Origin: a virus
Strand: one strand, 5' to 3'
Length of the DNA: 32,382 nt
IMG/VR virus record: IMGVR_UViG_3300018424_000109
Span: 1-32,382 of that record
The position numbers and the translations under genes are program-made. Under the pieces are notes generated by a model that saw nothing but the letters and a program-made list of their open reading frames with translations, had not been told where the DNA came from and did no database searches. Below, in pieces: positions 1 through 32,382 of this stretch. How positions within the stretch are numbered: position 1 is the stretch's first letter; every line of letters begins with the position of its first letter.

Positions 1-99
1 GCCAGAATGTCTGGTATGAAGAAGAAACTTACTTCTTCAAAAACTGCTAACGATCCCGATAGCAGAATCAATAAGTCCCTTAGAGCTTGGAATTGTTAA
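1..99 (+). CDS. C-terminal end of an unidentified upstream gene (partial)
   Basis: Frame 1 is open from the window edge to a tandem TAA TAA at 97-102 and encodes the last 32 residues of a protein. The peptide is basic (MKKK) and ends in RINKSLRAWNC. The stop is followed directly by a strong Shine-Dalgarno sequence for the next gene. By synteny with T4-like cyanophages it should be a neck, tail or small-terminase gene (gp14 to gp16), but I cannot assign it from 32 residues. That it is a real C-terminus is inferred from tight packing with the next gene. Confidence 0.6.
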   Translation, partial: ARMSGMKKKLTSSKTANDPDSRINKSLRAWNC

Positions 100-100
100 T

Positions 101-108
101 AAGGAGGT
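101..108 (+). promoter_or_regulatory. Strong Shine-Dalgarno sequence of the first complete gene
   Basis: AAGGAGGT lies 5 nt before the ATG at 114. It is a near-perfect match to the anti-SD of 16S rRNA and fixes that start. It overlaps the second of the two stop codons of the preceding gene. Confidence 0.85.
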
Positions 109-113
109 AAGTC

Positions 114-896
114 ATGGCACAATGGAACAAAGACGCTCAAGCATATAGAGCACAGGACACAACAAACTTTGAAGTTGTGATGCTTGCCGATGAAAACGGC
201 AATCCACTCAACAGTTATGGTGCTGCGGCTAACATTCCTATTGCTGCTGGACTGTTAGACGGATATTCACACATCAATAAGTTTGGATATAGAACATCAT
301 TTGCTTCTACATATCAAGCAATCTGGGACGGAACTACAGCATATCCATATATTGGAACTGCTGGACCAGCAACAGTAACTTCAGGAAGTGGTAGTGATGC
401 TGGTGCTGTAATCACGGTATCTGGATTGGATGAAAATTATAATGATGTTTCAGAAGACCTCACTATTGGAACACCTGGAGCAGTAAATTTTATTCGTATC
501 TTTAGAGCATTTGTAAAGACACCAGCAGCAGGACAAACAACAAATGTAGGTCAGATTTCCGTATCAGTTGATAGTGCTGATAGAGCATTTATTTTAGCAG
601 GAGCAGGACAAACGCTAATGTCAGTTTATACCGTTCCTGCTGGCAAAACTGCCTACCTTATGAAACTCCAATGTTCTGTTGATAAGCAGAAAGATTGTAT
701 CTTTAGATTTGTAGTAAGACCTTTTGGTGGAGCATTCAACACCAAAGCACAACTAGGAACATTTGCTACACCTATGAATTATGACTACCCAGTTCCTTTG
801 AGGTTTGAAGAAAAAACTGATTTAGAAGTTCAAGCAATCTCTGGTAATACTATGGGTGGTGGTGCTACTTTTGATTTGATCCTTGTAGATAACTAA
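114..896 (+). CDS. Probable beta-rich virion structural protein
   Basis: This is a 260-residue protein with a strong Shine-Dalgarno sequence 5 nt before its ATG. It has no signal peptide or membrane segment. The sequence is rich in Gly, Ala, Thr and Val and looks all-beta, including a Gly/Ser-rich turn region around residues 87-105. This style fits an outer virion or decoration protein. It sits just upstream of the terminase gene, where cyanomyophages usually carry proteins annotated as virion structural proteins. It does not resemble T4 gp15 in length or N-terminal motif. The family assignment is by position and composition only. Which part of the virion it belongs to is unknown. Confidence 0.7.
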   Translation: MAQWNKDAQAYRAQDTTNFEVVMLADENGNPLNSYGAAANIPIAAGLLDGYSHINKFGYRTSFASTYQAIWDGTTAYPYIGTAGPATVTSGSGSDAGAVITVSGLDENYNDVSEDLTIGTPGAVNFIRIFRAFVKTPAAGQTTNVGQISVSVDSADRAFILAGAGQTLMSVYTVPAGKTAYLMKLQCSVDKQKDCIFRFVVRPFGGAFNTKAQLGTFATPMNYDYPVPLRFEEKTDLEVQAISGNTMGGGATFDLILVDN

Positions 897-897
897 A

Positions 898-1164
898 ATG
901 GCAAACACTAACTACGTCAGACGCGACACTAACAACGATCCAGATGATCCTCAACCAGGATTTACAACTGTTAATCAGTTTTCTGGTACTGAGGGTTGGA
1001 GCACTGTGACTTACAGAGATTATAATGCAGATTACGTTCCAAGAAATAAAGATAATACTGTGAGAACTCCTGGCACATACCAGGCAAGAAATTCAGACAA
1101 CAGCCCCAGAACTCCACAACCATATCAAAGACACGATAAGGACAACAACCCAATTACTACTTGA
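898..1164 (+). CDS. Small protein with 15-residue tandem repeats, probable virion component
   Basis: The 88-residue protein starts one base after the stop of the preceding gene, so the two are probably co-translated. It is hydrophilic and contains no cysteine. Four units of the pattern Tyr-x-x-Arg-(Asn/Asp)-x-Asp/Asn-Asn-x-Pro-(Arg)-Thr-Pro-x-x can be aligned at residues 6-20, 46-60, 61-75 and 76-88. The last three are contiguous with an exact 15-residue period. Residues 21-45 are a non-repeat spacer rich in Thr, Ser and aromatic residues. I do not recognise the family. Its position in the late structural block suggests a virion accessory protein, but that is inference. Confidence 0.75.
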   Translation: MANTNYVRRDTNNDPDDPQPGFTTVNQFSGTEGWSTVTYRDYNADYVPRNKDNTVRTPGTYQARNSDNSPRTPQPYQRHDKDNNPITT

Positions 1165-1176
1165 TTTTTTATTTTT

Positions 1177-2823
1177 ATGACTGATGGAATATATCTTGGT
1201 AATCCCAATCTAAAAAAAGCAAATGTCCAGATTGATTGGACGCCAGAAAAGATTGAAGAGTTTATCAAATGCAAAAGCGATCCAGTTTATTTTGCACTAA
1301 ACTATATTAAAATTGTTTCTCTTGATGAAGGTCTTGTTCCTTTCAAGATGTATCCTTTTCAGGAAAAACTTGTAAACAATTTTCACAACAACAGATTCAA
1401 CATCTGCAAGATGCCACGCCAGACGGGTAAGTCTACAACGTGTGTGTCTTATCTTCTACATTATATTGTTTTCAATGATAATGTTAATGTAGCAATCCTT
1501 GCTAACAAAGCATCTACTGCTAGGGATCTTCTCGGTAGGTTACAACTTGCATACGAAAACTTGCCAAAGTGGATGCAGCAGGGTATTCTAGTATATAATA
1601 AAGGCTCCATGGAGTTGGAGAATGGATCAAAAATTATCGCCGCATCTACTTCTGCATCTGCTGTCCGTGGTGGCTCCTATAATGTCATCTTTTTGGACGA
1701 GTTCGCATTCATCCCGAATCACATTGCTGATGACTTCTTTGCCAGTGTTTATCCTACTATCTCGTCAGGTAAGTCTACAAAGGTAATTATTGTTTCTACC
1801 CCCAAGGGTATGAATCACTTCTACCGCATGTGGCACGATGCGGAAAGAGGAAAGAATGAGTATGTCCCTACCGATGTTCATTGGTCTGAAGTCCCAGGTA
1901 GAGATGATGTATGGAAAGAACAAACGATTGCTAACACATCTGAGACACAATTCAAAGCAGAGTTTGAATGTGAGTTTCTAGGATCTGTTGATACTCTTAT
2001 CAGTGCAGCAAAACTAAAATCACTAGTATACGAATCACCCAAGAAGAGAAACAAAGGGTTTGATGTATACGAAGATCCACAGAAAGACAGGGATTATGTA
2101 ATCACTGTTGACGTAGCGCGGGGTGTCGGTATCGACTACTCCGCATTTGTTGTGGTTGATATTACTTCTTACCCACATAAGATTGTGGCAAAGTATAGGA
2201 ACAATGAAGTAAAGCCAATGTTGTTCCCAAGCATCATATATGATGTCGCAAGAGCATACAACAACTCATGGGTATTGTGTGAGGTAAATGATATTGGAGA
2301 TCAAGTTGCATCCATTCTTAATTTTGATTTGGAATATGAAAACGTTCTGATGTGTGCAATGCGCGGACGTGCAGGACAGATTGTAGGTCAAGGATTTTCT
2401 GGTACTAAGACACAGTTAGGTGTCAAGATGTCAAAGGCAGTGAAGAAGGTTGGTTGCTCAAATCTAAAAACATTGATTGAGGAAGATAAACTTTTCTTCA
2501 ATGATTATGAAATCATCAGTGAGTTGACGACATTTATTCAAAAGCACAATTCCTTTGAGGCGGAAGAAGGATGTAATGATGACCTTGCAATGTGTTTGGT
2601 TATTTACTCTTGGTTAGTTGCTCAAGATTATTTTAAGGAACTAACAGATCAAGACGTTAGGCAACGTTTATATGATGAGCAGAAGAATCAACTAGAACAA
2701 GATATGGCACCTTTTGGATTTATTCTAGATGGTACAGAGGAAGACTCTTTTGTTGATGCCAATGGCGATAGATGGCACACAGATGAATATGGTGACATGG
2801 CACACATGTGGGAATATCGCTAA
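1177..2823 (+). CDS. gp17: Terminase large subunit gp17 (DNA packaging ATPase-nuclease)
   Basis: This 548-residue protein would be the packaging motor that translocates DNA into the prohead through the portal (gp20) and cuts the concatemer. The ATPase domain shows Walker A RQTGKST (about 81-87), Walker B IFLDEF (171-176) and a coupling motif STPKG (207-211). The C-terminal RNase H-like nuclease shows its acidic residues at D312 (in VDVARG), E369 and D468/D469. It is shorter than T4 gp17 (610 residues), mainly by a short N-terminus. No clear Shine-Dalgarno sequence precedes the ATG, only a T-rich stretch, so translation may depend on coupling with the upstream gene. The small subunit gp16 is not seen in the window. 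Confidence 0.97.
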   Translation: MTDGIYLGNPNLKKANVQIDWTPEKIEEFIKCKSDPVYFALNYIKIVSLDEGLVPFKMYPFQEKLVNNFHNNRFNICKMPRQTGKSTTCVSYLLHYIVFNDNVNVAILANKASTARDLLGRLQLAYENLPKWMQQGILVYNKGSMELENGSKIIAASTSASAVRGGSYNVIFLDEFAFIPNHIADDFFASVYPTISSGKSTKVIIVSTPKGMNHFYRMWHDAERGKNEYVPTDVHWSEVPGRDDVWKEQTIANTSETQFKAEFECEFLGSVDTLISAAKLKSLVYESPKKRNKGFDVYEDPQKDRDYVITVDVARGVGIDYSAFVVVDITSYPHKIVAKYRNNEVKPMLFPSIIYDVARAYNNSWVLCEVNDIGDQVASILNFDLEYENVLMCAMRGRAGQIVGQGFSGTKTQLGVKMSKAVKKVGCSNLKTLIEEDKLFFNDYEIISELTTFIQKHNSFEAEEGCNDDLAMCLVIYSWLVAQDYFKELTDQDVRQRLYDEQKNQLEQDMAPFGFILDGTEEDSFVDANGDRWHTDEYGDMAHMWEYR

Positions 2824-2835
2824 GAAGCTGCAAAT

Positions 2836-2843
2836 TATAAATA
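2836..2843 (+). promoter_or_regulatory. T4-type late promoter upstream of gp18
   Basis: TATAAATA is an exact match to the T4 late -10 octamer recognised by the gp55 sigma factor. It sits 13 nt after the gp17 stop codon and 43 nt before the gp18 ATG. No -35 is expected for this class. Confidence 0.75.
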
Positions 2844-2886
2844 TTTTTAGATTATCAATCATGACACTTCTTAGGGAGACAAAAAA

Positions 2887-5082
2887 ATGGTAACTAAGTT
2901 AGCTTCTCCAGGCGTATTAGTTCAGGAGAAAGATTTTACAAGAGGTGGGATTGATCCTTCATTCATTAACTTTGGCGCTATCGCAGGTGTTTTTGAGAAG
3001 GGTCCTATCGGTGTTCCTACACTGGTAACCACAGAATCTGAGCTTCTGGATATCTTCGGAAAACCAAATGATAGCAACTACGAGTATTGGTTCTCAGTTT
3101 CAAACTACTTAGAGTACGGCGGAATTGCTTACGTAATCAGAGTAGAAGACGCATCACAAAAGAACGCAGTAACCGATTCTCAAACAGCTGAACTAATCAG
3201 ATCTTTTGAGCATTGGGAAGATACGGTTTCATCTGGAGCAGGAACTTATAAGTTTGCTTCTAGAACTGCAGGTACATTAGGAAATAGTCTTGGTGTTTCT
3301 GTTATTGACAGAGGTGCAGATCAACTATTAACGGTAACTGGAACTAGTTTGTCCTTTACTGTTGGAGATACTATTGAAGATCTTTTAGTGTTGGGTGTGG
3401 GCACCACCACTGGATTTGCTGATGGAAATTCTCTGTATGTCGGAACTCAGCAAATTGGTACAATTTCTAGTATTGATGAAGCAAGATCAGAACTGAGAGT
3501 ATTCAGCAATGGTCAAACAGTTTCTGTTGGAGATGATCTCTCAACAGCATCTGGTGGAGCAGTTGTTGCAAGTGTCACTGCATCAACTCCAGTTTCTATG
3601 CAAGTATATTCTTGGGATGCTGCTAATAGCGTTCTTGGAGTTATCTCCAACGTATATCCTGCACTACCAGTTATTGCTGGTGACGAATTTATTGATGCTA
3701 CGACTAATGTTGCAACGGTTTCCGCTGCTAATGACTGGTATGATTCTCAGGACGTATACACTGGACAAAAGTGGTACTCTATTGCTGGAAAACCAGGAAC
3801 CTCACAATACGCTGCAGATAAGTATGCACGTTATGATGAGATGCACGTCGTTGTTTATGATAGAGACGGAAAAATTTCAGGAACACCTGGATCAATTTTA
3901 GAAACTTTCCTGAATGTTTCTAAGATCTCTGGAGCAAAAACTCCACAAGGAGAAAACAACTATTATGTAGATGCAATCAAGGCAAACTCTGATTACATTT
4001 ACGCTAAGTCAACTACCTACACTGTAGTTGATTACTCTGCTGGAACTGGAAACGCAGATACAAATGGTGAGATCGGTTCTACCGATGAAGGAACATCTTC
4101 AGCAACTCTATCATATGATTTGATTGGAGCACAAGCATTTACTTTTGCTGGTGGTGCTGATGATCAATCACCTTCAGTTGGTGAAGTTCTGACAGCATAT
4201 AATGAGTTTGAAGATACTGAAGAAATTGATATTGATTTTGTTATCCAAGGTCCAGCAGGAGGAAGCTTCCAAGATGCAGTCACCAAGGCAAAGGCTTTGA
4301 TTGCACTTGTTGATGCTAGAAAAGATTGTATGGCATTTATCTCACCATACAGATCCGCAGTGGTAGGTATTTCAAATGCTACTACTCAATTAAATAATAT
4401 TACATCATTCTTCAATCAGTTAGGAAGTTCTTCTTATACTGTATTTGATAGTGGTTACAAGTACATGTATGACCGCTTCAACGATGTATATCGTTACGTT
4501 CCTCTGAACGCAGACCTTGCTGGTCTGATGGTCAATACATCCAACGTTGCAGATCCTTGGTTCTCACCTGCTGGTCTGAACAGAGGAAATGTACGCAATG
4601 CTGTCAAACTTGCATTCAATCCTAAGAAGTCTCAAAGAGACACACTATATACTTCTAGAATCAACCCAGTTGCTTCTTTCCCTGGTGAAGGAACAGTTCT
4701 CTTTGGAGATAAGACTGCACTTTCAGTCAAGAGTGCATTTGATAGAATCAACGTTCGTAAATTGTTCTTGGTTGTTGAAAAGGCAATCGCAAGAGCAGCA
4801 AGAGCGCAACTCTTTGAATTCAACGACGTTGTAACTAGAACACTGTTTACTCAAATCGTGGATCCTTATCTCCGCGATGTTCAATCCAGAAGAGGAATCA
4901 CTGATTATCTGGTTGTTTGTGATGAGTCAAATAACCCAGCATCGGTTGTTGACTCTAATGAATTTAGAGCAGATATCTATATCAAACCAGCACGTTCTAT
5001 CAACTTTATTACTCTGACATTTGTTGCAACTAGAACGGGAGTTAGCTTCGATGAAGTTATCGCACTGAACCGAGGCGCTTGA
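2887..5082 (+). CDS. gp18: Tail sheath protein gp18
   Basis: This 731-residue protein forms the contractile sheath around the gp19 tube. The N-terminus (ASPGVLVQEKDFT, then GAIAGVFEKGPIG) is typical of T4-like sheath proteins. The C-terminal third carries the conserved sheath core, with elements such as NAVKLAFNPKKSQRD and the closing segment on polymerisation arms (INFITLTFVATRTG). The middle (about residues 130-400) is a variable Thr/Ser/Gly-rich surface insertion. It makes the protein longer than T4 gp18 (659 residues). The ATG is preceded by AGGGAG at 2873-2878, and a late promoter lies 43 nt upstream. Confidence 0.96.
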   Translation: MVTKLASPGVLVQEKDFTRGGIDPSFINFGAIAGVFEKGPIGVPTLVTTESELLDIFGKPNDSNYEYWFSVSNYLEYGGIAYVIRVEDASQKNAVTDSQTAELIRSFEHWEDTVSSGAGTYKFASRTAGTLGNSLGVSVIDRGADQLLTVTGTSLSFTVGDTIEDLLVLGVGTTTGFADGNSLYVGTQQIGTISSIDEARSELRVFSNGQTVSVGDDLSTASGGAVVASVTASTPVSMQVYSWDAANSVLGVISNVYPALPVIAGDEFIDATTNVATVSAANDWYDSQDVYTGQKWYSIAGKPGTSQYAADKYARYDEMHVVVYDRDGKISGTPGSILETFLNVSKISGAKTPQGENNYYVDAIKANSDYIYAKSTTYTVVDYSAGTGNADTNGEIGSTDEGTSSATLSYDLIGAQAFTFAGGADDQSPSVGEVLTAYNEFEDTEEIDIDFVIQGPAGGSFQDAVTKAKALIALVDARKDCMAFISPYRSAVVGISNATTQLNNITSFFNQLGSSSYTVFDSGYKYMYDRFNDVYRYVPLNADLAGLMVNTSNVADPWFSPAGLNRGNVRNAVKLAFNPKKSQRDTLYTSRINPVASFPGEGTVLFGDKTALSVKSAFDRINVRKLFLVVEKAIARAARAQLFEFNDVVTRTLFTQIVDPYLRDVQSRRGITDYLVVCDESNNPASVVDSNEFRADIYIKPARSINFITLTFVATRTGVSFDEVIALNRGA

Positions 5083-5092
5083 TAGTAATTCT

Positions 5093-5100
5093 CATAAATC
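5093..5100 (+). promoter_or_regulatory. Weak late-promoter-like octamer upstream of gp19
   Basis: CATAAATC matches the NATAAATA late octamer except for its last base. It lies between gp18 and gp19, 26 nt before the gp19 ATG. It may boost tail-tube expression, but gp19 could simply be read from the gp18 promoter. Confidence 0.35.
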
Positions 5101-5126
5101 ATTCTAATTAACATCGGAGAAAAACA

Positions 5127-5723
5127 ATGGCAGAAGTTACAAGAGGCGCGGCTAACGTCAATATCAATAAATTCAAAGAAAGATTGAGAGGTGGTGGCGC
5201 CAGACCAAACCTGTTTGAGGTTGTCCTAGATCTTCCTCAAGGTGTGGGCATTCAGTCCGCAGCAGAAGTTCAAAGAAGTGCAAGATTCCTTGTAAAGGCA
5301 GCAGCACTTCCTGCTTCTAACCTTGGTGTTGTTGAAGTTCCTTTTAGAGGTCGTCAGCTCAAAGTTGCTGGTGATAGAACCTTTGATACTTGGACTGTTA
5401 CCGTCATCAATGATACGGACTTCAGAATTCGTTCCGCAATGGAGGCATGGTCCAACTCAATCAACAACAACTACACCAACATCGGTGTACAGGATCCAGC
5501 ATCATATCAAAGTGATGCATTTGTTTATCAACTTGATAGACAAGAAAGAATCCTGAGAGGTTATAAGTTCTTTGGAATTTTCCCAACAAACGTTTCACAA
5601 ATTGATCTTGCATTTGACACCAACGATACAATCGAAGAATTCACAGTTGAATTCCAGGTTCAGTGGTGGCAAGCAGAGAAGGGTGAACTTGGTGGAGAAT
5701 CCGTTGGTGGTGCTAATTTCTGA
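5127..5723 (+). CDS. gp19: Tail tube protein gp19
   Basis: The protein has 198 residues, longer than T4 gp19 (163). It polymerises inside the sheath to form the DNA-conducting tube. The segment RPNLFEVVLDLP, followed by FLVKAAALPAS and FDTWTVTVINDTDF, is the usual signature of the tail-tube beta-barrel. The C-terminus reads DTIEEFTVEFQVQWW, the closing strand typical of this family. The ATG is preceded by CGGAGA. It sits directly after the sheath gene and before the portal gene, as in T4. It shares fold-level similarity with the gp3-like protein at 10863-11432. Confidence 0.95.
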   Translation: MAEVTRGAANVNINKFKERLRGGGARPNLFEVVLDLPQGVGIQSAAEVQRSARFLVKAAALPASNLGVVEVPFRGRQLKVAGDRTFDTWTVTVINDTDFRIRSAMEAWSNSINNNYTNIGVQDPASYQSDAFVYQLDRQERILRGYKFFGIFPTNVSQIDLAFDTNDTIEEFTVEFQVQWWQAEKGELGGESVGGANF

Positions 5724-5725
5724 TC

Positions 5726-5733
5726 CTAAATAA
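5726..5733 (+). promoter_or_regulatory. Variant late promoter upstream of gp20
   Basis: CTAAATAA, in the context TCCTAAATAATAGG, lies 30 nt before the gp20 ATG. It keeps the TAAATA core of the late octamer but has C in place of the usual NA. The same variant occurs before gp23. Confidence 0.5.
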
Positions 5734-5763
5734 TAGGAGCAGAACTAGTTAAACCTTTTTGAG

Positions 5764-7395
5764 ATGCCTGAACTATTTGGATATTCAATCAGGAGGGGGG
5801 ACGGAGATAAGTCTAAAAAGATTTCTCCCGTTCCTCCTAATGAAGATGACGGCGTAGTATCTATAGCTGCTGGAGGGCACTATGGGTACTACGTCGATTT
5901 AGATGGCGGTGGAAAAAATGAGCATGAATTGCTCAGAAGATATCGTGAAATGGCATTACATCCTGAGGTAGATGGTGCTATTGAAGATATTGTTAACGAA
6001 GCAATCGTAAGTGATCTGTACGATAGTCCCGTACAGATTGAACTATCAAATCTTGATGCAAGTAATTCCGTCAAGAAACTTATCAGAGAAGAGTTTGAGC
6101 ATATCAAGAAACTCCTCAACTTTGATAAAAAATGCCATGAAATGTTCCGTCGTTGGTATATTGACGGGAGAGTGTATTACCACAAAATTATCGATTTTGA
6201 TGACCCCCAAAAGGGTATTACCGAAGTTAGATATATTGATCCACAGAAAATCAAACTGGTCAAAGAAGTATCTAAGAAAAAAGATCCTCTAGCAGCAACA
6301 GATGATATTGCAGCAAAATATGATTATGGCGCTACCATAGAGTATTTTATCTACAATAACAAGGGCATTAAAACCCAAACAAATTCATTTTCTACAACAC
6401 CAAATCAGGGTGGTATCAAGATTGCAAAAGATGCAATCACATATATTCACTCTGGATTGCTAGATGCAAACAAGGGATCAATTCTTTCCTATCTGCATAA
6501 GGCAATCAAGGCAGTCAATCAACTAAGAATGATTGAAGATAGTCTTGTTATTTACAGACTATCACGCGCACCAGAGCGTAGAATTTTCTATATTGATGTT
6601 GGCAATCTGCCTAAGGTCAAGGCAGAACAATATCTGCGTGATGTCATGTCTCGCTATAGAAACAAACTAGTGTACGATTCTAACACTGGTGAGATTCGCG
6701 ACGACAAAAAGCATATGTCTATGTTGGAAGATTTCTGGTTACCACGTAGAGAAGGTGGTCGTGGAACTGAAATCACAACCCTACCAGGTGGTCAGAATCT
6801 TGGTGAACTTTCCGATGTTCAATATTTCCAAAAGAAACTTTATCAAGCATTGAACGTTCCCACTTCCAGATTAGAAGCTGATGGTGGATTTAATCTTGGT
6901 CGTTCCTCAGAAATTCTGAGAGATGAGATCAAGTTTACTAAGTTCGTAGGAAGACTTCGCAAAAAATTTAGCGAAATCTTTATTGATATGCTCAAAACTC
7001 AACTTATTCTGAAAGGCATTACAAGCCCAGAAGAGTGGGAGGATATGAAGGAGTATATCCAATTTGATTATCTATATGATAATCACTTTGCAGAACTGAA
7101 AGAAGCGGAAATTCTTCAAGAAAGAATTAATCTTGCCGCTGCTGCTGATCCATATGTTGGTAAGTATTTCTCAGTTGAATATATTCGCTCTAAAGTTCTT
7201 CGTCAAACTGACTCAGAAATGGTAGAGATGGATAAGCAAATTGAAAAAGAGAAAGAAGCAGGAATCATTCCACCTTCTGAAGAAGAGATGATGGCAATGC
7301 AAGGTGGTGAAGATCCAGCATTAGGAGATGTTCCACAAGATCCAGACATCAATGCTTCCGCAGTAGAACCACCTGAGGGTCAGGGTCTTATCTGA
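5764..7395 (+). CDS. gp20: Portal vertex protein gp20
   Basis: The protein has 543 residues (T4 gp20 has 524). It forms the ring at the unique head vertex that nucleates prohead assembly and docks the terminase and neck. Recognisable T4-family segments are GYYVDLDGGG, REMALHPEVDGAIEDIVNEAI (the conserved alpha-helical entry), and FWLPRREGGRGTEI followed by LPGGQNLGEL in the crown and stem region. The C-terminal about 60 residues are acidic and Pro-rich. The nearest AGGAG is 25 nt upstream of the ATG, too far for normal initiation, so initiation may rely on the late transcript structure. Confidence 0.96.
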   Translation: MPELFGYSIRRGDGDKSKKISPVPPNEDDGVVSIAAGGHYGYYVDLDGGGKNEHELLRRYREMALHPEVDGAIEDIVNEAIVSDLYDSPVQIELSNLDASNSVKKLIREEFEHIKKLLNFDKKCHEMFRRWYIDGRVYYHKIIDFDDPQKGITEVRYIDPQKIKLVKEVSKKKDPLAATDDIAAKYDYGATIEYFIYNNKGIKTQTNSFSTTPNQGGIKIAKDAITYIHSGLLDANKGSILSYLHKAIKAVNQLRMIEDSLVIYRLSRAPERRIFYIDVGNLPKVKAEQYLRDVMSRYRNKLVYDSNTGEIRDDKKHMSMLEDFWLPRREGGRGTEITTLPGGQNLGELSDVQYFQKKLYQALNVPTSRLEADGGFNLGRSSEILRDEIKFTKFVGRLRKKFSEIFIDMLKTQLILKGITSPEEWEDMKEYIQFDYLYDNHFAELKEAEILQERINLAAAADPYVGKYFSVEYIRSKVLRQTDSEMVEMDKQIEKEKEAGIIPPSEEEMMAMQGGEDPALGDVPQDPDINASAVEPPEGQGLI

Positions 7396-7399
7396 TAAA

Positions 7400-7407
7400 T
7401 ATAAATA
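7400..7407 (+). promoter_or_regulatory. T4-type late promoter upstream of the prohead core gene
   Basis: TATAAATA lies immediately after the gp20 stop and 22 nt before the next ATG. A second overlapping match, GATAAATA, covers 7394-7401 and includes the gp20 stop codon, so the site is a tandem pair. Confidence 0.72.
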
Positions 7408-7429
7408 ATACTGAATTATCATTATTACA

Positions 7430-7696
7430 ATGGATGAATTAATGAATGCCATTTACGATGAGAATCGTGCCAAGGCAGTTGATCATATTAAATCAATGAT
7501 GTCTGACAAAGCATTCGACCAAATCGATGCACAGAGAGAAACTATCGCTAAACAAGTTTTTGGTGCTGTAGTTGGTGCTGATGCGGAAGAAGAGGTTGAA
7601 GTAGAGTCGGACGATTCTGATGATGAAGAAAACACCGAGGAACTAGACCAACCCGAAGAGGAACAAACTGATGAAACTGATAACGGAGACTATTGA
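7430..7696 (+). CDS. gp67: Prohead core protein, gp67-like
   Basis: This 88-residue protein has a helical N-terminal half and a strongly acidic C-terminal half (about residues 52-88, mostly Glu and Asp). That composition is characteristic of internal prohead core proteins, which are later cut to internal peptides. Its place between gp20 and gp21 matches T4 genes 67 and 68. It overlaps the gp21 gene by 26 nt, which suggests coupled translation of a core protein and its protease. The symbol rests on synteny and composition. Gene 68 is not separately present. Confidence 0.75.
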   Translation: MDELMNAIYDENRAKAVDHIKSMMSDKAFDQIDAQRETIAKQVFGAVVGADAEEEVEVESDDSDDEENTEELDQPEEEQTDETDNGDY

Positions 7697-8318
7697 AGAG
7701 GTAGAGGTTATTACGGAAGAGAGTGAGGGTGGAAAGAAATCACACTATATTCAGGGTGTGTTTCTCCAGTCTGACATCAAGAACCGTAATGGTCGCATGT
7801 ATCCCTTCGATACCTTACATAAAGAAGTAAAAAATTATAACGAAAAGTATATCAATACTAATCGTGCTCTTGGAGAACTTGGTCATCCTGATGGACCTAC
7901 GGTAAATCTAGATCGTGTTTCACATAAGATTGTAAGTCTTGTTCCTGAAGGCAAAAATTTTATGGGAAGGGCAAAACTCCTTGAGACTCCTATGGGCAAT
8001 ATTGCCAAGAACCTTCTCAATGAAGGGGTAAAATTAGGAGTTTCTTCTAGAGGCATGGGTACTCTAAGAAGAGAAAATGGTTATTCAGTTGTTGGTGAGG
8101 ATTTTATGCTCGCCACTGCAGCAGATATCGTTGCTGATCCTTCCGCTCCCGATGCTTTCGTTGAAGGTATTATGGAAGGAAAAGAATGGGTCTGGGAAAA
8201 TGGCATTCTAAAAGAGTGTCAGATTCAAGAAATCAAAAACGAGATTGATCACGCAACACTTATCAATCTACAAGAGCGGAAAGTTGCCGCGTTTGAAAAG
8301 TTTTTGAAAACATTATAA
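7671..8318 (+). CDS. gp21: Prohead core protease gp21
   Basis: This 215-residue serine protease (peptidase family S77/S78-like) cleaves scaffold and capsid proteins during head maturation. The conserved GELGHPDGP (residues 68-76) holds the candidate catalytic His72. GVSSRGMG (123-130) holds the candidate catalytic Ser125/126. The Lys/Arg-rich N-terminal segment HYIQGVFLQSDIKNRNGRMYP is typical of the family. The start lies inside the 3' end of the gp67-like gene in another frame. It is followed by a late promoter for gp22. Confidence 0.94.
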   Translation: MKLITETIEEVEVITEESEGGKKSHYIQGVFLQSDIKNRNGRMYPFDTLHKEVKNYNEKYINTNRALGELGHPDGPTVNLDRVSHKIVSLVPEGKNFMGRAKLLETPMGNIAKNLLNEGVKLGVSSRGMGTLRRENGYSVVGEDFMLATAADIVADPSAPDAFVEGIMEGKEWVWENGILKECQIQEIKNEIDHATLINLQERKVAAFEKFLKTL

Positions 8319-8320
8319 TT

Positions 8321-8328
8321 TATAAATA
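8321..8328 (+). promoter_or_regulatory. T4-type late promoter upstream of gp22
   Basis: TATAAATA lies 3 nt after the gp21 stop codon and 43 nt before the gp22 ATG. This is the same octamer and distance as at gp18. Confidence 0.75.
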
Positions 8329-8371
8329 AGTATAGAAATACATCTTTGCCAATTTAAGGAGTCTTTCAAAA

Positions 8372-9379
8372 ATGTCTGAACAGGTTATTGACAATCTACA
8401 GGAAATGGAATCACCTAAACAAGTAAAGGACAAGGTTAATGCTTCCGCAAAACCTGCCGAGTCCATGCAAAAAATGGCTGATCCTGGTACACAACTAGGT
8501 GCGGTCCAAGATCTTGGTGGTCCCACTCCTCAAAACTACAAGTCTACTGATGACTCTTCCAAGTTGAAGAGTGCTGGTGGATCACAATCCAAGACTGCCG
8601 TTAACGCCAAGGCAGGTAAAGCAGAAGGTATGCCAACTGCTAACAAGAAAGGAATGTCATACGAGGAAGTTGATTTCTCTGATGATGTTGACGCACTTGT
8701 TGGTTCTGAAGAACTCTCAGAAGATTTCAGAAATAAAGCAAAGGTTATCTTTGAAGCAGCACTTACTTCAAAAGTTCGTGCAATTCAAGAAGAACTAGAA
8801 GAGCATTATGCTGCTAAGTTTGAAGAAGAGCTAGCAGAAGCAAAAGCAGAACTAGCAGAAAAAGTTGACGCCACCCTACAGTATGCTGTAGAAGAGTGGG
8901 CAGAAGAAAACGCACTGGCTATCGAGTCAGGTATCAAGTCTGAAGTCGCTGAGTCCTTCATGGAAGGTCTCAAGGGACTTTTTGAAGAACATTATGTAAC
9001 CATCCCTGAAGATAAATATGATGCATTTGATATTATGGTAGAAAAACTTGATGAGATGGAAGGAAAACTCAACGAGCAAATCGACAAGAATATCACCCTG
9101 AATAATAGACTGGGAGATCTTGTTGCAGAGTCTATCGTCAATGACGTAGCTCGCGGACTTACCGAAACGCAGAAAGATAAACTCTTTGGTCTTGCAGAAG
9201 GTGTTGAGTTTGATAGTGAAGAAACCTACCGTGGAAAGATTGAATCGTTGAAGGAGTCATACTTCAGATCTGAAGTACCTGAGGTTCAGTCAGAGGAACA
9301 AGAAATGATCTCGGAGGAAGTTGAAGTATCTACGCAGATGGACCGTTACCTTCGCGCAGTTTCACGTTTCCAGAAATAA
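8372..9379 (+). CDS. gp22: Prohead scaffold (core) protein gp22
   Basis: The 335-residue protein is rich in Glu, Lys and Ala. It has a long predicted helical or coiled-coil central region (about residues 110-300, for example AAKFEEELAEAKAELAEK). This composition is typical of the internal scaffold that templates the T4 head and is then destroyed by gp21. A Lys/Ser/Gly-rich flexible N-terminus precedes it. It sits between the protease and the major capsid gene as in T4. The start is supported by AAGGAG at 8356-8361 and a late promoter upstream. Confidence 0.93.
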   Translation: MSEQVIDNLQEMESPKQVKDKVNASAKPAESMQKMADPGTQLGAVQDLGGPTPQNYKSTDDSSKLKSAGGSQSKTAVNAKAGKAEGMPTANKKGMSYEEVDFSDDVDALVGSEELSEDFRNKAKVIFEAALTSKVRAIQEELEEHYAAKFEEELAEAKAELAEKVDATLQYAVEEWAEENALAIESGIKSEVAESFMEGLKGLFEEHYVTIPEDKYDAFDIMVEKLDEMEGKLNEQIDKNITLNNRLGDLVAESIVNDVARGLTETQKDKLFGLAEGVEFDSEETYRGKIESLKESYFRSEVPEVQSEEQEMISEEVEVSTQMDRYLRAVSRFQK

Positions 9380-9385
9380 TTATTA

Positions 9386-9393
9386 CTAAATAA
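9386..9393 (+). promoter_or_regulatory. Variant late promoter upstream of gp23
   Basis: CTAAATAA, in the context TTACTAAATAATTTT, lies 48 nt before the gp23 ATG. This is the same variant octamer as before gp20. gp23 should be the most strongly expressed late gene, so this form is unlikely to be a weak decay product. Confidence 0.55.
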
Positions 9394-9441
9394 TTTTTAG
9401 TTCAATCCCTTACAACATCTACAAGACTAGGAGAAAAACCA

Positions 9442-10785
9442 ATGTTCATGTCAGAACAGCTGCAAGAGAAGTGGTCACCACTCCTCAAGCATGAAGAACT
9501 ACCAGAAATCAAAGATTCTCACAGACGTGCAGTTACTGCCGTTCTTCTTGAGAACCAAGAGAAATTCCTCCGTGAGCAGCAAATGCTTACCGAGGCACCT
9601 ACTAACGTAACCGACCCTTCAGGTTCAGTCAGAACTTTTGATCCTGTTCTGATCTCCCTGATCCGTCGTTCAATGCCTAACCTGATCGCTTATGATATTG
9701 CAAGCGTTCAGCCAATGTCAGGTCCTACTGGACTGATCTTCGCAATGCGTTCACGTTACGCTACTCCAGACGGCGCTGAGGCACTGTTCAATGAGCCTAA
9801 CGCTGGTTATTCAGGTGGCGGTGCTGCTGGTTACGACGTAACCGCAACTTCCTCTGCTAACAACGACGCTGAAGGTTCAAACCCTGCTGTTCTTAATGAC
9901 ACAGGCACCTACGAACTGACTGGTGATGCACAAGGCATGACCACCTCACAGTCAGAAGCACTGGGTGATGGTGCTGGCACCAACTTCCGCGAGATGGCAT
10001 TCAGCATCGAGAAGGTTGCTGTTACCGCTCGTTCACGTGCTCTGAAAGCTGAGTACTCACTTGAGCTTGCTCAGGATCTTCGCGCTATCCATGGTCTCGA
10101 TGCTGAGGCTGAGTTGGCAAACATTCTGTCAACTGAGATCCTCGCTGAGATCAACCGCGAAGTTCTTCGTTCAGTATACCTGACTGCAGAAGCAGGTGCT
10201 CAGAACAACGTTGCTTCCACTGGAACATTTGACCTCGACGTTGACTCCAACGGTCGTTGGTCGGTTGAGAAGTTCAAAGGACTTCTGTTCCAAGTTGAAA
10301 GAGAAGCTAACGCTATCGCACAAAGAACTCGTAGAGGAAAGGGCAACATCATCGTCTGCTCCGCTGACGTTGCATCTGCTCTAACCATGGCAGGCGTTCT
10401 GGACTACACTCCAGCACTTAATGCTAACCTCAACGTTGATGACACTGGCAGCACCTTCGCTGGCACCATCAACGGTAAGTTCAAGGTCTACATCGACCCA
10501 TATTCGGCAAACCTCTCCGACGATCAGTACTTCGTCGTCGGTTACAAGGGATCCAACCCTTATGACGCAGGTCTCTTCTACTGCCCATACGTTCCTCTCC
10601 AGATGGTTCGTGCAGTTGGCGAAGACACCTTCCAGCCCAAGATTGGCTTCAAGACTCGTTACGGTATGCAGGCAAACCCATTTGCAACTGGTGCTGTCAA
10701 CGATGCTACTCAGCCAACCGCAGGTATCGGTGCTGCAAATGCAAACCGCTACTATCGTCGCGTCCGCGTCACCAACCTCATGTGA
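9442..10785 (+). CDS. gp23: Major capsid protein gp23 (precursor)
   Basis: This 447-residue HK97-fold major head protein forms the hexamers of the capsid. The N-terminal about 51 residues are a helical propeptide ending in MLTEAP. The Leu-x-Glu before Ala52 fits the T4 prohead-protease consensus and predicts cleavage after Glu51. The T4-family block PNLIAYDIASVQPMSGPTG follows at about residues 75-93. Its Arg codons are largely CGT and CGC and many codons end in C, unlike the AGA-rich neighbouring genes. This is probably translational selection. A second ATG at 9448 is an alternative start. TAGGAGA lies about 8 nt upstream. A terminator follows the gene. Confidence 0.97.
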   Translation: MFMSEQLQEKWSPLLKHEELPEIKDSHRRAVTAVLLENQEKFLREQQMLTEAPTNVTDPSGSVRTFDPVLISLIRRSMPNLIAYDIASVQPMSGPTGLIFAMRSRYATPDGAEALFNEPNAGYSGGGAAGYDVTATSSANNDAEGSNPAVLNDTGTYELTGDAQGMTTSQSEALGDGAGTNFREMAFSIEKVAVTARSRALKAEYSLELAQDLRAIHGLDAEAELANILSTEILAEINREVLRSVYLTAEAGAQNNVASTGTFDLDVDSNGRWSVEKFKGLLFQVEREANAIAQRTRRGKGNIIVCSADVASALTMAGVLDYTPALNANLNVDDTGSTFAGTINGKFKVYIDPYSANLSDDQYFVVGYKGSNPYDAGLFYCPYVPLQMVRAVGEDTFQPKIGFKTRYGMQANPFATGAVNDATQPTAGIGAANANRYYRRVRVTNLM

Positions 10786-10803
10786 TTCATTCACAACTCA
10801 ATC

Positions 10804-10830
10804 AAGAGGGTCTTCGGACCCTCTTTTTTT
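10804..10830 (+). terminator. Rho-independent terminator after gp23
   Basis: A perfect 9-bp stem (AAGAGGGTC with GACCCTCTT) is closed by a TTCG tetraloop and followed by a run of T to 10830. It starts 19 nt after the gp23 stop. Confidence 0.93.
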
Positions 10831-10835
10831 ATGCC

Positions 10836-10843
10836 CATAAATA
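10836..10843 (+). promoter_or_regulatory. T4-type late promoter upstream of gp3
   Basis: CATAAATA matches the late octamer exactly. It begins 6 nt after the gp23 terminator and 27 nt before the gp3 ATG, so transcription can restart immediately after termination. Confidence 0.7.
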
Positions 10844-10862
10844 ATAGAAAATAGTTATCGCT

Positions 10863-11432
10863 ATGGTAAATCCTATTCAGAATAGGAATCTTCTTTCGCC
10901 TACAGGGTTTAATTTTATTATTTTGAAGGCAAGAGAAATTGATTTCTTTTCTCAAGCTGCATCAATTCCACAAATCTCCATGAATAGTGCTACTCAGGCA
11001 ACCAGTCTGAGAAACGTTCCAGTGCCTGGAGATGAATTGTATTATGGTGATTTCACCCTACGCTTCATGGTGGATGAAGATATGACAAACTATATTGCGG
11101 TCCATAATTGGATTCGCGCATTAGGGTTTCCTGTCAATCGCGATGAATATGATTTTGAAGAGAAGGATTCTCTTTACCAAAAATCAAAATACTATTCAAA
11201 CGTAGTTTCTAATTTGAGACTCAGAGAAGGTATGTCTTTAGATATGAACTTTGAAACATCTGATGCTTCTCTACAAATTTTGAATAGCAGTTATAATGTT
11301 GCTAGAACTGTCACTTTCTATGACTTGTTCCCCGTCAGTTTGTCCACTCTAGAATTCAGAGCAGATGATCCTGATGTACAATACCTCAGTGCTGACGCAT
11401 CCTTCAAATACCTTTATTACGACATTAAATGA
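10863..11432 (+). CDS. gp3: Tail completion and sheath stabilizer protein, gp3-like
   Basis: The protein has 189 residues. In T4-like cyanophages the gene between gp23 and uvsY is annotated gp3, which caps the tail tube and stabilises the sheath. The sequence shows the tail-tube style: GFNFIILKAREIDFFSQAASIPQ, then DFTLRFMVDEDMTNY, then IHNW-like VHNWIRALG. These line up in order with matching segments of gp19 in this window, which implies a common fold. The ATG lies 19 nt after its late promoter octamer. The last 4 nt overlap uvsY (ATGA), linking a late structural gene to a recombination gene. Confidence 0.85.
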   Translation: MVNPIQNRNLLSPTGFNFIILKAREIDFFSQAASIPQISMNSATQATSLRNVPVPGDELYYGDFTLRFMVDEDMTNYIAVHNWIRALGFPVNRDEYDFEEKDSLYQKSKYYSNVVSNLRLREGMSLDMNFETSDASLQILNSSYNVARTVTFYDLFPVSLSTLEFRADDPDVQYLSADASFKYLYYDIK

Positions 11433-11854
11433 ATCTTGAAACTTTGCAATCCAAATGGGAGAAGGATTGCATTCTTGGTGACGAACTCAGCGATGAGTCA
11501 AAAAGAATTCCTTCTCTACACTGTGAATATATAAAACTCTATAACGAATTCAATCTTCTCAAGAAAAAATCTGAGTGGGATCTAAAGAAAGTAAGAAGAG
11601 AACGCTGGGAATACTATACAGGTAAAGCAGACCCAGAAGTATACACTGAGGAACCTTTTGATTTCAAGGTTCTCAAAAGTGATATAGATAGATATATAGA
11701 TTCTGACGAGAAGATACAAAAGGCACAACTTAAATTTGAATATTATCAGCAGATTAGTTTCTTTCTAGAATCGGTTCTAACTCAAATCCGAGATAGACAA
11801 TGGCAGATAAGAAACGCGATTGAATTTCAGAAACTTACATTGGGATACGGATGA
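11429..11854 (+). CDS. uvsY: Recombination mediator UvsY
   Basis: The protein has 141 residues (T4 UvsY has 137). It loads UvsX recombinase on single-stranded DNA coated by the phage SSB. It is highly charged and predicted to be almost all helical. The N-terminal MNLETLQSKWEKDCIL and the central KKKSEWDLKKVRRERWEYYTGKAD-type basic block are characteristic of the family. The start overlaps the gp3 stop by 4 nt and the end overlaps uvsW by 4 nt, so the three genes are translationally coupled. Its partner UvsX is encoded about 18 kb downstream. Confidence 0.92.
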   Translation: MNLETLQSKWEKDCILGDELSDESKRIPSLHCEYIKLYNEFNLLKKKSEWDLKKVRRERWEYYTGKADPEVYTEEPFDFKVLKSDIDRYIDSDEKIQKAQLKFEYYQQISFFLESVLTQIRDRQWQIRNAIEFQKLTLGYG

Positions 11855-13311
11855 GCGAATTAGTTATTTCTAAAAAGAATGAAGTATATCTACGAATAGA
11901 ATGCGACCCACACATCAAATACGAACTATCTGATCACTTCACTTTTGATGTGCCAGAAGCAGTGTTCATGCCATCCTATAGAAACAAACATTGGGATGGC
12001 AAGATCAGACTATTCTCTCCACATACAGGAGAGATCTATTGTGGTTTGTTAGATAGAGTCATCACATGGTGTAGTGAAATGAACTACAACATGAAGTTTG
12101 AATCTAACAAATACTATGGAGAAGCTTTAGAGTCAAACGAACTAATTACAGAACGTGGTGTAAAGGGATTCATGGAATCTATTACCCAGTTCACTCCAAG
12201 AGATTATCAAGTCAAAGCAGTATATCAGGCGCTCAAAAATAATAGAAAATTAATTATCTCACCTACCGCATCAGGTAAGTCGATGATGATTTATTCTTTG
12301 GTGAGATACTATGAATCAACAGGACAAAGAATTCTTATCATTGTTCCAACCACCAGCCTTGTGGAACAAATGTATAAAGATTTTATTGATTATGGATGGG
12401 ATGCAGAGTCTTATTGCCACAAAATATATGCGGGACGGACAAAACAAACCGATCACCCCGTTACCATCACTACCTGGCAAAGCGTATATAAACTCCCTAA
12501 AACATTTTTTGAAAATTTCACAGCAGTTATAGGAGATGAAGCGCACCAGTTCAAAGCAAAGTCTTTGACAACTCTCCTAACAAAATGCCATAACGCAAAA
12601 TATCGTGTTGGATTTACTGGTTCATTAGATGGCACACAAACTCACAAGTGGGTATTAGAAGGACTGTTTGGTCCTACACAAAAAATTATCAATACAGAAG
12701 AACTGATCAATCAAGGATATCTCTCTCGTTTCAATATCAAAGTTCTGATCTTGAATCATGAAGGTCAGAAGTTTGACACGTATGAAGATGAAATACAATA
12801 TCTAATTGGTCATGAACGCCGCAATAATTTTATAAAAAATCTAGCATTAGATCTGAAAGGCAATACCCTAATTCTTTATAGTAGGGTTTCTACCCATGGA
12901 CAGGTTATTTATGATCTACTAAATAATAGTGTAAAAGATAAAAGACAAGTCTTCTTTATTCATGGTGGTGTGGATGTAGATGATAGAGAGTCCGTAAGAA
13001 GGATTACTGAATCCGAAAATAACGCAATCATTGTTGCATCTTATGGAACATTTTCTACAGGTATTAATATCAAAAATCTACACAATGTAATTTTTGCAAG
13101 TCCATCTAAGAGTAGAATTAGAAATTTACAATCTATTGGTAGAGTTCTAAGAAAAGGTCAAAACAAAGATCTTGCTACTCTGTATGATGTATCTGATGAT
13201 ATCTCATACAAAGGAAAGAAAAATTATACTCTGAATCATTTGGTAGAAAGAATCAAAATTTATAATGAAGAAAACTTTGAATATAAAATTATTACTGTAG
13301 ATTTCAAGTAA
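11851..13311 (+). CDS. uvsW: UvsW superfamily 2 DNA/RNA helicase
   Basis: This 486-residue ATP-dependent helicase unwinds R-loops and branched recombination intermediates, and in T4 helps switch from origin to recombination-dependent replication. Motif I is PTASGKSM (138-145), motif II is DEAH (229-232), and motif III-like TGS follows. The C-terminal RecA-like domain has the arginine-finger region QSIGRVLRKGQ (motif VI). The N-terminal about 100 residues form the substrate-recognition region seen in T4 UvsW. The start overlaps the uvsY stop by 4 nt. Confidence 0.95.
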   Translation: MSELVISKKNEVYLRIECDPHIKYELSDHFTFDVPEAVFMPSYRNKHWDGKIRLFSPHTGEIYCGLLDRVITWCSEMNYNMKFESNKYYGEALESNELITERGVKGFMESITQFTPRDYQVKAVYQALKNNRKLIISPTASGKSMMIYSLVRYYESTGQRILIIVPTTSLVEQMYKDFIDYGWDAESYCHKIYAGRTKQTDHPVTITTWQSVYKLPKTFFENFTAVIGDEAHQFKAKSLTTLLTKCHNAKYRVGFTGSLDGTQTHKWVLEGLFGPTQKIINTEELINQGYLSRFNIKVLILNHEGQKFDTYEDEIQYLIGHERRNNFIKNLALDLKGNTLILYSRVSTHGQVIYDLLNNSVKDKRQVFFIHGGVDVDDRESVRRITESENNAIIVASYGTFSTGINIKNLHNVIFASPSKSRIRNLQSIGRVLRKGQNKDLATLYDVSDDISYKGKKNYTLNHLVERIKIYNEENFEYKIITVDFK

Positions 13312-13314
13312 AGC

Positions 13315-13716
13315 ATGGAAGATTTTTACGCATCAATAAAACTAATTACTGGTGAAGAGATTTTAGCACAAGTTCTTCATGATAAGGATGATGACGTATT
13401 GATCATTTGTAATGCTGTTGAGATTGAAGAAATGAATGTATCACCTTCTCCAGGTGTATTTCAATGTATGATTACCCCACATATGTGGATGAAATTCTCT
13501 GGTGAAGATTCATTTATTATTAAAAAAGATCATATACTTACTATTACTGAGTTATCTGGTAATGCATTAGACTTCTATAAGAAGTGTTTAGATAAAGCAA
13601 TGCATCCCTCTAGTAACCCAATGATTGATAATAGAGTAGATGCAGAAGATCAAAGAGGATATGTCTCTAGTGTAGATGATGCTAGACAATTCTTTGAATA
13701 TCTCTATAGATCTTAA
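13315..13716 (+). CDS. Sm-like small protein, paralog A
   Basis: The 133-residue protein begins 3 nt after the uvsW stop. Its first 75 residues show alternating beta strands beginning ASIKLITGEEILAQV, then acidic DKDDDV, then VLIICNAVEI, then FIIKKDHILTITEL. Two other genes in this window (26141 and 26457) share this layout. An Sm/LSm-type small beta-barrel is the best structural guess. The C-terminal part (about 85-133) is an extra helical tail (FYKKCLDKA) not seen in the shorter paralogs. Function is unknown. RNA binding is only an inference from the possible fold. Downstream lies the promoter region before gp55. Confidence 0.7.
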   Translation: MEDFYASIKLITGEEILAQVLHDKDDDVLIICNAVEIEEMNVSPSPGVFQCMITPHMWMKFSGEDSFIIKKDHILTITELSGNALDFYKKCLDKAMHPSSNPMIDNRVDAEDQRGYVSSVDDARQFFEYLYRS

Positions 13717-13745
13717 AGCTAGTTCTCTTGAACCTCCACAAGGTT

Positions 13746-13774
13746 ATTATACAGATATTGAGTACCCTTGTCAA
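13746..13774 (-). promoter_or_regulatory. Full-consensus sigma70-type promoter on the minus strand
   Basis: Read on the minus strand, TTGACA (13774-13769) is followed by a 17-bp spacer and TATAAT (13751-13746). This is a 12 of 12 match to the housekeeping consensus at optimal spacing. It points leftward, away from gp55 and antisense to the Sm-like gene and uvsW. No start codon lies near the expected transcript start (about 13739), so the product would be non-coding antisense RNA. Confidence 0.6.
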
Positions 13775-13796
13775 GTGTTGACACATATGCTATTAT
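13768..13796 (+). promoter_or_regulatory. Sigma70-type promoter upstream of gp55
   Basis: TTGTCA (13768-13773), a 17-bp spacer and TATTAT (13791-13796) lie 24 nt before the gp55 ATG. Five of six bases match in each hexamer. The -35 overlaps a perfect 6-bp inverted repeat, TGTCAA-GTG-TTGACA (13769-13783), and the -35 of the minus-strand promoter. This would let host RNA polymerase make the late sigma factor before late transcription begins. Confidence 0.65.
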
Positions 13797-13820
13797 ATGA
13801 ACACAAAAGAATAAACTGTA

Positions 13821-14297
13821 ATGGCAGCAAAATCAGAACACTATGTAAATAATAAAGAATTCTTAGAGGCTCTGGTCCAGTACAGGGAATCGGTAAAGCG
13901 TGCTGCAAATGCAGGTAAACCTAAACCCAGAATCTCAAACTACATCGGTGAGTGTTTTCTGAAAATTGCAAATCATCTTTCATATAGACCAAACTTTGTT
14001 AACTATATGTTCAAAGATGATATGATTTGTGATGGAGTAGAAAATTGCGTTCAGTATGTAGATAACTTTGATCCAGAAAAATCTAAGAATCCTTTCGCAT
14101 ACTTCACTCAAATCATTTATTACGCCTTTCTCAGACGTATTCAAAGAGAGAAGAAGCAACTAGAAATTAAAAATAAAATTATCGAGCGGTCGGGATATGA
14201 TGAAGTCTTTACTGCAATGTCAGAAGATGGCACCAGTATTGATGTATCTCAGATGAATAGCATCAAGGAAAATGTTGAGGCAAGAATGAATCGATGA
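13821..14297 (+). CDS. gp55: Late-transcription sigma factor gp55
   Basis: The protein has 158 residues (T4 gp55 has 185). It binds host RNA polymerase core and directs it to late promoters of the NATAAATA type, which are seen before the structural genes in this window. The segment DDMICDGVENCVQYVDNFDPEK followed by NPFAYFTQIIYYAFLRRIQREKKQ is a reduced sigma region 2 core-binding and -10 recognition helix set, diagnostic of gp55. The first in-frame ATG after a sigma70-like promoter was chosen; no clear Shine-Dalgarno sequence is visible. It overlaps gp47 by 4 nt. In T4 the sliding clamp gp45 activates it; gp45 is also encoded here. Confidence 0.94.
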   Translation: MAAKSEHYVNNKEFLEALVQYRESVKRAANAGKPKPRISNYIGECFLKIANHLSYRPNFVNYMFKDDMICDGVENCVQYVDNFDPEKSKNPFAYFTQIIYYAFLRRIQREKKQLEIKNKIIERSGYDEVFTAMSEDGTSIDVSQMNSIKENVEARMNR

Positions 14298-15337
14298 AAG
14301 TTGCAATTATTACTGACCAGCACTTCGGTATGAGAAAGGGAAGTCAAATCTTCCATGAGTTTATCGGTAAGTTTTATCAAAATGTTTTCTTCCCTACACT
14401 AGACAAGTACGGTATTGACACTGTTCTTGACTTAGGAGATACATTTGATAATCGTCGTAATATTGACTTCTGGTCTTTGAAGTGGGCACAGGAAGAATAC
14501 TACGATAAGTTAGAGCAACGTGGTGTTCATGTGTATACTGTTGTTGGTAATCATACTGCATTCTATAAGAATACAAATGACATCAACACTGTAGATCTTC
14601 TTCTGCAGCAGTATGGCAATGTTACTCCTATCTCTGAGTGTAAAGAGATTGAAGTACATGGTCTTCCTATCTTGTTTATTCCTTGGATCAACCAAGAAAA
14701 CGAGCAGCATACTTTGGAACAGATACAAAATACAAATGCATCTGTTGCTATGGGACATCTAGAACTTGCTGGATTTGAAGCACATCCTGGTTACTTTCAT
14801 GCTAAAGGTGAAGACCCAATGTTCTTCTCTAAATTCAAGCGTGTCTTCTCTGGTCACTATCATACCAAGAGTAGTAAAGGCAACGTCACATATCTAGGTA
14901 ATCCTTATCAGATTTATTGGAATGATTGTGATGATCGTAGAGGTTTTCATATCTTCGATACTGAGACTTTGAAATTAACCTATGTGGAAAATCCATATAA
15001 GATGTTCAAGAAGTTCTACTATAATGATCAAAAGGCAGAACACTCAGATGAACAGATCGAAGATTGTAAAGATAAGTTTATCAAAGTTATTGTAGAGAAG
15101 AAGACGGACTTCTATGCATTTGATAGATTTATCGATAAGATTCATAAAGTCGGTGTTCATGATTTGAAAGTCGTAGAGAATTATGATCTAACAAATGATA
15201 ATGATGATGAAATCGAAGTCGAAGATACTCTTACAACGTTAGAAAAATATGTTTATGAACTGGAGCAAGATCATCTTGACAAACAATCTATTATAGATAT
15301 TATCAAAGGATTATACGTAGAAGCATCAGAGATCTAG
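14294..15337 (+). CDS. gp47: Recombination nuclease subunit gp47 (Mre11/SbcD-like)
   Basis: This 347-residue calcineurin-like metallophosphoesterase is the nuclease partner of gp46. The metal-binding motifs are all present in order: D8-x-H10 (ITDQHFG), GD49, GNH 85-87, G-H155, and the paired GHYH (H188 and H190). T4 gp47 has 339 residues. The complex resects DNA ends for UvsX-mediated recombination and degrades host DNA. It overlaps gp55 by 4 nt. It is separated from gp46 by one small gene at 15339. Confidence 0.96.
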   Translation: MKVAIITDQHFGMRKGSQIFHEFIGKFYQNVFFPTLDKYGIDTVLDLGDTFDNRRNIDFWSLKWAQEEYYDKLEQRGVHVYTVVGNHTAFYKNTNDINTVDLLLQQYGNVTPISECKEIEVHGLPILFIPWINQENEQHTLEQIQNTNASVAMGHLELAGFEAHPGYFHAKGEDPMFFSKFKRVFSGHYHTKSSKGNVTYLGNPYQIYWNDCDDRRGFHIFDTETLKLTYVENPYKMFKKFYYNDQKAEHSDEQIEDCKDKFIKVIVEKKTDFYAFDRFIDKIHKVGVHDLKVVENYDLTNDNDDEIEVEDTLTTLEKYVYELEQDHLDKQSIIDIIKGLYVEASEI

Positions 15338-15338
15338 T

Positions 15339-15605
15339 ATGTTTGTTCTAACTCTAAATGGCAATGGTGATGGTGCTTATGCTGCTACTAATTTAGATGG
15401 CAGTAAAGCATTGCAACTCTTTGTTGACAAAGATGACGCTATACGGTATGCTGGTCTACTGGAGGCAGATGACCATCCAGAGTTGATTGTAAAGGAGATT
15501 GATGATGATCTTGTGATCAAAACTTGTGAAAGTTTGGGGCACAAGTATTGTATTGTTACTCCAGATGAATTTGTAGTTCCCCCATTTGACAATGATTCTT
15601 TTTAA
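15339..15605 (+). CDS. DUF3110-like small protein between gp47 and gp46
   Basis: The 88-residue protein begins 1 nt after the gp47 stop and overlaps gp46 by 14 nt. It opens with a strand MFVLTLNGNG, has DGAYAAT, then FVDKDDAIRYAGLLEADDHP, VKEID and CESLGHKYCIVTPDEFVVPP near the end. This order matches what I recall of DUF3110, a family of small proteins common in cyanobacteria and plants with no known function. Such an origin would suggest acquisition from a cyanobacterial host, but this comes from memory of the family pattern. There is no link to nuclease activity apart from its conserved-looking place inside the gp47-gp46 operon. Confidence 0.65.
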   Translation: MFVLTLNGNGDGAYAATNLDGSKALQLFVDKDDAIRYAGLLEADDHPELIVKEIDDDLVIKTCESLGHKYCIVTPDEFVVPPFDNDSF

Positions 15606-17313
15606 GACAATTAGATGGAAGAATTTTCTATCTACTGGTAATACTTTTACCGAAGTATCTTTGAATAGTTCTCCTTCCACATTGATTGTCGGATCAAATG
15701 GTGCAGGTAAATCTACAATCTTAGATGCACTTACGTTTGGTTTATTCAATAAACCTTTTCGCAAAATTAATAAACCACAACTAGTCAATTCATCTAACGA
15801 TAAAGAATGTTTAGTTGAAATTGAATTTAGTATTGGTAAGAAAGAATACTTGATTCGTAGGGGGATCAAACCAACCGTATTTGAGATCCATGTCAATGGC
15901 AATATGCTGGATCAAAATGCATCTGCTGCAGATCAACAAAAGCATCTTGAACAGAATATTCTCAAACTTAACTTCAAGTCTTTTACTCAGATTGTAATTC
16001 TGGGTAGCAGTACTTTCGTTCCTTTCATGCAATTGCCTGCTGCAGGGCGTAGAGAAGTTATTGAGGACATCTTGGATATCAAGATTTTCTCTACGATGAA
16101 TCTTCTGGTCAAAGAGAAGATCAAAATCTTTTCTGACGAAATCAAAGATCTAAAAAATAACGCAGAGTTAGTACAAGAGAAGATTGATATTCAGGATAGA
16201 TTTGTTACTGATCTTCAGGAACAATCCCAGTCTAGGGTAACTCAAAAGAAATCTGAGATCGATAACCTTCTGACAAAGATTGTTTCTATTGATAATCAAG
16301 TCGAAGCGTGTATGTCATTTATCACTGGTCTAAAGGATACCAGTGAAGATCCAGCAAAGTTTGAAACTAAACAAACTAAACTGCATAAGCTCCATCACAA
16401 GATGGATGCAAAGCAGAAGACTCTTTCTAAAGAAATAGAGTTTTATGACAAGCATGATGATTGTCCTACTTGCAGTCAACCGATTGGTGAAGATCTGAAA
16501 AAGAGTAAGATCAAAGATAATCTAAAATTGCTTGACGAAATTGATCTTGCTATGTCAACCATGGAGAATGAGATCGATAGTTTGTCCACCAAACTGAATG
16601 ACATCAAAGAAGTTCAGAATAAAATCTATGAGTCAACCTTTGAACTCAAGCGTCTGAACAACTCCAAAGAAAATGTTCAGGAACAGATTGATTATATCAA
16701 TAACGAAATCAATCGTATTCAGAACAATAATAATAATATCGAGAGAGAGAAAGAGAAGAAGCAAGAGTTCGTCGGTCAGAAAAAATTCATCGACAAGATG
16801 ATTGCCGAGATGAAGATGAAAAAGGATGAGCATGATGTTGTTCATTTTCTCCTCAAGGACAGTGGAGTCAAGACCAGAATCATCAAAAAGTATCTTCCCC
16901 TGATGAACAAGTTGATTCGTCAGTACCTTCAAGAACTTGATTTTGGTATTAATTTTTCTCTTGATGAAGAGTTCAATGAGACAATCAAGTCTCCTATTCA
17001 CGATCAGTTCTCATATGCATCCTTCTCTGAAGGAGAAAAAATGAGAATTGATCTAGCACTACTATTCACTTGGAGAGAAGTTGCTAGAGTCAAGAACTCT
17101 GTCAATACTAATCTTTTGATTCTCGATGAAATTTTTGATAGTTCTCTAGATGTTTCTGGTACAGATGACTTCCTAAAAATTATTAGGTTTGCTGTTCATG
17201 ATGCAAACATCTTTGTCATCTCACATAAAGGAGATATCTTACAAGATAAGTTTGCAGATACCATTCAGTTTGAGAAAGTCAAAAACTTTAGCAAGAAGTG
17301 CCAGTTGAACTAG
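15592..17313 (+). CDS. gp46: Recombination nuclease subunit gp46 (Rad50/SbcC-like ATPase)
   Basis: This 573-residue SMC-family ATPase holds DNA ends for gp47. Walker A is GSNGAGKST (34-42). Two long coiled-coil arms (about 170-450) flank a zinc hook, C291-P-T-C294. The ABC signature is SFSEGEKMRID, and Walker B is LLILDEIFDSSLD, near the C-terminus. T4 gp46 has 560 residues. I chose the ATG at 15592 (MILFKTIRWKNF), which matches the usual family start. A TTG lies two codons upstream in frame. A strong terminator follows 9 nt after the stop, ending the operon that starts at gp55. Confidence 0.95.
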   Translation: MILFKTIRWKNFLSTGNTFTEVSLNSSPSTLIVGSNGAGKSTILDALTFGLFNKPFRKINKPQLVNSSNDKECLVEIEFSIGKKEYLIRRGIKPTVFEIHVNGNMLDQNASAADQQKHLEQNILKLNFKSFTQIVILGSSTFVPFMQLPAAGRREVIEDILDIKIFSTMNLLVKEKIKIFSDEIKDLKNNAELVQEKIDIQDRFVTDLQEQSQSRVTQKKSEIDNLLTKIVSIDNQVEACMSFITGLKDTSEDPAKFETKQTKLHKLHHKMDAKQKTLSKEIEFYDKHDDCPTCSQPIGEDLKKSKIKDNLKLLDEIDLAMSTMENEIDSLSTKLNDIKEVQNKIYESTFELKRLNNSKENVQEQIDYINNEINRIQNNNNNIEREKEKKQEFVGQKKFIDKMIAEMKMKKDEHDVVHFLLKDSGVKTRIIKKYLPLMNKLIRQYLQELDFGINFSLDEEFNETIKSPIHDQFSYASFSEGEKMRIDLALLFTWREVARVKNSVNTNLLILDEIFDSSLDVSGTDDFLKIIRFAVHDANIFVISHKGDILQDKFADTIQFEKVKNFSKKCQLN

Positions 17314-17322
17314 TGGCACACG

Positions 17323-17347
17323 ACCACCTCTTCGGGGGTGGTTTTCT
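17323..17347 (+). terminator. Rho-independent terminator after gp46
   Basis: An 8-bp stem, ACCACCTC with GGGGTGGT (one G-T pair), is closed by a TTCG tetraloop and followed by TTTCTT. It uses the same loop type as the terminator after gp23. Confidence 0.85.
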
Positions 17348-17378
17348 TGTATGATGAGTTCATCCGAGAGAGAGAACC

Positions 17379-19436
17379 ATGCCAGTCAACTATGAAATCA
17401 AAGGAACTGTTGCCCGCCTGCTTGCTACGGAAAACCTGATCGTTGAGAACCGTCGTGTCGGAACAGCATCATTCAATGTCCACACCCGTGTCCTGACACT
17501 GCCAATGTGGGAACGCGCTAATAATAATGTTTATGATCTGCTTGTTGCTCATGAAGTGGGTCACGCTCTCTTCACCCCAGATAAAGAATGGAATCTTCAG
17601 ATTCCCAAAGATTATCTAAACATCACAGAGGACGCTCGAATTGAGAAACTGATGAAGCGCCGTTTCAATGGGCTTTATAAAACTTTCGTGCATGGGTATG
17701 AGTATCTTGCTGAGACTGACTTCTTTGAATTGGATGGAACTGATGTTAATAAAATGTCCTTCGCTGATCGTGTGAATCTACATTTCAAGATTGGTAAATT
17801 TATTGATATTGAGTTTACTGATCATGAGAAAGAAGTCGTTGATATGGTAGAAGCATCTGAGACTTTTGATGATGCTATCGCTGCAGCAGTGGCAATGTAT
17901 GAACTTGCTAAGCAAAAAGTAGAGCAGCAACAAAAACTTGAAGAAGACTTGGATGCACCTCAATCCCCTGGTTCTGCTAGCGGTGAAGGTTCACAACAGG
18001 GACAATCTGAAGAACAAGGTGAGGGTGAAAGTGAAGAATCTAGTGGCGAACAATCTGTGCAACAATCAGGTGGTTCTGGTGGTGGAGAGGAAAGTGTCGT
18101 TACTGATGAATTGTTTTCTGAAAAGGTTGAAGAACTGAATCGTGAAGACAATATGCATTTTGGTGAGAACCAGTATGTTGATTATCCCAACATGAAAGAA
18201 AGTGAACTTGTTGTTTCTAATGAGTATCTTCGCAATACAATGAACGATTTCTGGTCAGTGTTCCAGGGAGATGAGTTTACCCATGTTGATTCTTCTCTGA
18301 AGATGTTCATGAAAAATTCTGCTAAAGAAGTCAACTATCTGGTCAAAGAGTTTGAATGCCGTAAGGCAGCAGACGCATACTCTCGCTCTACAGTTTCTCG
18401 TACAGGTGTTCTTGATACTGGTAAACTTCATACGTACAAATATAATGATGATGTATTCAAAAAACTGAATATCATCCCTGAGGGTAAGAATCATGGTCTT
18501 GTATTTGTGCTGGACTGGTCTGGATCTATGTCTAATGTAATCGAAGATACTGTCAAGCAACTTATTAATCTCATTGTTTTCTGTCGTAAAGTTAGTATCC
18601 CTTTTGAGGTTTATGCATTTACTAACAACTGGTTAGATACTAATGATTGTAATGATCTTGATCTCTATGTACAGCACTTGAAAAAATTCAAGTCTAATCA
18701 GTTGTTCCTTGATCCCCGATTCCGTATGCTCAACTTTGTGAGCAGCAAATCAAAGAACAGGGAAATTGATGAGAGTATTCGTAATCTGTTTCGTCTTGCT
18801 CACAGTTTCCGTAATTATGTTCAGTATACTTGTCCCCCAAATCTGGGTCTCAGTGGTACTCCTCTGTGCGATGCTGTAGTTGCTCTGAATACTATTGTTC
18901 CTAACTTTCAAAAACGTAACGCTATCCAGAAAACTAATGTGATTATTCTTACCGATGGTGATACTGCACCTATTCGAACCACAGTTGAGTCTGAAAGGTT
19001 TGGTATTGGTACAGCACACGTTGGATACAATACTTATCTTCGGTGCCGTAAGACTGGAGAAACCAAGCAGATGGGACATTGGTTCAAGCAGTTGACCATC
19101 TTGCTTGACAACTTCAAAAAGTCTCATCCCAATATTAATTTGATTGGTATTCGTCTGGTTGATCGTGGTGAGTGGCAACGGTTCTCTAACATCTGGATTA
19201 CACAGGATGAAGAAAAGATTCGAGCACAGTGGAAGAAAGATCGAACCGCTACAATCAGGGGAACTTCTTTTGATGCTTTCTTTGCTATGGCTTGTCAAAC
19301 TCTCAATAATGATGTAGAATTTGAGGTGGAGGAAGATGCTACGAAAGCACAGATTCGTAAAGCATTCAAGAAATCTCTGCAAAGTAAAGCACTCAACAAA
19401 AAAATTCTTTCTGACTTTATAGATCTGGTTGCATGA
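17379..19436 (+). CDS. HExxH metallopeptidase-like / VWA-domain protein (CobT/NorD-like)
   Basis: The 685-residue protein has three parts. Residues 1-150 contain a gluzincin-like site, H58-E-V-G-H62, followed by NITEDARIE (81-89), whose Glu could be the third zinc ligand. Residues 190-240 are a Gly/Ser/Gln/Glu low-complexity linker. The C-terminal half is a von Willebrand A domain with a full MIDAS: D379-x-S381-G-S383, T494 in LSGTPL, and D526 in LTDGD. MIDAS-VWA proteins such as CobT and NorD work with MoxR-type AAA+ ATPases such as CobS and NorQ. A CobS-like ATPase lies two genes downstream. Cyanophage homologs are usually called peptidase or hypothetical. Substrate and true proteolytic activity are unknown. 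AGAGAGA precedes the ATG. Confidence 0.85.
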   Translation: MPVNYEIKGTVARLLATENLIVENRRVGTASFNVHTRVLTLPMWERANNNVYDLLVAHEVGHALFTPDKEWNLQIPKDYLNITEDARIEKLMKRRFNGLYKTFVHGYEYLAETDFFELDGTDVNKMSFADRVNLHFKIGKFIDIEFTDHEKEVVDMVEASETFDDAIAAAVAMYELAKQKVEQQQKLEEDLDAPQSPGSASGEGSQQGQSEEQGEGESEESSGEQSVQQSGGSGGGEESVVTDELFSEKVEELNREDNMHFGENQYVDYPNMKESELVVSNEYLRNTMNDFWSVFQGDEFTHVDSSLKMFMKNSAKEVNYLVKEFECRKAADAYSRSTVSRTGVLDTGKLHTYKYNDDVFKKLNIIPEGKNHGLVFVLDWSGSMSNVIEDTVKQLINLIVFCRKVSIPFEVYAFTNNWLDTNDCNDLDLYVQHLKKFKSNQLFLDPRFRMLNFVSSKSKNREIDESIRNLFRLAHSFRNYVQYTCPPNLGLSGTPLCDAVVALNTIVPNFQKRNAIQKTNVIILTDGDTAPIRTTVESERFGIGTAHVGYNTYLRCRKTGETKQMGHWFKQLTILLDNFKKSHPNINLIGIRLVDRGEWQRFSNIWITQDEEKIRAQWKKDRTATIRGTSFDAFFAMACQTLNNDVEFEVEEDATKAQIRKAFKKSLQSKALNKKILSDFIDLVA

Positions 19437-20203
19437 ATAAAAATACTATTGATACTATTGACTGTATTGAGTTTCTAAAGACACTTCCAGATGAGTCGGT
19501 GGATCTTGTACTCACAGATCCACCATATTTTATTGGATTTGATGGTGGTAAAGGGTGGGACTCTCAGTGGGATAGTGAACTTGAATATCTTCATTGGTGT
19601 GAAGATTGGACCAAAGAATGTGTTCGTGTTCTCAAACCAAACAGAATGTTAATTGTTTGGGGAACTTTGAAGACAGAAACATTCTTACGATATAAGTTGG
19701 AAACAACTAGTACACATTACAAAACACTTGCCCCACAGAATGAGATCATTTGGTCTTATAACTGGGGTGGACGTTCTAAAAAAAACTTTGCAAGAAAACA
19801 TGAGTATGCATGGTGCTGGTCCAAAGGTCAAGATTTCCTATTCAACGATAAGGATATACGGATCGAACGCAAGGTTAAGAAGAACCTACGCACTGGAAAG
19901 GAACATACGGAAGGCACTATCCCCACTTGCATTTGGGAAAAGAACAATCACACAACTTCTAAAGACTTTGTGGGTTGGCATCCAACTACCAAGAACTTGG
20001 ACATCCTTGAGCGTATCATTAGGGCGTACACTAATCCTGATGATCTGGTGCTGGATTGTTTTATGGGCAGCGCAAGTACAGCAGTTGCTTCCGTGAATTG
20101 TGGTCGATCTTATATTGGTACTGAGATTGATTCTGAGTATCATGAAAAGGCATTGGAAAGAATCTCTCAAGCAAATCCCCTTAGTGCCCTATATACTGTG
20201 TAG
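19433..20203 (+). CDS. Beta-class DNA methyltransferase (N6-adenine or N4-cytosine)
   Basis: The 256-residue enzyme has catalytic motif IV DPPY near the N-terminus (29-32) and the AdoMet-binding motif I-like DCFMGSAST near the C-terminus (from D208). The order IV, target recognition region, I defines the beta class of amino-methyltransferases. It would methylate phage DNA, probably to resist host restriction or to mark it. The recognition sequence cannot be read from the protein. Its ATG overlaps the stop of the VWA gene by 4 nt, so it is translationally coupled to it. No restriction enzyme is nearby, so it is probably an orphan methylase. Confidence 0.93.
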   Translation: MNKNTIDTIDCIEFLKTLPDESVDLVLTDPPYFIGFDGGKGWDSQWDSELEYLHWCEDWTKECVRVLKPNRMLIVWGTLKTETFLRYKLETTSTHYKTLAPQNEIIWSYNWGGRSKKNFARKHEYAWCWSKGQDFLFNDKDIRIERKVKKNLRTGKEHTEGTIPTCIWEKNNHTTSKDFVGWHPTTKNLDILERIIRAYTNPDDLVLDCFMGSASTAVASVNCGRSYIGTEIDSEYHEKALERISQANPLSALYTV

Positions 20204-20255
20204 TGTGCCAGTTCTGTAACTGTCCATAATCTGTTTCTTGGGTGCTGGTTCCGTG

Positions 20256-20261
20256 TATAAT
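20256..20261 (+). promoter_or_regulatory. Probable -10 element upstream of the cobS-like gene
   Basis: TATAAT lies in the 81-nt gap after the methylase gene. A possible -35, TTTCTT (20234-20239), is 16 bp upstream and is weak. Transcription would start near 20268. This excludes the in-frame ATG at 20264 as a start on this transcript and favours the ATG at 20285. Confidence 0.5.
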
Positions 20262-20284
20262 ATATGCATACAACACAAGGGACC

Positions 20285-21349
20285 ATGCCTCGCCAGTCTA
20301 ACGAACAACTGATCAGCACCATCCGTGACCTTTATGGCACCAGCGTTTCTACTGGTGACATCAAAGGTTATTGTGCTATGAATAATGTTTCTTATCCTAC
20401 TGTTACTCGTCACCTTGAGCAGTTCAAGGTTGGTCGTGGCAAGTGGGATCTGACTATTCAGGAACTGGAACAAAGTATTTCTACAACTCCTGCACTTTCT
20501 GAGAAGCAAAGTTTGATCCCTGTCAAAGATGATACCTTTGTACAGTTCGGTAACTTCAAAGATGTGAAGAAGATCATTCAGTCTCGCATCTTTTATCCGA
20601 CTTTTATCACTGGTCTCTCTGGTAACGGTAAGACCTTTGGTATCGAACAGGCATGTGCTCAACTAAATAGGGAGTTGATTCGCGTAAACATTACAATTGA
20701 AACCGACGAGGATGATCTTATTGGTGGGTTCCGTTTGGTTGACGGCAACACTGTTTGGCATAATGGTCCAGTCATCGAAGCTCTGGAACGTGGAGCTGTA
20801 CTTCTTCTAGATGAGGTTGATCTTGCCTCTAACAAGATCCTGTGTCTCCAATCTATTCTTGAGGGTAAGGGTGTATTCCTAAAGAAGATTGGTAGGTACG
20901 TACAACCTGCTGCTGGTTTCAACGTCATCGCTACTGCCAACACCAAGGGCAAGGGTAGCGATGATGGTCGCTTCATCGGCACCAACGTTCTTAATGAAGC
21001 ATTCCTTGAGCGTTTCTGTGTCACTTTTGAGCAGGAGTATCCTACTGCCACTATCGAATCTAAGATTCTTATGAAGGTTGCTGAGACTCTTGGCGTCTCT
21101 GATGACAAGTTCATGCTGCACCTTTGTGACTGGGCAGACATCATTCGCAAGACTTTCTATGATGGTGGTGTTGATGAGGTTATCTCCACTCGTCGCCTGG
21201 TCCACATTATCCGTGCCTACAGCATTTTCGGTGACAAGGTGAAGGCAATTCAAATCTGTCTCAATCGCTTTGATCTTGAAACTAAGCAATCTTTTATGGA
21301 ACTGTACGACAAGGTAGACGCTGACGTTGACATTCAGGAGCAAATCTGA
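20285..21349 (+). CDS. cobS: CobS/MoxR-type AAA+ ATPase
   Basis: The protein has 354 residues. An N-terminal about 55-residue segment (TGDIKGYCAMNNVSYPTVTRHL region) looks like a winged-helix or HTH domain. The AAA+ core has Walker A GLSGNGKT (110-117), Walker B LLLDEVD (173-179), sensor 1 ATANT (216-220) and an arginine finger region FLERF (240-244). This pattern fits CobS, NorQ and MoxR. Cyanomyophage homologs are annotated cobS after the cobaltochelatase subunit. Since no CobN is nearby and a VWA partner is, I regard a MoxR-VWA chaperone role as at least as likely as cobalamin synthesis. The start at 20285 was preferred to 20264 because a TATAAT element overlaps the latter. Confidence 0.9.
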   Translation: MPRQSNEQLISTIRDLYGTSVSTGDIKGYCAMNNVSYPTVTRHLEQFKVGRGKWDLTIQELEQSISTTPALSEKQSLIPVKDDTFVQFGNFKDVKKIIQSRIFYPTFITGLSGNGKTFGIEQACAQLNRELIRVNITIETDEDDLIGGFRLVDGNTVWHNGPVIEALERGAVLLLDEVDLASNKILCLQSILEGKGVFLKKIGRYVQPAAGFNVIATANTKGKGSDDGRFIGTNVLNEAFLERFCVTFEQEYPTATIESKILMKVAETLGVSDDKFMLHLCDWADIIRKTFYDGGVDEVISTRRLVHIIRAYSIFGDKVKAIQICLNRFDLETKQSFMELYDKVDADVDIQEQI

Positions 21350-21353
21350 TACT

Positions 21354-21743
21354 ATGACTAATGCTTGGGCACTCTTACACGATGAAATGAACATGGACGA
21401 AAACATCAACGAAATTGAACTTAATCTTGACCCACTTACAACTAATGGATTTTGGAAGTACCAAGAAGATTTGACTATGAAAGAGATCCGAGAGTATCTC
21501 TCGGGAACATATCGTCAACACTACACTTCTCCAGACTCTAAAACTCAGACGCTGGATTTGATTGAAAGTATTGGTGATGCAGAACCATTCTGCCGCTCTA
21601 ATGCAATCAAATACTTGTCTCGCTTCGGCAAGAAAGGAGGCAAGTCTAAGATGGATATCCTAAAGGCAATCCACTACTGCGTCCTCCTCTACCATTTTGC
21701 TGGTCTTCATAATGAAACTAAGGGAACCTATGAAACTTTCTGA
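21354..21743 (+). CDS. DUF3310-like protein (SaV-like)
   Basis: The 129-residue protein has a diagnostic C-terminal block, FCRSNAIKYLSRFGKKGGK, followed by MDILKAIHYCVLLY. This is the DUF3310 pattern of phage proteins sometimes annotated as nucleotide kinases; no ATP-binding motif is visible here, so I do not assert kinase activity. The N-terminal half (MTNAWALLHDEMNMDE) is specific to this lineage. The start at 21354 lies just after the cobS stop. An in-frame ATG at 21327, inside cobS, is less likely. It overlaps gp45 by 14 nt, placing it at the head of the clamp and clamp-loader genes. Confidence 0.75.
   Translation: MTNAWALLHDEMNMDENINEIELNLDPLTTNGFWKYQEDLTMKEIREYLSGTYRQHYTSPDSKTQTLDLIESIGDAEPFCRSNAIKYLSRFGKKGGKSKMDILKAIHYCVLLYHFAGLHNETKGTYETF
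21720..21725 (+). promoter_or_regulatory. Shine-Dalgarno sequence fixing the gp45 start
   Basis: AAGGGA lies 4 nt before the ATG at 21730, inside the DUF3310 gene. It supports the MKLSEKT start over the upstream in-frame ATG at 21697. Confidence 0.7.
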
Positions 21744-22401
21744 GAAAACACTTTCTGTCCTTAAAAACTTCTCGTCCATCAACCAGTCTATCTTTATCAA
21801 GAGTGGAGATAAACTGCGTACAATCAGTCTGATGAAGAACATCCTTGCTGAGGCAACTGTGCCCGAGGATTTTCCTAAAGACTTTGGTATTTACGATCTC
21901 AGTCAGTTCCTTGTTGGTCTGACTCTGCATGACAATCCTGTCCTTGATTTCACCAACGATTCTTTCGTTTATATTAAAGACGGTTCTTCTAGTCGCGTGA
22001 AGTACTTCTTCTCCGACCCTGCAGTTATTGTACAACCACCTGATCGAGCACTCAGTCTGCCTTCTACTGAGGTCTCATTCAAAGTTGATTCTTCTGAACT
22101 TTCCAAACTTCTGAAAGCATCTGCTGTATATCAACTTCCCGATTTGTCTGTCGTTGGTGAGTCTGATAAGATCTATCTGAAGGTACGTGATAAAAAGAAT
22201 GATACCTCCAATGAATATTCTATTCCTGTAGGTGACACTGAGAATGAGTTTACTTTCAACTTTAAGGTTGAGAACATCCGCATCATTCCTGGTACTTACA
22301 ATGTAGAAATTTCAAAGCAAGGTCTTTCTAAGTTTACTAATACTGAGCTTGATCTCAAGTATTATATTGCACTTGAACCTGATTCTGAATATCGTTCCTG
22401 A
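21730..22401 (+). CDS. gp45: Sliding clamp gp45 (processivity factor)
   Basis: The protein has 223 residues (T4 gp45 has 228). It is a trimeric DNA clamp that tethers gp43 polymerase and, in T4, activates gp55-dependent late transcription. The N-terminus MKLSEKTLSVLKNFSSIN and later GIYDLSQFL closely follow T4 gp45. The protein is beta-rich throughout. The start at 21730 matches the family start and has a Shine-Dalgarno sequence. Its stop overlaps the next gene by 1 nt (TGATG). Confidence 0.95.
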   Translation: MKLSEKTLSVLKNFSSINQSIFIKSGDKLRTISLMKNILAEATVPEDFPKDFGIYDLSQFLVGLTLHDNPVLDFTNDSFVYIKDGSSSRVKYFFSDPAVIVQPPDRALSLPSTEVSFKVDSSELSKLLKASAVYQLPDLSVVGESDKIYLKVRDKKNDTSNEYSIPVGDTENEFTFNFKVENIRIIPGTYNVEISKQGLSKFTNTELDLKYYIALEPDSEYRS

Positions 22402-22553
22402 TGAGATGGACTCTTAAAGTAGATGAAGATGGTGTACTTACATTTCCTAAGGATCTTCTAGAAGTTACTGGATGGGTTGAGGGTGATGTGTTAGAATGGT
22501 CAGACACCAAAGATGGTTCTTTTACTCTGAAAAAGATTGAATATGATTCGTAA
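22401..22553 (+). CDS. AbrB/MazE-like small protein
   Basis: This is a 50-residue gene between gp45 and gp44, starting at the last base of the gp45 stop. It reads as MRWTLKVDEDG, VLTFPKDLLE, VTGWVEGDVLEW and SFTLKKI. The pattern of a strand, a P-x-D/E-L-L helix, a G-W-x-x-G-D turn, and a closing strand is the swapped-hairpin AbrB or SpoVT fold. Such proteins dimerise and bind DNA, as transition regulators or antitoxins. No toxin gene is adjacent. Clamp-module location suggests a regulator, which is inference. It overlaps gp44 by 11 nt. Confidence 0.75.
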   Translation: MRWTLKVDEDGVLTFPKDLLEVTGWVEGDVLEWSDTKDGSFTLKKIEYDS

Positions 22554-23490
22554 TGAATTTCTTTGGGTTGAGAAGTATCGACCCAATAAAATTGAAGATT
22601 GCATTCTAGATCCAGGTATCAAAAATACTTTTCTAGAATTTGCACAGAAGGGAGAGATCCCTAATCTCTTGCTTTCTGGTCCTGCTGGTGTTGGCAAGAC
22701 CACGGTTGCTAAAGCACTTTGTAATGAACTTGGAGCAGATTACTATGTCATCAACGGATCCGACGAGGGTAGATTCCTCGATACTGTCAGAAACAATGCG
22801 AAGAACTTCGCTTCGACCCTCTCACTTACATCGTCTGCTAAACACAAAGTCATCATCATTGATGAGGCAGATAACACGACCCACGACGTACAACTCCTCC
22901 TACGGGCTTCTATTGAGGAGTTTGCTGGAAACTGCAGATTCATCTTCACCTGCAATTACAAAAATAAAATCATTGAACCCCTGCACTCGCGATGTGCCGT
23001 TATTGATTTTGGACTACCAGCATCAAAGCGACCAGCAATCGCCCAAAAATTCTTCAACCGTCTCAGGACTGTACTTGAGACAGAGAATGTTGAATATGAT
23101 CAAAAAGTTCTTGTAGAACTAATTAATAAACATTTCCCTGACTGGCGTCGTGTTCTGAATGAGTGCCAACGATATGCAGTCAGTGGAAAGATTGATACTG
23201 GCATTCTCACTACATTCTCTGACGTTAGCACCAATGATCTTATCAAGAATCTCAAAGATAAAAACTTCCCTGAGGTACGAAAGTGGGTCGTTAATAACTT
23301 GGACAATGATCCTGGTGTTCTTCTTCGGCGTGTGTATGACGCTCTTTACCAAGCCCTTACAGGTCCTTCTATTGCTGCCGCTGTTCTTGTTATTGCTAAG
23401 TACCAGTATCAAGTCGCTTTTGTTGCAGATCAAGAAATAAATATGCTTGCCTGTCTGACAGAAATTATGGTGGAGTGTGAATTCAAATGA
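22543..23490 (+). CDS. gp44: Clamp loader large subunit gp44
   Basis: This 315-residue AAA+ ATPase, with gp62, opens gp45 and loads it on primed DNA. It begins with FLWVEKYRPNKIED, a hallmark of clamp loaders. Walker A is GPAGVGKT (46-53), Walker B is IIIDEAD (104-110), and the SRC trans-acting motif is at 149-151. T4 gp44 has 319 residues. The ATG at 22543 (MIRNEF) was chosen; a TTG two codons upstream is in frame. The stop overlaps the next small gene by 4 nt. Its partner gp62 is separated from it here by about 1.2 kb of inserted genes. Confidence 0.96.
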   Translation: MIRNEFLWVEKYRPNKIEDCILDPGIKNTFLEFAQKGEIPNLLLSGPAGVGKTTVAKALCNELGADYYVINGSDEGRFLDTVRNNAKNFASTLSLTSSAKHKVIIIDEADNTTHDVQLLLRASIEEFAGNCRFIFTCNYKNKIIEPLHSRCAVIDFGLPASKRPAIAQKFFNRLRTVLETENVEYDQKVLVELINKHFPDWRRVLNECQRYAVSGKIDTGILTTFSDVSTNDLIKNLKDKNFPEVRKWVVNNLDNDPGVLLRRVYDALYQALTGPSIAAAVLVIAKYQYQVAFVADQEINMLACLTEIMVECEFK

Positions 23491-23690
23491 CGAATAAGAC
23501 TACACCCGAGAATGTAAAAGAGGCACATGAAGCACTATTTCATGCTACAATGAACCTCCCCGCTGCAGCAGAACACTGTGGTATGACACAGAAGGAAATG
23601 AAAATGACCTTCTGGGAATATTTGAAGTATAACCATCCCGATTATGAAATCCCTAAAAACACCTTTGAGATATCCAGGGGGCAAGAGTAA
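23487..23690 (+). CDS. Small protein downstream of gp44, possible HTH
   Basis: The 67-residue protein starts within the gp44 stop (ATGA) and overlaps the Dam-like gene by 47 nt. The central segment NLPAAAEHCGMTQKEMKMTFWEYL has the spacing of a helix-turn-helix, with small residues in the first helix, a glycine turn and a recognition helix. I do not recognise a named family. DNA binding is only an inference. The large overlap with the methylase gene is in a different frame. It means either the methylase start is further downstream or the methylase was inserted at the 3' end of this gene. Confidence 0.65.
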   Translation: MTNKTTPENVKEAHEALFHATMNLPAAAEHCGMTQKEMKMTFWEYLKYNHPDYEIPKNTFEISRGQE

Positions 23691-24441
23691 AGCCCTCAAC
23701 AAACTTTTTCAGTTCTTTCCTGATCTGAGTAAGTACAGCAACTATTCTGAACCCTTTATTGGTGGTGGTTCAGTTGCTCTTGAAGTGACAAAGAGATATC
23801 CTGATATCAACGTACAGGTCTCTGATAAGTATCAACCACTTATTAATTTTTGGGTTGCCCTTCAAAAATATCCAGAGGAGTTGACCAACCTTCTTCTCAA
23901 TTATAAGCACGATTATAATACACCAGATAAAGCAAAAGAATTATTTGATGATTGTAAAGACCGTCTTTATGACGATGATTCTACCTATGGGCAGAGAGCA
24001 GCTGCTTTCTATGTTTTGAATAAGTGTAGTTTTTCTGGTCTTACGGAATCATCTTCATTCAGCAAGCAAGCATCTGAAAGTAATTTCTCTCAAAGGGGTA
24101 TCGAAAAACTTCCTGAGTATTCCAAACTAATTAAAAATTGGACTATCTTACCCTGGGAGTATGAGAAGGTGCTTAGAGGTACAGAAAATAATCCAATCAA
24201 TTTGAATGAAAGTACCTTTATCTATCTTGATCCTCCATACGATATCAAAGATAATCTCTATGGGAAGAACGGTGGTATGCACAAGTCATTTGATCATGAT
24301 CACTTTTCTAATCTAATTCAAAATATTCCTTATGATACTTTGATTAGTTACAATGCAGATCAACTTGTGAAAGATAGATTCAAAAACTGGCAAAGTGCTG
24401 AGTTTGATCATACTTATACGATGCGATCGGTTGGTGATTAA
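23644..24441 (+). CDS. Dam-like DNA adenine methyltransferase (alpha class)
   Basis: The 265-residue enzyme begins with TPLRYPGGKSKAL, the Dam-family motif X, followed by EPFIGGGSVALE (motif I, AdoMet binding). The catalytic motif IV is YLDPPYD, at about residue 197. The order X, I, IV is alpha-class N6-adenine methylase. T4 Dam has 259 residues and methylates GATC; the target here cannot be read. It is unrelated in layout to the beta-class methylase at 19433, so the phage has two independent methylases. It sits between the two clamp-loader genes. The C-terminus RSVGD appears complete. Confidence 0.93.
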   Translation: MKSLKTPLRYPGGKSKALNKLFQFFPDLSKYSNYSEPFIGGGSVALEVTKRYPDINVQVSDKYQPLINFWVALQKYPEELTNLLLNYKHDYNTPDKAKELFDDCKDRLYDDDSTYGQRAAAFYVLNKCSFSGLTESSSFSKQASESNFSQRGIEKLPEYSKLIKNWTILPWEYEKVLRGTENNPINLNESTFIYLDPPYDIKDNLYGKNGGMHKSFDHDHFSNLIQNIPYDTLISYNADQLVKDRFKNWQSAEFDHTYTMRSVGD

Positions 24442-24555
24442 ATGAAAGATCAACATGCACGGAAAGAATTAGTTCTCTTCAACTATCAAACTGAGGAACA
24501 AAAGAGAAAGGAAATGGAAATGATTTCTGCAGGAAGTAATGTTACTTTCCTATGA
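24442..24555 (+). CDS. Mini-protein of 37 residues downstream of the Dam-like gene
   Basis: This short reading frame starts 1 base after the methylase stop codon and ends overlapping the next mini-gene by 4 nt (ATGA). The product is charged and helical (TEEQKRKEMEMISAG). No family is recognised. The support is its exact fit into a chain of coupled genes. Without comparison to relatives it remains provisional. Confidence 0.5.
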   Translation: MKDQHARKELVLFNYQTEEQKRKEMEMISAGSNVTFL

Positions 24556-24692
24556 AATGTGAAGTTAGTCTCTATGTTGCGGGCAAAGTCTTCAAAGAAG
24601 AAGTGTATGCCCGCGATTATCAAGAAGCCCGCCAGGTTGCTTTAGCTCGTAATCCTAATGCAAAAGTTATTGGTGTCACCGCTAAATTATGA
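24552..24692 (+). CDS. Mini-protein of 46 residues upstream of gp62
   Basis: The gene overlaps the preceding mini-gene and gp62 by 4 nt each. The product MKCEVSLYVAGKVF then EEVYARDYQEARQVALARNP then AKVIGVTAKL has a beta-beta-alpha-beta layout. It resembles a small conserved protein that I recall from the same locus of other cyanomyophages. Function is unknown. The reading frame has normal codon use and a clear start. I am fairly confident that it is a real gene. Confidence 0.7.
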   Translation: MKCEVSLYVAGKVFKEEVYARDYQEARQVALARNPNAKVIGVTAKL

Positions 24693-25063
24693 AACCAGAA
24701 TTGAAAGATTGGATGAATTCAATCTGCCACACCAAAGAAGATTTGTCTGAAAGCATTTCTTCTTATCCTCCATACATCATCAATCGATGCCTCTCTGGAC
24801 ATCTTGACTGTATTCTTTTTGCAAACGAAATGAATATACATTCTGAGTTACCTAAAGATATGCAGTATTCTTTCTATATAAATAGTCTCAGAAAAAGGAA
24901 GAGGTTCTCTCCCTGGATCAAGCAAGATAAAGTAAAAGATCTTGATATTGTCAAACAATACTATGGTTATAGTAATGAGAAGGCACTCCAAGCATTGAAA
25001 ATTTTATCTGAAGACCAAATTACATTTATAAAAAACAAACTTGATGTTGGAGGATCAAAATGA
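24689..25063 (+). CDS. gp62: Clamp loader small subunit gp62
   Basis: The protein has 124 residues, much shorter than T4 gp62 (187). It matches the cyanophage form of gp62: KPELKDWMNSI near the start, YPPYIINRCLSGHLDCILFANEMN, then SLRKRKRFSPWIKQDK and YYGYSNEKALQAL. It binds gp44 to make the 4:1 clamp loader. The first 4 nt overlap the preceding mini-gene and the last 4 nt overlap regA. The arginine and lysine-rich segment (residues 69-85) probably contacts gp44 or DNA. Confidence 0.9.
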   Translation: MKPELKDWMNSICHTKEDLSESISSYPPYIINRCLSGHLDCILFANEMNIHSELPKDMQYSFYINSLRKRKRFSPWIKQDKVKDLDIVKQYYGYSNEKALQALKILSEDQITFIKNKLDVGGSK

Positions 25064-25500
25064 CCCAAACAATTAGTGAGGCTGAAGTCCAGTGGGATGA
25101 AACTCAAATGATCGAAGTGGTTCTAAAAGAACCAGATGACTTCCTAAAAGTAAGAGAGACGCTGACCCGTATTGGGGTAGCATCGCGTAAAGAAAAGAAA
25201 TTGTATCAGTCTTGCCACATTTTACATAAGCGTGGTAAGTATTATATTGTACACTTCAAAGAACTTTTTGCTCTCGATGGAAAGAAGGCTAACCTTACTG
25301 TTAATGATGTTCAACGTCGTAACCGTATCATTCAACTCTTGTGTGATTGGGGATTGATTGTTGTAACAACTCCAGATAATATTACTGAGATTGCTCCACT
25401 AAATCAAATCAAAGTAATTGCCTTCAAAGAAAAAGGTGAGTGGGAATTAGAAACCAAATATAATATTGGTAAGAAAAAAGTTGTACAAAAAACCGAATAA
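25060..25500 (+). CDS. regA: Translational repressor RegA
   Basis: The protein has 146 residues (T4 RegA has 122). It binds the initiation region of early mRNAs and blocks their translation. The core, VVLKEPDDFLKVRETLTRIGVASRKEKKLYQSCHILHKRGKYYIVHFKELFALDG, aligns closely with T4 RegA. About 16 extra N-terminal residues (MTQTISEAEVQWDETQM) extend it relative to T4. It overlaps gp62 by 4 nt, the same position as in T4 (44-62-regA). A terminator follows 5 nt after the stop, closing the operon. Confidence 0.95.
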   Translation: MTQTISEAEVQWDETQMIEVVLKEPDDFLKVRETLTRIGVASRKEKKLYQSCHILHKRGKYYIVHFKELFALDGKKANLTVNDVQRRNRIIQLLCDWGLIVVTTPDNITEIAPLNQIKVIAFKEKGEWELETKYNIGKKKVVQKTE

Positions 25501-25505
25501 GAAAG

Positions 25506-25531
25506 AGCGGGTTTCAACACCCGCTTTTTTT
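25506..25531 (+). terminator. Rho-independent terminator after regA
   Basis: A 7-bp stem, AGCGGGT with ACCCGCT, around a TTCAAC loop is followed by seven T residues. Confidence 0.9.
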
Positions 25532-25541
25532 ATTAAGGTAT

Positions 25542-25549
25542 AATAAATA
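25542..25549 (+). promoter_or_regulatory. T4-type late promoter upstream of hsp20
   Basis: AATAAATA matches the late octamer and overlaps a TATAAT (25539-25544), so either the gp55 or the housekeeping sigma might use it. It begins 11 nt after the regA terminator and ends 55 nt before the hsp20 ATG. No good -35 accompanies the TATAAT. Confidence 0.6.
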
Positions 25550-25553
25550 GTAG

Positions 25554-25570
25554 TGTCGCCTTCGGGGACA
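25554..25570 (+). other. Hairpin with TTCG loop in the hsp20 leader
   Basis: TGTCGCC, a TTCG loop and GGGACA form a stem with one bulged G (25558). There is no T run after it. It lies between the promoter and the ribosome binding site AAAGGAG (25591-25597), so it should be part of the mRNA leader. It may stabilise the message. Confidence 0.5.
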
Positions 25571-25604
25571 TCAAAACGAATCTCGCTTTCAAAGGAGAAC
25601 TACA

Positions 25605-26048
25605 ATGGATCTTACTAGGTTTACGTCTAAGGACGTGGATAAAATTTTTGATGCTGCAAATAGATACAGTGTCGGACTAGATGATATTTTCTACAGGTTG
25701 CATTCGTATGGATCGAATCATCCTGGTGGACAGTATCCTCCATATAATATTGTGAAGGAATCAAATATAAAATGGCGAATAGAACTTGCGTTAGCAGGGT
25801 GGGGCAAGGATGATTTTGAAGTAACGACAGAGAGTAACGTACTTCTGATCTCTTCCAAGGTGCCAAAGGATACCAGTGAAACGGAATACTTGCATAGGGG
25901 CGTAGCACACAGAACGTTTGCTAGGGGTTTCAATCTTTCTGATGATGTTATTGTTGATAATGTTAAGTTTGATAATGGTTTACTTACCATCAGTCTGAGG
26001 AAGATCATTCCAGATCATCAGGCAAAGAAGGTATATGATATTGAATAA
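25605..26048 (+). CDS. hsp20: Small heat-shock protein Hsp20 (alpha-crystallin family)
   Basis: The 147-residue ATP-independent chaperone holds unfolding proteins. The alpha-crystallin domain covers about residues 45-140, with IKWRIELALAGWGKDDFEV at its start and the signature GFNLSDDVIVDNVKFDNGLLTISL at its end. The C-terminus lacks a clear I-x-I motif. Hsp20 is a common core gene in cyanomyophages, possibly protecting phage or photosystem proteins. The start has a strong AAAGGAG 7 nt upstream. It is a single-gene unit between the regA terminator and the next promoter. Confidence 0.94.
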   Translation: MDLTRFTSKDVDKIFDAANRYSVGLDDIFYRLHSYGSNHPGGQYPPYNIVKESNIKWRIELALAGWGKDDFEVTTESNVLLISSKVPKDTSETEYLHRGVAHRTFARGFNLSDDVIVDNVKFDNGLLTISLRKIIPDHQAKKVYDIE

Positions 26049-26051
26049 ATA

Positions 26052-26069
26052 ATTTGGGGCAACCCAAAT
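26052..26069 (+). other. Perfect hairpin with GCAA tetraloop after hsp20
   Basis: ATTTGGG and CCCAAAT form a perfect 7-bp stem around a GNRA-type GCAA loop, 4 nt after the hsp20 stop. No T run follows, so it is more likely an mRNA 3'-end stabiliser than an intrinsic terminator. A late-type AATAAATA (26044-26051) overlaps the stop codon. Confidence 0.6.
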
Positions 26070-26079
26070 ATCGTCGGTG

Positions 26080-26111
26080 GGGGGTAGCTTGACAAAGACC
26101 AAGCTGCCCCC
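26080..26111 (+). other. 12-bp stem-loop enclosing the -35 of the next promoter
   Basis: GGGGGTAGCTTG (26080-26091) pairs with CAAGCTGCCCCC (26100-26111), one G-T wobble, with an 8-nt loop. It could act as an operator dyad in DNA or a stop for readthrough RNA from hsp20. Only TTATAAT follows, so it is a poor intrinsic terminator. Confidence 0.7.
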
Positions 26112-26118
26112 TTATAAT
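26089..26118 (+). promoter_or_regulatory. Full-consensus sigma70 promoter for the gp43 operon
   Basis: TTGACA (26089-26094), an 18-bp spacer and TATAAT (26113-26118) match the housekeeping consensus in 12 of 12 positions. It drives the Sm-like pair, gp43, uvsX, the oxygenase and gp41. This is expected of an early or middle promoter read by host RNA polymerase. Predicted transcription start near 26125 leaves a short leader of about 16 nt. Confidence 0.85.
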
Positions 26119-26140
26119 GTCTGGAGGAAACTATAGTATC

Positions 26141-26455
26141 ATGGCAGTCAAACTAGCATTATTGAAGTCGGGTGAAGAAGTCATCTCTGACGTAAGAGAG
26201 GCACGTAAGGAGGACAGTGATGAAGTTCTGTTCTATGTGTTCAATAGTCCCTACATCGTAGAACTGGTCAGGCAGGAGAAGACTGTTCTGAACGAGGGTG
26301 TAGAGGCACAGGGAACTGAGCAAGCACTTAACTTCAGTCCATGGATCACCCTGTCTAAGGACCAGGAGATCTATGTACAACCTGATTGGGTAGTCACCTT
26401 TGTCGAGACCTATGAGGACGTTGTGAAGGCATACACAGAGCGTGTGGGGGTCTGA
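26141..26455 (+). CDS. Sm-like small protein, paralog B
   Basis: The 104-residue protein begins MAVKLALLKSGEEVISDV, the same opening strand-turn-strand pattern as the protein at 13315. It also shares the middle element VLFYVFNSPYIVEL, the SPWITLSKDQEIYV strand pair, and a closing VVTFVE strand with a helix (YEDVVKAYTERV). The ATG at 26141 was chosen over one at 26117 because the latter overlaps the TATAAT box. GGAGGA lies about 13 nt upstream and may be partly outside the transcript. It is the first gene of the gp43 operon. Function is unknown; an Sm-type barrel is a structural guess. Confidence 0.7.
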   Translation: MAVKLALLKSGEEVISDVREARKEDSDEVLFYVFNSPYIVELVRQEKTVLNEGVEAQGTEQALNFSPWITLSKDQEIYVQPDWVVTFVETYEDVVKAYTERVGV

Positions 26456-26456
26456 C

Positions 26457-26696
26457 ATGGAAGAGACCACAATAGCGGTCTTCTTGCTGAAGACAGGTCA
26501 GTACCTGATCGGTGAGTATCAGGAGTTGGATATGGAACCAAAGATCTATCTGTCCAACTGTTATCGGATTGTTGATGGGGAGTTTGAGAGTTTTCCTCAA
26601 TACATGCATGAGAATTCATGTCTTCTAAATACAAACTTGGTGGTTACTATTGGTGAACCATCTACTGAAATGCTCAAAAAATACTCTAGTCTTTGA
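26457..26696 (+). CDS. Sm-like small protein, paralog C
   Basis: The 79-residue protein begins METTIAVFLLKTGQYLIGEY (spelling the first residues MEE), aligning with paralogs A and B at the K-T/S-G-E/Q turn. It is the shortest and most divergent of the three, keeping the closing NLVVTIGE strand and the MLKKYSSL helix. The ATG lies 1 nt after the stop of paralog B. Its own stop overlaps the gp43 ATG by 1 nt (TGATG), so B, C and the polymerase are probably coupled in translation. Confidence 0.65.
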   Translation: MEETTIAVFLLKTGQYLIGEYQELDMEPKIYLSNCYRIVDGEFESFPQYMHENSCLLNTNLVVTIGEPSTEMLKKYSSL

Positions 26697-29188
26697 TGAA
26701 GTTCTACACTAATGTGCAAATGGTCGGGAACGATTTCCTGGTCCGTGGTTATGAAAATGGAGAACGAGTAAAGTATCGGGACAAATTTAGACCAACCTTC
26801 TATGTCCCATCAAAGGAGAAAACTCCTTTCAGGACCCTTGATGGTAAATACGTTCAGGAAATTAAACCTGGCACAGTATCAGACTGCAAAGAATTTATCA
26901 CTAAATACTCTGGTGTAGAGGGGTTTGACGTTTATGGTAACGAAAGATACGTTTACCAATACATTTCTGATAAATATCCCCAAGAACATATTGAGTTCGA
27001 TACTAGTAAAATCAATCTAGTAACTATTGATATTGAGGTCGCTTCTGAGTATGGATTCCCCACTGTGGAGGAATGTGTTGAGGAGATGACCGCAATCTCG
27101 ATTCAAGATTACAACACCAAAGAAATTACTGTTTGGGGTGTTGGTGATTATCGTATGCACCAAGACAACGTTACCTATAATCGTTGCTGGTCTGAACATG
27201 AACTACTCAGTCAGTTCCTTCAGTGGTGGGTTGAGAATACCCCAGACGTTGTTACTGGATGGAATTGTCAACTATACGATATTCCATACCTTGCCCGTAG
27301 AATTAGCCGACTGTTTGGTGAAAGGGAGATGCGTAAGTTGTCTCCTTGGAATTACACCAACGAAAATGAAATTTTTATTAATGGTAGATCTCACATTGTT
27401 TATGACATTCGTGGAATCACTGTTCTTGACTACTTAGATTTGTATAAGAAATTTACATATACAAACCAAGAGTCCTATCGACTAGACCACATCGCCAACG
27501 TAGAATTGGGTGCGCGTAAGATTCAAAATCCTTATGACACATTCAAAGAATTCTATCAAAACGATTGGCAAAAATTTATTGAATACAACATCAGAGACGT
27601 AGAACTTGTTGACCGTCTTGAGGATAAGATGAAACTTATCGAACTTGCTTTGACAATGGCTTATGACGCTAAAGTCAACTATAATGATGTATTCTATCAA
27701 GTTCGTATGTGGGATACGATCATCTACAATTACCTAAAGAAAAAGAATATTGTCATCCCACCAAAAGAACAAACATCTAAAGATGCAAAGTATGCAGGAG
27801 CGTATGTCAAGGAACCTAACCCTGGTAAGTATGATTGGGTTGTCTCTTTTGACCTCAACTCTCTGTATCCTCATCTTATTATGCAGTATAATATCTCTCC
27901 AGAAACCCTTTTAGATGAGAGACATCCTACTGTAACTGTAGATAAGATATTAGATAAATCTGTCACCTTTGAATTGTACAAAGACAATGCAGTCTGCGCC
28001 AATGGCGCCATGTATCGTAAGGACAAGAGAGGATTCTTGCCTGAGTTGATGGAGAATATGTATGGTGATCGCGTCAAGTTCAAAAAACGCATGATCCAAG
28101 CAAAGAAAGCATATGAAAAAACACCAACAAAGGACCTGGAGAAGGAGATCGCCAGATGTAACAACATTCAAATGGCTAAAAAGATATCTCTTAACAGTGC
28201 TTATGGGGCTATTGGTAATCAGTATTTTAGATACTTTAAGTTGGCAAACGCAGAGGCGATCACCCTATCGGGACAGGTGTCAATCCGTTGGATTGAGAAC
28301 AAAGTAAATTCTTATCTAAATAAAATATTGCAAACGGAGGAAGTCGATTATGTTATCGCATCTGACACCGATTCAATCTATCTTAATCTTGGACCTCTTG
28401 TCGATAAATTTCTTGGTGCTAAGTCTAGCGACAAAACAGCAGTTGTGGGGTTACTTGACAAGATCTGCCAAGAAAAACTGGAACCTTTTATTGAGAGTTC
28501 ATATCAAGAACTTGCAACGTTCGTCAATGCATATGATCAGAAGATGCAAATGAAGCGAGAGAACATCGCTGATCGTGGCATCTGGACCGCCAAGAAGCGA
28601 TACATTCTCAACGTATGGGATAGTGAGGGTGTGCGTTACGAGAAACCCAAACTAAAAATCATGGGCATCGAAGCAGTCAAGTCTTCCACACCTGCGCCTT
28701 GTCGTCAAATGATCAAGGATGCACTAAAATTAATTATGACCTCAACTGAAGAGGATGTGATTGATTTTATTGAGCACTCAAGAAAGAAATTCAAGACTCT
28801 ACCACCAGAGGAAATTGCTTTTCCTAGAACGGCATCTAATGTTTCAAAGTATCTAGACTCCACAACACTTTACAAAAAAGGTACACCTATTCACATTCGG
28901 GGATCTTTGTTGTATAATCATACACTCAAGGAACGTAAGTTGACTAACAAATACCCTAAGATTGAGAATGGGGAAAAGGTTAAGTTTATGTACTTAGCAG
29001 TTCCAAATCCTATCAGGGAGAATGTCATCTCATTCATTACTGAATTTCCAAAGGAGTTGGAACTGGATCGATACATAGATTATGAACTGCAATTCAACAA
29101 GTCATTCCTTGAACCGTTGAAAACCATCCTTGATTCTATTGGGTGGTCAGTAGAAAAAACCATAAACTTGGAGATGTTTTTCTCATGA
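26696..29188 (+). CDS. gp43: Family B DNA polymerase gp43
   Basis: The protein has 830 residues (T4 gp43 has 898) and is the phage replicative polymerase with 3'-5' proofreading. Exo I is D112-I-E114. Polymerase motif A is DLNSLYP (D386 onward), motif B contains K-x6-NSAYG (N500) and motif C is SDTDS (D557 and D559), all catalytic residues being present. The C-terminus NLEMFF resembles a clamp-binding peptide that would dock on gp45. The ATG at 26696 was chosen; a TTG one codon upstream is also in frame. No inteins or introns interrupt it, although family B phage polymerase genes often carry them. Confidence 0.97.
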   Translation: MKFYTNVQMVGNDFLVRGYENGERVKYRDKFRPTFYVPSKEKTPFRTLDGKYVQEIKPGTVSDCKEFITKYSGVEGFDVYGNERYVYQYISDKYPQEHIEFDTSKINLVTIDIEVASEYGFPTVEECVEEMTAISIQDYNTKEITVWGVGDYRMHQDNVTYNRCWSEHELLSQFLQWWVENTPDVVTGWNCQLYDIPYLARRISRLFGEREMRKLSPWNYTNENEIFINGRSHIVYDIRGITVLDYLDLYKKFTYTNQESYRLDHIANVELGARKIQNPYDTFKEFYQNDWQKFIEYNIRDVELVDRLEDKMKLIELALTMAYDAKVNYNDVFYQVRMWDTIIYNYLKKKNIVIPPKEQTSKDAKYAGAYVKEPNPGKYDWVVSFDLNSLYPHLIMQYNISPETLLDERHPTVTVDKILDKSVTFELYKDNAVCANGAMYRKDKRGFLPELMENMYGDRVKFKKRMIQAKKAYEKTPTKDLEKEIARCNNIQMAKKISLNSAYGAIGNQYFRYFKLANAEAITLSGQVSIRWIENKVNSYLNKILQTEEVDYVIASDTDSIYLNLGPLVDKFLGAKSSDKTAVVGLLDKICQEKLEPFIESSYQELATFVNAYDQKMQMKRENIADRGIWTAKKRYILNVWDSEGVRYEKPKLKIMGIEAVKSSTPAPCRQMIKDALKLIMTSTEEDVIDFIEHSRKKFKTLPPEEIAFPRTASNVSKYLDSTTLYKKGTPIHIRGSLLYNHTLKERKLTNKYPKIENGEKVKFMYLAVPNPIRENVISFITEFPKELELDRYIDYELQFNKSFLEPLKTILDSIGWSVEKTINLEMFFS

Positions 29189-29382
29189 AAGATCAATACA
29201 CCATAGATGATGGGGAATCAAAAAAAGATAAATGGAATAGAGGACTTGACTTATTCATTGAATCTGTACTGAAACCCGATCCAGCACTGCGCCAGTGTGC
29301 CCACAATCAAAAGTGTTACCATGAACTGATGGATGTTCGTGGTGATGTGCTAGAATACTTGAAAACAAAACGTTGGAACTAA
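29185..29382 (+). CDS. Small protein of unknown function between gp43 and uvsX
   Basis: The 65-residue protein overlaps the gp43 stop by 4 nt (ATGA) and ends directly against the uvsX ATG. It is hydrophilic, with KKDKWNRGLDLFIESVL as a probable amphipathic helix and a C-x5-C pair (residues 35-41). No family is recognised. The tight coupling on both sides supports it as a real gene. A role near the polymerase or recombinase is only suggested by position. Confidence 0.7.
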   Translation: MKDQYTIDDGESKKDKWNRGLDLFIESVLKPDPALRQCAHNQKCYHELMDVRGDVLEYLKTKRWN

Positions 29383-30384
29383 ATGGATTTTCTGAAAGAA
29401 CTTGTAAAAGAGGTGGGTGATGAGTATACCCAACTCGCATCAGATATTGATGAAACTGAAACTTATGTTGACACGGGTTCGTACATTTTTAATGGACTCG
29501 TTTCAGGTAGTGTATTTGGTGGTGTATCTGGTAATAAGATTACTGCCATTGCTGGTGAGTCTTCTACTGGAAAGACTTATTTCAGTCTTGCCGTCGTCAA
29601 GAACTTTCTGGATGCTAATCCTGATGGCATGTGTGTATATTTTGACACTGAAGCCGCTGTTAATAAATCTCTACTCTCAAGTCGCGGGGTAGATCTTGAC
29701 AGAACTATTGTCATGAATGTTGTGACTGTTGAAGAGTTCAGACAGAAAGCACTCAAGACAGTGGACATTTACCTCAAGAAACCAGAGGATGAACGTAAAC
29801 CTTTGATGTTTGTTCTTGACTCTTTGGGTATGTTGTCCACAGAGAAGGAGATCAGAGATGCTCTTGACGAGAAGCAGGTTCGTGATATGACAAAATCACA
29901 ACTTGTAAAGGGTGCGTTCAGAATGTTGACATTGAAGCTTGGACAGGCTAACATACCTATGATCGTTACTAACCACACCTATGATGTCATCGGTTCTTAT
30001 GTTCCTACTAAGGAGATGGGAGGTGGTTCTGGTCTTAAGTATGCCTCTTCTACTATCATCTATCTCAGTAAGAAGAAAGAAAAAGATGGAACAGAAATTG
30101 TCGGAAACATTATCAAGGCAAAGACTGCTAAGTCACGTCTGAGTAAAGAAAACAAAGAAGTAGAGGTGCGTTTGTTCTATGACGAACGTGGACTTGACAA
30201 GTATTATGGACTATTGGAGTTGGGTGAGAAGTACGGAGTATTCCAACGTGTCGGCAATCGTTATAAGATTGGTGAGTCTTCTTACTATCCTAAGTCTATT
30301 CTTGCTGAACCAGAAAAATTCTTCACAGAAGAAGTAATGCAAGCACTAGATGAGGCAGCAAAACAAGAATTTAGTTATGGCTAA
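29383..30384 (+). CDS. uvsX: Recombinase UvsX (RecA/Rad51-like)
   Basis: The protein has 333 residues (T4 UvsX has 391). It forms filaments on single-stranded DNA and performs strand exchange. Walker A is GESSTGKT (58-65), Walker B is LMFVLDSLG (141-149), and the DNA-binding loop 2 region is YVPTKEMGGGSGLKYASS. The core fits the T4-type recombinases of cyanophages. It works with UvsY, UvsW and gp46/47, all encoded here. Its 3' end overlaps the oxygenase gene by 8 nt. Confidence 0.96.
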   Translation: MDFLKELVKEVGDEYTQLASDIDETETYVDTGSYIFNGLVSGSVFGGVSGNKITAIAGESSTGKTYFSLAVVKNFLDANPDGMCVYFDTEAAVNKSLLSSRGVDLDRTIVMNVVTVEEFRQKALKTVDIYLKKPEDERKPLMFVLDSLGMLSTEKEIRDALDEKQVRDMTKSQLVKGAFRMLTLKLGQANIPMIVTNHTYDVIGSYVPTKEMGGGSGLKYASSTIIYLSKKKEKDGTEIVGNIIKAKTAKSRLSKENKEVEVRLFYDERGLDKYYGLLELGEKYGVFQRVGNRYKIGESSYYPKSILAEPEKFFTEEVMQALDEAAKQEFSYG

Positions 30385-30958
30385 ACTAAATGATTTTATC
30401 AAAACATATGATTCAGTAGCATCTAATGAGGAATGCCAACTACTTGTATCTGCATTTGAGCAGTACAAGCAGTGGCATATCTCTGTAGATAATAAAAGAA
30501 GACCAAAGTTCACTGAGATGAATTTCACTGCTAACATCGATAAGATGGAAGGTAGATATAGTGAGATACATACCAGGTTGATTGCAGCATTCAGACTAAT
30601 CAAGAAAGATTATTTTGAAACTGTAATCTCAAAGGCATATGATGGTACGTCACTTGTTCCCACCGCTCATGGATGGGAACAATTTCGTATTAAGAGATAT
30701 AAAAATAAAGGTGACCAATTCAGAGAACATGTTGACATTGGTGATCTTGACTCATCAAAAAGATACCTAGCATTTCTAATGTATCTGAATGATGGATTTG
30801 ATGGTGGAGAGACAGAATTTACTACATGTGGATTGACTGTAGAACCAAAAGCTGGTAGAGTGGTAATGTTCCCACCCACTTGGAATTTTCCACATCAGGG
30901 CAATAAGCTCAAAGATGGGAAAAAATATATACTCAGTACATACTTGAATTACATTTGA
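30377..30958 (+). CDS. 2-oxoglutarate/Fe(II)-dependent oxygenase
   Basis: The 193-residue protein is of the prolyl 4-hydroxylase type. The iron site shows H118-x-D120 in REHVDIGD and the distal H173 in FPHQG. A basic residue (K182 or K183) follows about ten positions later, the usual place for 2OG binding. GGETEF (143-148) is another family signature. It would oxidise a protein or nucleotide substrate; which one is unknown. The position between uvsX and gp41, inside the replication operon, is suggestive of a DNA or replisome target but does not prove it. The ATG at 30377 was chosen over an earlier in-frame ATG at 30350 that lies inside uvsX. It overlaps gp41 by 1 nt. Confidence 0.9.
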   Translation: MAKLNDFIKTYDSVASNEECQLLVSAFEQYKQWHISVDNKRRPKFTEMNFTANIDKMEGRYSEIHTRLIAAFRLIKKDYFETVISKAYDGTSLVPTAHGWEQFRIKRYKNKGDQFREHVDIGDLDSSKRYLAFLMYLNDGFDGGETEFTTCGLTVEPKAGRVVMFPPTWNFPHQGNKLKDGKKYILSTYLNYI

Positions 30959-32340
30959 TGGAAAGAATCGAACAGACAATCCTGAGGAATCTAATCTTCA
31001 ATGAAGAATATTGTCGGAAGGTTCTACCCTTTATTCGTAATGAATACTTTGATACTCGTACAGACCGAATCTTATTTGAAGAGATCTCTTCATTCTTAGA
31101 TAAGTTCAACACTCTTCCTACAAAGGAAGTGTTGAGTATTGAGACTGACAGTCGTGAAGATATAACAGGAGACGAGATGAAGATCATCTCTGACCTGATT
31201 CAGAGTCTTGATGATGCTCCTGTTGAGCAGGACTGGTTGGAGAAATATACAGAGAAGTGGTGTCGTGATCGTGCCATCTATCTCGCACTGATGGAGTCTA
31301 TCAAGATTGCTGATGGTGGGGATGAGAAGAAGAACAGGGATGCTATCCCCGCAATTCTCTCAGATGCCCTTGCAGTATCTTTTGATCCTCATGTGGGTCA
31401 TGATTACTTAGAAGATTTTGAGTCACGCTATGACAGTTACCATGAGAAGGAAGATAAGATCCCCTTTGATCTGGAATACTTCAATAAGATTACAAAAGGT
31501 GGTCTTCCTAATAAGACTCTTAATGTCGCTCTTGCTGGGACAGGTGTTGGTAAGTCTCTTTTCATGTGTCATATGGCTAGCTCCTGTTTGCTTGACGGAC
31601 GTAATGTGCTTTACGTTACAATGGAGATGGCAGAGGAGAAAATTGCTGAACGTATTGATGCAAACCTTTTGAATGTTCCCATTCAAGAGATCAGTGAACT
31701 ACCTAAAGTTATGTTTGAAACTAAGGTAAATAATCTTAGTAAGAAGACACAGGGTAAACTCATCATCAAAGAGTATCCTACTGCTTCTGCTCACTCTGGG
31801 CATTTTAGGGCGTTGCTAAATGAACTGGCACTCAAACGATCTTTCAAACCTGATATTATTTTTATTGACTATCTCAATATCTGCGCCTCGTCGCGTTACA
31901 AAGGATCTGCCAATATTAATTCCTATACTCTTATTAAGTCTATTGCAGAGGAGCTTAGAGGGTTGGCTGTCGAAGCCGAGGTCCCTATCGTATCTGCCAC
32001 CCAGACCACTCGTTCTGGTTATGGCAGCTCTGATGTTGAGCTTACTGATACAAGTGAGTCCTTTGGTTTGCCTGCTACTGCTGATCTTATGTTTGCCCTT
32101 ATTTCAACGGAAGAGTTGGAACAACTGGGACAGATTATGGTGAAGCAGTTGAAGAATCGATACAATGATTTGTCAGTGAACAAGCGATTCATCTTAGGTA
32201 TTGATCGCGCTAAGATGCGTTTGTATGACTGTGAGCAGACAGCACAGGACAACTTGCTTGACAGCGGTCAGGATGACGAGTATAATGATGAGAAACCAAC
32301 CAAGAAAAAATCTTTTGAAGGATTCAAGTTCGATGTCTAA
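30958..32340 (+). CDS. gp41: Replicative DNA helicase gp41 (DnaB-like)
   Basis: The protein has 460 residues (T4 gp41 has 475). This hexameric 5'-3' helicase moves with the fork and pairs with primase gp61. Walker A is GTGVGKSL (194-201), preceded by TKGGLPNKTLNV, as in DnaB-type helicases. Walker B is IIFIDYLN and the H4-like motif region ends in the Arg-finger segment QLKNRYNDL. The N-terminal about 150 residues are helical. The ATG at 30958 was chosen; a TTG one codon earlier is in frame. Lysine-rich PTKKKSFEGF forms the C-terminus. The primase gene is not in the window. Confidence 0.96.
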   Translation: MERIEQTILRNLIFNEEYCRKVLPFIRNEYFDTRTDRILFEEISSFLDKFNTLPTKEVLSIETDSREDITGDEMKIISDLIQSLDDAPVEQDWLEKYTEKWCRDRAIYLALMESIKIADGGDEKKNRDAIPAILSDALAVSFDPHVGHDYLEDFESRYDSYHEKEDKIPFDLEYFNKITKGGLPNKTLNVALAGTGVGKSLFMCHMASSCLLDGRNVLYVTMEMAEEKIAERIDANLLNVPIQEISELPKVMFETKVNNLSKKTQGKLIIKEYPTASAHSGHFRALLNELALKRSFKPDIIFIDYLNICASSRYKGSANINSYTLIKSIAEELRGLAVEAEVPIVSATQTTRSGYGSSDVELTDTSESFGLPATADLMFALISTEELEQLGQIMVKQLKNRYNDLSVNKRFILGIDRAKMRLYDCEQTAQDNLLDSGQDDEYNDEKPTKKKSFEGFKFDV

Positions 32341-32382
32341 AATTAAGTTTGAGCGTTATGAAGAGTTTGTAAATGCCGTCAC
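32333..32382 (+). CDS. Start of a probable MazG-like pyrophosphohydrolase (partial)
   Basis: An ATG overlaps the gp41 stop codon by 8 nt and opens a frame MSKIKFERYEEFVNAV to the window edge. The opening resembles what I recall of the small MazG-type nucleotide pyrophosphohydrolases that follow gp41 in other cyanomyophages. Only 16 full codons are visible. The call is from memory of that locus and is weak. Confidence 0.45.
   Translation, partial: MSKIKFERYEEFVNAV

Follow-up and report, generated by a model that had tools for sequence, protein, structure and literature searches.

A cyanophage CobS/CobT-like gene pair with a predicted zincin-type domain: a possible protein-remodelling machine rather than primarily a cobalt chelatase

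The gene pair and its genomic surroundings

The DNA analysed here (the window, 32,382 nucleotides in full) is a 32-kb fragment of a T4-like cyanophage, in which genes encoding a CobT-like VWA protein and a CobS-like AAA+ ATPase lie within the gp46-gp45 replication/recombination cluster. A first-pass annotation, made from the sequence alone, had delimited both open reading frames and quoted the HExxH, NITEDARIE, MIDAS and AAA+ residues, and all of these coordinates and residues proved exact. The features of the locus are as follows.

15586..17313, + strand: gp46, SbcC-like recombination nuclease subunit (context; PHROG 77)
17379..19436, + strand: CobT-like protein of 685 aa ('peptidase', PHROG 459, 9.5e-237), with a zincin-like domain, an acidic linker and a MIDAS/VWA domain
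17379..17933, + strand: predicted N-terminal zincin-type metallopeptidase-like domain, residues 1-185 (AlphaFold2 pLDDT 87, pTM 0.83; Foldseek/VIA)
17550..17564, + strand: HEVGH, residues 58-62, putative zinc-binding/catalytic motif (sequence, conservation)
17619..17645, + strand: NITEDARIE, residues 81-89, with E84 as candidate third zinc ligand (sequence, conservation)
17952..18086, + strand: disordered acidic linker rich in Q/S/G/E, residues 192-236 (pLDDT < 50 in the full-length model)
18492..19298, + strand: VWA/MIDAS domain, about residues 372-640 (CobT profile; predicted fold, NorD and midasin MIDAS)
18513..18527, + strand: MIDAS D379-x-S-x-S383, with T494 at 18858-18860 and D526 at 18954-18956
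19433..20203, + strand: N6/N4 DNA methylase of 256 aa, between the pair (PF01555, 5.7e-47)
20264..21349, + strand: CobS-like AAA+ ATPase of 361 aa ('cobS', PHROG 249, 5.6e-136; CobS 9ujv, 1.1e-75)
20285..20443, + strand: tentative HTH-like N-terminal region of the ATPase (DUF2089-HTH, E 0.0018, in the homolog L094)
20612..20635, + strand: Walker A GLSGNGKT, ATPase residues 117-124 (sequence, conservation)
20801..20821, + strand: Walker B LLLDEVD, ATPase residues 180-186 (sequence, conservation)
21697..22401, + strand: gp45 sliding clamp (context; PHROG 223)

The two genes form one unit, as the first-pass annotation had supposed: the ATPase gene lies directly downstream of the VWA gene, in the same order and on the same strand, in 76 of the 76 viral contigs extending beyond the latter, and the four viral contigs devoid of it end within 129 bases of the VWA gene. 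The opposing case foreseen in that annotation, phage cobS homologs lacking the VWA gene, was not seen among the loci inspected; Schitoviridae phages are said to carry CobS-like ATPases (PMC11705849). The DNA methylase lying between the two genes, to which functional weight had been given, is indeed present, but it is incidental to the pair. It was rejected as a part of the machine, since it is found there only in the window and in two of the 81 other loci having both genes (L001 and L094), and the gap is an insertion site for various genes.

Essentially every T4-like marine cyanophage carries the pair, for which 'vitamin B12 synthesis' is the usual label, and cobS was reported as a core gene of all 16 compared in 2010 (PMC3037559). 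Relatives occur on elements from a wide range of hosts: phages, phage-plasmids and conjugative plasmids. Neighbours in the window are gp46/47, gp45/44, gp43, UvsX and gp41, and those in other elements include DNA Pol III, ligase, RecE, Erf, RecT and primase/helicase. In T4-like phages, this neighbourhood may be inherited rather than functional.

Homology with CobS and CobT

As a single sequence, the VWA protein misses the Pfam VWA threshold (E 0.17) and has no match in the PDB, where CobT (chain 9uka_G, 7e-58) surfaced only with the family profile. Its VWA assignment is thus based on the PHROG and CobT profiles and on the predicted fold: the sequence contains the complete MIDAS pattern DxSxS...T...D, and Foldseek matches of the domain support a VWA fold, with NorD ranking first and midasin also among them. 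Of the 14 family members tested, 11 match Pfam CobT_C and 9 match Pfam CobT.

The ATPase is identified as an AAA+ protein by its Walker A and B motifs and conserved arginines, and also carries LNEAFLERF at 243 and STRRL at 308. Midasin was discarded as its nearest relative because the midasin score sums several AAA modules, CobS being the best match as a single domain. The proposed HTH-like N-terminus can be retained only tentatively, from the DUF2089-HTH match listed above; other ATPase lineages have a CxxC..H..H finger at this position.

The first-pass annotation had set 'CobS/CobT' against a 'MoxR-VWA machine'. This opposition does not hold, as both subunits are homologs within the CobST superfamily by profile (7e-58 to CobT, 1.1e-75 to CobS), which points to a MoxR-VWA machine of the CobST type. 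The pair shares with the cobaltochelatase subunits (9ujv, 9uka) the ATPase family, the two-domain VWA partner and the adjoining genes, but its scores are far under the equivalog cut-offs. The ATPase reaches 76.8 bits (E 1.6e-21) with TIGR01650 (CobS, cut-off 558.55 bits); with TIGR01651 (CobT, cut-off 759 bits), the VWA protein of the window is unmatched at E<=1 and a phage relative, L090, scores 85.7 bits.

Among other known systems, NorQ-NorD, CbbQ-CbbO, RavA-ViaA and midasin also combine an AAA+ ring, which would be formed by the phage ATPase as well, with a MIDAS partner; none of these partners is known to have an intact HExxH domain. The AAA + DUF3150 + VWA modules of MOBH conjugative plasmids contain a homologous ATPase and a HExxH-VWA protein, and differ by their third gene, DUF3150, which is absent from this phage.

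A predicted zincin-type domain at the N-terminus

Across 38 viral sequences of about 44% identity, the VWA protein has 86 invariant residues out of 685, and these include each of the nine named sites, more than chance would give (hypergeometric P 5e-9). The protease-type site pointed out in the first-pass annotation is therefore a conserved feature, H58, E59, H62, N81, E84, D85, R87 and E89 being invariant in the 38 cyanophage-type sequences.

Because generic VWA domains filled the Foldseek list of the full-length model, the N-domain was modelled alone (pLDDT 87). In this model, HExxH residues 58-62 are located inside helix 49-65 and E84 in the next helix, 77-95. The structural matches (Foldseek/VIA) are almost all HExxH zincins, including minigluzincins, ArdC, IrrE/PprI, Wss1, BlaR1 and M1 peptidases, with modest scores (Z up to 7.4, all below 8; Foldseek E >= 0.07, all above 0.05). 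With minigluzincins/selecase, Wss1, IrrE/PprI and ArdC, the domain would share its predicted fold, the HExxH in a helix and the glutamate in the following one; unlike them, it is joined by a tether to a VWA/MIDAS domain and has an AAA+ ATPase as partner. We describe it as a predicted zincin-type metallopeptidase domain, assigned to no single zincin family. HExxH motifs can be structural. As for E84, its role as zinc ligand stays a candidate one because this residue is kept in CobT too, where HExxH is missing.

Most phages infecting Pelagibacter, Ochrobactrum, Vibrio, E. coli, Salmonella, Klebsiella, Rhizobium and Roseobacter retain the site, as do conjugative plasmids. The histidines are lost in two phage lineages, of Pseudomonas (L084) and Stenotrophomonas (L089), in which a peptidase activity would therefore be dispensable. 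The scan of viral contigs was made without HExxH in its pattern, and counts from bacterial genomes were left out as conservation evidence because their scan patterns contained the motif. The all-lineage alignment was too divergent to serve for a genome scan.

The HExxH site is erased in the equivalent domain of cellular CobT

By profile, cellular CobT has the same N-domain (HHalign 96.3%, E 1.5e-9, 115 columns), but HExxH, present in the phage protein, is found in none of 30 cellular CobT. The aligned columns are occupied by A/S/G, by a hydrophobic residue or Q, and by R/K/W (13/13), and the equivalents of E84 and E89 are retained. A HExxxH in one CobT (L185) lies out of register and is a chance match. 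On the tree, cellular CobT is one clade with a single loss of HExxH, out of three motif losses in total. We found no earlier report linking CobT with a metallopeptidase in the open-licence papers searched.

Possible function of the pair

We tentatively favour, as a good possibility that falls short of probable, a CobST-like machine, with AAA+ and MIDAS components and a metallopeptidase on a tether, that would remodel a DNA-metabolism protein; cobalt chelation would not be its primary role. By homology with CobS and NorQ, the ATPase subunits would assemble into an AAA+ ring on which the VWA protein would dock, its MIDAS holding the target protein, and ATP hydrolysis would serve to pull on or remodel this target. 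The intact zincin-type domain (HExxH and E84), carried by a flexible acidic tether, would bind zinc and probably cut the target, now or in an ancestor, because the VWA protein, unlike cellular CobT, retains an intact metallopeptidase-type domain. The target would most likely be a phage or host DNA replication/recombination protein, since unrelated mobile elements carry the pair in modules of this kind.

Somewhat unlikely, in our opinion, is a pure ATP-driven remodelling chaperone of the NorQD, RavA-ViaA or midasin type, in which the zincin-like domain, zinc-loaded or not, would be structural or target-binding without proteolysis. NorD and midasin are among the closest solved VWA matches, and the domain is kept without HExxH in cellular CobT and in two phage lineages, which argues for a non-catalytic role as well; a structural role explains less well that E59 and both histidines are kept over very distant phages and plasmids.

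The pair and its CobST kinship were published, and the pair noted as widespread, by Liu et al. 2021 (PMC8651126), who recognized the cyanophage 'peptidase' as CobT, held the 'peptidase' label to be mistaken and proposed that phage CobST and host CobN make up a mosaic enzyme yielding more cobalamin during infection. This already published hypothesis agrees with the clear CobS/CobT homology of both proteins, and a cobalamin role may apply in cyanophages because cyanobacterial hosts have CobN/ChlH-family proteins, as does our Synechococcus elongatus control. For the same gene pair, however, we find a real and conserved peptidase-type site and a lack of CobN in most carriers, and a viral cobaltochelatase appears improbable to us. 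PF02514 (CobN/ChlH family) is absent from 35 of the 50 bacterial genomes with the mobile version, which therefore cannot act as a cobaltochelatase in those 35. It is also on about 1,000 plasmids, the majority of them from Klebsiella, Escherichia, Acinetobacter and Enterobacter, and the E. coli control has no PF02514 protein, although E. coli phages carry the pair. SAR11 phages have it as well, though SAR11 genomes, except HIMB59, are devoid of known cobalt ion transporters (PMC4771312). Both proteins are under the equivalog cut-offs, cobalamin genes are not among the neighbours of the pair and, as first claimed, CobN is absent from this 32-kb fragment. A non-cobalamin function, raised as a serious alternative in the first-pass annotation, is thus supported as the better reading, the family being frequent among hosts that have no CobN.

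We give little credence to a host-takeover or counter-defence protease that would unfold and cut a host protein hindering incoming DNA. The pair is common to phages and conjugative plasmids, both entering as foreign DNA, and the best VIA match of the N-domain is the ArdC antirestriction metalloprotease, but its Z of 7.4 is unspecific, being below 8, and PADLOC matched neither the VWA protein nor the ATPase. A chaperone for virion (tail or head) assembly, proposed for an archaeal-virus MoxR-VWA pair and listed as an archaeal phage-tail assembly system (PMC7159879), is very improbable, as the pair sits in replication/recombination modules and also on non-viral conjugative plasmids, which make no virion.

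Implications for cobaltochelatase and for marine phages

The predicted zincin-type N-domain with its HExxH kept, the erasure of this site in CobT, the carriers without CobN and the recurrent replication/recombination neighbours are new here; the literature searched gave no earlier account of the intact-versus-erased zinc site or of the CobN test. Cellular CobT could even descend, domesticated and catalytically dead, from a mechanical metalloprotease of mobile elements. Made of an AAA+ ring, a MIDAS adaptor and a zincin on a tether, that machine would clear or process proteins on DNA undergoing replication or recombination. We consider this unlikely.

In ocean surveys, cobS is counted as a vitamin B12 gene. 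According to a 2023 paper, whether cyanophage cobS serves vitamin B12 synthesis is not known (PMC9983427). Relatives of the pair exist in an E. coli K-12 phage, PhiR41_1 being one that carries the ATPase, which makes the question directly testable in a laboratory host devoid of CobN. Should the pair prove to be a remodelling or proteolytic machine, cobaltochelatase would gain a testable history, with CobT as a pseudo-peptidase, and the standard 'auxiliary metabolic gene' claim would fall at the same time for cyanophages, pelagiphages, phage-plasmids and haloviruses.

The VWA gene and the ATPase form a single unit

The two genes and the methylase between them lie where the first-pass annotation had placed them, and each of the residues quoted there was confirmed in the sequence:

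17379-19436, + strand: VWA gene, CobT-like protein of 685 amino acids
19433-20203, + strand: N6/N4 DNA methylase
20264-21349, + strand: CobS-like AAA+ ATPase of 361 amino acids

The closest database relatives of this viral record of 32,382 bases are T4-like cyanophages, and its gene order is T4-like (terminase, tail sheath, portal, scaffold, major head protein, helicase, gp47, gp46, VWA gene, methylase, ATPase, gp45, gp44), with a DNA polymerase, a UvsX-like recombinase and a DnaB-like helicase farther along. A search of 50,697 phage records for both proteins retrieved 463 records with the VWA protein and 504 with the ATPase. Record counts were equal for Synechococcus (365), "Cyanophage" (61), Prochlorococcus (24) and Pelagibacter (3), the surplus ATPase records being from phages of other hosts. 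None of the surplus records that we opened (Vibrio ICP2 type, Pseudomonas, Stenotrophomonas, E. coli, Salmonella, Klebsiella, Rhizobium and Roseobacter) contained a cobS homolog without a VWA gene: in each, a VWA partner too diverged for the first VWA search adjoins the ATPase. The suggested co-occurrence was borne out in viral contigs: in 76 of 80, the VWA gene is followed by the ATPase in the same orientation, and the other four end at most 129 bases from the VWA gene. The VWA gene and the ATPase are thus a single unit. Their spacing is variable, reaching at least 400 bases in 9 of the 76 contigs. The methylase does sit between the pair as annotated, but it is an insert and not a component of the machine, being found at this position only in the window and at two other loci (L001 and L094). 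The T4-like cyanophage S-BM3 has the methylase insert in common with the window. The gap is an insertion site, and in other cyanophages it is apparently occupied by different genes, a 2OG-Fe(II) oxygenase or a sulfotransferase for example.

Relationship to CobS and CobT and the cobalamin hypothesis

Profile searches of solved structures with the VWA family returned one strong relative, the cobaltochelatase subunit CobT (7e-58), and the best single-domain relative of the ATPase was CobS (1.1e-75); the two proteins are therefore homologs of CobT and CobS. Both miss the curated CobS/CobT equivalog cut-offs by a wide margin and, judged by sequence, are not equivalogs. The pair was already named cobST in a previous study, which noted its spread in tailed viruses, treated "peptidase" as an annotation error for cobT and suggested that viral cobST hijacks the host CobN (Liu et al. 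2021, PMC8651126). The VWA gene of an E. coli phage (OV696614.1 CYRAN_47, L087:3449-5557) bears the annotation dimethylbenzimidazole phosphoribosyltransferase, which confuses two unrelated proteins that share the name CobT.

If the viral proteins were cobaltochelatase subunits, their hosts should supply CobN. We searched 50 bacterial genomes known to contain the mobile version for CobN/ChlH (PF02514), and 35 had none, a few of these absences possibly being assembly gaps; they include isolates of Buttiauxella, Xenorhabdus, Morganella, Kluyvera, Photobacterium, Vibrio, Desulfovibrio and Geobacter. PF02514 was also absent from the E. coli control genome, yet phages of E. coli, Salmonella and Klebsiella carry the gene, as do about 1,000 plasmids. 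The pair is also present in SAR11 phages, even though SAR11 genomes, with the exception of HIMB59, have no known cobalt ion transporters (PMC4771312). Most of these hosts cannot support a CobN-dependent chelatase. Since the cyanobacterial control genome does possess a CobN/ChlH-family protein, the pair may have the cobalamin role proposed by Liu et al. (2021) in cyanobacteria.

A predicted zincin-like domain with a site erased in cellular CobT

The N-terminal domain of the VWA protein (residues 1-185) was modeled by AlphaFold2 with a mean pLDDT of 87 and a pTM of 0.83, placing HExxH within helix 49-65 and NITEDARIE within helix 77-95. Its top Foldseek and VIA-align matches are almost exclusively HExxH metallopeptidases: minigluzincins (jannalysin, abylysin, selecase), ArdC, IrrE/PprI, Wss1, BlaR1, and M61 and M1 peptidases. 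None is strong singly (Z at most 7.4, E at least 0.07), and the predicted fold is therefore named zincin-like, without family assignment. An acidic disordered stretch separates it from the C-terminal domain, which matches VWA domains, NorD ranking first and midasin being among the matches. At five loci (Pseudoalteromonas phage XG4, L110, L111, L112 and L120) the zincin and VWA parts are on separate reading frames, and are thus separable domains; in XG4 (L082:2667-4924) they are two genes in swapped order.

Residues H58, E59, H62, N81, E84, D85, R87 and E89 and those of the MIDAS are invariant in 38 sequences (about 44% identity), and the HExxH ... NxxEDxxIE pattern is kept across distant phages and conjugative plasmids, with exceptions. 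The histidines are lost in Pseudomonas phiK7B1/nickie-type and Stenotrophomonas phages. In ICP2-type phages HExxH is retained but the second motif is weaker, and in one plasmid a single residue is inserted (HEAGGH).

HExxH is absent from the N-terminal 250 residues of all 30 cellular CobT proteins collected from alphaproteobacterial genomes. Profile-profile alignment of the N-domains alone nevertheless matches mobile VWA protein and CobT (probability 96.3%, E 1.5e-9, 115 columns), setting "GFLDHEVAHILFTD...NALEDVFIERR" over "GFSDAYALRLAHHD...DAVEQARVEAIG". In all 13 CobTs compared at the aligned columns, H58 is replaced by A, S or G, E59 by a hydrophobic residue or Q, and H62 by R, K or W, whereas E84, R87, E89 and G98 are retained. 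CobT forms a single, fully supported clade, and every absence of the motif on the tree can be explained by three losses. Loss of HExxH rather than its gain is the simpler reading, not a proof, because the tree is unrooted and some branches are long. In most of the cellular CobT inspected (L180-L209), the erased HExxH is followed within a few residues by HHD or a similar motif, frequently HHDxxxH, which may be a different site for metal or substrate.

Gene neighborhood and variants

The pair adjoins DNA replication and recombination genes in unrelated elements: gp46/47 and gp45/44 in T4-like phages, including Ochrobactrum phage OC; DNA polymerase III and ligase in the phage-plasmid type; helicase and DNA polymerase in the ICP2 type; a lambda-type exonuclease and a toprim protein in plasmids; helicase, primase and RecT at Desulfovibrio and Desulfuromonadales loci. 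Among 100 flanking proteins scanned, the commonest named families (raw counts) were ligase, integrase, polymerase, RecE, Erf, primase/helicase and replication proteins. The N-terminus of the ATPase varies by lineage. In cyanophages it is HTH-like (a weak match), whereas the first 30 residues of many phage-plasmid ATPases (e.g. L104, L108, L116, L126) contain a conserved zinc finger, CxxC..H..H, similar to ROS/MUCR. HTH and finger motifs of this kind are characteristic of DNA-binding proteins, a hint at most.

Conjugative MOBH plasmids have a three-gene version (AAA ATPase, DUF3150 and HExxH-VWA; L097:1157-6678, L098:398-5699, L099:694-5675, L128:3376-7530) beside exonuclease or toprim genes. 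At Desulfovibrio-type loci another gene, with no family assigned, holds the middle position of DUF3150. Single Nitratidesulfovibrio genomes contain several different HExxH-VWA copies (L143, L152, L165, L167 and L146, L173).

Proposed mechanism

The best-supported picture is that of an AAA+ ring, a MIDAS adaptor and a tethered metallopeptidase-like domain. As in CobST, NorQD and midasin, the ring would act with the adaptor upon a protein target. In most mobile versions the metallopeptidase-like domain tethered to the adaptor would probably bind zinc and be active in cleavage; in CobT it would be dead. The analysis establishes the pairing, the homology, the conservation, the erasure of the site in CobT and the missing CobN of carriers, and from these the ring, the zinc, the cleavage and the target are inferred. 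We thus propose a concrete, testable correction to the common annotation of the pair.
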